From Primula veris (Eukaryota > Streptophyta > Magnoliopsida > Ericales > Primulaceae), in assembly GCA_963682055.1 (NCBI GenBank), contig OY821750.1, forward strand, positions 11,844,501-11,908,500: 64,000 nucleotides of DNA. The letters are read 5' to 3'. Within the stretch, counting starts at the first letter, position 1. Every line of letters begins with the position of its first letter. Shown piece by piece: positions 1-64,000 of this stretch. The translations under genes were made by a program, and so were the position numbers. The notes under the pieces are model-generated. The model had not been told where the DNA came from. It made no database searches and saw nothing but the letters and a program-made list of their open reading frames with translations.

Positions 1-743
1 AATTCCCAAACAATACTCTTTAAAAAAATAAAACATTATTCCCCCTATTTTCATTAATAAATAATACCCAGCCATTTCCTCCCCACCATTTTTCCAAAAA
101 TTTATTCAACTTTTCTAAATCCACTTTTTTCTTAATTTTTTTTATTAACTATTTTGCCAAAAATTGGTCCTCTGTTTTCTTCAACTCTCTCTCTCTCTCT
201 AAAACCATTTATTCCCAATTTCCATAAATCTTAATATACAAAAAATCAACAATTCCTCTGTTTTTAGCTATTAAGTTTTTTTAATTCTTAACTATTTTGC
301 CAAAAAAGATTTTCTTGAACTCTCTCCCTCTAAAAACCCATTTATCCCCAAATCCTATAAATCTTAAAAAACCCAACAAATAAAAGTTAAGTTCACTTTC
401 ATGATTTTCTAAATTCCTCTGTTTTTTTTTCTAAAGTTTTTTAAATTCTTAGCTATTTTGCCAAAAAAACATTCCTCTGTTTTCTTGAACTCTCTCTCTC
501 TCTCTCTCTCTAAAAACGCATTTATACCCAAATCCAATAAATCTTAAAAAAACCAAAAAAGAAGAAGAAGTTCAGTCTCACAAAAAACCCATTAATACCC
601 AGCTATTTCCCACCATTTTTCCTATTCACTTTTTTAAACACACAGTTTTTTCTTAAAGTTTTTATTAACTATTTTGCAAAATCCCAACAATTTTCCACCC
701 AACTAACTCCACATTCACAACTATCTACAGACTCTCTCTAAAC
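1..743 (+). promoter_or_regulatory. Repeated CT-rich upstream region of the hemerythrin-like gene
   Basis: This stretch precedes the start codon at 744. It is built from three degenerate tandem units of about 150-165 bp. Each contains an ATTTTGCCAAAAA-like motif, a CT microsatellite (pure runs at about 185-200 and 490-511) and an A-rich block with a variant of CCTATAAATCTT. Only the middle unit (about 353-364) has a good TATA-like TATAAAT. Outer parts of the first and last units also match each other (CATTAATA...ACCCAGC). CT runs are common in plant core promoters and 5' leaders, so this is probably promoter plus 5' UTR. The transcription start cannot be fixed from sequence. Confidence 0.55.
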
Positions 744-3700
744 ATGGGAAACTGTTTCGGGCTACGAACAAAACACTTCTACTTCGTCGCACCAATACAA
801 TCATACCCAACAATACGCCTATACGGTGCACCAGACGGTATATTATCACGTTACGTTCGCTTCGCATTAAGCTTCAAGAAGCATGTGATTGTCGAGTTCG
901 TAGCTACAAATGAGTCAGCTCACCGTTTAGAGTCGCCACCTATCATTCAGTTTGGGATAGATACGGTTTCGGGTTCTGTGGAGACCATGTTGAGGTATAT
1001 CGATTCGAGGATGCCCGAACCTCGCCTGCTCAGGAGGTTAGTTTTGGGAAACTATTCGTTTTTTTTTATTGTTTTGAGAAAATTTAATGAAAAACTATTT
1101 TTTTCTATATATTTTGATCAGAATCTTAAAAAATTAGCGTATGTTCCCCCATATTGCGAAAACAACTCATACAGTGCATGGAAAAACACCATATAGAATA
1201 TCGGACTCTCCCGTTTAGAATTCCTGGTTCCGTTCTATTATAGATTCATGATTACTGTGTTCTAGTCGTGTCGTTTCTATTTTTTTTTTTGTAAAACAAT
1301 CGTCTTCATGTGTCAGTGTCGGCTGTGTCTGTTATATACAGTTTTTCTACATTGTTATACCGGTTTTGGACACCAACTTTTTTGAAAAATACCAGTTAGG
1401 ATACTAAAGTTGTATTTCTCTACGATTTAGAATTAAGGAAGCACCGGTACGGTACGGGAATACCTTGATTTGTAGTTAGTATTTCACTTCATAGTATAAG
1501 GCCTTGTGTTCTGTCGAGACCAGGCTTAGGTATATGGATTCTAGGCTGCCCGAACCTCGCCTGCTCAGGAGGTTTATTATAGGAAACTATTCTCTTTTTA
1601 TTTTTTTTATTTTTTTTATTTTACTGTTTTGGGAAACTGCTTATAGTGTATATGTTTTAAATATATCTATCTATCCATCTATAATCTATGTATCTATCTA
1701 TCTATATCGTACATATATTATTGATTATTGTGTTCTAGTGCGTTTTCTAAATTAAAAAAAAACATTATTTCATGTGTCAGGGTCGTTCGTGCCGTTCATG
1801 TCAGACATCTGTTAATTACAGTACTCACTTAAAAAAGAAAATGTCAGGAATAATACCATCAAAATCTATGTTGCTAAATTGAATTCCGTAAAATTTAGCA
1901 GCAAAACATCAGCAAATTATGTTGTTATGCCTACGATACTCGCTGTATCATCAGAATCACAACAAAGTGTCTCTGACATTTTTTTCTAGTGAAACATTTA
2001 GTTTTCCGTTTTGTCCGCGTTTCAGAAGGACCAGTTAGTATATTGGAGTTGTATATATCGAAGATTTAAAGTAGCACACTTAGTGTACCATATTGGAAAG
2101 AAATATCATAGCCTGGTACACTAAAAAGTTACTAAAAACAACCATTCCGACTCGCTACCTGTCTTACAGTTTGGTTCCTATACGGTCTTGGGTTCGGTTA
2201 AGACCATGCTAAGGTATATCAACTCGACATTGCCTGCTTAGGAGTATAGTTGTTTGACAGAAATGGTCTATAATTGTTTTAATAAAAAAATCATTTGACT
2301 AATTATTATGGTTTTGATTGTGACGTGGCTAGTTCTCAAACTTTTGGTTTTCACATAGTTGGTCCATATTAATCGACCTGTTCGTTTTCAGTTTGCCGAT
2401 AGTGTACAAAATTATAATAAGTTATCTTGGCGCTGATCTGACACAAATAAACTTATTTTGGTTCATAGTTTTTTGGAAGACCTATAGTTAAGGAAATGGT
2501 CTCCAATCATTTCAACTAGAATTTCATTTGGTTATTGGTTATGACTTATGACTAATGCCATCCTTGGTCCATGTTAAGGATCTGATTTGTTTTCAGTTTG
2601 GGTATAGTGTAGAAAAGTACAAAATACTGTCAGATATACAAAATTGCAGTTGTATTCTAAAAAGTACAAACTTGTGTATAAGAAAAGTTGACATCTTTTT
2701 GTTCAAAAGACGAATCAATCTGGAAGTAATATATCTGTGTAATTAAATGTTATATAGAGGTGCAAGAAAAGAAAGCTTAGCGTGAGATGTAAATTTCTGT
2801 GTTTAGAAAGATGGATTAGCATTAATATAGTTAATATAACTATTCTTTCTAGAAAAGCATATAATTTCTAGTACAGAAAACCAAACAAAACAACTTATTT
2901 TAGCAATGAGTATAATCCACCTATCTAGGTCTCACTTAAGCTTAAAATTCTTTTGGAGCTTGAATGGTTTTGGTCAGTTCCGAACATGTAGTCTGAAAAG
3001 GTAGAAGCTTGAAGTTGGATGAACCTAGTTTTTTTCTTTTCTTGAACCTCAACCAATCTCGCTTATTTGCCATAAAGCAGCAACCAGACAACCCACTAAT
3101 AAACAGCTGCAAAATGACGACTCTATGCCATGGTTCTTAATTTGGTAAGTAATGATTGTCTTTATGTGTAGTACAGGTGGTCGGAGGAAATGCAACCGTT
3201 GGTTGTAACGGCGACAATCTTGCAACACAGGAGTGTGGCGTGGCACGTGGGAAGGCTTGCCAGGTGGGCGGAAGATTTGGTAGCTCGAGGTGGTAAGGCA
3301 AGTGAGGATCCGAAGAGAGGAAGCCCTCGTATGGAGGTTAAGAAGTTCGGAAAAAGCTATTCGCAGCTCCTCGAGGTGATGCTCGAGCATGCTCAGATGG
3401 AGGAGAGGGTTATTTTTCCTATTTTAGAGAGAGCCGATCGAGGTATATTGTCCTAATAATTTTATATAATTCTTCTAGTGATTTATCTTTATCTAAACCG
3501 ACTAGGGCTAGACTAGGACAGAACCCGCGCTCTCAATTAGAAGGTGCTGGGTTAGAGTCTTGTAAATGGGTGGCTGTGATAGCCTTGACCTTTGTAATTA
3601 AAAAAATTCTTATTTGGTCTTAAGTCGCGTTTGGGTTTGTTTGTGAATATAATTAAAGTGCAATATTGGAAAGAAGGTGAATTACCACTATATAGTATAA

Positions 3701-6051
3701 GGCTTATGGTCGTCATGTGTTCTGATCTTTTACAATATACCGCTGCTCCACTAAGTTGAGTATATTCCACTTCTGTAATCAACTAATGCTGTCAAATTCT
3801 GCAATTAATTTTGTAATTGACCAATATTGGAAAGAAAGGGGGAATTGGTCATTTCGGGATGAAATTACTTGGTGTTTGCAGTTGTGAATTAAAACAAGAT
3901 TAGGTCAGAACCAAAACACAGACCAAATATTTAATGCTTCTAATTTTAATTACTTTCTTTTCAATGAACACTTAACAATTCCATAAGTTGTCACCATTTA
4001 ATACAGCCATGATATTACAGGTTTGATTGTTAGGTTATGTGTAAGCTATAAAGGCTTTTTAAGTTGTCAAACACCTGTGATGTTAGTCGAAGGTTCTTTT
4101 TTCTCTAAAAAGAACGCTGAAAACATACCTAGAAGAAAGAAGCAATCTATTTGTGTGCATTCCAAGAAAAGAATAAGAATGGCCAGTGGAAAGTATCAAG
4201 CTGAACATTAATATAATTTTAAACTTTCAGTATGCTGCATATTGTTGTCTGTTTTCCGGTTGTTAGTTATACATCTATAAATAACTCAGTAAAAGAAAAC
4301 AATTCTGGACCTGTTCAGAGGTCGTGAAATTGGCGTTTGATTTTCTTATATCGCATGGTTAAAAACACCCCGAGGTGAAATTTTTGGTTCCCGTTTCTTT
4401 GTTACGTACGTACTCATGAATCATGATTCCCAATTACGATGGTTCTGGACTTATTATTTCTTGATGGAGCAACAAGGGTTTTGATTATATTTTCCGTACT
4501 AGATCTCTTACATAACTTCTATATATATTCGTTCTCATATGTCACGGTACTCACAGGTGTGTGTAAAGTTGCAAACCGGGACCATGCAAGAGATCTACCT
4601 ATAATCAATGGAATTAGAGAAGACATTAAATCAGTAGGCGTGCTTGATTCTGGGAGCTACGACTACAACGAGGCTCTCTTCAGTGTTTCTGCAAGGCTCA
4701 AAACATTACAAGTGAGTAATTTTACTGAAAATGTTATTGCTCCTTATTATTGTCAATGCCTATAAAAAGCATGGCCAGATTAGGACTTGTCTGGTAGTAG
4801 TTTGTGGAAAAAGAATTAAGGTGGCTCGTCTGAGCTGTAGATGAAGGTGTGGGGGTTCTTTTAACTTTAAACTTCTCTTTTAATTATAAAACTAAAAAGA
4901 AAGCTCATCACCTATGAAATGCAGTACAACTCATGAGCAAACAATATGAATGTAAAAAGCGAAATCAATCGAGTCGTAGTATAGTATGCTTTAGTTTTCA
5001 TAAAAAGCCGATGACAGGAGGATAAGAAGTAGTCTTTTCCTGCAACTTTTTTATTTTTATTGCGTTTGAAACCAAAATTTACCAATGCAAGTTAATAAAA
5101 GTTTGCCAACAACAAGGTCCACAACCTAGTTGTAAGCCAGAAGATACTAAAACTGGAATCATGAGTTGATGATGAGTGCCACAGAATAGAAAATTGAACT
5201 CATGATGTATTGTTTTTCTTTGAAGTTGCTTCTTGTGTCGCAATGCCTCAAGGGACATGGCATATGAATCTCTCGACTAATAAGTTTTTAAACTCTGAGG
5301 GGAAAAGAGCTAATGATATTCTTGTCACCTTTTTTGTGGGGCTCGTTTTTTGAAGTTATTCTTGGAAAGATGTATAAAAAGCTATAAAAATAAGAATCGT
5401 CTTAAAGAAACACCACATGAAAATATTCTGTGTGCTAATTTTTCTGCAGACTGACCCAGTCACGTAGTTATAAAAATGTTTTAAAAATTTACCATACGGG
5501 TTACATAATCCAAAAGAATTATTTTTTGCCTGACTTGCGTTGATTATCATATATGTTATTCTTTACTTCTTTTACGCATCATCAGTGACTTCTTGCACTA
5601 GTTGGCTTCGTTATTTTGGCTGTAATATCAAGTATTTGGCTTAATTGAGGCTGAAATCCTGCCTCAAACTATTATTTTTGTTTGAAACCCAGAAAGGCAT
5701 GTGAACACCAAATGCACCAAGCAAACCTGATTGCAAAATTGACTTTTAAGTAGTACTTGGATTTTTTTTTATTTTTTTTTGTTCTCTGTTTTTCAGAAAA
5801 ATTGCAAAGAGCACTTTGAGGAAGAGGAAAGAGAACTTCTTCCGCTGATCGAGGCATCCGAATTAAGTAGAGAACAACATCAAAAAGTGCTTGAGGAATG
5901 CTTCGATACAATGCAGAGCACACATTCTCATCTGTTCCGCTTTTTCATCGAAGGCCTTCTCCCACACGATGCTCTCCACTACCTTGATTTGGTCATCAGG
6001 AGTAGCAATGGTGAACGGACGGTCTCGATTCTCCGCATGATCGTCGAGTGA
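744..6051 (+). CDS. GST_N-like / hemerythrin HHE-domain protein, four exons
   Basis: I model four exons, 744-1036, 3177-3442, 4557-4711 and 5797-6051, all with GT-AG introns in matching phase, giving 322 residues and a TGA stop. Exon 1 (residues 1-97) starts MGNCFG, which would fit N-myristoylation at Gly2. It then has a thioredoxin/GST_N-like stretch with LYG near residue 27, ESPPIIQFG and VETMLRYIDS. Exons 2-4 carry the all-helical hemerythrin-like part with metal-ligand type motifs: LQHRSVAWH, LEHAQMEERVIFPILE, NRDHARDLP and CKEHFEEEERELLP. The HxxxE pairs are the signature of HHE cation-binding (di-iron) proteins. Known plant proteins join the same two parts, but their biochemical role is poorly defined, so iron or oxygen sensing here is inference. 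Intron 1 (2.1 kb) contains decayed copies of exon 1. No lesion is seen in the coding exons. Confidence 0.86.
1500..1822 (+). repeat. Decayed duplicate of the exon-1 3' end and start of intron 1 (copy 2)
   Basis: Positions about 1502-1590 repeat exon 1 from about 970 to 1060. The encoded VETRLRYMDSRLPEPRLLRR parallels the real VETMLRYIDSRMPEPRLLRR, and the splice-donor context (CTCAGGAG|GTTTATT against CTCAGGAG|GTTAGT) is also copied. The similarity continues into the intron: GATTATTGTGTTCTAGTG and CATGTGTCAG at 1720-1775 match 1247-1310. The copy has no start codon or acceptor of its own. Confidence 0.72.
2026..2260 (+). repeat. More decayed duplicate of the exon-1 3' end (copy 3)
   Basis: About 2142-2240 matches exon 1 from about 918 to 1036: the CAGTTTGG...ATACGGT stretch, then GTTAAGACCATGCTAAGG against GTGGAGACCATGTTGAGG, then TGCCTGCTTAGGAG at the former donor. 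Sequence just before it (ACCAGTTAGTATATTGGAG, about 2030) matches 1389-1410, so the repeated unit spans intron and exon. A lost segment and a stop show it is non-coding. The rest of intron 1 (2260-3170) has a further weak pair, about 2340-2420 against 2560-2640, both with CAGTTTG and ATAGTGTA. Confidence 0.6.
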
Positions 6052-6213
6052 CGAGATCTCAGGCGTTCATTTTAGCATAGGGGTGAATCATGACCCCCTC
6101 CTCTTGCTAATTAAATTCTCACAGTTCCAATATTACCAAAAAAGATTCACATCGGGAAGTGTCTGTATAGCATCATCCTAAGATCGACGAGAGATGATAA
6201 TTTTTTTTATATT
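6052..6213 (+). other. 3' flank of the hemerythrin-like gene
   Basis: This is the probable 3' UTR after the stop at 6051. No canonical AATAAA is seen close by. It runs directly into a 322-bp tandem duplication, which may supply the real transcript end. Confidence 0.4.
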
Positions 6214-6812
6214 TTCTTGTATAAGGACGCGGGTGATTAAAACTAGAATCACCCTTCATACGGGTATACATGTTCATGTATTTTCTTAAGACCTTGGTAC
6301 TAAACACATTGTATCGCAGCCATGGCTCTAAGCCTCCAACGAATGAACTCTGAATATTGAGTATACAAGTATTGTGTTTCCAAGTTCCACTATCCAATTA
6401 CATTGTAGATATTATTATTAACCAGTCAATTGTGTAATGTCGGTTTTTTTTTTAATGCCAGTTCAACGTGAGGTACAATATTAACTGCTTGTGCAGTAAT
6501 GAGGAACACGGATCAACGTGAAGTAAAATTATTTTTTCTTGTATAATGACGCGGGTGATTAGAGCTAAAATCACCCTTCATATGGGTATATTGTTCATGT
6601 ATTTTTTTGAGACCTTAGAACTAAACTCATTGTATTGCAGCCATTGCTCCAACGAATGAAGTCTGAATATTGAGTAGATAAGTTTGGTGTTTCCATGTTG
6701 CACTATCAAATTAAGTTGTAGATATTATTATTAACCAGTCACTTGTGTAATGCCGGTTCAACGTGAGGGAGGTACAATATTAACTGCTTGTGCAGTACTG
6801 AGGATCAGGGTC
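6214..6812. repeat. 322-bp-offset tandem duplication downstream of the gene
   Basis: Two direct copies begin at 6214 (TTCTTGTATAAGGACGCGGG) and 6536 (TTCTTGTATAATGACGCGGG) and run to about 6510 and 6812. Shared landmarks include GATATTATTATTAACCAGTC and ATATTAACTGCTTGTGCAGT. By eye they are roughly 85-90% identical with several small indels. No protein is encoded. From 6813 to 7100 I see nothing recognisable. Confidence 0.75.
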
Positions 6813-7100
6813 AAGTAAAATTTATATAACAATATGCCCGTGAGTTTTTTGTTGTTGAAGAAAAAGCGAGTTTGATACTCTTTTCTTGGGTGAATACGTT
6901 TGACACTCTTACAAACTCTATATACTCATAAATAGGCTTGTGAGTTCCTTGACAAAAAAGTGTTATTCGAGGCTCAGAAAAAAGCCCGGAGTTCTAACGG
7001 ATTAAAACATCTTTCAAGTCCAGGAAAATGAAATCCCATATAAAACTGATCAACTAGGTCCACTACAACAACAAAAGACTTGATAGGAAAAAAAGCATAA

Positions 7101-7385
7101 TTATTTCCGCTGCTTTTTAGACTTGTGAGCAACCTTGTCCTCGGTATCCGTGCTACCATCATCTTCAGAGGAGAATTCATCAACTTCGTCGGGAACATTA
7201 TTTGCACTATTATGTTTGGGAATGAAGTCCTTTAACATACGCATACAAACTAGCCGCTTAGCAAGACGACCTTTGCTTGCTTCAGCTGAATATGTTTCTA
7301 ATCTAAGACGGAATGTTGATTTAACCCGCGGTTCGCTAGAAACTTCATCACAAAATCCACCCTCCATTTTTTTTTCGCCTAATTC
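7101..7385 (-). CDS. Terminal exon of an unrecognised gene (partial)
   Basis: On the minus strand an open frame ends at a TAA at 7101-7103. It is preceded by a good acceptor (a TATGTGCAG-type site just above 7385). About 94 residues are visible: a basic, helix-prone stretch (FRLRLETYSAEASKGRLAKR) and then a very acidic segment (DEVDEFSSEDDGSTDTED) ending in a basic KSKKQRK tail that would serve as a nuclear localisation signal. This looks like the C-terminus of a nuclear protein. I do not recognise the family and see no convincing upstream exon before 9 kb. It may be a gene relic or an exon left behind by insertions. The interval 7386-7774 contains nothing else I can identify. Confidence 0.45.
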   Translation of the reverse strand, partial: ELGEKKMEGGFCDEVSSEPRVKSTFRLRLETYSAEASKGRLAKRLVCMRMLKDFIPKHNSANNVPDEVDEFSSEDDGSTDTEDKVAHKSKKQRK

Positions 7386-7774
7386 CTGCACATATCAATA
7401 TTTACCTGATTGAACAAAACATATATGATTGGTCAAAGTTTACTTTGCAGAATCTAAGCTCATATTTTTTCCCTTTTAAAGTTATACTGGAATTGGTGGG
7501 TTTACTGTAACTTCTCGGCTGAAAAAGTTCAAGCCTTTTAACTAGACAAACGTAGCTTTTTCCTCTTAACATAAATAAATCCAGTTAGTCTGCTAAATAA
7601 GCTGCAAACAAACAATCCACTTATGAAGTAAGGAACACTAAACACCACTGGGGTACAACTAATCAAAAACTTTCAAAAGGTAGAAGAATACAATATACAC
7701 ACCCATAACGTGGCCAGGGACGATACTTAGATAACAAGATTATCGATGATTTATGTCAGTATATAATTATTCTT

Positions 7775-8802
7775 TGGCCAATTAATAAAAACATACTCTA
7801 TCACTATTATATTAACAAAAACATACCCTAATAATTATTAAAAACATACCTATATATATACTTATTATTTCTTAATCTAATCTCTCTCTAACTTAACATA
7901 TATCTCTCTCACCTAACATCTCTCTAATCTAAAATCTCTCTCTAACCTAACATATCTCTCTCTAATCGCACTTATCTCTTTAACACACGATAATCGCATC
8001 TCTTTCTAACACGTGCTAATCACCCATCTATCTCTAAAACGTTATATCCTAATTTTAAAACTTAATACCCTAATTTCAAAACTTCATAACCTAATTTCAA
8101 AACTTTATAACCTAATTTCAAAAACTTCATACTCTAATTTCAAAACTTCATACTCTAATTTTAAAATTTCATATCATAATTTCAAAATTTCATACCCTAA
8201 TTTTAAAAAACTTCATACCCTAATTTCAAAACTTCATAACATAATTTTAAAACTTCATACCCTACATATGAATTTCTCTCAATATTGTACATATGTATTC
8301 TTGTCTTTTAACTTAAAACACACAATGTTTACAATAGTCTCAAAACTCAATAAATAGAAAACAATCTCACCAATTTCATATATTTTTCATATATTACGGG
8401 GTATCAAATAGTGTAATATTTGTGTATTACGTATGCATATATCTGTATTTATATGTATATAGATATCTATATAATCTAGATGATTTTCGGTAGTTAGTGA
8501 CGGATTTTCGGTATGGAGGAAGGGAGAGATAGAGTGTGATATTATAGAAGAATGGAGGAGAGAGAGAGTAAGATCAGAGAGAGATAAAGAGAAAAATTGG
8601 TGAGAGAGAAGAATGAAGACATACCAGAATTGGTGAGAAAGAAGAATGAAGAAGAGAGAGAGCGCAAAATGAGAGAGAGATAAATAAAAGAATAAACAAC
8701 ATTAAATTTAAATTTGTTTGATATGTTTTTTATAATGAAAAGTTGTAAGTGTATGTTTTTTGTAATTTAGTTTAAAAAGTAGTATGTTTTGTTAATTTAT
8801 CC
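7775..8802. mobile_element. Possible non-autonomous TIR element
   Basis: The left end (about 7775, GGCCAATTAATAAAAACATA) and the reverse complement of the right end (about 8802, GGATAAATTAACAAAACATA) are similar. Both carry further sub-terminal copies of AACAAAAACATAC. The inside is CT-rich on the left (7860-8000), a minisatellite in the middle and GA-rich on the right (8510-8690), so the CT and GA halves also pair as inverted sequence. No transposase is present and no clear target-site duplication is seen. The boundaries are approximate. Confidence 0.35.
8033..8268. repeat. AT-rich minisatellite (CTTCATACCCTAATTTCAAA units)
   Basis: About a dozen imperfect units of roughly 17-22 bp follow one another, each a variant of ACTTCATACCCTAATTTCAAA. 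The apparent open frame across it (repeated NFKTSYS) is a by-product of the repeat. The CCCTAA within units resembles plant telomere repeats but is not arranged as telomeric DNA. Confidence 0.8.
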
Positions 8803-9859
8803 TTTAATTTTTCCATTTTCAACAAATTAAGATTTAATAAATTAAAAACAAATTGTAAAATACACTGAAAACCAAATAAAAATACAAAATCTTAAGAGAG
8901 TTTGGCCTAAACTTAAATGGGATGCTCTCTAATTTTTCTAAACTCTTCAACTAAAAGTAATAATAGAATGATGAAAACAAATTAAAGAGAAACTAAACAA
9001 ACAACCCATTTAAATAACAAACCATTAAAGCAGAACCAAATGGAAATCGTAAAACAAAGACAACTGTTTACAAAACATCAACAAACCCAAAACATAGAGG
9101 GGTTTTTAATTTCGGATCCAAATCAATTCGGATAGTGTCGAGTTGGATCCACTTGGCTGCCTGTTACGAGTTGAACCATATTCGTTTGACATCCCTAATT
9201 GTGATCCCATTGAGCTGGAATAGTTTTAAAATCATTGAGCCGGAAAGGTTTTGTAAAGAATGTCGAATGATGCCTCGGATGTGTAAGGGCTGTTTGATGA
9301 AAAGAGTAAACAGATAAGATTGACAAAATGCATAAATTGCCCAAATCATCTCGGTACAAACAATGCTTCTAAGTAGCTTGTATACATAGAATTAATCGAA
9401 TACGCAAAACACATGGGCCAATGAAGACAAATGAATTGAAGAAGAACAAGAAGAATGCCAAAGGTGGCACTTCCCGTCTATTACCAAGAACAAAAACATA
9501 ATTATCAAGCAATTTAAGATATAAATAATTTGGATTTACAATTTCTTTGACCGTTTTCACATTCCTTGGGAGTCATGGTCTCGACACAAGTCTCTTTTTG
9601 TCTATCTAACAATGATGGGTATCAAATTCCTGGATTTCGAAAAACAGGAATTTATTCGACCTTTAGGCTTTATATATGGTATATGTAGAATCTCATAGAT
9701 AGACGATTAAATCGGCTAAACTTTGAGTTTCAGTATAAAAAGGAAGAATAAGTCATCCTACGTATCAACATAGAACCCTCATGCTAGTATTTACAGTTTT
9801 TACTTCTCAAGTTGATGTAACAGAACCTCTTTAGCAATAAATACAATTACAATTAAAAC
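8803..9859. other. No recognisable feature
   Basis: AT-rich intergenic DNA. Short open frames on both strands (9135-9560) show no family motif, overlap each other, and are regarded as chance. Confidence 0.6.
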
Positions 9860-10347
9860 AGGAAAAAATACAATTAGTATACCAAACTATAATGGTGTTA
9901 ACGATTTGAGTATCCACATTTCAAAATTTTCAATTTGGGTACCACACTATAATAACTTTTCAATTTAGGTAACAACGTCTAAATTAATCACGAAATTATG
10001 TAACATGACATTTGAAAAACGTTAATTTGAGAAGTTAATTTGATAATTTTGCACAAAAATATGTTATTATAGAAAAAAAAATTCCCCAATTTCACACATA
10101 ACAAAAATTAGCACATAATCCAAATTTTTGTTATGTGTGAAATTGGGAGAAACTTTTTTCTATGATGACATATTTTTTTACAAAATTGTCAAATTATTCT
10201 CTCAAATTAACGTTTGTCAAATGTCTCGTGACATGATTCCGTGATTAATTTAGACGGTGGTACATAAATTGAAAAGTTATTATAGTGTGGTACCAAAATT
10301 GAAAAATTTGAAAGATAGATACCCAAATCGTTAAAAACAGATAGTTT
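9860..10347. mobile_element. Long foldback MITE, copy 1
   Basis: Almost the whole segment is one imperfect palindrome of about 490 bp. The left arm reads TTAACGATTTGAGTATCC, then TTTGGGTACCACACTATAAT, CCCAATTTCACACATAAC, a short AT-rich centre, and then the reverse complement back to ACCCAAATCGTTAAAAACAG. It has no coding capacity. A second copy lies at 33784-34278 with the same order of landmarks, which shows a dispersed family. The right end lacks a few terminal bases compared with copy 2. Confidence 0.78.
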
Positions 10348-10394
10348 CCATGCAGTCACGTAGGATCCGGGATTGGCAATCCCGGTCCCTACTG

Positions 10395-11160
10395 TCACTA
10401 ATTAAAAAAATGGAAAAAATAGAGAAAGCTAAAACAATAAAAATAAAATCAGAATTTAAAAAAAAAACAAAAATACAAAAAAAAAAACTGAAAAAACATT
10501 TTAAAAAAAAGATCGGGAACCCGAAAAAACCCCTAAAAAACGTTAAAAGACCAATAAAATTCCAAAAAACAAAAATCACAAAAAAAATGAAAAAAAGTTC
10601 AAAAAGATCGGAAACCCGAAAAAACCCAAAATTGATAAAAAGTAAAAGAAAAAACCTAAAAAGAAATATATCCAAAAACACAAAACAATGAAAAAATGTT
10701 CATAAAGGTCGGGAACTCGAAAAAAGGTAAAAAATTAAAAAAAAACAAAGAAAAATCCAAAATCACCAAAAAAAATGAAAAAACGTTCAAAAAAAGCCGG
10801 GAACCCGAAAAAAATCCGAAAATTGGTAAAAAAAAATCAAAAAACAACCAAGAAAAATCCAAAAAAAATGAAAAAACATTAAAAAAAGTCGGGAACTCAA
10901 AAAATCCCAAAAAATGGTAAAAAATAAATAAAAAACAAAGAAAAATCCAAAATCATAAAAAAAATGAAAAAAACGTTCAAAAAAGCCGGGAACCAAAAAA
11001 AAAAAACCCGAAAAATGATAAAAAAAAACCAAGAAAAATCCAAAATCACAAAAAAAAAAACATTCAAAATAGCAGGGAACCCAAAAAAACTCGAAAAATG
11101 GTAAAAAAAAAAAAAAACCAAGAAAAAAAAAATAAAAATAAAATGAAAAAAAATGTTCGA
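10395..11160. repeat. Purine-rich low-complexity tandem block
   Basis: The block is very A-rich on this strand, with a recurring approximately 90-bp theme: GTCGGGAACCCGAAAAAA-type, then GGTAAAAAA, AACCAAGAAAAATCC and CAAAATCACAAAAAAAATG. The GGGAACCCG core recurs about seven times at irregular spacing. Long Lys/Asn-rich frames on one strand and Phe-rich frames on the other are repeat artefacts, not proteins. Confidence 0.8.
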
Positions 11161-11875
11161 GTTATTTTTTAAAATGACTCAAACTAATTTTAAACTTACT
11201 AAAAATGACTCATACTGTTTTTCAAATGATTTAAATATGACTCAGACTGTTTTTAAAATAACTCGTTATGTTTTTAAAATGAGTTAAAATGACTCAGACT
11301 ATTTTTAGAATGATTTAAAATGGCTTAAACTGTTTTTAAAAGGACTCAGACTGTTTTTAAAATGACTCAGACTATTTTTTAAAATGAGTCGAAATAACTC
11401 AGAGCGTTTTTAAAATTACTCACATTGTTTCTAAATTACTGAGACTGTTTTTTAAAATTACCGAAAATGACTCAGACTGTTTTTAAAATGACTGAAAATG
11501 ACTCAGAATTTTTTAAAATGACTTAAAATGACTCATACTTTTTTTAAAATGATTTAAAATGACTCAGACTGTTTTTAAAATGATTTAAAATGATTCAATC
11601 TGTTTTTAAAATTACTCATACTGTTTTTAAAATGACTTAAATCGACTCATACTATTTTTAAAATGACTTAAATCGCCTCAAACTGTTTTAAAATGACTTA
11701 AATCGGCTCAGACTGTTTTTAAAATGACTTAAATCGGCTCAGACTGTTTTTAAAATGACTTAAATCGGCTCATACAGTTTTTAAAATGACTTAAATCGAC
11801 TCATACTTTTTTTAAAATGACTTAAATCGACTCATACTATTTTTAAAATGACTTAAATCGACTCATACTAATTTT
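11161..11875. repeat. 31-bp minisatellite
   Basis: About two dozen units share TTTTTAAAATGACTTAAAT followed by CGACTCATACT or CGGCTCAGACT. Units at 11620-11870 are nearly regular at about 31 bp, while units at 11160-11600 are shorter and more diverged. There is no coding potential. Confidence 0.85.
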
Positions 11876-12292
11876 TTTTTTGCATTTTTGGATTTTTGTT
11901 GAATTTTGATTTTTTGGGATTTTTATTGATTTTTTGAGATATTTAAAATTTTATTCGTGTTTTTTCGGGGTTTTGCTTCTTTTAATTTTTTTTTGGATTT
12001 TTTTATTTTTTCATTTTTATTTTCTACAATTTTTTCATTTTTTATTATTTTTTATATTTTTATTGGTTAGTTAGGGGAAATTGACAAATAATTAATTAGT
12101 TTCAGTTTCAAGTTGTAAATAAGGTAGCAATCCAAAATTTAGCAGAAAGTATCATTCTTAACAAATTCCAACTTTGAATGTATGTAAGTAGTCATCAGCA
12201 AAGATTATACTAATCATATAACCTTATGTTTGGGCATTTTTAATTTCTCTTTTCATAATTTTTATTTAATTTTCTTATAAATTCAATTGTAG
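11876..12292. other. T-rich mirror of the A-rich block, then unique sequence
   Basis: From 11876 to about 12065 the sequence is T-rich (TTTTTGGATTTTTGTTG and similar) and reads like the opposite strand of the 10.4-11.1 kb block, although the words are not an exact inverted copy. From 12066 to 12292 there is ordinary AT-rich sequence that may be the 5' flank of the Harbinger element. I could not find its terminal repeat here. Confidence 0.5.
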
Positions 12293-13812
12293 ATGGATGC
12301 AAAAAATAATATTAATACTGTGAAAAAAGCGGGTGTCGCAACCACTGGGATTACTATTTGTGCTGAAGCTTTGTGTCTTGATAAATTAACATCGTACTCT
12401 CCGAAATTGAGGGTCAGCTGATTGGGGAGTTAGTATTGATTCATGCAAAGATGGTCCTCTGAAGCTGAAGTAAGGGATTGTCCACTTCACCGCCTCGAGG
12501 AGCAGTGGCTCTGTTGTTTTGCACGAAAAGTCTTTTTGAAAACCTAGCATTAAGGGCGTCTAGGGAGCCTCATATAAACAGAGATGAAGAGATAATAAAG
12601 TATTTTGAGAGTATAATTAGTGACACAAAAAACAGTTGTTTGCACAATTTACGAATGTCAAAACAATCTTTTTTAAAATTTTGCACTTTATTAAAAGCGT
12701 AGAAAGTTATTAAACCCGACTTTACATGTTTCTATTGAACAACAAGTTGCCATGTTTTTTCATATTTTGAGACATAATGTCCGCAATCGAGTCATTGGAG
12801 CCCGTTTTTATCGTTCAAATGAAACGGTGTCAAGATACTTTCATAAAATGTTAAGAGCAATTTTAGAATTACAAAGTGAATTTATCAAGAGCCCAACATC
12901 TGAAATACCTCATGAAATTCAACATAATGGAAGATATTGGCCATGGTTATAGGTAATTATAAACTATTGAATTTATTATTATTTATTTACAATATAAAAG
13001 TTATATAACATATAGGCTAAATGTTACGATTTAATTTGGATTGTATCGGTGTTATTGATGGTACGCATGTGCAATCATCGGTTCCAATTGAAATTCAAGG
13101 ACGTTTTCGAGGTAGAAAAGATAAGCGTACCCAAAACATAATGGCCGGGGTTAGCTTTGATATGAGGTTTACATACATATTAGCTGGTTGGAAAGGGTCT
13201 GCAAATGATGCATTAATTTTAGAAGATGCTTTAACAAAGCCAAATGGGCTTACAGTTCCTGAAGATACCAAATAAAATACTTATAAAGTTCTAAAATTAA
13301 TTCACCAAAGTAAATTTTAACAAAGTTTTATTTGCGGGAAATATTTTTTAGTCGATGCCGGTTATGGAATCCAAAAAGGTTTCATTCCTCCATATCGTAT
13401 TACAAAATATCATCTCAAAGAATACAACAATTATCAATCAAAAAGTGCCAAAGAGTTATACAATCTTCGACATTCTTCATTGAGAACAACGGTAGAAAGA
13501 GCTTTTGGGGTCTTGGAAAAAAGATTTAGAGTTTTGACTGCAGAACCACATTGGTCATACAAAACACAAGTAGATGTGGTTATAGCATGTTGCATATTGC
13601 ATAATTTTTTGTTGGGGGTTGATCCGAATGATAATATTTTTTCGGAAACACCAGATTATCAAGCAGATGAACAAAGACAACGACAGAATAAAAAAACACA
13701 AAGAGAAAGAAGAAACGAGACTGACCAATGGAAACTCAAACGAAATGAAATTGCCATGCTATGTATTACAGCTACACAGATAATTGATGATTTCTTTTGC
13801 TGTAGTGTCTAA
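12293..13812 (+). pseudogene. PIF/Harbinger transposase (HARBI1/DDE_Tnp_4 type), broken
   Basis: Fragments in three frames line up with a plant Harbinger nuclease. First come the N-terminal helical region with LRMSKQSFLKFCTLL (about 12650) and HILRHNVRNRV...ETVSRYFHKMLRAILELQSE (12760-12890). The DDE core follows: CIGVIDGTHV (first Asp, about 13060), AGWKGSANDALIL (second Asp, about 13215), FLVDAGYG (about 13360) and RTTVERAFGVLEKRFRV (catalytic Glu, about 13495). The last part is VVIACCILHNFLLGVDPND. Stop codons and frameshifts separate the parts. The two introns implied at 12952-13020 and 13268-13330 have good or decayed GT-AG sites, and the second has lost them. The catalytic triad is still readable, but the gene cannot be translated as it stands. 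With the next feature it forms the usual two-gene Harbinger pair. Confidence 0.85.
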
Positions 13813-13937
13813 ATTAATGTTTGGTTGTTATACATTTTTTATTTATTTTATAGATTTTTTGTCAAACAATTTTATTTCTAATAATTGTAGAGTTGATCAT
13901 TATTTTTATTTATAGTTATCTGTAACAATTTGCTTGG

Positions 13938-14916
13938 ATGGAAAAACAAGAGGATCATGTTGAATTTAAGGGTAAACAGATTAGATGGACTCCTGCAATG
14001 GAAAAGTTGCTTATTAATTTTCTAGCTGAAGAGGTAAACGAAGGACGAAAAGTAGACAAATGTTTCAAGAAGACTTCATACGTCAATGCTGCAAAAAAAA
14101 TCGCTTTGGAGTTTAATGTCTTTTGTATGGTTACCCATATTGAAAACAAGCTGAAAGCAATTGGAAAAAAGTTCAACGAAATGAAGAAGATTCGGCTAAA
14201 TGGAAGTGAGTTTGGTTGGGTTGAGTCATAAAGAATGTTCACATGCGATAATAAAGTTTACAAGACATATACCGAGGTAATTGAATATTTATTTTAAATT
14301 TCAGGTATCGTATGCTTTCATATTATTAATCATTTCTTATAATTTTTTTAGGTGCATCCAAACGCTGCTCCTTATATAAACAAGCCGATAGAGATGTATG
14401 ACAAACTTTCGATGATTTGTGGTGATGATCAAGCAACATGAAGTTTTGCCAAATCTAACACGGATGAATACAAAACATTAGATTCATGTGATGGCCTTGA
14501 TAACATCGAAAGAAATGAGGCAAATGATGTTGAAGAAATAACAATAACTCCAAATATTACTTAGATTCCCGATATTGTGATATCTGAACCAAGAACACAT
14601 GGAAAAAGAAAAAAGGTCTAATGAAGATGTTTCTAGTAATATAAAAGAACTTTCAAACCAAGTTTCCGAAATAGCCGAGGCATTAAAATGTGATGTTGGT
14701 CAAGAACGTGTGACGTTTCTTTATAAAGAAGTGATAAAAGTGGAAGGGTTTGATGCACCGAATTTAGACAAAGCATTTGAGTATCTTGCTGAAAACGAAA
14801 ATCAAGCAAAAATGTTCATAGCAAGGGATGATGTGGTCGAAAAAGATGGCTTACAAAGTTTATTTAGGGATATTAGATGGATTCTCCATAGAATAAAATC
14901 TTATCATGATGTTTAG
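13938..14916 (+). pseudogene. Harbinger ORF with Myb/SANT-like DNA-binding domain, broken
   Basis: The N-terminus (MEKQEDHVEFKGKQIRWTP, from 13938) continues into a Myb/SANT-like trihelix typical of the second Harbinger protein, which helps the transposase bind DNA. It ends with the conserved NEMKKIRLNGSEFGWVES, followed by an in-frame TAA at 14229. An intron at 14277-14351 has GT and AG in place. Downstream are VHPNAAPYINKPIEMYDKL, further stops (about 14440 and 14563) and an intact C-terminal frame from 14599 with ELSNQVSEIAEAL and LYKEVIKVEGFD. It is on the same strand as the transposase and 125 bp behind it. Several stops make it a pseudogene. Confidence 0.72.
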
Positions 14917-15549
14917 TTTTGTTTTTTTGAATAACGTGTTCATGAGATATTTCATGTTTTTAATTTGATTTTATGTTGGTTTTCATTTTTTTCGCTTCAG
15001 TCTTTTATTTTTATTTTTTGAAACCTTAAATTAACATGAATTAGTTAGTGTTACTTAAAAAAATTCCATGAAAATTCTAAATATCACCAAACGCCTGAAA
15101 AACTAACAGATGGAAAACAATTTTCAGGAAAATAATTCCCCAGGGAAATATTTTTCCGAGGAAAATATTATCGGCCAAAACAAAATAGAGTTTAAAGGTT
15201 TATAATAGAGAAACTTATGCACATTTTTTAAAATTATGCACTTAGCTCACAAACAGATCGACAAGAACAGAAAGTCAACATTGGATCTACGAATCTAAAT
15301 CTTCTGATTGTCCAACCATGAAACGTTAGAAAGTTTTTACTGTGAGTAATAGTGGACGAATACACAAAAATAAAAATTGACCAAAGACTTCAAAATTTGT
15401 TTTTGTGCATATGTTTTGAAATTTCAAATTGTATTGTACAATATTAGGCTTACTTAAAAGTCTCTATTTATATTATTGAGAATGCAGTGGGTAATTTAAT
15501 TTGTTTTTTTTTTATATAAGCATTTTATATAACAAAAGATAAGACCTAA
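14917..15549. other. Flank between two Harbinger-type elements
   Basis: No gene is seen. Around 15085-15180 is a block with CACCAAACGCCTGAAAA and several GGAAAA/TTTTCC words that could belong to the right end of the first Harbinger element. I found no matching left terminus, so that element's limits stay open. Confidence 0.5.
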
Positions 15550-15866
15550 GAGAATCATTAAAGGGTTTTGTTGGTAACAGCATCATTTAAAGGGGGAACA
15601 ACTCCATATTTTAGGAAAAAATGTGTGGAGATTAAAGGGAGAGGAAGAGACGAGAGGAAGGGGAGGAGAGTAATTTTAAGTAAATAACACATGTAGCCCA
15701 AATGAAACATTTAATTGCAAAAATAGAAAACATTTATTCATTTAAGCCACATTTCATTGTGAAAAGTTATATAAGTTAAAAAATACATTGATCAAAATAA
15801 AATAAAACAACACTTGATAAAAAAGGACAGATTATTCAATAAAAAATACAAATTATTCAATAAACT

Positions 15867-17197
15867 TCATTCTAAAACTTGTTTAGAACCGTTAAATTTC
15901 CAAATGTGCTTGATAAGATCTCCTTGAAGTTGATTGTGTACGGTGGTGTTCCGACGTGACACACACGTACATTCAAATGGATTCAAAGCGGGATTTGGAA
16001 AAGGCGATTGTGGCGGTGGTGGATTATCAGAGCCCGCTGTTGGAAAATCCGTAAACTTCAATTCTTCTAGGTTCTCATTTTTTAGAATCATGTTATGCAT
16101 TATTATACAAGCTAGCATAATATATTTAAGATCTTCTTGATCACATAAGCGTGATGACACTCCTAAAATATGCCAACGAGATTGGAGCACACCGAATGCA
16201 CGTTCAAGATACTTTATCACGGCTTCTTGATATCGAGCAAAAACTTTTTACTTTTGTGACAAATGATTTGTAATTGGTTTTACAAAACAAAGCCCAAGGT
16301 GGGTAAATTCCATCCACGAGATAATAGCCCCAAATATATTGATGACCATTAACTTGATAGTTACAAGTAGGGGTCTCACCTTCTAGTAGACTATCGAATA
16401 AATGCGATTCGTCTAAGGCGTTGATGTCATTGTTACAACCCGGAGCACCAAAATAAGCATGCCATATCCATAGATTTTGAGATGCGACTGCTTGAAGAAC
16501 GATCAATGGCTCCTTACAGTGGCCATTTTGATATTGTCTGGTCCAAGCTCCAGGGAATTTTTTTCAACGCCAATGCATGCAATTGATACTACCAATCATT
16601 CCTGGGAAACCAAATTTAGTGTTGATATGGTTTAGTTTGCACACAATCTCCTCATTCGGTTCCCTAAAATATACCCCACTAAAAATATGAAAGATGGCAC
16701 GAGTAAATTGCTTCATGCACTCAATTGATGTAGATGAGGATATTCGAATATACTATTCGAGAGACTCAACATAGGCATTGTACGCCAAAAGCTGCATGGT
16801 AGCGGTTATTTTTTGATAAGAGCTTATCCCAACGCGATGGGCAACATCAGTTTTTTTGGCGATAATAAGACCATTTTTTGATCAACTCCTCTGCTATCCT
16901 AATAAAAAGAGGCTTATGCATTCGAAAACGCAATCTAAACTATTTTGAAGAATAAATGGATTTTTCACTAAAATAATCCTTTTGGAGTCTTGCATCACCT
17001 TCTTGGATTAAACAAGGCTTAAGAATTCTTTTTTTTTTTCTTGGTTTTTTAGAATTTTGATTTTGGCAAGTTTAGGCTAAATCAAGGATAATATGAATTA
17101 GAGGGATAATGGGAGAGCGTCGGATTAAAAGGCTTTTGCAAAGTTGAGCCTCATGCTCATCGGATTCGGATGAAGATATTGGGTTATTGTATTTCAT
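15867..17197 (-). pseudogene. Harbinger transposase, Plant_tran family, inactive
   Basis: It starts at an ATG at 17197-17195 (MKYNNPISSSESDEHEA, a typical Ser/Asp/Glu-rich start). The body reads GMIGSINCMHW (about 16590), LIVLQAVASQNLWIWHAYFG (about 16490), NNDINALDES, YYLVDGIYPPWALF and LERAFGVLQSRWHIL (about 16200), ending IWKFNGSKQVLE. This is the order of the Plant_tran/DDE transposases. The first catalytic Asp, normally in GSIDCMHW, is Asn here. Stops (for example after CMHWR) and a frameshift near 16220 confirm it is dead. The second Asp (NNDIN) and the Glu (LERAF) remain. Confidence 0.82.
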
Positions 17198-17310
17198 TTT
17201 GAAGTTTTAATGAGAGTTTTTAATGAAATATTTTTTCCGGTAGAGATAAAAATAAAGTATAGAAAGGAGAATAGATGTGAATTGGTGAGTTGTGAATGGT
17301 GTTGGGCGAG

Positions 17311-17320
17311 GGTTTATATA
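17311..17320 (-). promoter_or_regulatory. TATA box of the Plant_tran transposase
   Basis: TATATAAACC on the minus strand lies about 115 bp upstream of the transposase start codon. It is a sensible place for the element's own core promoter. Confidence 0.4.
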
Positions 17321-17812
17321 GGGTGTAATTGGGGTCAAATATGAATTTTTAAAACTATTGGGTCCAAAACTAACCGTTATTTAGTTTTTAAAAAATATAG
17401 GGACAAAAAAAATTAAATTATAGCCGTTACTAGGGTTAATTTGCAATTTTTCAAACTGCTGAAACTTAAAAATAAATAAAACTAGCCGTTATTGGGGTTA
17501 ATTTGCAATTTTTCAAACTTTTGAAACTTAAAAATAAAAATAAACTAGCAATTATTCTTAATAATTTAACCAGAAAAGTCCGTGGATCAATTTTGTAATT
17601 AATTTGGTCAGATTTAAAAAAAAAACAGCAGAGACCAGGCGTGCAATTTCTTCTCCTTCTTCATCTCTCCCTTTCCCACGTCCCTCCCTCTTTTCTCTCT
17701 CTCTGTATTCTTCATCGCATCCCTCTTTCCACCACCCTATCACCATCCGTTATTCTCTCTCTCATCGCGTTGATCCGATGGGACGGATCAGCACCCGCTG
17801 TTGATGCTCTAA

Positions 17813-18501
17813 TATAGACAATTTATAACAAAGAATGAGATTCAAGTCAAGCTTGATATAAAAAACTAACTAAATGCCAAAGATTCCCATTAATTACACT
17901 ATAATCCATATAACAAAAATAACGTAGTAACGTCATTTAGAGACTAGAACCTGCTATACTCGAGTCTCCAATACTACTCACTTCAGTGTGCTTGAAAGTC
18001 AAGAACCGTACAAGCAAATTCACATCGCCAGTGGGTAGATTAAGCATAGAGATGCTAAAAGCATACAAAAAACAAAACAAAAAAACTAACAACGTATAAC
18101 ATCACATTACGATCAACAGCTTCGGGTAAGTACAAAATCATAAGGCTTAATACACCAGATTGAATCATTATTATTTGAAAGTTAAAAGTTCATGTTTTCG
18201 ATAAGATTGGTTCTCACCCTGCTACACCAGATTAAATCATTATTGTTAGCCCGAGATGGTTAAATTTTAGAGGGGGATGAATTAGGTTTACGTACAATTT
18301 CCGTGTAATTAACAATTGAGTAATTATTCAACCCAGATAACTTAAGTATTCTACGCTATCATGTAGTGAAGTAAAATAAATAAGTAAAACAAATAGAAAT
18401 AAAAGAGAGATTAGGAATCATGAGTTCTTGTGAAAGAAAAATATCATCAGAAGTGTGCATACAATTTACAAAAACTGATTTAGATCTGTCGATAAGACTA
18501 C
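17813..18501. other. No recognisable gene
   Basis: AT-rich sequence. The words GTTAGCCCGAGATGG and AGAGGGGGATGAATTAGG at 18246-18290 resemble LTR-element sequence, but I see no partner copy or primer site. Confidence 0.45.
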
Positions 18502-18750
18502 CACTACTAGAAAAGTGTACATTTGAGGCCATTTGATTTGAGGCGCTAAGCTAAAACGCCTTACTAGAAGAATAATTAGGTTGTCAAGTTCTAGTTTTGT
18601 TAATGAACTTCCATTGAGTATATTTTCTTGGTGAAAAGCAACTGATAAGAAAATTCCAAAATAGTGTAGATGAAACTTTAATCCACAACGAAAAGGAAAA
18701 TACCAATAACTAGGGCTTATAAAGATTGGGGCACAGGCACTACAAGAAAA

Positions 18751-19973
18751 TATTCATACCGCAACAATTTTTTTTGATGCTATTTATAATCTATTTATGT
18801 TGCTAACTAAGATTAACAACAGTTTAGCAACAAAAACTGATATGTTATTGTTTGTTTTGTTGCATATTTTAGCAACTAAATTAGCAACACATGATTTTCC
18901 TTGACAATTCTAACATAATTTTATGTTGCTATATCAGTACCATATAATTGTAACATATATTTTATGTTGCTACGTGGCGAGTTTTTTTTATATAAAAGGC
19001 AACACATTTGTAACATAGATATTTTTGAAGCAAATCTGTTACATTTTTTAATAATTAAACTATACCAAATATATTTAATGCTTCTACTGTAGCAATTTTT
19101 ATTTTATTATAATTGTATGCAAGAATTTTTTGCTGGTCTATTGCTATAGAAAATAATACCATTCAAAGAAAAATGAATCAAAACACAGATAATAAGTGAT
19201 TTAACAAATCCATTTATAAGTGTAACATTTACAATGGGATTAAGTAACAAAAGCCTATATACAAGGATTCTGATATACCATAACAAAATAAATCCATCTA
19301 TCAACTAGGACAACTACACCACCAAATATTTCTCGAAACATATTACATGAACTAAACTTCAAGTTGTGGCTGTGGGAGAGCTATAAATCATTGGCATTGA
19401 AATTTGCGTTTAAAAATAACAAGAATGAAATTCCTAGCACAACAAGAGACATGTCTGATGGATCTTCAACCAACAAATAAGGTTGGCTTATTGTTTGTCT
19501 TGAACGCCGCCTGCAATTGAAAAATAATCAAACTGAAAAACAGAATCTCAAGCATAGCAAACATCAATGCTTAACAAAACCAAGCTATTTAACAACAATG
19601 GATTTGGGATATATTACATACGAACTAATCACATAAAACAATAAAGTACTACTACAATTTAAGGAAAACACTACTGTAAACCGAAAAACAGTTACTGTAT
19701 TTAGTATGTTTAGTGTTGATATGCCGTAATAATTAAATATTTATGCTCAATGTGTCATATGAAAAGAACCACATAACATAATGGTTTTCCACATTCCAGA
19801 ATGACTAAATGAAGTAGTAATTAAGTTTGTCATATTGCATAAATTTCACCGTGACCAGCAAATACACTAACACAACGAAAAGTATCCTACTAACACGCAA
19901 ACATACAGTAAAACCAAGATTTTACTGACACATTTAGCTTAAATACTCTATATAAGTCAACAACCAAACAAAG
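18751..19973. other. CACTA sub-terminal and internal sequence
   Basis: It holds the TTAGCAAC-type motif array and then AT-rich sequence. On the minus strand a good acceptor (TTTTCAATTGCAG, about 19515) precedes a short open stretch, which may be an exon remnant of the CACTA gene. It is not identifiable beyond that. Confidence 0.4.
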
Positions 19974-20348
19974 TGAGGCGGTGAATAAGCTAGTGAGAGA
20001 GGTAAAGTGTTGTTTCTGTTTATTTTATTTGCTATATGTTATTTGTGTAATATGTATTGTATTAAATACTGAATATTCTAATCCGTTAGATCTGTATTGT
20101 GTAATAGATTAGGACCGTAGGATTTACGGTAATAGAGGCGATGAGATGATGCCACTTGGATACTAATCCAATGGTATACGTTAAAGCAGATTAGTTAACT
20201 ACTTTTAACCGCCTGCAATTTTAAATATTTGCAGTTACTATATATAGAACTGTATTGTAACAGTTTAAGGACATCATAAATAAGAACAACTTTGTGTTTC
20301 TTTCAATTCCGTTTTCTTTTTCGATCAAAACACGACCTGAATACTTCA
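19974..20348 (+). repeat. 5' LTR of the Gypsy element
   Basis: It begins TGAGGCGGTGAATAAGC and ends GAATACTTCA. TATATATAGAAC (about 20240) is a good TATA-type site for the element's transcript. Confidence 0.8.
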
Positions 20349-20373
20349 AATTGGTATAAAAGCTGTTGATTTC

Positions 20374-21350
20374 CATGGCTGGGAAATGCGTTCATGCATC
20401 ACAACAACCACAACCAAGTTCCACACCGTTTAATGAAACCAATAAACCATTATTACAACCAGAAAATCAAATTCCTATGACGGCTGATCAGAAAATTGAT
20501 CAACTACAGAATTTGATAGCACAAATGAATGTCCAATTACAACAATTAATTGAATCTCAAAATCAATCCAAAAACAAGGAGGGAGAGATTGGATCTTCAA
20601 GCACACCTGGACTGTCAAATTTTAAAAACTCTAATGTTGAAGGCCTTCAAAATACGGTACTTTCTGAATATTAGAACAGTGAGGCTTGATTTTCCCAAAT
20701 TGTTTGGTGAAAAATGTATGGAATGGATTTATAAGGCTAGTCAATTTTTTATTCTATACCACACCAGAAAATCAAAAGATAATTATTGCTAATTTACATT
20801 TTGAAGACAAGACCTTAATTTGGTAACAAAATCAAGAATAAACAGGCCTAATCACAACTTCGGAGGAATTTAAAGAACAAATTATAAGAAGATTTTCTGA
20901 TAATCTTCATGAAAATGCTTTAGACTCGTTAATCAAGTTAAAACACCACATTCTGTTAAGATGACAAGGGATAATTTGAATTAACTTCTAACAGAATAAA
21001 GGAGCTAAGTGAAGATCATAAATTAACTTATTTTGTGAGTGGCTTAAAAGATGAGATTGGCCTAATGGTTAAAATGCAATTTCCTATGCCATGACAACAT
21101 ATCAAGAACAAAAATTAATGCTGGATTGAAAAAATGCTAATAAATCTTATGTGGGGTAAAATAAATTTAATCCAAATTCTCGAACCACATATACTAAAGT
21201 GCAAAGTTCAGTTTCTAATTCAAATTTACCACCCATTAAAAGGTTAACACCTAATGAAATGAAAGATGGAAGAAAAAAAATTCTATATTACAATTGTGAT
21301 GAGAAATGGGCGAGGGGTCATGTTTGTATTAAGCCTAAAATATTCTTACT
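20374..21350 (+). pseudogene. Gypsy gag, frameshifted
   Basis: It begins MAGKCVHASQQPQPSS. A Gln-rich coiled region (DQLQNLIAQMNVQLQQLIES) is followed, after a frame change near 20660, by the gag core with LDFPKLFGEKCMEWIYKASQFF, the usual Gypsy motif. It ends with a decayed zinc knuckle YYNCDEKWARGHVC in which the first Cys has become Tyr. Stops are present throughout. Confidence 0.7.
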
Positions 21351-21367
21351 GCTAAATTAATATTTTA

Positions 21368-24300
21368 ATGATGGGGAAGAAATTGAAACTGAATTTAATG
21401 AAGAATCTGAAAATGATAATGATGATAATCAGCCAGAAATTACCTTACAAGCAATTACATGGGGTGTTAATTCTTCATCACTTAGATTTGTTGGTAAAAT
21501 TAATGGGCAAAAGATTGGGATTTGGGTGGATTCTGGTAGTACACAATTTTTTAGATCCAAAGTGGGTTAATAAAATGAAATTACCAGTGTTTAAAAACCC
21601 AACAATGAGTGTTAAAGTGGCTAATGGAGAAAGTTTAATGAGGGAGGGTATATGCAAAAATATGAACTTAAAAATACAAGACCATAAATTTACAACAAAT
21701 TGCTTAATTCTACCTTAAATTGGTTATGATATGGTGTTAGGTGTCCAGTGGCTAAGTTCTTTGGCTCAAATAAATTGTAACTTTAAAAATCTGACCATGT
21801 CTTTTTATAATAAGAATGAATTAATCTGTTTAAAGGGTATCAAAAAACAAAGTGAAATTTCAGTTAGACTATTTGGAAGGAAAACTAACAAAGGAAAAAG
21901 GGACTTATATTTCAACTCTATGCAGTAGAACCAGAAGAAACTTCTCAAACCAAAATCGATCCTTTGCTCAATGAATTTGAGGATGTCTTTGCTGAACTAA
22001 AATATTTACCACCCGAAAGAGGAACATAACATAAAATTAAATTAGAAAGGGGTACAAACCCAATCTCTGTTAGACCTTATAGGTACCCTTATTACCAAAA
22101 CTCTGAGATAGAAAAGATAGTCAACGATTTGCTGAAAAATGAGTTTATAAGACCATCCCAGTCACATTTTTCATCTCCAGTTATATTAGTCAAGAAAGCT
22201 GATGGGTCATGGAGAATGTGTGTTGATTATAGAGCTTTAAATCAAGTTACCGCTAAAGACAAATTTCCAATACCAGTGATAGATAAGTTATTAGATGAAT
22301 TAGATGGAGCGGTATGCTATGTTTAAACCTTATTTAAGGAAATTTGTGTCGGTGTTTTTTGATGATATTCTAATATACAGTAAATCCAAAAAAGAACATA
22401 AAAACCACTTAAAAATAACCCTACAAATAATGAGAGATAATCAACTTTATGCTAAAATGTCAAAATGTAAATTCTATCAACAAGAAATTGATTACTTGGG
22501 GCACTTAATATCTAAAAATGGAATTGAAGCTGATCCATCAAAAATAAAAAGTATGTTAAGTTCGCCAACACCCAAAAATATTAAAGGGTTAAGAGGATTC
22601 TTGGGTTTAACTGGTTATTACAAAAGATTTATCAAAAATTATTGGAGAATAGCAAGTGCATTGACTAATTTATTAAAGAAATATGTTTTTTTTTGTCTGA
22701 TGATGAAGAAATTGCTTTTAATAATTTAAAAATGGTTGCCACTACCCCGCATGTCTTAGCTTTACCAGATTTTAGCAAAAAATTTGTTATTGAATGTGAT
22801 GCATCTGTAAATGGAATTGGAGGAGTTCTACAACAAGAATGAAGACCAATAACATTCTATAGCAAATCTTTAAAAGGAAAAATGTTAAGCTTTTCTACTT
22901 ATGAAATAGAGTTGTATGTCTTGGTATAATCTATTCAAAAATGGAGGCCTTATATTTTTGGTAATGAATTTATAGTTAACACTGATCACCAGAGTTTGAA
23001 ATTTTTATTAGTGCAAAAGATAGGCACTCCCGCTCAACAAAAATGTCTTTCAAAATTATTAGGGTACAATTTTAAAATTATTTATAAACAAGGTACCCTG
23101 AATAAGGTAGCAGATGCTCTTTCTAGGATTGATGAGGGACTCAATTTAAATTCTTTTCTAGTAACAAGTTCTATTTCTGAACTTAAAAATGAAATTACAG
23201 AGTGTTATTCTAAAGATAAAAAAATAGGTGAGATAAACCAAGGTATTTCAAAAGAAAAATTGCCATATACCTTTTTATAAATGGATTAATAACATGCGTT
23301 TTTACAAAGAAAGATTATACATTTCTAATGACCATAGTTTAAAACTTAAAATAATGGACATTTAACAATCTGATCCAACATCTGGTCATATTGGAGTACA
23401 AAAAACCATTTTTCAGGCCTATAAGGAAGTTTTTTGGCCAGGAATGAAAAATGATTTAAAAAAGTTTGTGGATTCTTGTGATATTTGTCAAAGGTGCAAA
23501 TATGTGAAGACTAATTCTTATGGGACTCTACAACCTTTACCAATGCCGGAAACAATTTGGTCTGAAATAAGCACGGACTTCATTAATGGGTTACTTGTAT
23601 CTAAAGCTTACAACTGCATTTGGGTGGTGGTCGATAGACTTACCAAATATGCACATTTCATACCATTAAAACATCTATTTACAGCCTCTGATTTAGGAAA
23701 CCATTTCTTGAAAGAAATATTTAGGCTACATGGATTACTTAAAAAGATTGTGTCAGACAGAGATGCTTTATTTACAAGTGAATTTTGGAGGGAATTATTT
23801 AAACTTTTAGAGACCAAATTACTTTTTAGTACAGCTTTCTATCCCCAAACTGATGGCCAAACTGATTTTTTTAACAAATCCTTAAGAGACTTATTTGAGA
23901 TGTTATACATGTGGCTATCCTAAAAAAATGGTCAAAGTGGATTTATTTGGCTGAGTATTGGTACAATTCTATCCTACATGCAACAACCAAAATGAATCCT
24001 TTCAAAGCCTTTTATGGATATGAAGAACCCAAAATTTGCCACTACCTAATATCCAAAAAAGTTAAACCTGACCTCAATGAATTATTAAAGGAGAAAGATA
24101 AGGTTTTGTCCAGTCTAAAGAAGAATTATTTACAAGCGCAAAATAGGATGAAACAAAATGCAGATCTTAAGAGGGTAAATAAAAGTTACAAGGTGAGTGA
24201 ATTTGTGTACCTTAAATTGCAGCCATATCATCAGCAAAGCGTAGTACGAAGGAAAAATCAAAATCTTGCACCAAGATTTTATGGAGCTTATGAAATTACA

Positions 24301-24588
24301 GAAAATATTGGGCCAGTAGCATATCGTTTGGATCTACCAAAATCAAGTGCAATACATCCTGTATTGCATATTTCACAATTAAATCTACAAATAAAAGACA
24401 AATGGAAAGTACTACCTGACCTGCCGGTTCCAGATCTGAATGAACGAATTAACTCCGATACAAATCTTAGCCATAAGGGAGAAGAAGAGGGAAAATCTAT
24501 TGTGGGAGGAGATATTGGTACAGTGGGGATGTCAAATGGCAGAGGAAGCAACTTGGAAAAGTTTCAGGCGCATATTGAATCAATTTAA
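21368..24588 (+). pseudogene. Gypsy pol (protease, RT, RNase H, integrase), with RT deletion
   Basis: The domain order is protease with WVDSGS (about 21530), RT with PVILVKKADGSWRMCVDYRA (22170-22230), RNase H with TDHQSLKFL (about 22985), an integrase zinc region (SCDICQRCK, about 23475), the integrase core (STDFINGLL, SDRDALFTSEFW, FYPQTDGQTDF) and a C-terminal part ending PRFYGAYEITENIG...HPVLHISQL. The order with integrase last defines Ty3/Gypsy. RT is internally deleted at about 22320: LDELDGAVCYV is followed directly by PYLRKFVSVFFDDILIYSKS, so roughly 90 residues of the RT core are missing. Several stops are present. A chromodomain-like tail (MAEEATWKSF) survives only in a shifted frame. 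Confidence 0.85.
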
Positions 24589-24678
24589 GGATCTTGAGGG
24601 CAAGATCCATCTTAAATGAGGAGGGATTTGTGATGATACTCTCTCTCTCGTGCTCGTTAATGAAACTCTAAGTCAATG

Positions 24679-25053
24679 TGAGGCAGTGAATAAGCTAGTA
24701 AGAGAGACGAAGTGTTGTTTCTGTTTATTTTTTTTACTGTATGTTATTTGTGTAATATGTATTGTATTAAATACTGAATATTCTGATCCGCTAGATTTGT
24801 ATTGTGTAATAGATTAGGACCGTACAATTTAGGGTAATAGAGGAGATGAGATGATGCCATGTGGATATTAATTCAATGGTATACATTAAAGCAGATTAGT
24901 TAACTACTTTTAACTGCCTGTAATTTCAAATATTTGCAGTTACTATATATAGAACTGTATTGTAACATTTTAAGGACATAAGAAATAATAACAATTTTGT
25001 GTTTCTTTCAATTTCTTTTTCTTTTTCGATCAAAACTCAATCTAAGTACTACA
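24679..25053 (+). repeat. 3' LTR of the Gypsy element
   Basis: It matches the 5' LTR over its full 375 bp, beginning TGAGGCAGTGAATAAGC and ending AAGTACTACA. Confidence 0.8.
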
Positions 25054-25371
25054 TAAGTTACCGACACAACTCTAAATATGTACCAAATATTTCACTTAAT
25101 TGAAATCAAAACGTAGTATCTGTGGAAAATATAACCAGACCCTAATTGTTTTTACAAACACGTCAAAGGGTGGAATCATAGTATTGATGAAGATATAGAA
25201 ATCTTCAGCTACAATATTATTTCTTTTATAATATTTCATATAGGGAGAATGTCCAAATTGGTAGAATTGATCAGACTTTTCTGTTCAACTACAAGTTACT
25301 GATAAATCACTAAGTTACCATTGTAATATTGTTCTAGATATCCGGTTACTAACTTGAAATTAAGTAAACTA

Positions 25372-25480
25372 AGAAAAATTCAGCAAAAGAGTTTAATTTT
25401 ACATTGATGGTAGACGGCTTCTTGTCGAGAAAAGACCTGTCCTTCCTCCTATGTGTGATCTCGAACAACTTGTAGGTTGG
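25372..25480 (-). pseudogene. CACTA Transposase_24-like fragment
   Basis: The minus strand encodes QPTYKLFEITHRRKDRSF followed by LDKKPSTIN. The motif LFEITH...RKD..F.D.KS is characteristic of plant En/Spm-type Transposase_24 proteins. It fits an exon of the inner CACTA element, whose termini enclose it. No adjoining exons are certain. Confidence 0.55.
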
Positions 25481-27085
25481 CTGATCATGTCAAAAAAATA
25501 CATAAAAAAATTTGTGAGATATTCCCAAACTATGATTTTAATAATGTTATCTAATTTTAAAACATATACAAATCGTTAAAACATTTTATAAGATAAACAC
25601 ACACAAAAAAGCTAGGCTCACAATACACTCCCCACACCACAGAAGAAAACCACAAAGCCAAGCACACCACATATACAACTATAATTTTAACCTGTAATAT
25701 AAATATATAATACAACTAATTGCACATCATTGGGTACTCAACTGAAACCAATTACATGTGGAACTTTACGAGCAATAATATTAACCTTGAAACCGAAAAC
25801 ATAAATTTAGACGTATTGAAGTCTAAAACATAACAAGATACATTAAATTCTTGTCAATAATACTCTTCCCATCTGCTTACCGGAACCATCATCAACTGAA
25901 TGTAGTCTTCCCATCTGCCTATAAATAAATCAACAATTTAAGAATTTGAATGCTTACAAAGAAACAGATCAACAATAACATGGATTTTTAAGTTTCACGT
26001 GAACCTTTGACAAAATAAAGGGTATATACGGTTTATTTTTTTGATAATTTACATTTCAACAAAACAAAAATTAACACTTTAGTTTCAGCTTTTCACAAAG
26101 TCACTTGGATTTTTTTAGTTTAGTTAACACTTGAATGTATGTATCAAACTTAAAAGTGGCATAATTACATTTAATTTACAGTATAAAGACAATTTCTCAT
26201 GGATTTTTGTGTTTAGTACACTGCTAGATCTAATAACCCAAGATTTTACAATTTGGGGGTAAGTTCAAGACTTTAGATATAAAATAACACACCACCTAAA
26301 ATAGGAAATCTGAAGGAAAAAGTTACAGTCATACGCACTTACACTTAATTTGGTAGAACACGTACCTTTGATACACATATACATGGTTTGAAATTGGAAA
26401 AACTAAAACGATATTGTATAATTGCAACAGTTAGAGCACATTAACATTTATTAGACCATTAGTTACATTAGAATCAGATTGAAGGTATGGAAAACATATG
26501 GGTTTTGTTCGGTTTCACATCTTCACACAGTCACTTAGATTTTTAAGTTAAGTAAACAACAAGGTATATCAGACTTAAAGTGGCATAATAATATTTTTTT
26601 CGCTTTCTTAATTATATCAAACTTAAAGTTTCATCATCTTGGGTTTATTTTGCGTTCTTTATTATTGGTCACAACGGACTTCAGATGATTAGCTTTTAAA
26701 CCTCATATCTACGGGAGGTTTTCTTCTAAAAATTATAAGTTTTAAGCTAGACTAAACCAATTAGTTTATGCATGTCTGATGTCTCTAATAAACCAGCTTA
26801 TTTTGTTTAAAGGTGAATCCAAACAAGCCCAAAAATCAGACAAGTAAATGAAGAACAACAAACATTTCATCAAACAGGTGGTTGGCAGAACTAAACAGAA
26901 AAAAAAAAATCCTTAAACACCACACATTAAACAACTAACCCAAAATAATTGAACATACAAAACAAGTTCATTGTAAGTATTATAACTCTTTTCACACTTA
27001 TAATCTTACCAATCATCTAGACAAAGAGGCTAAGGAATGAACAAAATGCATGCGTACTTGTAAATATAAAAATTTAATACATGAC

Positions 27086-27091
<6 letters not shown>

Positions 27092-27172
<81 letters not shown>
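27092..27172. repeat. Compound (TA)n(GA)n microsatellite
   Basis: An uninterrupted TA run of about 53 bp passes into a GA run of about 26 bp. It is a good length-polymorphism candidate. Confidence 0.95.
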
Positions 27173-27253
27173 TAATTGCAATTATATACTAATATTAAGT
27201 TGAAGTATAAGCTGAATCAAAAGAAAGAATAAAATTGTACAGGGTGTGAGTGG

Positions 27254-27508
27254 TGTTGGAGCAAACCAAATTCACGAATCAAGACTAGCAAACCAAATTG
27301 ATTTGCGTGTTTATATGAATACCCCATACATGAACATTCATTTATGTGGTCATGTGAAAAGTTGATACATGAATTACTATTAATGTATCTTGAATTGTTT
27401 TGTATTCTTGTTAGCCTATATAAAGGCCTTTGATCTTGATGTAATAAATACCAAAAAAAAATAAAAATAATTTATCTAAATAAAAAGAAATAAACTCAAG
27501 TTCATACA
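27254..27508 (+). repeat. 5' LTR of the Copia element
   Basis: It starts TGTTGGAGCAAACC and ends TTCATACA. CTATATAAAGG (about 27416) is a strong TATA box. Confidence 0.95.
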
Positions 27509-27541
27509 AACTGGCATCAGAGCTTGGTTTGATTAAAAATA

Positions 27542-28440
27542 ATGTTCAACAACCTCGTTTCCCTTGTTCCTCGGTTCAATGGTGAAAGGTTTGATTATTG
27601 GAGCAATCTAATGAGTTTATGTCTTGAATCTCAAGACCTATGGAGTGTGGTTGAAGAAGGTGTTGGTGCGCCTGACGACGAACCTCAACTCACCACCGCC
27701 AAAAAAGATCTTCTAAAGAACCGAAAGCAAAAGGATAGGAAGGCACTCTTCCAAATTTATCAAGCACTAGAAATTCCTGTTTATGAGAGAATTTCAAAAG
27801 TTTCAAATGCTCAAGAGGCTTGAAAAATATTGGATACGACATATTCGAGACAAGATCAAGTGAAGAAAGTTCGCTTATAATTGTTGCGAGCTGAATTCGA
27901 AAAATTGGAGATGAAAGAAAATGAAAAGATTTTAGAGTACTTTACTCATATCTCTTCCATTATAAACCAAATGGCATCAAATAGAGAAGTCGTAGAGACT
28001 CAAAAATCGGTTGAGAAAATTCTGTGGAGCTTGCAAATTAAATTTGACCATATTGTGGTCGCTATTGAAGAATCAAATGATTTATCTACAATGACACTTG
28101 AAGGTTTGCAAGGAAGATTGGAAGCTCATGAGGCTAGAATTTTGCAGAGAAGTACTCAAGGCGTTTCTTCTCAAGATCAAGCTCTAAAATCCCAATATAC
28201 ATTCACGAAAAGACATGGCTTATCTCGTGGACAAGACAAAGATCGTGGTGGAAAAAAATGATGAATTGAAGAAGGAGGAGAAACCATCATTCTATAAAGG
28301 TAAAGGAAGAAGCACTTACAAAGGTACAAAACCTTACTTTGAGTGTAATTTTTGCCATAAACCTAGACATAAAGAAAATGATTGTTGGGAAAAACATCCC
28401 GGAAAAAAACCGATTTTATGCATAACGAATGTGAGCAATT
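27542..28440 (+). pseudogene. Copia gag
   Basis: It starts MFNNLVSLVPRFNGERFDYW, then LMSLCLESQDLWSVVEEG, the usual Copia gag opening. A coiled-coil region follows (LRAEFEKLEMKENEKILEY), then a zinc knuckle CNFCHKPRHKENDC (CX2CX4HX4C, with Pro where Gly is usual). TGA at about 27822 replaces a Trp, a second stop precedes 27881, and a frame change lies near 28258. Confidence 0.85.
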
Positions 28441-31400
28441 AGAAACTTTGTTGATTGTTTCTGATGGAAATGTTGAAAACATTTGGTACTTGGATAGTGG
28501 AGCAAGTAGACATATGGCGGGTACTAAAAATCTGTTTTCTACTCTTATGGAAACTAACAATGGACTGGTTACCATTGGAGATGCCAAAACTTATAAAATT
28601 CAAGGTGTTGGTGAAATATCTTTCAAAACTAAGACCGGAAGAATCGAGAAAATGTCAGATGTACTTTACGTACCAGGTTTGCGAAGTAACCTTCTCAGCG
28701 TTGATCACTTACTACAGAAAGGATTTGATTTCAAATTTGTTGGAGACATGTGCACCATGAAAAAGAACAATCAACATGTGCCGAAGATTGTTATGGGGTC
28801 AAGTAAATTGTTCCCTCTCAAACTTGATGTTATCAATAGTACGTGTTTTATTGCTACTTCTAATGACGAAGTTTCCAAGTTGTGGCACGATAGGTTTGGA
28901 CATCTGAATTTTCGGAGTTTGAAGGATATGTCCACTAAAGAAGTTGTACAAGGATTGCCCAAAATTGAGGTGATTAATAAAGTGTGCGAGGAATGTCAAT
29001 TGGGAAAGCAACTTCATGAATCATTCCCATCAAAATCAAAATGGCATTCACAATAACCATTGGAGCTTGTTCACACTGATCTTTGTGGACCAATGCAAGT
29101 GCCATCGCTTGGAGGGAGCATGTATTTCTTGTTGTTTGTTGATGATTACACAAGAAAAAATTGGGTTTATTGTGTTAAAGAAAAATCAGAGGTTTTCTCA
29201 TGTTTTAAAGATTTCAAATTTCTAGTTGAAAAATACTCTGGCTTGCAAATAAAGAATTTGAGGAGTGATCGTGGTGGAGAATACATATCTTCTCAGTTCA
29301 AAGTTTTTTGTCGAAATCATGGAATTCGACATGAATTAACAGCCAGGTACTCACCTCAACAAAACGGAGTCGCAGAGCGCAAGAATAGAACAATAATGAA
29401 CATGGTGAGATGCATGTTTAAAAAGAAAAACATGCCTGCGTATTTTTGGGCCGAAGCGGTATCTTGTGCCATTTACCTAATCAACCGATCACCAACGAAG
29501 AACTTGGATGATTCTACTCCAAATGAGGTTTGGTATGGTAAAAAACCGAATGTTTTTCATTTGAAAACTTTTGATTGTCTTGCATTTTCTCACATCCCAA
29601 ATGCTTTGAGATCGAAGCTCGATGATAAATCCGAGAAATGCATTTTCATTGGTTATAGCCAAATAACTAAAGCTCACAAACTTTGCAATCCACAAACGAA
29701 GAAAATTGTGATTAGCGGGGATGTTAGATTTGATGAAAATGGTTGCTATGATTTTTCAGATTCTGCGGAAATGCCTGAATGGCAAACTCTCAATCTTGAA
29801 AAAGAAGAAAACTCTTTGGGACAACATGTAGATGTTGGTGTTGAAATGCAACCTGAAAATAATGGGGGTGAACCACAACAAAATTCACCACCAACGACAA
29901 ATAGAAACACTAGATCTTTGAGAGAGATCTATGATGCAACCGAAGAAATGGCCACAACTGATCACGTATACTTTGCATTCTTTGCGGGAAAAGATCCAGT
30001 CACTTATAATGATGCATCAAAAGATGAAAAATGGGTTCGTGCTATGAATGAAGAAATCAAGTCAATTGAAAAGAATGGTACGTGGGAGCTTACTTCGCTA
30101 CCTTCACACAAATCTACCATTGGTGTGAAGTGGGTGTTCAAGACTAAAACCAATCTTGATGGCTCTATCAACAAGCACAAAGCACGATTGGTTGCGAAGG
30201 GTTACAAGCAAAAAGAAGGCGAAGATTTCAATGAGGTTTTCGCCCCCTATTTCTAGACTTGATACGGTTCGATTGATTATCTCTCTTGCTGCTCAAAATG
30301 GCTGGAAATTATTGCAAATGGATGTAAAATCAGCTTTCTTGAATGGTTTTCTTCAAGATGAAATTTACCTTGAGCAACCTCCCGGTTTTGTAAAGAAAGG
30401 TGAAGAAGAAAAGGTTTATAAGCTACAAAAGGCTTTATACGGGCTGAAGCAATCTCCCCGTGCATGGTATGATCGAATTAATGAATTTTTTTTGAAGTGT
30501 GGTTTTGAAAGATGTCCGTTTGAGCACACTCTTTACGTCAAAAAGAATTCAAAATGAGGCTTCATGATTGTGAGTCTTTATTTAGATGATCTCATCCTTA
30601 CCGGAGATGATGTGGAGATATCAAAATTCAAAAATTCAATGATGAATGAATTCGAGATGACTGATTTGGGAGAACTACATCATTTTCTTGGCATAAATGT
30701 GCAACAATCGAAAGAAGGCATATTTATCTCACAGGAGAAGTATGCAACAAAATTGTTGGAGAAATTCAACATGAAAAATTCAAATCCTGTTTCCACTCCT
30801 TCTATCACAGGTTTGAAATTGAGCAAGAACGGTGAAGGAAAGCTACTGGAACCAACTTTGTTTCGAAGCCTTGTTGGAAATTTGCTGTATCTCACTGCTA
30901 CGAGGCCCGATATCATGTATGTAGTAAGCTTGATTAGCAGGTTTATGGAGAAACATTACTCAAACCATTGGGAAGCTGCAAAAACAATCTTGCGATACAT
31001 CAAAGGAACCATTACTTATGTATTTTCTATGAAGCTCATGTGCCCGTGAAACTTGTTGGGTATACAGACAGTGATTTTGGTGGAAGCATTGATGATTCAT
31101 GAAGCACTCCGGGCTATGCATTTAGCATTGGAAGTGGATTGATATCTTGGTGTTCGAAGAAGCAACCAGTAGTAGCGCTATCTACCACCGAAGCCGAATA
31201 CATCGCAGCATCCTTGGCTGGATGTCAAACTTTATGGCTAAGAGGAATTTTGGAGAACTTGAATTTCAAGAAAAATGATCCTACAACCCTATATTGTGAC
31301 AATAGTTCTACTATTTCAATCTCAAAGGATCCAGTTTTGCATGGAAAAACAAAGCATATCCGTTTGCGATTTCATTTTCTAAGGGATCTTGTTCGTGAAG

Positions 31401-31520
31401 GAGAAGTCAACCTTGAGTATTGTCGAAGTGAAGAACAACTTGCCGATATCTTTACCAAGCCACTTGGAGGTCCGACGTTCTTAAAAAAATGTTGCTGCAT
31501 TAGGAGTTCGAAGGAATTTT
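28382..31520 (+). pseudogene. Copia pol (protease, integrase, RT, RNase H)
   Basis: Protease has WYLDSGASRHM (about 28485). The pre-integrase region has KLWHDRFGHLNFRSL (about 28880). The integrase core has LVHTDLCGPM, LRSDRGGEY and SPQQNGVAERKNRT (29065-29395), which is the DDE set. RT has WVFKTKTNLDG, LLQMDVKSAFLNG, and the active site YLDDLILTGDD (about 30585). RNase H has [24 protein letters not shown] and ADIFTKPL. Breaks are a TAA at about 29054, a frameshift near 30250 in RT, a TGA at 30555 just before YLDD, and TGAs at about 31047 and 31099. Only a handful of changes separate it from a continuous frame. Confidence 0.92.
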
Positions 31521-31536
31521 GGTTTAGGGGAGGCAA

Positions 31537-31790
31537 TGTTGGAGCAAACCAAATTCATGAATCAAGACTAGCAAACCAAATTGATTTGCGTGTTCATATG
31601 AAGAGCCCATACATGAACATTCATTTATGTGGTCATGTGAAGAGTTGATACATGAATTACTATTAATGTATCTTGAATTGTTTCGTATTCTCGGTAGCCT
31701 ATATAAAGGCCTTTGATCTTGATGTAATAAATACCAAAAAAAAGAAAAATAATTTGTCTAAATAAAAAGAAATAAACTCAAGTTCATACA
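31537..31790 (+). repeat. 3' LTR of the Copia element
   Basis: It is 254 bp and about 96% identical to the 5' LTR by eye. It is preceded by the polypurine tract TTTAGGGGAGGCAA (31523-31536). Confidence 0.95.
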
Positions 31791-31795
31791 AGTGG

Positions 31796-32893
31796 GAGAG
31801 AGTAGATAGATCCTACCCTTTGCAGGAAACGGTAACGAAGAGGACGGAGATGAGTAGGAGTCGTTTTTAATTTGGGCCAATGCTTTCAAAGGATTTCACT
31901 CAATGTTTAACATTTTGACCCGCCGCCCAATTTTTCATTTCACCGCTCAAATTTTCGATTCACCGTCCAAAGTTTTGGAAATTATTTCCGTAATTTTATA
32001 AAAATTAACCTAATTAAATTGAATTTATTAACGACTTCATCAAAACCGTAGTCGGGGCGAGTTAGGAAAAGAGTACCATGGTAAAACCGTAAAACTAAAA
32101 ACATATTACAAACACTTAAAAAAATTACAAATCAATGGGTACTGCAATTTAAGGATGTCAGTTATAATACCGTAGTAGTCGTTTGATGCTGACTGTTCAA
32201 ATAAGTGGATGAAATCCTTAATACAAACACCCGCTATTTGATGTTATTTTGCGACGTCCGTACTTTCAAGTGTGTAAATTGTACTGATTAACAAAATAAA
32301 CTGCATATAACTTGATCCCGAAATCATTCATTTCAAATATCCCTAAATCATAATAGATCGTTAGATTTGCTTAAATACAACACTAAAGTAAAATATCAAT
32401 TTTGGTAATATTTTCTCTACTGTACAACGAAAACTATAAATACTAATAGTTCTTTAGTTTCATTTAGTTTCAACTACCACTAAATCTTAAATAGATTGTA
32501 GATTTGTTTGAATGGACTTATAAAGTAAATATTGGCGTTGCTAATCTTTTCTTTATTTTACATTTTAGCTTCAAAAAACTTGTGTTACTAAATTCTTTAC
32601 AATTCCATTGATATTAGCAATTAAAGACAAATATTTGATAATAGTAACATAATTTAATGTTGCCAACTTTATGGTAGAGTCGTGTTGCTAAATTGATGAA
32701 AAATTTGTTGCTAATTCCATCCGTAAAAATTCGGCAACTCTGTTAGTAACAAAATACAGTGTTGCTAATTTTAAGATGCTAAATAGTTGGTAATTTTATT
32801 GCTAACTGTTTACAATATATTATGTTGTTGTTTTGTTCATTTATGTAACTGATTAGGAACAAAATTTGGCTCCTTTTTTTTTTTTGTTAGTAT
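31796..32893. other. Right part of the inner CACTA element
   Basis: No open gene. From about 32580 the sequence is filled with GTTGCTAA/TTAGCAAC sub-terminal motifs that mirror 18.8-19.0 kb. The first 200 bp (AAACGGTAACGAAGAGGACGG) might be first-exon sequence of the minus-strand CACTA gene, but this is weak. Confidence 0.45.
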
Positions 32894-33020
32894 ACGAACT
32901 ATTTCTTTTGGTGAGGTAAAAAACTTGAAGTCCAGTTAAACTGTTACAACCAACTTATTGAGGATAATGCATCCTAATTGGCACGATAGCTCGAAATGGG
33001 GTTTATTACATTATAAAATA

Positions 33021-33062
33021 CTAGTAATCGTGCCCCACGCGTTGCATGTGCGGTGCGTAATA
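33021..33062 (-). mobile_element. Possible Helitron 3' end
   Basis: On the minus strand the sequence reads GCGTGGGGCACGATTACTAG followed by T. It has a short hairpin (CGTG/CACG), an AT spacer and terminal CTAG, which is the CTRR-T pattern of Helitron 3' ends. A 5' TC end and a helicase are not identified, so the element's extent is unknown. Confidence 0.35.
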
Positions 33063-33559
33063 CAATAAAAATATAGAAAATATGTATAATTATGATATAA
33101 ATACGTGGATAATACAAAAAAAATATAAAGATTTAAAAGAATGTTTGGTTGTTAAAGAGTGATAAATAATTTTATTAGTTTTTACTTTTTATATTTTTAT
33201 GGAAGTATGGTATTATTATAATTAATATAAAGGTGTAGGGATATTTTTGGAAAAAATTGGATAAATTGAACAGACTCATTTGACTTGAGTTAGTTTATTA
33301 TAATAGAATGATATGGACATGAGGAGTAAAGGGCTTCAGACGTATAAACGTGTTTGGGAAGATTTCATGGTAATTTAAACATGTCTTGTACCATTATTTT
33401 TTTAAATATAGTGATGTTGTTGTTGTTCTATTATTTGTAAAATTCTACAGGCAAATTGCAATGTATCGGTCTCATATAAAGCGAACTGCTTAAGGTCGGT
33501 TGGAAATGAAAGAACTGGAAAAAGCAATTAAAAAGAGAACACTACTCTATTTTTCATAA

Positions 33560-33655
33560 TGACGAAGAGAGTCTGGCAAACATACTGAAGGGAGAGCGTA
33601 GATCCTGATCATTGGAAGATAGTTGTTGCATATCAGGGTAGTGATATTGCGAGGT
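33560..33655 (+). pseudogene. CACTA-type protein fragment
   Basis: The plus strand encodes VDPDHWKIVVAYQGSDIAR, which resembles the D..QW..LV.YW..E.A. motif of plant Transposase_24 proteins. It stops at a GAGGTGAA splice-donor-like site. It is on the opposite strand to the 25.4-kb fragment, which argues that two different CACTA copies are nested here. Confidence 0.38.
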
Positions 33656-33783
33656 GAACACTATTTCTCTAAATATATATTTTTAAGCAACTATAATGAT
33701 ATATATTTGTTTTATATGCATTTCATTGGTGTATAGATATGGCTTGTGCATCCAAAGGTGGAGCCATGCCTTTATAGGGAAAA

Positions 33784-34278
33784 ATTACATTTACTACCCC
33801 AACCTATCTGCGGTTAACGATTTGGGTACTCACCTTTCAAATTTACCAATTTAGGTACCACACTAAATAAATTTTCAATTTAGGTACCACCGTCTTAATA
33901 AATCACGAAATCATGTCACGTGACATTTGACAAACATTAATTTGAGAGGCTAATTTAACAATTTTGCATAAAAATATGTTATCCTAGAAAAATTTTTACC
34001 CCAATTTCACACATAAAAAAATTTAGCATATAATCCAATTTTTTGTTATGTATGAAATTAGGAAAAATATTTTTATAGGATGACATATTTTTATGCAAAA
34101 TTGTCAAATTAGCCTCTCAAATTAATGTTTGTCAAATGTCAAGTGATTTCGTGATTTATTAAGACGGTGATACCTAAATTAGAAATTTATTATATAGTGT
34201 GGTACCTAAATTGGAAAATTTAAAAGGTGGGTACCCAAATCGTTAAAAACAGATAAGTTGGTGTACTAAAACTATAAA
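33784..34278. mobile_element. Long foldback MITE, copy 2
   Basis: It has the same architecture as 9860-10347: terminal AACGATTTGGGTACTCACC, TTTAGGTACCACACTA, TTTCACACATA, a central turn at about 34030, and the mirrored arm ending GGTACCCAAATCGTTAAAAA. The termini extend slightly further than in copy 1 (CCAACCTATCTG and its mirror CAGATAAGTTGG). There is no coding capacity. Confidence 0.8.
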
Positions 34279-35319
34279 ACCCCTGCCTTTATATGCCTAG
34301 CGCTAGGATTTACTCATAGCTTAAAATAACTAATTATATTTGTGTAGCGTAAAAAAATTGTAATTTGCATCATAATTTTTTGCTATAATATGAGTGAATT
34401 TGATCAAAATGGTGTTATTTATTTTCTGGGTGAATGTAGCCTTTTCTTGAGTAAGCTTTTGAGCCGAACCAAATAATGAATGAAGTTCTTGTTAGCCCAC
34501 ATTAGTATACTTTTTACCTTTTCTTAATGTAAACTTTCTTTAGTCTAAACCATTTTGGTTGCTGTTGATGAAACTGGGTTCAAATAGTGGTGTGTGTTGG
34601 TAAGTTTTGGTTAGTTAGGTCTATTAGCTTATATTTGTCAAGTTAGTTCCTTGTTCAGGCGCTTATGTTGATATAGATTCCAGCTAAGATTACCGAATGT
34701 TTTGCGCATTTAGATCACGATCCAGCCATCAAGCCTTTGAGCTGTTTTCTTATCAAGGCAGATCATTTTTGTCCATGTCTAAGAAACAAGTGTTTTGGCG
34801 TACCATTGATTTAAGTGAAAAGGTACTCAATATAAGAACTATTCTAAGTTAGGTTTTGAAAAGATCTATATTGATGTCATATTTAGTTAATTTTACATAC
34901 ATTATGCCAACTTATTTTGTTTTTTGTGCTTTTTCCTTACAGATCAAACTAAAGTTAAACAATTGAAGCTTGCCTTTGACCTTCTGTGACGATTGTGTGT
35001 TCATCACTTTATTGTAAATATTATGTGATTTGAAATGTCGATGTACATATATGTGTTCTTTATCTTTTTCGGTTTAGATAAATTATGTAAATGGATTCAT
35101 AATGGAATCTCGCAAACTTATAGTATTTAATTGGTTTTTAGGTTATTTTCAATGAATTCAGTTGATAGAGATTTTGTAACGACATATATTTGTTTATATT
35201 CTTTAATGATTACCTATATTTTTATTAATATGTGAACTCTATGATTTTATATTTTCCGATGTTGTACAAAAGTGTTCTTGTGTTATGGTGTGTCATGACT
35301 AATATTTGGCTAAATAAAG
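34279..35319. other. No recognisable gene
   Basis: AT-rich sequence, possibly interior of the outer CACTA element. Short readable stretches around 34690-34800 match nothing I know. Confidence 0.5.
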
Positions 35320-35612
35320 GCCTTCAAACAGTCAATTAAGGCGGTTTAAATGCACTTTTTGAGGTGTTTTTAGTGTAAATAATTCAAAATTTTGGTTTAT
35401 TTTTTAGGCGGTTATAAACCGTCTTAAATAGGATCAAAACCAACTTAGACTTTTCGAGATGGTTTATTACCGTCTTAGAACCTTTTGCAACCCTTACAAA
35501 TAAGGCCCTTTTACTTTTGCTACGAAAACCGCCTTAAAAACTATTAGAGACGGTTTCACTATTTTTTGAGCCAGTTTTAAACCGCCTCAAAAGATGATAT
35601 TTGTGTAGTAGG
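35320..35612. repeat. CACTA-like sub-terminal palindrome array
   Basis: The array has repeated short inverted words: AAGGCGGTTTAAA, AGGCGGTTATAAACCGTC, AAAACCGCCTTAAAAAC, TTTAAACCGCCTCAAAAG. It ends ATTTGTGTAGTAG. This is the pattern of the motif-rich last few hundred bases of a plant CACTA element, to which transposase binds. Confidence 0.55.
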
Positions 35613-36164
35613 ACAAAATAACTTAGTATAGTTAAGAATAACTTTAAAAATAATCTTATAAGAAGTATTGGAGTATGAAATAGGTCTGTATTGGCCGACC
35701 TTACGACGATTAGGGATTTTGGGGATCAAAGTCACAATGGTACAATTGATTTCTTTTAAATTTTTCCTTTTTTAAAAAAATATCAAGACCATCTTGTATT
35801 CATGTAACCATTTCTTTTTTTATTTCTTCTTGCCTAAACTAGCTTTCTCTTATCATTACTTATTATCACATTAGTTCGGGCTGACCAATTTGTACCAATA
35901 TCATGAGAAAACAACATCTTAAGACATGTGATGTCTTTTGTGGACATGATTTCGCTCTAACATTACAAATGTTTAAAACAAAATCAGTTTACACAGAGAG
36001 TCTTTAAAACAAGTTCGTGTATTTTCCATACAATGTTTTTGAGTTTCGATATAGTGCACTCATGCAAGCGCCACACACACTGGTTCACCTTCGGTGATCC
36101 ATAAATGGAGGTTAAGAATTCCGACCTAGTACTCCATTTTTAATGTAACACGTGTTTCATCTCA

Positions 36165-36260
36165 GCGAGGCTAGCGCAGTGGTTAAACAAGTAAGACACA
36201 CATAAGGGGACAAAGTTCTAGTTTGATCAAATGAATTAATTTTTTGAAAGATGAAACTTA
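36165..36260 (+). mobile_element. Possible tRNA-derived SINE remnant
   Basis: GAGGCTAGCGCAGTGG (36168-36182) fits a Pol III A box (TRGYNNARNGG). About 32 bp further on, AGTTCTAGTTTGATC (36214-36228) resembles a B box. The spacing is right for a tRNA-derived SINE head. The body and tail are not defined. Confidence 0.42.
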
Positions 36261-36330
36261 CATACGATAGTCTATATTGATGTGTTTTCTTCAAAAGAGA
36301 AAAAAACGACAATTTTCTTTATAATTTTAC

Positions 36331-36775
36331 CATTGCAAGAAACTAGAGTTTCGGAGATCAAAATTTAGAGAAATATTTTAAATCGTTCTCTAAATGATAT
36401 ATTTAGGGGGCAAAAAAAAAGTTTATTCCGTAAATCGGTATATATATTTGGAGACTAAAAACATAAAAATTAGTCCCAAAAAACAATATGGTACCAACAT
36501 AAGGGGGATAAATTATTTTTTCTCAAAAGATAGTCAGAGATATAATAACATGTTCCACTATAATGTTGATACTAAATTCTCTTGCACAACTTTTTTTTGT
36601 GGTCTCTAAATATACTGATTTAGGGACAAAAGAAATATTTTTTTATAATTATGTATCTTTCGAGACTAACGAAAATGATCTCGAAAAGAAAATGTTCTTG
36701 AAAGATATGATCATTTAGAGACCGATTTAGGTTGTCTCTAAATTTTGGTCTCTAGTTTTCATATTTCTGGTAGTG
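36331..36775. mobile_element. CACTA-type MITE with TAC target duplication
   Basis: The right end in reverse reads CACTACCAGAAATATG, then AGACCAAAATTTAGAGACAA. The left end reads CATTGCAAGAAACTAG, then AGATCAAAATTTAGAGAAAT. The terminal inverted similarity runs for about 65 bp and ends in TCTCTAAATGAT on both sides. TAC lies directly outside both ends (36328-36330 and 36776-36778), the 3-bp duplication expected for CACTA elements. It is 445 bp with no gene. The left terminus has drifted from CACTA to CATTG. Confidence 0.87.
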
Positions 36776-36778
36776 TAC

Positions 36779-39700
36779 AATTGGCAATCTTTTATTGTGT
36801 GTTGTCAAATAAATATCGATTAATTAAACTTAGACGATGACAATGTCAGCTCCAAAAGGGTACCGGAATGCTTTTTAGACCGGCCATTTTTTTTTGGTGA
36901 GTCCGTATATTACTTCCGATAAGTTTCATAATTCGTTTGGTTGGTTTCTCTGACACTCGAAAGAAAACTTGGCAGTTTTTAATGCTATATTTTGTTGCTT
37001 CTTTAACATACAATGAACTTAAACAAGCAATGAAGAAACTCTAAAAGAAGACATGTCATTGTTTGACATTCATATTACTTCTAGTTAATACAAGTAAAAT
37101 TATTATTCAAGATATGATTAATTTCTATTTGAGTACTAACAACGATGTTAGTCCCGTAGTAACAGGGGTTAACAGTGTTAAGATTTGAAAAAATATGAGT
37201 CCATGAGTAAAATTAACAAAATACATCTATTATAGACTTTTGTAACAAAATTTCTTATCTCAATACTTATTTGGCATAAATGTATTAGTCTCAAACTATT
37301 TATTCAAAATACATACTTACCGAAAAGAGCACATACCTCTCATTCTTAACCGCAACCTCATTATCCGATATACCAATACTTTTCGGCGCGTCTGCTTTTA
37401 CTGAAATTTGATTGACCGACTTAGACGATCTGTATAGATCCAACAATGGGATCGGACATGGTGAAGATTACATATCGATGAGGTCTCTTACGAGTTTGCA
37501 AGCTTCAATGTCGATATATACATGAAACCCAAAGAAACGATAGTCAGACAATTTCATGTGGTACTTTGACAATTCCCGGTTTATTTCTTTATATACATTA
37601 ATGAATAGAATAGGAAATATATTATAGTAAAAAAAATGATGCATTCTTCGGCCAGCTCTAACCGTGCAAACCTGGCCGCATTTTACAACCATTTATTACC
37701 TCGTTCGCACGCCTAACAATATTGTGGAGAGTTTGAAAGCCACGGCTTGTGTTTTCTTGATTACTAACTCGAATACCATTTTGAGCTACAACCAGAATAT
37801 AAATAGACGAGGGTCGAAACCATTCGCCTTGACAACCTTATTTTTTAAACGAATGAATTACTAACAAATATATATAATTATACTAATGACCGGATGCTAC
37901 AGAAAATTGTTAAACCTTAAAGCGGAGACAATTAAAACGATTTGGCTATCATGTGAAAAACTTTCTCTTATGAACCATGTCTACAAGAAAGCAACGTCAT
38001 TTAGAAACTCAATTGTTCAAAATTTAAAATTTTAACATATGGTTTTGAATGTGAATATTTATGTTATGAAAATAATATATACAACTTTGCAACCGAGTTT
38101 AAACTCAAATCGTAAGATTTATGTTATTAACGAATCGCTCATAAACAAATCGTGGTTATTTCGTCAATAGTTCATTTTGTGTTACTTCATTTATAAACAA
38201 ACATGAACAAATATGATGAGATAATAAACGAATATGAATAGAGCTAGCATTTGGTTCATGTACATATATTTAGGATGTCGGAAGCTTAAATATTTAATAA
38301 CATAGCTCGAACAATACAATATATACCGACTCAAGCCAAATTTAAGTATAAAATAAGTACCAATCGCAAAGCCTGCATATGATGCACAGATCCAATTATA
38401 TCCAACTAAAAAATATATAATTTGTTTATTAGAAAATTTGTAAGAAAAAAATTGAAATTGACAAATGTGATTTAGGATTTACACAAACAAAATATGCGTG
38501 ACACACACCCGACAGTTATAAAATCTCTGCATTACCACAAATCATTAGATCTATCCTTCCACTTACAAATATTTTTCATTTACAAATATTTAAGTTGTTA
38601 GTTCTATATTTATGACCTAGTGAACTATTTGTTGTCAATTGGATTGAAAAAAATAATCTAATTTGTTGTTTGTTACTAAGACAGATTTATTTTACAGGTG
38701 AAGTTGCAATCTCAGTTGCAACCATACATTGTTATAATCTGCTGATACGCAGGATTCTGTCTTGCTGCATAACTTCTTCTTTAAATTAATATTCTAAAGA
38801 TATAATCTTCAAAAGATTTTATCTCATTCCTTTACTGAGCTAAATTAGATCTCATGTTTATTGCAAGTGTTTATCATGTTTATCTATTGTTCATGAAATC
38901 TTTTAGTACTTAAATAGATTGAAACTAAATATGGAGTTATTATTTTTATATGGAAAAGATTTTTATCGTCAAAAGAATTTTATCTTTTATGCTCTGTTAT
39001 TGGTAATAATATCTCCATTATCAAGCAAGTTTTTATCTCGTTTGACTTCAAGAAGATTGAGCTCATATTTGCAGCATGTTTCTCGTGCGTTTATGGAAAG
39101 AAAGAGATCAATCTAAAAGAGTCAAAATAAATCAAGAAGATCTGAAGCACAATGATTGAAGAATGAAGAATTATGAAGATCTTGAAAATTGTTTTTGTTT
39201 TATAAATAGATAGTAGAATTGCTTGTAAAAGATGTGTGTTCTAAACTATAAAAACTAAATATTTAGAGAATACACGTGAAAACTTAAAATGAAAAACAAT
39301 AGTGGGATGCCATTAATGTTTTGAGTAATAATTATATAGTAGGAGCAATATAGATATAGGCTGAATAACCTAGATGAAGTCTGAGAGTTTTTCATAAGTT
39401 TTGAGTTATGTACTGTAGACTTTTATAATATCACTAATCTGCGTAAGTGACCCGGAGACTTAGCCCTAGTTTGGGTGAACTCCGTTGTTAAACGTCCGTG
39501 TGAATTAACTTTCAAATACATTTAATTATTCTGTTTAGTAAATCAGTATAGTAAAGTTACAAATGTGATTACAACTATAATTGTAACATAACAGTTTAAC
39601 AACAAATAGAGCAGTGGATAGAAATTTCATAAGCTATTGGACTAAGGCAATATAAATAAAATTATAGTTTCGTGTCTATTTTCCATTTATTTGGAAATTA

Positions 39701-39957
39701 TCATATATGACCCAAGTATAATTTTCTTTATACCGCCTTAGTCCACTAGCTTAAATATTTGTCCCTAGAGCCCATATCTAACACTAACCTAGTCCTTTCT
39801 TGTAGGTTTTTGCTAACAATGTGGATTTTTAATCATGACAATTCTAATTACAAGTTTTGAACCTTAAAACGCTATCTCACTTAAAATAAATTGATATCAA
39901 CGTAGTGAAAACAACTTCGTTTATCATATATTTTCAGTTTTCTAGATATTTTCGATC
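36779..39957. other. Unannotated intergenic DNA
   Basis: No convincing gene. Short frames at 37468-37864 and 38919-39116 have no family motif. CTCCGTTGTTAAACGTCCGT near 39480 resembles the end of a Copia-type LTR but lacks a partner. About 38380-38560 is a diverged copy of sequence found again at 50.3 and 52.5 kb. Confidence 0.5.
39629..39752. repeat. Short inverted repeat (possible tiny MITE)
   Basis: AAGCTATTGGACTAAGGCAA on the left pairs with the reverse complement of CCGCCTTAGTCCACTAGCTT on the right. The match continues through TATAAA(T/G)AAAATTATA, giving arms of about 38 bp around a loop of about 48 bp. Confidence 0.65.
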
Positions 39958-39962
39958 ACTAA

Positions 39963-40253
39963 TGTAACGACCCGGCCTCACGGATCGAAACGCTACGCCC
40001 GTATCAACAATATTGTCCATTTTGGCACAACTTTTCAGAGAGGTCACCCATCCTGATACTACTCCAAGTTAAGCACGCTTAACTATGGAGTTCCGTCCTC
40101 GCTATTGTGCCGCACGGCTTTAAAAGGCCTTGTTGATAGGAAATGGATTTTTAAGCTCATATACCACACGAGTACTCTCATATCTGGGCGATGTGGGACT
40201 GACGCACAATACCGCACCACAGAATTTCCTTCCTGGAAATCTGGGTCGTCACA
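39963..40253 (-). repeat. Cassandra-like LTR carrying a 5S rRNA-like segment
   Basis: On the minus strand it runs from TGTGACGACCCAG to GGGTCGTTACA (291 bp), TG...CA bounded. Beside its start, on the minus strand, is GGGAGGGTGAT, a polypurine tract of the kind preceding a 3' LTR. The LTR includes CCCACATCGCCCAGATATG and GGACAATATTGTTGATACGG, words typical of Cassandra terminal-repeat-in-miniature elements, plus a 5S-like block. No second copy of this LTR exists in the window. Confidence 0.7.
40038..40098 (-). other. 5S rRNA-like internal promoter segment
   Basis: On the minus strand AACTCCATAGTTAAGCGTGC corresponds to the 5S box A area, and GGAGTAGTATCAGGATGGG plus GGGTGACCTC to the intermediate element and box C. 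It covers only about half of a 5S gene and has substitutions, so it is not a 5S rRNA gene. In Cassandra elements this block can act as a Pol III promoter, and whether it works here is unknown. Confidence 0.7.
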
Positions 40254-40362
40254 ATCACCCTCCCTTTAGGCACGACGTCCTCGTCGGTCACGTCGTCCTT
40301 CAGGGGCTCACACACGTGCTAGTCCCCACATTTCCGGCCCGATAGAGGCTCTGATATCAACT
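40254..40362 (-). other. Polypurine tract, short internal region and primer-binding site
   Basis: On the minus strand, from right to left: AG, then TTGATATCAGAGCC (40360-40347), which is a Met-tRNA primer site with one or two changes; about 80 bp of non-coding internal sequence; and the polypurine tract GGGAGGGTGAT (40264-40254) touching the Cassandra-like LTR. This is the complete short interior expected of a TRIM element. However, a Tekay LTR rather than a second Cassandra LTR borders the primer site. Confidence 0.65.
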
Positions 40363-41225
40363 TGTCACGCCCCAAAATCCATAAAACACGGACAACGAGG
40401 CGTGAACTTTTTAAACAAAAGAATAGATAACCTGTTGGTACAAAATTAAAATTTTAAAAGAAAAACGCTTGCGAGCTAAAGGAACAGTTAATCAATTAAA
40501 TATAAAAGTGTTTGCCAAATGCGGCTACAAGACGAGATAGTTTTGACAATTTTATAAAAGAAAATAAACGAATGTAAATTGCCCGTAGGCTACAACCTCA
40601 AAATTTAATCTAAGTGAAAAGAAAGTGAAAGCCCCGAGCCCATGTGACGCATTGCAATAGCTCCAAACTCTAAACGCCTCAACCAAATTTGTACCTGAAA
40701 GACAAAACTGTAACGGTAAGTCCCACACACATACATAGACGGGACGGCACCTCAAAATACCGTCACTCCATCCCATAAATGCAAGACTCACTACAACAAC
40801 TATGATAGCAACATATAAAAAGAAATAAAATAACGTCGTACAACAAGATAAATTAAATAACTTCAACACACATCTATAGCATACATGGACCTCTCATGCC
40901 ACCTACCCCAGTCCGTAAGATAGGTCATTCCCTATCCACTCGGCCGTCTTCTGTCCCCGGAATTAGGAAGAGACAGAGACCATTGCTAACATAAAAGTAG
41001 ATTTAAAGTGCGCACTTGGACCTCTCATGCCACTCATCCCAGTCCGTAAGACGAGTCATTCCCTATCCCCACGGCCGTCTTCTATCCCCGGAATTAGGAA
41101 GAGACAGAGACCATTGCTAACAGAAAAATAAATAGAGTGCACACTAGGACCTCTCATGCCACTCGCCCCCGTCCGTAAGATGAGTCATTCCCTATCCCCT
41201 CGGCCGTCTTCTGTCCCCGATAAAG
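40363..41225 (-). repeat. Tekay-like LTR, inverted (left)
   Basis: It begins TGTCACGCCCCAAAATCC, the reverse complement of the right LTR end. It contains three tandem units of about 130 bp (CGGCCGTCTTCTGTCCCCGG, each also with CATGCCACTC-type words) at 40895-41220. The U3 start is not precise. In this orientation it would drive transcription leftward, out of the element. Confidence 0.75.
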
Positions 41226-43773
41226 AAATTTCGTCCCGAAATTAGAAAACATCTAAACAAAAGTACCTAAAGAAAGCGCGAGATCAGGATGCTTCCTCTT
41301 CATCTCATCCTCGTGTTCCCAAGTTGCCTCCTCGGCCCCATGGTGTTTCCAAACCACCTTTACCAATCTAATCGTATTTTCTCGAAGTTCCTTCCCTTGC
41401 ACATCGATAATCCTCATAGGTCCCACTTCGTAGGTCACATCCGCACTAACCTCAATGTCCTCAAAGTCCACCATGTGTGAAGGGTCGTGATGATACTTTT
41501 TCGACATTGACACATGGAACACCGGGTAAACTCCCGCCAACTTTGGTGGCAAGTCCAACCGATATGCAACTTCTCAAACTCGGTCCACTATCTCAAATGG
41601 TCCGATAAATCTCGGGATCAACTTCCCTTTAGAGCCAAACTTCATAATCCCCTTCCTTGGCGAAACTCGCAAAAATACTTGATCCCCCTTTTCGAACTCC
41701 AAATGTCTCCTCCTCTTATCCGCATAACTCTTTTGCCTACTTCGGGCCGTCTCAAGCCTTTGTCGAATTAACTTAATCTTTTCTGTCGTCTCTTGAACCA
41801 ATTGCGGTCCTAACATTTCTGCTTCTCCCACCTCGGTCCAACACACCGGAGACCTACACAGCCGCCCATATAAAGCCTCAAAAGGTGCCATGCCAATACT
41901 AGCTTGAAAGCTATTATTATACGCAAACTCCACTAAGGGTAGATGTCTCTTCCAGCCTCCCTTGAAGTCGTTCACACATGCACGTAACATATCCTCTAGC
42001 ACTTGGATAGTCCGCTCCGATTGTCCATCCGTTTGGGGATGAAATGCCGTACTCATTGTCAACTTGGTCCCTAAGACATTTTGCAATGCGCCCCAGAACC
42101 TCGACACAAACCTCGCATCTCAATCCGATACTATCGAAATCGGTACCCCATGAAGTCTAACAATTTCCTTAATATACTTTCGTCCCAAGATTTCCACCAA
42201 ATTTGTCATCTTGATTGGAATGAAGTGTGCGGATTTGGTCAAACGGCCGACCATAACCCACACAGCGTCATTCCCACTTACCGACTTAGGTAAGTTGGTC
42301 ACAAAATCCATTGCTATCCTTTCCCACTTCCATTCCGCCACCGGTAAAGGTTGGAGCATACCCGCTGGCCTTTGGTGTTCCGCTTTCACTTGCTGGCAAG
42401 TTAGACACCTGCTAACATATGAAGCTACATCTTGTTTCATTCTGGGCCACCAAAATTGTCTCTTCGCATCGTGATACATTTTTGTCCCGCCGGGATGAAC
42501 GGCTAGTCGGGAGTGGTGAAACTCCTTTAATACCTCGTTCCTCATGTTTTTTGTCACATAAGTCCTTCCCTAAAATCGTAGACCTCCATTGGTTCCTTTC
42601 ATCCAACCATCTAATCCTTCGCTCGAATGCATCTGTTTCTCATAGTTCTCCACTTTCTCATCTCCATCTTGTGCTTCCAAAACCCTACTCACAAGTTCCG
42701 GTTGTACCACTATCGTATACAAGGTCCCCTCAATAACATTCCCCAACTCTAAGTCGAACTCGTTCACTTTTACCATCATCCTCCATTCCTCGATCGCCAC
42801 ATGCGCTAAGGTCGCATGGGACTTTCGACTCAAAGCATCTGCCACTACATTGGTCTTTCCTGGGTGATAGTGCAAGTCATAGTCGTACTGTTCTAGATAT
42901 TCCATCCATCGCCTTTGTCCCATATTAAGATCACGTTGGGTAAAAATATGCCCTAAGCTCTTGTGATCCGAGAACACTTCAAACTTTTCCCCGAACAGAT
43001 AATGCCTCCATATCTTCAATGCATGAACTATTGCCGCTAGCTCTAGGTCATGAGTCGGATAGTTCTTTTCGTGAATCTTTAATTGTCGCGAAGCATATGC
43101 AATAACCTTTCCGTCTTGCATTAAGACGCAACCCAAACCTTCCTTCGAAGCATCGTAATACACTTGGTAACCCTTCCCTTGCTCGGGAATAACTAGTATG
43201 GGAGAACTAGTCAACCGCTTCTTGAGCTCTAGAAAAGCTTTCTCGCAAGCCTCACTCCACACGAACTTCACCCCTTTCTTGGTAAGGTAAGTCATTGGAG
43301 TTGCCAACTTCGAGAAATCCTTGACGAACCGTCGATAGTATCCCGCTAAACCCAAGAAACTTCGAATCTCGAACACATTTTTCGGTTGTGCACATTCCGA
43401 AACCGCCTCAATTTTCATCGCATCCACCTTTTCCCCTTCTTTCGAGATCACATGCCCAAGAAATTTCACCTCATTTAGCCAAAACTCACATTTGCTAAAT
43501 TTTCCGTAAAGTTGGTGCTCTCTCAACGTGAGCTACGCTAGACGGAGATGCTCCTCGTGTTCCTCTCTTGAACTCGAGTAAATCAGGATATCGTCGACGA
43601 AGACCACCACAAACTTGTCGAGATACTCCTTAAAGATCCGATTCATTAACTCCATAAATGCCGCCGGCGCATTAGTTAACCCGAATGGCATGACCACAAA
43701 CTCATAGTGACCATACCGGGTCCTAAAGGCCGTTTTCGAAATATCCTCATCCTTCACCCTCAATTGCTGATAG
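41226..43773 (-). pseudogene. Inverted Tekay-like pol segment (RT, RNase H, integrase, chromodomain-like end)
   Basis: On the minus strand it begins abruptly inside RT at [20 protein letters not shown] (43773). It runs through [13 protein letters not shown] and [11 protein letters not shown] (active site VDD), [19 protein letters not shown], RNase H ([21 protein letters not shown]), integrase HHCC (HHSRLAVHPGG...CLTCQQVK), [23 protein letters not shown] and a tail with EEATWEHEDEMKRKHPDL. Stops interrupt it at about 43530, 42570, 42118 and 41572. The one at 42570 is shared with the forward arm. It joins the forward leader at 43773 with a few bases of shared sequence (CTAT). Confidence 0.9.
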
Positions 43774-43859
43774 GAATCAAGATGAATAAGTATAGTATTC
43801 ATTTATGAGTAGTAATGTCAAGTGAGACAACTAAAGTGTCGGTTTAATCTGTTGTAGTC

Positions 43860-45155
43860 ATGGCTATTACCACAAGGACTAGTGGACGAGGACCAGCTAC
43901 ACGCGGGGGCACATCACCATCAAGCGGTGCGGCTACCCGAGGTGGGGAAAATGGAAGAGGAAGAAGAGCTCCAAGGGGAAGGGGAGCAACTAGAGGGAGA
44001 AGGGCTGCTAGAGGTCGTGGGGGGAGAGGTAACACTAGGACCCCACCACCTGAGCAACCCGAGGTAGAGGAAGAGGCTGAGAATGTAGATGAGGAGGTGA
44101 ATGAGGAAGAAGAGGAGACATACGCACCTGAACCAGAATCGGTAAATGCTAACCAAGTGATGACCGACCTTCAGAAGGCAGTGCAAATGATGGTGTAGAA
44201 TGCTCAAGCTGGAAGTTCAAGTAGCAATGGATTGCTTAACTTCACTCGATTGGGGGCTCCGACTTTCGATGGGTTAGGCGAACCATCCATAGCTGAGGGA
44301 TGGGTGGACAAAATGGAGAAATACTTATCGGCAACGGGAATAGTAAATGGGGAGCAACGAATGAATATGGCTCAGTTTCACCTAAAGGGTGAAGCACGGA
44401 AGTGGTGGTTGGGAATTGTGGATACATACGATATAAGCAACTTCGAATGGAATGAGTTTATCGAATTATTTAATCGACAGTTTCTTCCAGATTCCTATAA
44501 GGATGAAATGAGGAGGCATTTTGAGGAACTGTATCAAGGGGGTATGACGGTTCAAGCATACCAGCTAAAGTTTACCACACTCTCGAGGTATGCCCCAGAC
44601 TCGGTTTTAGGGGGTGCGGAAAAATGCAGGAGATTCATGAAGGGGTTGAATCCGACCATCTCGTTACAATTGGCATCGGCCCATCATGTCAACTATAATG
44701 AGTTGGTAAAATCAGCTCAAGCTGTGGAGGGGGCTCTACTCCATAACAAGAGAATCTTGGAGAAATCGAAAACCGGAAATGCTCCGAGGGAAGAGAAGAA
44801 GCAGACTTGTGATATGGCGAATAATTCGCATTTTCCACAACAGGGCAGAGGAGAGAGGGGTTTTAATCCAATACCGACAAACGTCATGATGAGGGGAGCG
44901 TGTTTCCACTGTGGAGATGTGAATCATCGACAATTCGAGCGCCCTAGAGACCAATGTTGGACATGCAACCGGTTTGGACATACGGCAAGAGTTTGTACCA
45001 TGGGACAAGGGAGAATCGACACTAACCGGCCTTTTAACCAACCTAGGTTACCACCACCACCACCAAGAGGACCAGAATTTATGCCACAACGCCAATTACC
45101 TGGGAACCAAGGGGGAGGGTTTCGAGGTAACCACCAAGGAGGGGGAAACCGTTGA
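43860..45155 (+). pseudogene. Tekay-like gag
   Basis: MAITTRTSGRGPATRGG opens an Arg/Gly-rich N-terminus. A TAG at 44196 splits it from the gag core (WVDKMEKYLSATGI, FHLKGEARKWW, FELYQGGMTV-type region and YNELVKSAQAVEGA). Two zinc knuckles follow: [14 protein letters not shown] has lost its last Cys, while [14 protein letters not shown] is intact. A Pro-rich stretch and stops at 45153 and about 45214 follow. It lies only about 85 bp from the inversion junction. That 85 bp is the surviving piece of the 5' leader. Confidence 0.85.
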
Positions 45156-45282
45156 AACTACCGAGGAGGCTATCAAGGCCAGGGAAACCGAGGAAATAAT
45201 GGGGGAAATTGAGGACCGCAAGAAAATCCACCAGCTCAAGCTCATCTATTTGCCTTCCCACATCTGCCAAACCAAGGAGATC

Positions 45283-48200
45283 CGACAAATGTACAAGGTG
45301 TGCTCATCTTGGGCACATGTTCTTTTCGATACGGGGGCTTTGCATTCTTTTATATCTAGAAGTCTAGTTGAATCTTTGTCATTAGAAATTGGGGTTCTAG
45401 AGAACCCGATTGTTGTAGAGACTCCTGTTGGGGGTCGAGTTGTGTTGGACCGAGTGTGTCGGTCTTGTGAGATGGTGGTCGCGGAACTCGTGTTTATATA
45501 TGATTTAGTTGCTATAGAGATGTCGGGGTTCGACGTGATACATGGAATGGACTGGTTGGTTCATTTTAACTCTTTCATAAATTGTGTTCGACGAAAAGTT
45601 TTTCTTACAACTTCATCCAGAGATGAGGTGTTCTTTCGTGGAGAAAGGGACGCTACCCTTTCTTCGATTCCTTATTCTTCCAAGTGGGTTGTGGGCAACC
45701 TGTCTTGTATTTTGGCTAGTCTCTCGATAGTGAATAATGACGAGGAAGTGGAAATGTGGCCACGTGTAGTGGACGATTTTAGAGATGTGTTTCCGAAGGA
45801 TCTACCGGGGTTACCACCGAAAAGAGGGTTAGATTTTTCTATCGACTTGGTACCAGGAACGACACCCATAGCCATTTCCCCATACCATTTGGCACCAGCA
45901 GAGTTGAAAGAGTTAAGTAGACAGTTAGAGGAACTGCTAGAGAAGGGGTTTATTAGGCGGAGTACGTCACCGTGGGCGGCACCGACCTTATTCATGCAAA
46001 AGAAAGATGGATCGATGAGAATGTGCATCGACTATCGAAAGATAAATAGGGTGACTATTAAGAATAAGTACCCACTACCTCAAATTGACGATTTTTTGAC
46101 CAACTGAAAGGAGCGACGTTCTTTTCAAAAATCGACTTGCGATCAGGCTATCAGCAATTGAGGGTGAAGGATGAGGATATTTCAAAAATGGCCTTTAGGA
46201 CCCGATATGGTCACTATGAGTTTGTGGTCATGCCATTCGGGTTAACTAATGCGCCGGCGGCATTTATGGAGTTAATGAATCGGATCTTTAAGGAGTATCT
46301 CGACAAGTTTGTGGTGGTCTTCGTCGACGATATCTTGATTTACTCGAGTTCAAGAGAGGAACACGAGGAGCATCTCCGTCTAGCGTTGCTTACATTGAGA
46401 GAGCACCAACTTTACGGAAAATTTAGCAAATGTGAGTTTTGGCTAAATGAGGTGAAATTTATTGGGCATGTGATCTCGAAAGAAGGGGTAAAGGTGGACG
46501 CGATGAAAATTGAGGCGGTTTCGGAATGGGCACAATCGAAAAATGTGTTTGAGATTCGAAGTTTCTTGGGTTTAGCGGAATACTATCGACGGTTCGTCAA
46601 GGATTTCTCGAAGTTGGAAACTCCAATGACTTACCTTACCAAGAAGGGGGTGAAGTTCGTGTGGAGTGAGTCTTGCGAGAAAGCTTTCCTAGAGCTCAAA
46701 AAGCGGTTGACTAATTCTCCCATACTAGTTATTCCCGAGCAAGGGAAGGGTTACCAAGTGTATTGCGATGCTTCGAAGGAAGGTTTGGGTTGCGTCTTGA
46801 TGCAAGACGGAAATATTATCGCATATGCTTCGCAACAATTAAAGATTCACGAAAAGAACTATCTGACTCATGACCTAGAGCTAGCAGCAATAGTTCATGC
46901 GTTGAAGATATAGAGGCATTATCTGTTCGGGGAAAAATTTGAAGTGTTCTCGGATCACAAGAGCTTAGGGCATATTTTTACCCAACGTGATCTAAATATG
47001 CGACAAAGGCGATGGATGGAATATCTGGAACAGTACGACTACGACTTGCACTATCACCCGGGAAAGGCCAATGTAGTGGTGGATGCTTTGAGTCGAAAGT
47101 CCCATGCGACCTTAGCGCATGTGGCGATCGAGAAATGGAGGATGATGGGAAAAGTGAACGAGTTCGACTTAGAGTTGGTTAATGTTATTGAGGGGACCTT
47201 GTACACGATAGTGGTACAACCGGAACTTGTGAGTAGGGTTTTGGAAGCACAAGATGGAGATGAGAAAGTGGAGAACTATGAGAAACAGATGAATTCGAGC
47301 GAAAGATTAGATGGTTGGATGAAAGGAACCAATGGAGGTCTACGATTTTAGGGAAGGACTTATGTGACAGAAAACATGAGGAACAAGGTATTAAAGGAGT
47401 TTCACCACTCCCGACTAGCCGTTCATCCCGGCGGGACAAAAATGTATCACGATGCGAAGAGACAATTTTGGTGGCCCGGAATGAAACGAGATGTAGCTTC
47501 ATATGTTAGCAGGTGTCTAACTTGCCAGCAAGTGAAAGCGGAACACCAAAGGCCGGCGGGTATGCTCCAACCTTTACCGGTGGTGGAATGGAAGTGGGAA
47601 AGGATAGCAATGGATTTTGTGACCAACTTACCTAAGTCGGTAAGTGGGAATGACGCTGTGTGGGTTGTGGTCGACCGTTTGACCAAATCCGCACACTTCA
47701 TTCCAATCAAGATGACAAATTTGGTGGAAATCTTGGGACGAAAGTATATTAAGGAAATTGTTAGACTTCATGGGGTACCGATTTTGATAGTATCGGATCG
47801 AGACGTGAGGTTTGTGTCGAGTACGGCATGTGTGAATGAGTACGGCATTTCATCCCTAAACGGATGGACAATCGGAGCGGACTATCCAAGTGCTAGAGGA
47901 TATGTTACGCGCATGTGTGAATGACTTCAAGGGAGGCTGGGAGAGCCATCTACCCTTAGTGGAGTTTGCGTATAATAATAGCTTTCAAGCTAGTATTGGC
48001 ATGGCACCTTTTGAGGCTTTATACGGGCAGCCGTGTAGGTCTCCGGTGTGTTGGACCGAGGTGGGAGAAGCGGAAATGTTAGGACCGCAATTGGTTCAAG
48101 AGATGACAGAAAAGATTAAATTAATTCGACAAAGGTTTGAGACAGCCCGAAGTAGACAAAAGAGTTATGCGGATAAGAGGAGGAGACCTTTGGAGTTCGA

Positions 48201-48640
48201 AAAGGGGGATCAAGTATTTTTGCGAGTTTCGCCAAGGAAGAGGATTATGAGGTTTGGATCTAAAGGGAACTTGAGCCCGAGATTTATCGGACCATTTGAG
48301 ATAGTGGACCGAGTTGTAGAAGTTCCATATCGGTTGGACTTGCCACCAAAGTTGGGGGGAGTTCACCCGGTGTTCCATGTGTCAATATTGAAAAAGTATC
48401 ATCACGATCCTTCACACATGGTGGACTTTGAGGACATTGAGGTTAGTGCGGATGTGACCTATGAAGTGGGACCTATGAGGATTATCGATGTGCAAGAGAA
48501 AGAACTTCAAGGAAATACGATTAGATTGGTAAAGGTGGCTTAGAAACACCATGGGGCCGAGGAGGCAACTTGGGAACGCGAGGATGAGATGAAGAGGAAG
48601 TATCCTGATCTCACGCTTTCTTTAGGTACTTTTGTTTAGA
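45283..48640 (+). pseudogene. Tekay-like pol (protease, RT, RNase H, integrase, chromodomain-like end)
   Basis: Protease has [12 protein letters not shown] (about 45320). RT opens [20 protein letters not shown] (about 45955), then a 1-bp frameshift at about 46100, [12 protein letters not shown] and [11 protein letters not shown] (46320). RNase H has [11 protein letters not shown] and [11 protein letters not shown]. Integrase has the HHCC region and MDFVTNLPKS. A deletion and frameshift at about 47815-47890 removes the stretch before TIGADYPS. The end is HPVFHVSILKKYHHDPS and EEATWEREDEMKRKYPDL, the chromodomain-like finish of Tekay/Del elements. Other breaks are TAGs at 46911, 47349 (shared with the inverted arm) and 48541. 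Confidence 0.9.
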
Positions 48641-48659
48641 TGTTTTCTAATTTCGGAAC

Positions 48660-49529
48660 GAAATTTCTTTATCGGGGACAGAAGACGGCCGAGGGGATAG
48701 GGAATGACTCGTCTTACGGACCGGGGCGAGTGGCATGAGAGGTCCTAGTGTGCACCCTATTTATTTTTCTGTTAGCAATGGTCTCTATCTCTTCCTAATT
48801 CCGGGGACAGAAGACGGCCATGGGGATAGGGAATGACTCGTATTACGGACTGGGACGAGTGGCATGAGAGGTCCAAGTGCGCACTTTAAATCTACTTTTA
48901 TGTTAGCAATGGTCTCTGTCTCTTCCTAATTCCGGGGACAGAAGACGGCCGAGTGGATAGGGAATGACCTATCTTACGGACTGGGGTAGGTGGCATGAGA
49001 GGTCCATGTATGCTATAGATGTGTGTTGAAGTTATTTAATTTATCTTGTTGTACGACGTTATTTTATTTCTTTTTATATGTTGCTATCATAGTTGTTGTA
49101 GTGAGTCTTGCATTTATGGGATGGAGTGACGGTATTTTGTGGTGCCGTCCCGTCTATGTATGTGCGTGGGAGTCACTGTTATAGTTTTGTCTTTCAGGTA
49201 CAAATTAGGTTGAGGCGTTTAGAGTTTGTAGCTATTGCAATGCGTCACATGGGCTCGGGGCTTTCATTTTCTTTTCACTTAGATTCAATTTTGAGGTTGT
49301 AGCCTACGGGCAATTTACATTTGTTTATTTTCTTTTATAAAATTGTTAAAACTATCTCGTCTTGTAGCCGCGTTTGGCAAACACTTTTATATTTAATTGA
49401 TTAACTATTCCTTTAGCTCGCAAGCGTTTTTCTTTTAAAATTTTAATTTTGTACCAACAAGTTATCTTTTCTTTTGTTTAAAAAGTTCACGCCTCGTTAT
49501 CCGTGTTTTATGGATTTTGGGGCGTGACA
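48660..49529 (+). repeat. Tekay-like LTR (right), with internal tandem units
   Basis: It ends GGATTTTGGGGCGTGACA. The start is uncertain (about 48660, after AATTTCGGAACGAAATTTC). Three direct units start with GGGGACAGAAGACGGCC at about 48675, 48803 and 48935. By eye it is about 95% identical to the inverted left LTR. Its transcripts would run rightward out of the element. Confidence 0.8.
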
Positions 49530-49534
49530 ACTAA

Positions 49535-50470
49535 TTTGAGGCACCATAGTTTAGTCATTAACTGTTGGGTTTAAGTAATTGATGGTCAGACTCGATAGTT
49601 CAAGTTTATTTGTTTTATGTGAGAGAAAGGCAAGACAACTCGCATGTGAAAACACTGAGCTAAGGAATATATCATCTAGTTGATAAAATTTAACTTGAGG
49701 AATAACCATTAAAATTTAAGTTTTAGGAATAAAGGAGACGTTTTACAGTTTTTTTTTATGGTTATCTTGTATAAAAAGACACATTGACATTATACACGCA
49801 TTAAAAATTTATTTTCATTTGCGGAGAATCTTAAAAAATAAGAAAAATAGAGAACGAGCCTATTGCTAGTCATACGAGTAAACTCTCTTGGAAGGACTCC
49901 TTGACCTTGTGTCACAAAGAAATGACCTTAGTTTGTGTTAGCATATAATATGAATAAACATGTCCATAATATAAAAATACATATATTTCTATATTGAGAA
50001 AGTTAGGTCAAAAATTTATTTCTTTTAAATAGTTATTTTCTTTTAAAAAGTTAAGGCTCCTCTAAGGGGATGAAAACTCATACCCCTTAGGAGGCAGAAA
50101 AAACATTTCTTGCGGAAATTCTATCAGTTTTACTGAGTTGAGAAAATCAAATTTTACTTTACCTTTACAGAAAAAACAATTTATACTAGTTTTTGTAATT
50201 GGTACGATGTAAAAAGATAATGATAATTAATATTATTTACTTAATTTCTATAAAGATTTGTTAAGATATCATTTAATTTTTGTCAAAAACTTTAACTTTC
50301 ATAATGATTTGGTAATACATCACTTTATTTTGGTCAAAAGCATTAATTGAACATTTATAATAAAATTTGAAATAGACTAATATGGTTTAATCAAAGAGAG
50401 TGAGAATATGCGTGACACGCACAACGGTCACAAAATATTTGTGTTACCATATGTCATTAGATATATATGT
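49535..50470. repeat. Duplicated non-coding unit A (right part)
   Basis: Together with 39880-39957 on the other side of the insertion, this forms a unit matching 51370-52620 in the same orientation. Shared words include GATAGTT(C/T)AAGTTTA, AAGACAACTCGC/GAGACAACTCGC, AGGAATATATC, and the end ATATG(C/T)GTG(A/G)CAC...TCATTAGAT. It may be an old LTR or a segmental repeat. It has no coding capacity. Confidence 0.65.
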
Positions 50471-50539
50471 CGGATTGTGATTAAAAATATCTTTTATTAT
50501 GGGGATCTATAACCACTATCAGAACTACAACCGTAAATC

Positions 50540-50735
50540 TTTAGAATGTCGGGTTCTAAGAAAATTGATTAAAAGTTGTAACGGTATTGCCGTGTTCCGG
50601 AAAAGTTCATTTAAAGCTGTAACTGTATTTTCGTGTTCCTAGGAAGTAGATTTAAAACCGTAACGGTATTGTCGTGTTCCGAGTAAGTTAATGTAAAACT
50701 ATAACGGTCTTGTCATTTAGTTGGAAGTACTATAA
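50540..50735. repeat. Approximately 43-bp tandem repeat
   Basis: About four units are built on GTAACGGTATTGCCGTGTTCC with AGTT(A/C)AT(G/T)TAAA spacers. The first three are clear and the last is decayed. Confidence 0.7.
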
Positions 50736-51369
50736 CTGGAATTTTTTTTTTTAATTAATTAAAATTTTCTATATTTTGGAAATACACATATATTAATCAA
50801 GGGTTGCATGATAAATAATTTTCATATGCTTCAAGATTTACTTTTACTGGATCTAAAATAAATTGTATCTTTTATTTGTGGCTTAATTTATGAATTTCTG
50901 TTCCGGTCTTCAACCATTTGTAAGAATAGATGATATTTAAATTTAATAGAGTTTTGTCGTACTTTTTCAAGGGCTAGTAACTAGTTAGTTAATGCATGTA
51001 ATTTAGCATCTTAAAGCTTTAAATATGTATAAATAATTTTTTTTAACAAATATAACTGTTTTGGCTTGAAGTATTTATGTTTATTTTGTAGGGATGGAAA
51101 CCAATTGCAACAACAATGAATATAAACAAGTCGGTTCTTGGAAAAAGACAACGTCATCCTTGACAGTTGTTGAGGATGTGTTACGGGTCATTTGGTTGCT
51201 GTTATATATTGACAGTATTTTCCCAATAAAATGTGTTGCATCTTTAAGTTTTTATTCGAGTTTAATTTCAAGTTTGTTTTTGTTTAAATAAAACAGTTGC
51301 AAATTATTAGTAATGAAGTGAAAAGTGAGTGAATAAGCATGTCTCATTCGCTACCAACAACTCATTAAA
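50736..51369. other. Spacer between duplicated units; one small ORF
   Basis: A 65-codon frame at 51094-51291 follows a good acceptor (TTTATTTTGTAGGGATGG). It begins METNCNNNEYKQVGSWKK and ends in a hydrophobic stretch. It has no recognised family and no supporting upstream exon, so I do not call it a gene. Confidence 0.4.
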
Positions 51370-52620
51370 AACTGCTTTGTTTATCGTATATATTCAGTTT
51401 CCTAGATATTTTAGATCATTAAAATAAGCCAGAATAGTTTTGAGTTGTTGTGGTTTGAGTAATCGGTGACCAGATTTGATAGTTTAAGTTTAATTTTTTT
51501 ATACGAGAGCAAGGTGAGACAACTCGCCTGTGAGAAGACTAAGCTGAGGAATATATCGTGTAATTGGTAAACTCTAACTTGAGGGATAAAAACCATTTAG
51601 ATTTCAAGTTTCAGGATTAAATATGAAAAAAAAAAAACATGTTAGAGTTTTTAAATCTTTTTCTTGTATAAAAAGGTCCATTAACATAACACATACATTT
51701 AAAAAACTATTTTTTTTTTTGGGAAAATCTCAAAAAATAAGAAAAATGGAGAAGTAGTCACATATCAACCATACTTGGAAACCTTATTTCGATTACCCCG
51801 ATCTTGTGTCATAAAGAATGACCTTAGTCATGGTTAGCATATGATGAATAAACATGTTACTAGTATAAAAATACACGACATTTTTCTTGTATAAAAAGGT
51901 CCATTGACATAACAAACACATTTAAAAACTCTTTTTTTTTTTTTTTGGAGAATCTCAAAAAAATAAAAAAAATAGAGAATCTGTCATATATCAACCATAC
52001 ATGGAAACCTTCTTTGGGTTACCCCCGACCTTGTGTCACAAAGAAATGACCTTACTTATGGTTTGCATATGATGAATTATTTTAAAAAAAAACCTTTGAT
52101 GAATAAACATGATACTAGCATAAAAATACAGATAATACTATATTAAGAGTTAAGTCAGAAAAATTTCTTTTAAATAGTGTTTTTTTAATGCCTAAAAGGC
52201 TGCTAAGTGGGAAAAACTCATACCAAAAAGGAGGAATAAAAATACTTCTTGCAGCAATGTTTACCCATTTTAATTAGTTAATAAATGAAAAAAAAAACAA
52301 TTTATATTTTGTTTTTTTTGATTGGTACAAGCCAGATCTAATATGTAAAAAGATAATGATTGATAATGTGAATTAATTAATTTCTATAATCAGTTGTTAA
52401 GACATGCATTGATTTTTATAAAAAAAACATTAATTTATATAATTATGTGTTAAGACGTCACTTTATTTTGGTCAAACACATTAATTGAACACTTATTAGA
52501 AAATTTGAAATCGACAATATGCTTTAAAGTTTAGAGTGAGGATATGTGTGGCACTCACCTGACGGTTACAATTTCTATGCCTTACCACTTGTCATTAGAT
52601 CTAGCATTTCATTTACTTTA
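51370..52620. repeat. Duplicated non-coding unit B
   Basis: This is the uninterrupted version of unit A: TTTATCGTATATATTCAGTT at 51380 matches 39910-39930. The rest matches 49540-50470, with an internal re-duplication (TTTTCTTGTATAAAAAGGTC at 51658 and 51882). About 100 bp of unidentified sequence separates it from the Tekay fragment. Confidence 0.65.
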
Positions 52621-52729
52621 TTTTCCATCTATAGCTACGTCCTTTCTCCCTTGCATGTTCTATGATACATGTTTATGATTCATCAACTGTCAAATATGAC
52701 ACAATTATAATTTTCATTATATTGCATTC

Positions 52730-55265
52730 AGTCCACACAGCGTCATTCCCACTTACCGATTTGGTCAAACGGTCGATTACAACCCACACAGCGTCATTCC
52801 CACTTACCGATTTAGGTAAGTTGGTCACAAAATCCATTGCTATCCTTTCCAATTCCATTCCGCCACCGGTAAAGGTTGGAGCATACCCGCCGGGCTTTGG
52901 TGTTCCGCCTTCACTTGTTGGCAAGTTAGGCACTTGCTAACATATGAAGCTACAGCTCGTTTCATTCCGGGCCACCAAAATTGTCTCTTCGCATCGTGAT
53001 ACATTTTCGTCCCGCCGGGATGAACGGCTAATCGGGAGTGGTGAAACTCCTTTAATACCTCGTTCCTCATATTTTCCATCACGTAAGTCCTTCCCTTAAA
53101 TTGTAGTCCTCCATCGGTTCCTTTCGTCCAACCATCTAATCCTTCGCTAGAACTCATCTGTTTCTCATAGCTCTCCATTTTCTCGTCCCCATCTTGTGCT
53201 TTCAGAACCCTACTCACAAGTTCCGGTTGTACCACTATTGTGTACAAGGTCCCCACATTAACATGTCCCAACTCCAAGTCGAACTCGTTTACTTTTCCCA
53301 TCATCCTCCATTCGTTGATCGTCACATGCGCTAAGGTCGCATGGGACTTTCGACTCAAAGCATTCGCCACTACATTGGCCTTTCCCGGGTGGTAGTGCAA
53401 GTCGTAGTCGTATTGTTCCAGATATTCCATCCATCGTCGTTGTCGCATATTTAAATCCCGTTGGGTAAAAATATTCCCTAAACTCTTGTGATCTGAGAAC
53501 ACTTCGAACTTTTCCCCGAACAGATAATGCCTCCATATCTTCAACGCATGAACTATTGCCGCTAGCTCTAGGTCATGAGTCGGATAGTTCTTTTCACGAA
53601 TCTTTAGTTGTCGCAAAGCGTATGCGATAACCTTTCCATCTTGCATTAGGATGCAACCCAAACCTTTCTTCGAAGAATCGCAATACACTTGGTAACCCTT
53701 TCCTTGCTCGGGAATAACTAGTATGGGGGAACTAGTCAACCGCTTCTTGAGCTCTAAGAAAGCTTTCTCGCAAGCCTCACTCCATGCGAACTTCACCCCT
53801 TTCTAGGTAAGGTAAGTCATTGGAGTTGCTAACTTTGATAAATCCTTGACAAACCGTCGATAGTATCCCGCTAAACCCAAAAAACTTCGAATCTCGAATT
53901 CATTCTTCGGTTGTGCCCATTTCAAAACTGCCTCTATTTTTGTCGTGCCCACCTTTACCCCTTCTTCCGAGATCACATGTCCAAGAAATTTCACCTCATT
54001 TATCCAAAACTCACATTTGCTAAATTTTCCGTAAAGTTGGTGCTCTCTCAACGTGAGCAACGCTAAACGGAGATGCTCCTCGTGTTCCTCTCTTGAACTC
54101 GAGTAAATCAAGATATCGTCGATGAAGACCACCACAAACTTGTCGAGATACTCCTTAAAGATCCGATTCATTAACTCCATAAATGCCGCCGGCGCATTAG
54201 TTAACCCGAATGGCATGACCACAAACTCATAGTGACCATACCGGGTCTTAAAGGCCGTCTTCGAAATATTCTCATCCTTCACCCTCAATTACTGATAGGC
54301 TGATCGCAAGTCGATTTTTGAAAAGAACGTTGCTCCCTTCAGTTGGTCAAACAAATCGTCAATTCGAGGTAGTGGGTACTTATTCTTAATAGTCGCTCTA
54401 TTTAGCTTCTGATAGTCGATGCACATCCTCATCAACCCATCCTTCTTTTGCACGAATAAGGCCGGTGCCGCCCACGGTGACTTACTCCGCCTAATAAACC
54501 CCTTCTCTAGCAGTTCCTTTAACTACTTACTTAACTCTTTTAACTCAGCCGGTGCCAATCGATACGGGGAAATGGCTATGGGTGCCGTTTCCGACACCAA
54601 GTCGATAGAAAAATCTAACCCTCTTTTCGGTGGTAAACCCGGTAGATCTTTCGGAAACACATCTCTAAAATCGTCCACTACGCTTGGCCACGTTTCCACT
54701 TCCTCGTTGTTATCCACTATCGAAAGACTAGCCAAAAGACAAGACAGGTTGCCCATAACCCGCTTGGAATAATAAGGAATAGCAAAAAGGGTAGCGTCCC
54801 TTTCCCCACGAAAGAACACCTCATCTCCGGCTGAAGTTGTAAGGAAAATTTTTCGTCGAACACAATCGATGAAAGAGTTGAAATGAACCAACCAGTCCAT
54901 TCCAAGGATCACGTCGAATCCCGACATCTCGATGACAACTAAATCAAACGTAAATGAGTGGTCCGCGGCCATTATCTCACAAGATCGACACACTCGGTCC
55001 AACACAATTCGACCCCCAACAAGAGTCTCTACAACAATCGGGTTCTCCAGAACCCCAACTTCTAACGACAAGGACTCAACTAGACATCTAGATATAAAAG
55101 AACACGAAGCTCCCGTATCGAAAAGAACATGTGCCCAAGACGAGCACACAAGAACCATACATTGTATATTTGACGGATCTCCTTGGTGTGGCAACTGTGG
55201 TAAGGCATATAAACGAGCCTGAGCTGGTGGATTTCCTTGCGGTCCTCGATTTCCCCCATTATTTC
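52730..55265 (-). pseudogene. Truncated Tekay-like pol (third copy)
   Basis: From right to left on the minus strand: protease ([15 protein letters not shown]; cleanest of the three), RT ([30 protein letters not shown]), RNase H ([21 protein letters not shown]) and the integrase HHCC region ending near MDFVTNLPKSVSGNDAVW. It is cut at both ends and has no LTR. A 51-bp stretch containing CACACAGCGTCATTCCCACT is duplicated at the left edge (52738 and 52788). Only a few stops are present (about 54520, 54290 and 53803). At the site where both arms of the chimera have a stop, this copy reads GGLQFKGRTYV, which shows the ancestral state. Confidence 0.9.
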
Positions 55266-55402
55266 CTCAGTTATATCCGAGTACCTTACGCACGGTATGT
55301 TGGTGAAGGTCGATATACCAAAATACTAAAAATCCGGATAAACCTCAAGGTTTATTGAATCCAGAATCTGTACTTCGATCTCCGAGAGCAGTGTTGATAA
55401 CG
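55266..55402 (-). other. Copia-like leader with primer-binding site
   Basis: On the minus strand ACACGTTATCAACACTGCTC adjoins the LTR end, like the CGTTATCAGCACGA primer site of some plant Copia elements. The leader runs leftward and stops at the junction with the truncated Tekay copy. Confidence 0.5.
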
Positions 55403-55602
55403 TGTTGTAATACAACTATTAGCTACGTATTTAGGGAGACAGAAGTAGAGAGAGGGGAGAACAGTATGATCTTTATTATGAATGAATATGTGAATGAATG
55501 TAAAGTAAAAGACTCCTAGCCCTCTTTATATAGATAGAAGGGTAGGGTTACAAGCCCACTTGGGTCCATAAAATAAAAGCCCAAGAGTCCAATAATCTTA
55601 CA
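55403..55602 (-). repeat. Copia-like LTR (about 200 bp)
   Basis: On the minus strand it starts TGTAAGATTATTGGACTC and ends AATAGTTGTATTACAACA, with CTATATAAAGAGGG as the TATA box (about 55535-55522). No second LTR is seen, so this is the 5' end of an element truncated by the Tekay fragment. Confidence 0.6.
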
Positions 55603-57283
55603 ACATTATGTAAATTTTCATTTACCTTTGGAAGTCATCTATTGTAAGATCTGAATGTATTTCATAAAGATTAAAAACACAGATGTACTTTGATATATAT
55701 AATTGATCAATGGTCTTTTGCACGATAGTGAGTGTACATAATTACAGGTGTTCTTTACTTGTTTAGTAAATCTCCGAATGAATGCGGAGAATGCTCTTTC
55801 AAAATACAAAGTAATTAGATTTCTCTCTCATTTCAGCCTTCTGTAATTCCTGCTGTTGTGAGTAGGAGTACTCAGTTTCTCTGACTTTCAATCAAATTAT
55901 TGGATTGATTTCAATTTCAATTATATGCAGTCCCTTTATAAAATTACTGCTGCATTTCTTTCCTGAATGGACAAAAAGAGGTCAAGTTTAACTTCACCGA
56001 TATGGTTGTGGATAGAAACAAGCTTTATTGGGTGGTTAAAGTTTTAAGTTAAAGTAGGATAAGCCATTTTTGTTGGTTGAAATTTAAGTTATATTAAGAC
56101 AAATCAGTTAGACATGTTAGACTGGTAAACTAAAATACATGATTTATTATCGTTTTTATTATTTATTAATTAATAATGAATGATTTATTTGAGAATAGAT
56201 GTGAGCAATATTGAACATATTATTTATATTGTACATGCATCTTTATTCTTGTATAGTAAGTAGTTTGGTGTGTAGAGTACGGTTTACAAACGGAAGATTA
56301 AATTACTGTTTTTATAGAATATATTTTATCGTTTACAAATTTAGATGGAGTGGACAGCCATCGATAAAGTTGTAGTACACAGTTTTAGTAGGTTTGTCTT
56401 GACTACAATGAACGGTTGAGTTCTCACTTTTTGTGCTAGTATACTTAAAATATATTGAATATAAAAAAGTGTTATTATTTTATGTTACTGACAAGAATAA
56501 AATAATTATACATAAGCAATTATTATGATTACATATACTCTTAATCCTTACATTATTTCTGATATACATATTTATAATATATACTACTTTGATTTGCAAA
56601 GGATGAGATTTGTTGTGGTCAACAAACCCGTACGTTGGGCAGTAACATTATTTATATGGTGTGTCTCTATAATTGACGGTATTCACGTACTTTAATAAAG
56701 ATTGATGATATCCACTCGAGAAGTTTATAAGTTTTGTTTGTGTTAAATCTTGCAAGTGGATTTTAAATCCGACATAACAAATAAGTTAAGTGCTAAGATC
56801 GAGGAAATAATATGTCGAATAAAATAATTGTAAGTATTTTTTTTACTTAGCAGATATCTGTAATCTTAATGAGATGAGATATTTAATTATTTAATAATCT
56901 GCTATCAAATATTATTTTGAGAATGAATAAAAATGCAATTATATTCTCTAGTGCAAATTAATATAATTTACTGATAGAATATCTTAATATTGATTAAGTA
57001 TTCATTAGACAATATTATATTAATCTTGTTGATAAATAGCCTTTATATACTGCTTTATGGCTACGGAAAATTTACATATAACATAACTCAGAGTTAGGGT
57101 TTCCTAACAGTTGGAGAGTCCACCTCTCTTTGGAGTGACAATATTATAGAAATAAAGCAGAAGATCAGGTGTGATCCAGCACTGCCCGTCAGGTATTTAT
57201 TTATTCCTTTTGTTTAATTCATGTACACTATAATCATGATATGAGACCAGTTTTCCGCAGTAAAATCAAACGTGTTTTCAACA
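55603..57283 (+). other. Mostly unidentified; end probably an LTR
   Basis: AT-rich with no gene. The last few hundred bases (CAGAGTTAGGGTTTCCTAAC, TTGGAGAGTCCACCTCTC, ending TGTTTTCAACA at 57283) look like the R-U5 part of an LTR because a primer site follows directly. I could not fix its start or find a partner. Confidence 0.4.
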
Positions 57284-57300
57284 ATTGGTAACAGAGTCAT
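57284..57300 (+). other. Probable retrotransposon primer-binding site
   Basis: ATTGGTAACAGAGTCAT directly after CAACA resembles the Met-tRNA site (TGGTATCAGAGC) with a few changes. No gag or pol follows, so it marks a deleted element. Confidence 0.45.
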
Positions 57301-57630
57301 GATTATATTGTTTATGGACTTAGTTAAAACTATGATTGATCAGATATTTAGCCTCGGGTTAAATTTTCAATCTGTTTTTATATATTTATATGGTTATATA
57401 TATATATGTTATTGTGTATGGTAGCTATGCTGGAAATTGTACTGGTTCTTTATGTTTAACATTTGAATTGGTAAAATTTTGTGAACAATAGTGTATGAGC
57501 ATGTTGTTATCAAAGTAATGGAAATAAAAGAAAAATAGTTTTTCTGGTTGTATTTATCAATAGGTGATACCATGGTACTATATTGGGATTCATGAAAGTT
57601 TCTTTTTTGAAATTTGTAATTGACGTATCA

Positions 57631-57832
57631 CACCTGCATATGACTATGGTATTCTGTTTTATGTGACGTAAATAACAGGTGCTTTATATATGTATATTGT
57701 TATGTATGTGTGTGTGGTTCAATATGATCAACACCTGCATATGACTATGGTATTCTGTTTTATGTGACGTAAATAACAGGTGCTTTATATATGTATATTG
57801 TTATGTATGTGTGTGTGGTTCAATATGATCAA
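57631..57832. repeat. Perfect 101-bp tandem duplication
   Basis: Positions 57631-57731 and 57732-57832 read as identical. Each copy starts CACCTGCATATGACTATGG and contains CAGGTG 46 bp later, so a CACCTG/CAGGTG inverted pair is repeated twice. Perfect identity implies a very recent event, or an assembly artefact. Confidence 0.95.
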
Positions 57833-59004
57833 TAAGGTATTTGCTCTTAAAATTGTTGATTGGAATCGATCTCTGTTGGTTTTGATGTGTACATAAGTGA
57901 TATATATATATTTGATATTTGTATATATATGTACGTGTGGGTGATGGACTGATGTAGGCCTGACTACGGTTTGTAAAAACCAAGCCTCACCTGAGCGGAA
58001 AATATGTGGATAGAGAATATGTTTTTCAGGAAAAAAGTCTGAATATTACATTCATACGTTTTTTGCCCTTTTTGTGCATTGCCAATGTCCAAATTTTAAG
58101 TCTGCTATATTTTTTTGCTCAAATATTGCAAAATAATGCAAAAACATTGCCTTTTCGTAAGGTACTTGTACATGCAAACCTTTCCTGTGTAACTTAAACA
58201 ATCTAGAATGTCTAGATTGCACTGACAAAACATCTTCTCTCAATCTGCAAAAATGCTACGGATAATAATAATCCAATTAGTTTTTGAGATGGTTTAAGAA
58301 AATTAGTTTATATTGTTAACACATTTGCCCATGCTTTAACATATAATGATATTATGCATTATGATAAATGTGTTTTTTTTTAAGTTATGATAAATGTGTT
58401 TCTTGATTACAAAGTTTGACACAGGCCCATCACGATCATGCAGAGGACTGAACATGCAACTCGATCTTTTGCATTTTATTTTTAAACAAACAAATAAAGA
58501 GCTCTTAGACTTATAGCTCTGTACAATATTTGACTATATGAACATCTCTCACTTAAGAATATAAAACTCTCTAGTAACTAAGCATAGGATTGTTTTCACC
58601 TTTTTATCTCTCACAACGGGTGGTGTTGGTCTATATTATCAGTATATCTATATTGTATTCAAGACACGAAATAATATAGGCCGGTAGAAATATATAGCCT
58701 ACACAAATATCTTGATACATTAGGAAAAATATCCCAAATCTTATTTGTTTCTTTATATTCAAAATCTTCACAATATCTTCTCTTTCCTTATGGGTCTTCA
58801 ATTATTTCCTTTCCATATGAATTTATTTCATATCTTTGCAAAACTTGATAATCACATTTTTTTTATAGAAGGTATCAAAAATATAATTCAACAAAATCTT
58901 CAATTAATCTACACCCTATATTGAGTTATATCTTCAGTTGTAACTCAACTGTTCTTTTAAACAATAATTTATTGAATATTATTAATCAAATAATGTATAG
59001 TTAG
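57833..59004. other. No recognisable gene
   Basis: AT-rich sequence. Small frames around 58006-58243 overlap on opposite strands and carry no motif. Confidence 0.55.
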
Positions 59005-59060
59005 GAGTTTTTTTTTTATAATTTGGTGGATAAACCCGCTATTTCATTAATAAATAATGG
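59005..59060 (-). other. Possible LINE-type 3' tail
   Basis: On the minus strand TTTATTAATGAAATAGCGGG, then GGTTTATCCACCAAATTAT, is followed by ten A residues. This resembles the end of plant non-LTR elements. No coding part adjoins it. Confidence 0.4.
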
Positions 59061-59284
59061 TCGTAACGACCTTATTAGAGCAGAAATTCAACTTAAAACA
59101 CAAAAAACTTCAAATAAAAAACATCATACTCACGAATAAAAAAAGTATTCAGATCTTCATCTGTTCTTTTACGCACTTCAGAAACATATTCCCTGTTGAA
59201 CACTCTGTCAAATCAAGAGCCCCAATTCCCTTACAATCTCAACTATGTTTTTTCACAGTTAAAACTAAAACCAAATCATTCATA

Positions 59285-59455
59285 TCAAAATCAGTCACGT
59301 TTTTAACTTTACAGATCCATCCAAACAAGAAGTACTTTTTATCACTCCTTGAGAAAAATCAATGCTATGACCCCTAATGAACACTCTATCAAACTTCTGA
59401 GAGGCAGGATTAAAAACATCAGAACATAGATTCGCATAAAATTCCCTAACAAGTT
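59285..59455 (-). pseudogene. Fragment of a plant retroelement-associated (Transposase_32-like) protein
   Basis: The minus strand reads LVREFYANLCSDVFNPAS, then KFDRVFIRGHSIDFSQGVI. The pairing of LV.EFYANL and V.VRGH.I.FS...I is familiar from the so-called putative plant transposon protein domain found in retroelement-rich plant genomes. Reading frames break before and after. Function is unknown. Confidence 0.55.
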
Positions 59456-61510
59456 TTTATAATACACACCAACAGGATTTAGGTGTTTCTGAAGTTTAAC
59501 ACCACACACAAGTTGTAGCATATTCTTTTTTTATAGGGATAAAATTTCTTGAGTTTCATAAGATTAGGAGATGTGTTATCAGTGTGCTGTTGGATGAAGA
59601 ACAGCCCCACAGAGGGTTCATTATCAATGTATCTCATTTTACCACACTTTCGGTTATTTCCACAACCCCGTCTGAAGTTGAGAACCCTGTGAAAGTTGAC
59701 TTTCATTTCGTCACTGGTTTGAAAAAAAGTCAGATGTAGATTTTAAAGATTGAGTACATCATCTCAAGAGGAGCATCTGTGTTGCACATATGTAAATCAC
59801 TAAATTAACATGTTTTTATCAAGATACAAAAGCTTGTTTAATTCTTAGAGATAACTTTACAGCCATATCTTAAATACAAATGCTACATGAACATGTCTTA
59901 GCAACAAAGTTCATTATATCCATTCATTAAAATTATTGATTCAATCAAAGATAAAGAAATCAAGGACAAACAATAACAAATCGCATCTCTTTTTCTCTCC
60001 CCTCATTCTGGATAGAAACATAAGAAACGCTTAGCTCCAACAAGATAAAAATACCAATGGAGTTCCGACAACTCCTCTAGTTAGATTTAGAAAAGCTTGC
60101 AACTGAAATCATATATCTCATTTCTGAAATAATTGTCGATTAAAACTCAGCAACGATTTATTTGCAACCAAAATAAATAATAAAGGAATAATTGCAAACA
60201 TTAACTAAGCAGAATATTCAAATCCAAATAAAATTTATATGGATAGTTTCAAAGTGTCTTCCGAATGCTGTTGATCTTTAGTCTCTCCCCAAGCTTACAA
60301 TTTCTCTGCCATCCGTTGGCTTTGTCCTCTATATCCTCTCTCTTCCAAATGATTCATTTTCCTACTGATCTACACAAGTAATAACTTAGCTAGTGCGATC
60401 ACAAAATTTTGATCCAGACAAAAGTTCCTAATGAAACTAAAGAATATAGTTAATTAAGAAATTTCAAAAAAGGTTCCTGCTAGGTTTTATGTGATCTAAT
60501 ATCTAAACTATAGTTGCCGGTATGAGGAATGGAAGCGGGAAACAAAACGGAAAGCGGAAATGCAATAAAAAATCTGAAATTTGCACGTGAAATAGTGAGA
60601 AATGCGAAACGAGAAGCGGAAAATGCGGTTGTTGAACGGGGAATGAATTTCCTGCGGGTAACCATGATCTAAACACCTTAGTCAATCTTCTAATATTTAT
60701 CTTAGAATTACACATTGTCAAGGCTCGTAATGTACTTTATTCTTCGAACTAGCTAGATAACTCAAGCCTTCGAATAACCAGACACAATGCTTATTCTAAC
60801 TGGCATAAGGTCAAGAAATTTTTGTATATATCTCGTTACAACTATAAGTATATCTCGTTACAACTAGAGCTCTATATCTCTGCGAGTGTAATTCTTATTG
60901 GAGGATTTACAGAGGTTATTTGCTTATCCTACAAGAAGAAAAACACTATGATAAATTTTTACATATTGTATATTCCTCTACCTAGGTTACATATTGTATA
61001 TTCCTCTACCTAGGTTATAGAATAACAAGCAATTTGACCCTCGATAGATGCTGAATCAATTGCATAAGTAAAGGATATGCAGCTTTACATTTTAATCTTG
61101 TTATAGTTCACAAGCATACTTATATTCTTGAGGTGTACTCAATATGTACCATCCAAAATTTGACATCTTAGTGTCAATTATAACTGTTTATTTGCTTTTT
61201 ATTAAGAAACCAGTGCTGCTTTATTCGCTTTTAGGAATACAAATAAGGGGGTTAAAATATTCAGGGGTTAAAAAGAGAGGTGATTTTCATGAAGTTATAT
61301 ATATAAGAATGACAAAAAATTAAGCATAAGAAATAAATGAATAAATCTAAAGTGAGATCTTACTTGAACATAAATCACAAATTGTAAAAACATAAACCAA
61401 TTTCAAGTCTTTTACCACTTAAAATCATCTTCAAATTTTGTAGTTCCTCAAAATGAGGGATCAATAATCATTAGCACATGTAATGGAATATGTTTGAAAT
61501 TATGTTATTC
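59456..61510. other. No recognisable gene
   Basis: AT-rich intergenic DNA containing one small tandem duplication (60961-61016). Frames at 59479-59706 and 60480-60721 lack motifs. Confidence 0.5.
60961..61016. repeat. Perfect 28-bp tandem duplication
   Basis: Two adjacent identical units start ACATATTGTATATTCCTC and contain the palindrome CCTAGG. Confidence 0.95.
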
Positions 61511-61560
61511 TTTTTTTTTTTGGAAGTTAAGCATGATATCATTAAACGAAACAGAAAAGA
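61511..61560 (-). other. Possible LINE poly(A) tail
   Basis: On the minus strand CTGTTTCGTTTAATGATATC, then ATGCTTAACTTCC, is followed by a run of A residues. It lies downstream, in LINE orientation, of the zf-RVT coding remnant at 62.5-63.1 kb and may be its 3' end. The intervening plus-strand coiled-coil ORF makes this uncertain. Confidence 0.4.
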
Positions 61561-61897
61561 AAAATAGCTTTGTTAGCATAGATTGCTAACTCAAGTAAAC
61601 AAATGGTGTGTCTTAATAATTACAAAATTACATAAGGTAAAAGCTAAAGAATAATAAATATCAAATGTTCACCAGTAAACCGTTGGCATAACCACAAGGC
61701 TCAAATGATAAAAATTATTTTAAAGCATGCGCAAAAGATGAAACAATTCATAATGATTACAACTTGTGACCATAAAGGCATGAGATTTTGCTTGTATCGG
61801 TATCCAAAATATAGTGAAGATTTTGCAAAAAAACCTTCATTTTGCAGATAGTGAATGTTAAAGCTTATTGTGAAGAAAAACCCATAAGGAGAGAGAA

Positions 61898-62308
61898 ATG
61901 TCTGATAATACCAGGTGGTTGGAGAGAACAAATTTCTAGCATGAGGTTCGTGAACATGAGCTCAGAGACATGCTGTCCATGTTATCAACTGAGCTTGATC
62001 AATTGAATGAGAGGTTTGAAAGTTTGCAGAGTCAACATATGGTTACAGAAAATTGGTTTGAGATGGAGTTGAATGAGCATCAAAGGTTGGAGACACTTGT
62101 TCAAACCTTAACATAGAAGAAAGAAGTTTTGGCACGCAAGATAGAGCAGTATGAGCTTGAAAGGGCAGAGCAAGAGAACCCAATTGTATTGGCTTTGGGA
62201 GTACCAACCACCGAGGATCAAGTACCAGAAAATCGATTTGAGATTGGTCAGGGAAGTGGATTGAACAAAGAGGAAGATGAAGAAGGAAACCAGTCCAAGG
62301 AAAATTAG
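61898..62308 (+). pseudogene. Decayed coiled-coil ORF with two in-frame TAG codons
   Basis: The frame starts MSDNTRWLERTNF at an ATG at 61898 and runs 137 codons to a TAG at 62306. It is interrupted by TAGs at 61937 and 62114. The reading is clearly protein-like: EHELRDMLSMLSTELDQLN, ERFESLQSQHMV, then KKEVLARKIEQYELERAEQE and an acidic tail NKEEDEEGNQSKEN. Heptad-type spacing of Leu/Met suggests a coiled coil. I do not recognise the family. It could be a gag-like piece of a retroelement or a lost host gene. Confidence 0.5.
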
Positions 62309-62548
62309 GAAACTTATAAGAAGATGGATATTTTGTATTACTCCAAAAATTTTGGTCCATCGTCTTAGCTTGTTGATGTTTATCTCAGTTGTAACTTTAC
62401 AAGGTAAGAACTAGTAGTGTCTTTTGATGTAAGATATGTTGAATTCTCATGGAACGTCTCCTTTGAGTAAGATGTGAAAGCACTATAACGTGAAAAAATA
62501 AAGGAAGCTCTTTTTCTGTACCAAACTAGAAGAAAGTTAGAAAAATAG

Positions 62549-63133
62549 TTAGGCTAAATCCCAACACTTCAATATGTACACATTCCTATTCTTCATAGGA
62601 ATATAAGACATATTTTGGAGTTTGGATTTAACCATAAAATTAATATCATTCAACATATATTTTAGGTCAGGGTTCTTCTTACGATGCCTGATTTCATTCC
62701 TCTCTCTCCAGATGGTGTAAATGGTAGTGGACATAATAAGTTTGCCTAGCTTGGCAGAGAGGTTATTACTCTTAAAAGTAGTAATTTCCCAATGAATCCA
62801 GTCTTTCCAAGTAGCATCATTTGATCTAAATCTAGATTTGAAAAGCATTTTCATAAGGAGATTGTTAGTAACAAGGCAATTAAAGAATAAGTGATCAAGA
62901 TCCCCATCATGATTCTTTCAGAAAACACAAGTAGAATCTATATTAAGAATCCAACTTTTCAATTTTAAAAGAGTGGGAAGTCTGTTTAAAATGGCCTCCC
63001 ACAAGATAAAACTGCATTTAGGGATGTAACTATTAAACCAAACAATCTTATGCAAGTTAACCACATTGTTTTTAACTCTGAAATGATTTTGACAAGCTTT
63101 AACAGAAAACTTACTATCATCAATAGTCCATTT
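62549..63133 (-). pseudogene. L1-type LINE, C-terminal zf-RVT region
   Basis: On the minus strand the frame reads KWTIDDSKFSVKACQNHF, IVWFNSYIPKCSFILWEAIL, NRLPTLLKLKSW and DSTCVF. A TGA at 62918 sits where a Cys of the zinc-binding set is expected. It continues DGDLDHLFFNCLVTN...TTIYTIWRERNEIRHRKK and ends KCWDLA. This matches the zinc-binding domain that follows reverse transcriptase in plant LINEs. The upstream RT is cut off at 63133 by the LTR that starts at 63134. Confidence 0.85.
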
Positions 63134-64000
63134 TGTAACCTCCCGTATTTTCATAAATGGTTTTATTTATGATTTAATCTATCCAAAAATGTTTTATACA
63201 ATTTTTAGCCAAAAACCGAAACTCTTCCGAAAAACTTTATTTTTAAAACCTTTTACTAATTTTATAAATAAAAAGTACCCAATAGGTTTGTTTCTAAAGA
63301 TTGGTTATTTTTGAGCAGTAAAATAATAATTTTGATTAAGAGTTAACTTTAGAACTTTGGGGACCAAATAGTTCGCTTCCCCAAACTCTCTCAAAACAGT
63401 TTGCTAAACCTCTTTTTAGTCCACTTTCAAAACATTAAACCGAAAACCACCCACTAACAAAGAGAGAAAAGAGAGAGAAGAGAGGTTCCAAACCCTATGA
63501 AGAAGAAGAAGAAACCACCATTAGCGGGTTCTTACCGGAAGCATCTACTCTACGCACTAAGGTAACGGGGGTTATCCATTGAGACTAAACGAGGCTGTAT
63601 GCTAGAGTTAGGTCTTGTGTTTATTTTAAAGTTGGGGGTTTTTCTTTTATCTCAATTATGTTCTTAAATTGTTAATTGGGTTTTATTTGTTGCACTTTTA
63701 ATTCACTTATTTGAATTGGAGAAGTTGAGAATTTAGACATATTAATTTCGAATTAATGAGAATATTGATGGGTTTGTGTGTTTTTATGCGTTGATTAGGT
63801 GTTATTATAGTTGTTGATGAAATTGGGTAAATTATTGTTGAATAAAGGTGAGTTGTAGTTTACGCATACAAGGTGTTTGTTAAAATGCCTGAATGAGATT
63901 TTATGTCGTTGGAGTTGTTTGGCTAGTTGTGAATATAGTACATATGCTTATGTGTTTTGTTGAATGGCGTTAAAGTGACGTTTGAGAATGTTAGTATTTT
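63134..64000 (+). mobile_element. Left LTR of an LTR element, running off the window
   Basis: TGTAACCTCCCGTATTTTCA at 63134 is a typical start of plant Gypsy LTRs. It abruptly ends the LINE coding sequence, as an insertion would. The interior has a GA-rich stretch (63455-63515), and the LTR end is not reached. Orientation is assumed from the TG start. No coding sequence is seen up to 64000. Confidence 0.5.

Follow-up and report, generated by a model that had tools for sequence, protein, structure and literature searches.

In reverse transcription, transfer of plus-strand strong-stop DNA at the primer binding site (PBS) is the normal second strand transfer; a summary of this step is part of the excerpts of PMC10886601. 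The TRIM element Cassandra, as portrayed in excerpts of PMC10853983 and PMC7215508, carries a 5S-like LTR, a Met-type PBS and a polypurine tract but no coding region, and its autonomous partner is called unknown in passages of PMC10886601 and PMC7215508. For complex LTR elements surrounded by one 5-bp duplication, Sabot and Schulman (2007) put forward template switching in reverse transcription and insertion by integrase (PMC1950507). Within the limited scope of titles and abstracts of open-licence papers, no palindromic insertion with two U5 ends was described and no Cassandra helper was named.

Here, we analyzed a window of 64,000 nt of Primula veris (assembly GCA_963682055.1, contig OY821750.1, positions 11,844,501-11,908,500, forward strand). 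Coordinates without a prefix are window positions.

A palindromic chimera, apparently inserted as one piece

The unit at 39963-49529 (9,567 bp) is a real palindromic chimera, the result of one insertion and apparently of one pre-formed piece. Its structure, based on the assembly sequence, is composed as follows.

39958..39962, + strand: left target-site duplication, ACTAA
39963..40253, - strand: Cassandra-type LTR, 291 bp, U5 (3') end outward
40254..40267, - strand: Cassandra polypurine tract (read by eye)
40268..40347, - strand: remainder of the Cassandra internal region
40348..40362, - strand: PBS (40348-40359) and spacer AGT (40360-40362), the Ty3-type LTR/Cassandra join
40363..41219, - strand: left-arm Ty3-type LTR remnant, 857 bp, overlapping the deletion junction
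41214..41219, - strand: left-arm CGGGGA, joint of the U3/polypurine-tract deletion
41214..43773, - strand: left arm with integrase, RNase H and RT, inverted (inverted-repeat alignment, Pfam)
43771..43773, + strand: loop junction with the 3-nt micro-homology TAG (by eye against the C5 and C8c leaders)
43774..46147, + strand: single-copy loop with leader, gag, protease and RT start (Pfam for domains)
46148..48678, + strand: right arm from RT to integrase, ending in a polypurine-tract stub (inverted-repeat alignment, Pfam)
48673..48678, + strand: right-arm CGGGGA, joint of that deletion
48673..49529, + strand: right-arm LTR remnant, U5 end (GGGGCGTGACA) outward
49530..49534, + strand: right target-site duplication, ACTAA
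51358..51941, + strand: paralogous host repeat showing the empty site, diverged

Both termini of the unit are 3' (U5) ends of LTRs facing outward, Ty3-type on the right and Cassandra on the left. With the ends fixed by the LTR termini, the perfect agreement of the flanking ACTAA copies (39958-39962 and 49530-49534) has a chance probability of 0.0016. When joined at ACTAA, the flanks align across the joint to the paralogous repeat (421 of 596 columns). The pair of U5 ends, the perfect match of the target duplication and the empty site seen in the paralogous repeat together argue for the insertion of one pre-formed palindromic chimera. This supports what a sequence-only reading of the window had proposed. 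Its descriptions of a 9.57-kb unit within a perfect ACTAA duplication, of two outward U5 ends from different LTR families, and of a 3.4-kb inverted repeat (RT to LTR) around a 2.4-kb loop all held, the latter by alignment and Pfam.

The inverted repeat (40362-43773/46148-49530) covers 3,412 columns with 95.5% identity. After refinement to 40363-43773 and 46148-49529, the arms show 128 mismatches over the 3,382 sites compared (3.8%), and 29 nt fall into two gaps. The resulting K2P divergence of 0.039 would correspond to ~1.5-2.8 million years at rates of 1.3e-8 and 7e-9.

Within the unit, Pfam recognised pieces of gag, protease, RT, RNase H, and integrase in Ty3/gypsy order, integrase following RNase H; the Chromo match at the integrase end is weak (19.4 bits versus a cut-off of 25.1, E 0.001). 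We refer to the element as a putative "Tekay-like" Ty3/gypsy chromovirus, a name that stems from the sequence-only reading. A protein search with gag retrieved just 5 distant matches, all from Primulina and 25-29% identical, and viral contigs gave none; a genome-contig search yielded 5 loci (41-69% identical). In that search, Ty3-type pol pieces with 61-69% identity to those of the window came up within bacterial genome assemblies (L001, L002, L003, and L005), probably representing contamination. Elsewhere in the window, two copies of a ~480-bp repeat (33778-34270 and 9861-10347) are each self-inverted (86% and 84%), and 28382-30256 holds two long reading frames, Copia-like by eye.

The Cassandra piece at the left end

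Read on the minus strand, the left end consists of the Ty3-type LTR end, AGT, the PBS, 94 bp including the polypurine tract, and the 291-bp LTR. The sequence-only reading had recognized a Cassandra-like 5S LTR here. The 5S-type LTR was retained, and the Cassandra piece had to be extended by PBS, spacer, and internal region. The 5S-like stretch (40019-40115, minus strand) matches RF00001 with 21.5 bits (E 0.056), below the Rfam gathering score of 38; the box A and box C words match this region exactly, and the PBS (40348-40359) has one mismatch to the initiator-Met word. With a 5S-like promoter region, a Met-type PBS, a polypurine tract, and a 94-bp non-coding internal region, the left 400 bp have the composition of Cassandra, except that two own LTRs do not surround the internal region, the 5' LTR being replaced by the Ty3-type LTR. 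The last 11 bases of both LTR types agree at 9 positions. PBS-like words (≤2 mismatches) in the 5' part of the unit are the Cassandra PBS and one within the Cassandra LTR. A PBS at the loop start was considered and dropped, since no such word (≤2 mismatches) is present near 43774.

Shared deletion and kinship of the arms

Compared with the copies C8c, C9, C5, and C8a, both arms lack 1.3-1.7 kb, a segment with the bulk of U3 and one half of the polypurine tract; the CGGGGA deletion joint was placed by eye against four other copies. The deletion junction (30 nt, ≤3 mismatches) had two matches in 436,532,582 bases, one per arm, and the reversed control had none. In a pol tree of six copies, the arms are sisters (100/100). 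At derived sites where the other copies agree, 24 changes are common to the arms, 36 are left-only and 49 right-only, and a stop common to both arms occupies a position at which 4/4 other pol copies carry lysine. When only the terminal 520 bp of the LTR are compared, the sister relationship of the arms is weak (82/54), and their distances to the LTR at C9:34051139 (0.023 and 0.033) are slightly smaller than the distance between the arms themselves (0.035). Judged from these alignments, both arms probably derive from one source molecule.

Arm-specific changes relative to a third copy are balanced (25 left and 28 right, over the 1.5 kb of that copy) and look neutral (35 nonsynonymous, 15 synonymous, 3 stop; expected 64/30/6% with self-chosen weights). 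As the differences of the third copy to the arms (71 nonsynonymous, 14 synonymous, 5 stop) also show no synonymous excess, this codon test cannot separate post-insertion from inherited change. This pol family has another copy in the window, partial and inverted, at 52758-55272, with 92% identity to the left arm over 1.5 kb; as the source of the arms it was dropped, because it lacks the stop that they share.

Recurrent joins between Ty3-type LTR ends and Cassandra

The sequence-only reading had raised a genome search for both internal junctions as a way to see whether this form has multiplied. The loop junction at 43773 has one match in the assembly, and the palindrome as a multiplied form was therefore dropped; LTR::PBS::Cassandra joins of the 40362 type are recurrent. 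The chimera is thus not the one-off event it had been taken for: at 22 loci, the PBS links Cassandra to a Ty3-type LTR end. A query spanning the junction of LTR and Cassandra gave six other full-length matches (86-90% identical) and a nearly full one among the best 40 of 2,895 candidates. A junction pattern matched 21 times in the assembly (control: 0). All 20 matches examined represent a Ty3-type LTR end joined to Cassandra, and the letters of the remaining one (C1:6326670) resemble Cassandra's own LTR. Two joins missed by the pattern (C9:29918695 and L116) complete the total.

The Cassandra PBS/internal word is present 694 times in the assembly. In a sample of 40 out of the 57 matches listed on C1 and C2, the sequence upstream of the PBS was Cassandra's own LTR in 38 cases, a Ty3-type LTR end in one (L116), and unrecognised in one (L114), a sample that understates Ty3-type joins because the 17 left out (in or near loci covered elsewhere in the analysis, or mostly tandem neighbours) include the known junctions C2:10607617 and C2:25619031. 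Two further Ty3-type joins (L041, the same locus as L079, and L048, the same as L076) and one unrecognised upstream sequence (L049) appeared among 43 Cassandra rows picked by likeness to the window. At L049 and L114, neither Cassandra's own LTR nor a recognised Ty3-type LTR end precedes the PBS, and L034, L035, and L036 are Cassandra arrays, both tandem and inverted.

Beyond the window's family, the joined LTRs form the groups L074/L077/L078 (85-96% alike), L075/L076/L080/L083 (89-95%), and L079/L081/L084 (87-91%), which are called Ty3-type by their LTR ends and not by pol genes; the first two groups are 69-75% alike. The LTR similarity of L082 is confined to a short end, and L073 has a different upstream sequence and a truncated Cassandra. 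Behind the Cassandra piece the 22 loci diverge. Its LTR end borders sequence without recognised element similarity in nine (window, C5, C8d, C8e, C11 hybrid, L079, L081, L083, and L084), a second PBS and Ty3-type leader follow in four (C8b, C9, L074, and L077) and a second Cassandra in another four (L075, L076, L078, and L080), two switch or are deleted into a Ty3 element (C8a and C8c), and three are truncated or unfollowed past this point (L073, L082, and L116).

Other copies of the window's LTR (20 of 38 non-window matches, from the best 40 of 1,978 candidates) continue into a PBS and ordinary leader in 6 cases, into other DNA in 14, and into Cassandra in none. On this count, we dropped the idea suggested by C9 and C8b that Cassandra is a fixed part of the family's leader. 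C8b itself (C8:10449334-10458805; L020, L021) is a young chimera. Its LTRs are 99.84% identical over 1,889 bp, its flanks read GGAAG/GGAAG, the Cassandra piece lies between the 5' LTR and the element's own PBS, and no frame of 150 aa was found in its interior. At C12:14841455-14844166 (L082, L126, L081), two LTR-end/PBS/Cassandra stretches are inverted ~1.9 kb apart (400 bp, 92.75%), each with its Cassandra part facing away from the other; this may be a palindrome that ends in Cassandra at either side.

Four of the 22 join loci are units with two U5 ends, namely the window unit, C5, C8d, and C8e; all were found via the Cassandra junction, so that palindromes without Cassandra would be missed. 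C5 (C5:24404904-24411244) has a Ty3-type U5 end on one side and a Cassandra U5 end on the other, a 284-bp inverted LTR stretch at 96.8%, an LTR longer than that of the window, and the flanks GCAGT/GCAAC (3/5). In C8d, an inverted 48-nt piece of U5 (one mismatch, read by eye) is followed by U5-PBS-Cassandra (flanks GTGTG/GTATG), and C8e (C8e:13422797-13425699) has an inverted LTR, a gag piece, ~25 nt of U5 end, PBS, and Cassandra (flanks TATAG/TATAA). Flanks agree at 16 of 20 positions over the four units (P ~2e-6) and at 11 of 15 without the window (P ~3e-4). The C11 hybrid (C11:7579916-7582608) is a non-inverted LTR-PBS-Cassandra element with a perfect GTTCT duplication, a form that plus-strand strong-stop DNA transferred onto a Cassandra minus strand would give. 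For L079 and L083, no second flank copy before a TG start was found in ~3 kb upstream, and for L084 none was present among the matches listed.

The joins likely arose recurrently rather than in one old event, as judged by three comparisons: LTRs of the chimeras fall into different subfamilies, further LTR groups have the same join, and the window's LTR has relatives that are followed by an ordinary leader. In a Cassandra tree, 8 rows labelled chimeric were ungrouped (6 changes; a single change in 0% of 200 bootstrap trees), in a poorly resolved topology with 27 of 37 inner branches open, starred branches forcing one change and 53 of 500 shuffles as low; the label omitted the C11 hybrid, L041, and L048.

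Proposed origin in reverse transcription

Starting from the observed final structure, its duplication, the deletion shared specifically by the arms, the junctions, and the related joins, we read the unit as the fossil of one faulty reverse transcription, still integrated, and assign this reading a probability of roughly 0.6. In a first step, reverse transcription of a Tekay-like element would jump between two CGGGGA words, and the resulting minus strand would lack one half of the polypurine tract together with most of U3; alternatively, the deletion could already have been present in the parent. Normal plus-strand priming would be unavailable to such a strand, owing to these missing parts. The minus strand would then halt in the leader, ~1.3 kb short of the PBS if the C9 leader is typical, and its 3' end would fold back, pair at TAG in the RT gene and prime a copy of the strand that runs back across integrase, LTR, and U5 and on into the tRNA primer. 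As this fold-back would use up the strand's 3' end and leave no PBS complement for the normal second transfer, that of a partner would be needed. In a third step, the copied PBS would anneal to its complement, in which a Cassandra minus strand ends. From there, synthesis would add the Cassandra internal region and LTR as far as the U5 end; the Cassandra strand, elongated in the opposite direction, would turn the hairpin into a linear duplex. Finally, integrase would join the two U5 ends to the target, creating the 5-bp duplication.

Palindrome and chimera may accordingly share one cause. Since a cDNA without the tract would have no U3 end, only the two-U5 form would be insertable here; C5, which keeps a longer LTR, shows that tract loss is no general requirement for this form. 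The sequence-only reading had left template switch and self-integration side by side as routes during reverse transcription. Support for an origin in reverse transcription comes from the join to Cassandra exactly at the PBS, the deletion confined to the two arms and three comparable units elsewhere; self-integration is not needed to explain the unit. Against the fold-back speak its micro-homology of only 3 nt, a strand ending short of its natural end, the weak sister relationship of the arms in the terminal LTR with C9:34051139 slightly closer to each of them, and C5 with its longer LTR and flanks that agree at only 3 of 5 positions.

A rival reading is a template switch in trans, in which one of two minus strands, from one lost parent or from near-identical elements, was primed on the other. 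Such a switch would yield the same end product, two templates would be available if a lost parent had the deletion, and C8d, where the 48-nt inverted U5 meets the longer U5 at TTTTG (by eye), would be easier to obtain with two strands. It requires, however, a lost parent with a deletion found only in the window unit, and we regard it as unlikely. A variant derives the Cassandra end from a parent whose leader contained Cassandra, with priming at its second PBS. Elements of this kind exist (C8b, C9), but the window's LTR subfamily would need such a leader, and the next-best junction match is 90% (best 40 of 2,895 candidates).

Co-insertion of two cDNAs, contributing one U5 end each, by one integrase complex with host repair joining the inner ends would likewise account for the pair of U5 ends, the single duplication, and the 3-nt micro-homology at the junction. 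The deletion and 24 derived sites common to the arms count against it, one inner end would have to fall in RT, and no result requires this route, which makes it rather improbable. Ordinary nested or neighbouring insertions that were later inverted or recombined, a process said to produce most complex elements (PMC1950507), are a very remote candidate, as they would not be expected to give the C11 hybrid, nor a paralogous empty site together with one perfect duplication that exactly borders the ends of two different LTRs. An assembly artefact is scarcely credible given the 128 differences in 3,382 arm sites, unlike a read-palindrome artefact, and the regular duplication and empty site.

A candidate Cassandra helper and comparison with known systems

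The window unit is one of a group of chimeras and was most likely born in reverse transcription. As sequence evidence, these chimeras suggest Tekay-like elements as the Cassandra helper; they can suggest this, not settle it. A broader proposal, to which we give slightly less than even odds, is that Tekay-type Ty3 elements are Cassandra helpers sharing RT complexes and integrase, with PBS-joined chimeras involving several LTR groups and fold-back repeatedly yielding two-U5 palindromes that integrase can insert. If true, integrase can insert two-U5 cDNA and a U3 end would not be strictly needed. The larger value lies in the PBS-joined chimeras, which name a candidate helper for Cassandra and make the helper question testable.

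Compared with described systems, the left 400 bp of the unit share with the Cassandra TRIM the 5S-like LTR, Met-type PBS, polypurine tract, and non-coding nature, and differ by the 5' LTR swapped at the PBS for a Ty3-type LTR and by the non-Cassandra opposite end. With Ty3/gypsy chromoviruses the unit has in common the order gag, protease, RT, RNase H, and integrase, its chromodomain match being weak and below the Pfam cut-off; in contrast to them, it has neither a 5' LTR nor a U3 end, is internally inverted, and has a broken polypurine tract and frames that carry stops. Its join lies exactly at the PBS, as in plus-strand strong-stop transfer, but here the transfer would have acted between molecules of two families. 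Like the elements of Sabot and Schulman, the window unit has one target duplication around the whole complex; whereas in those the repeats are direct, the LTR in the middle is shared and the outer LTRs are highly similar (PMC1950507), the window unit is inverted, with outer LTRs of two families, both presenting U5 outward.
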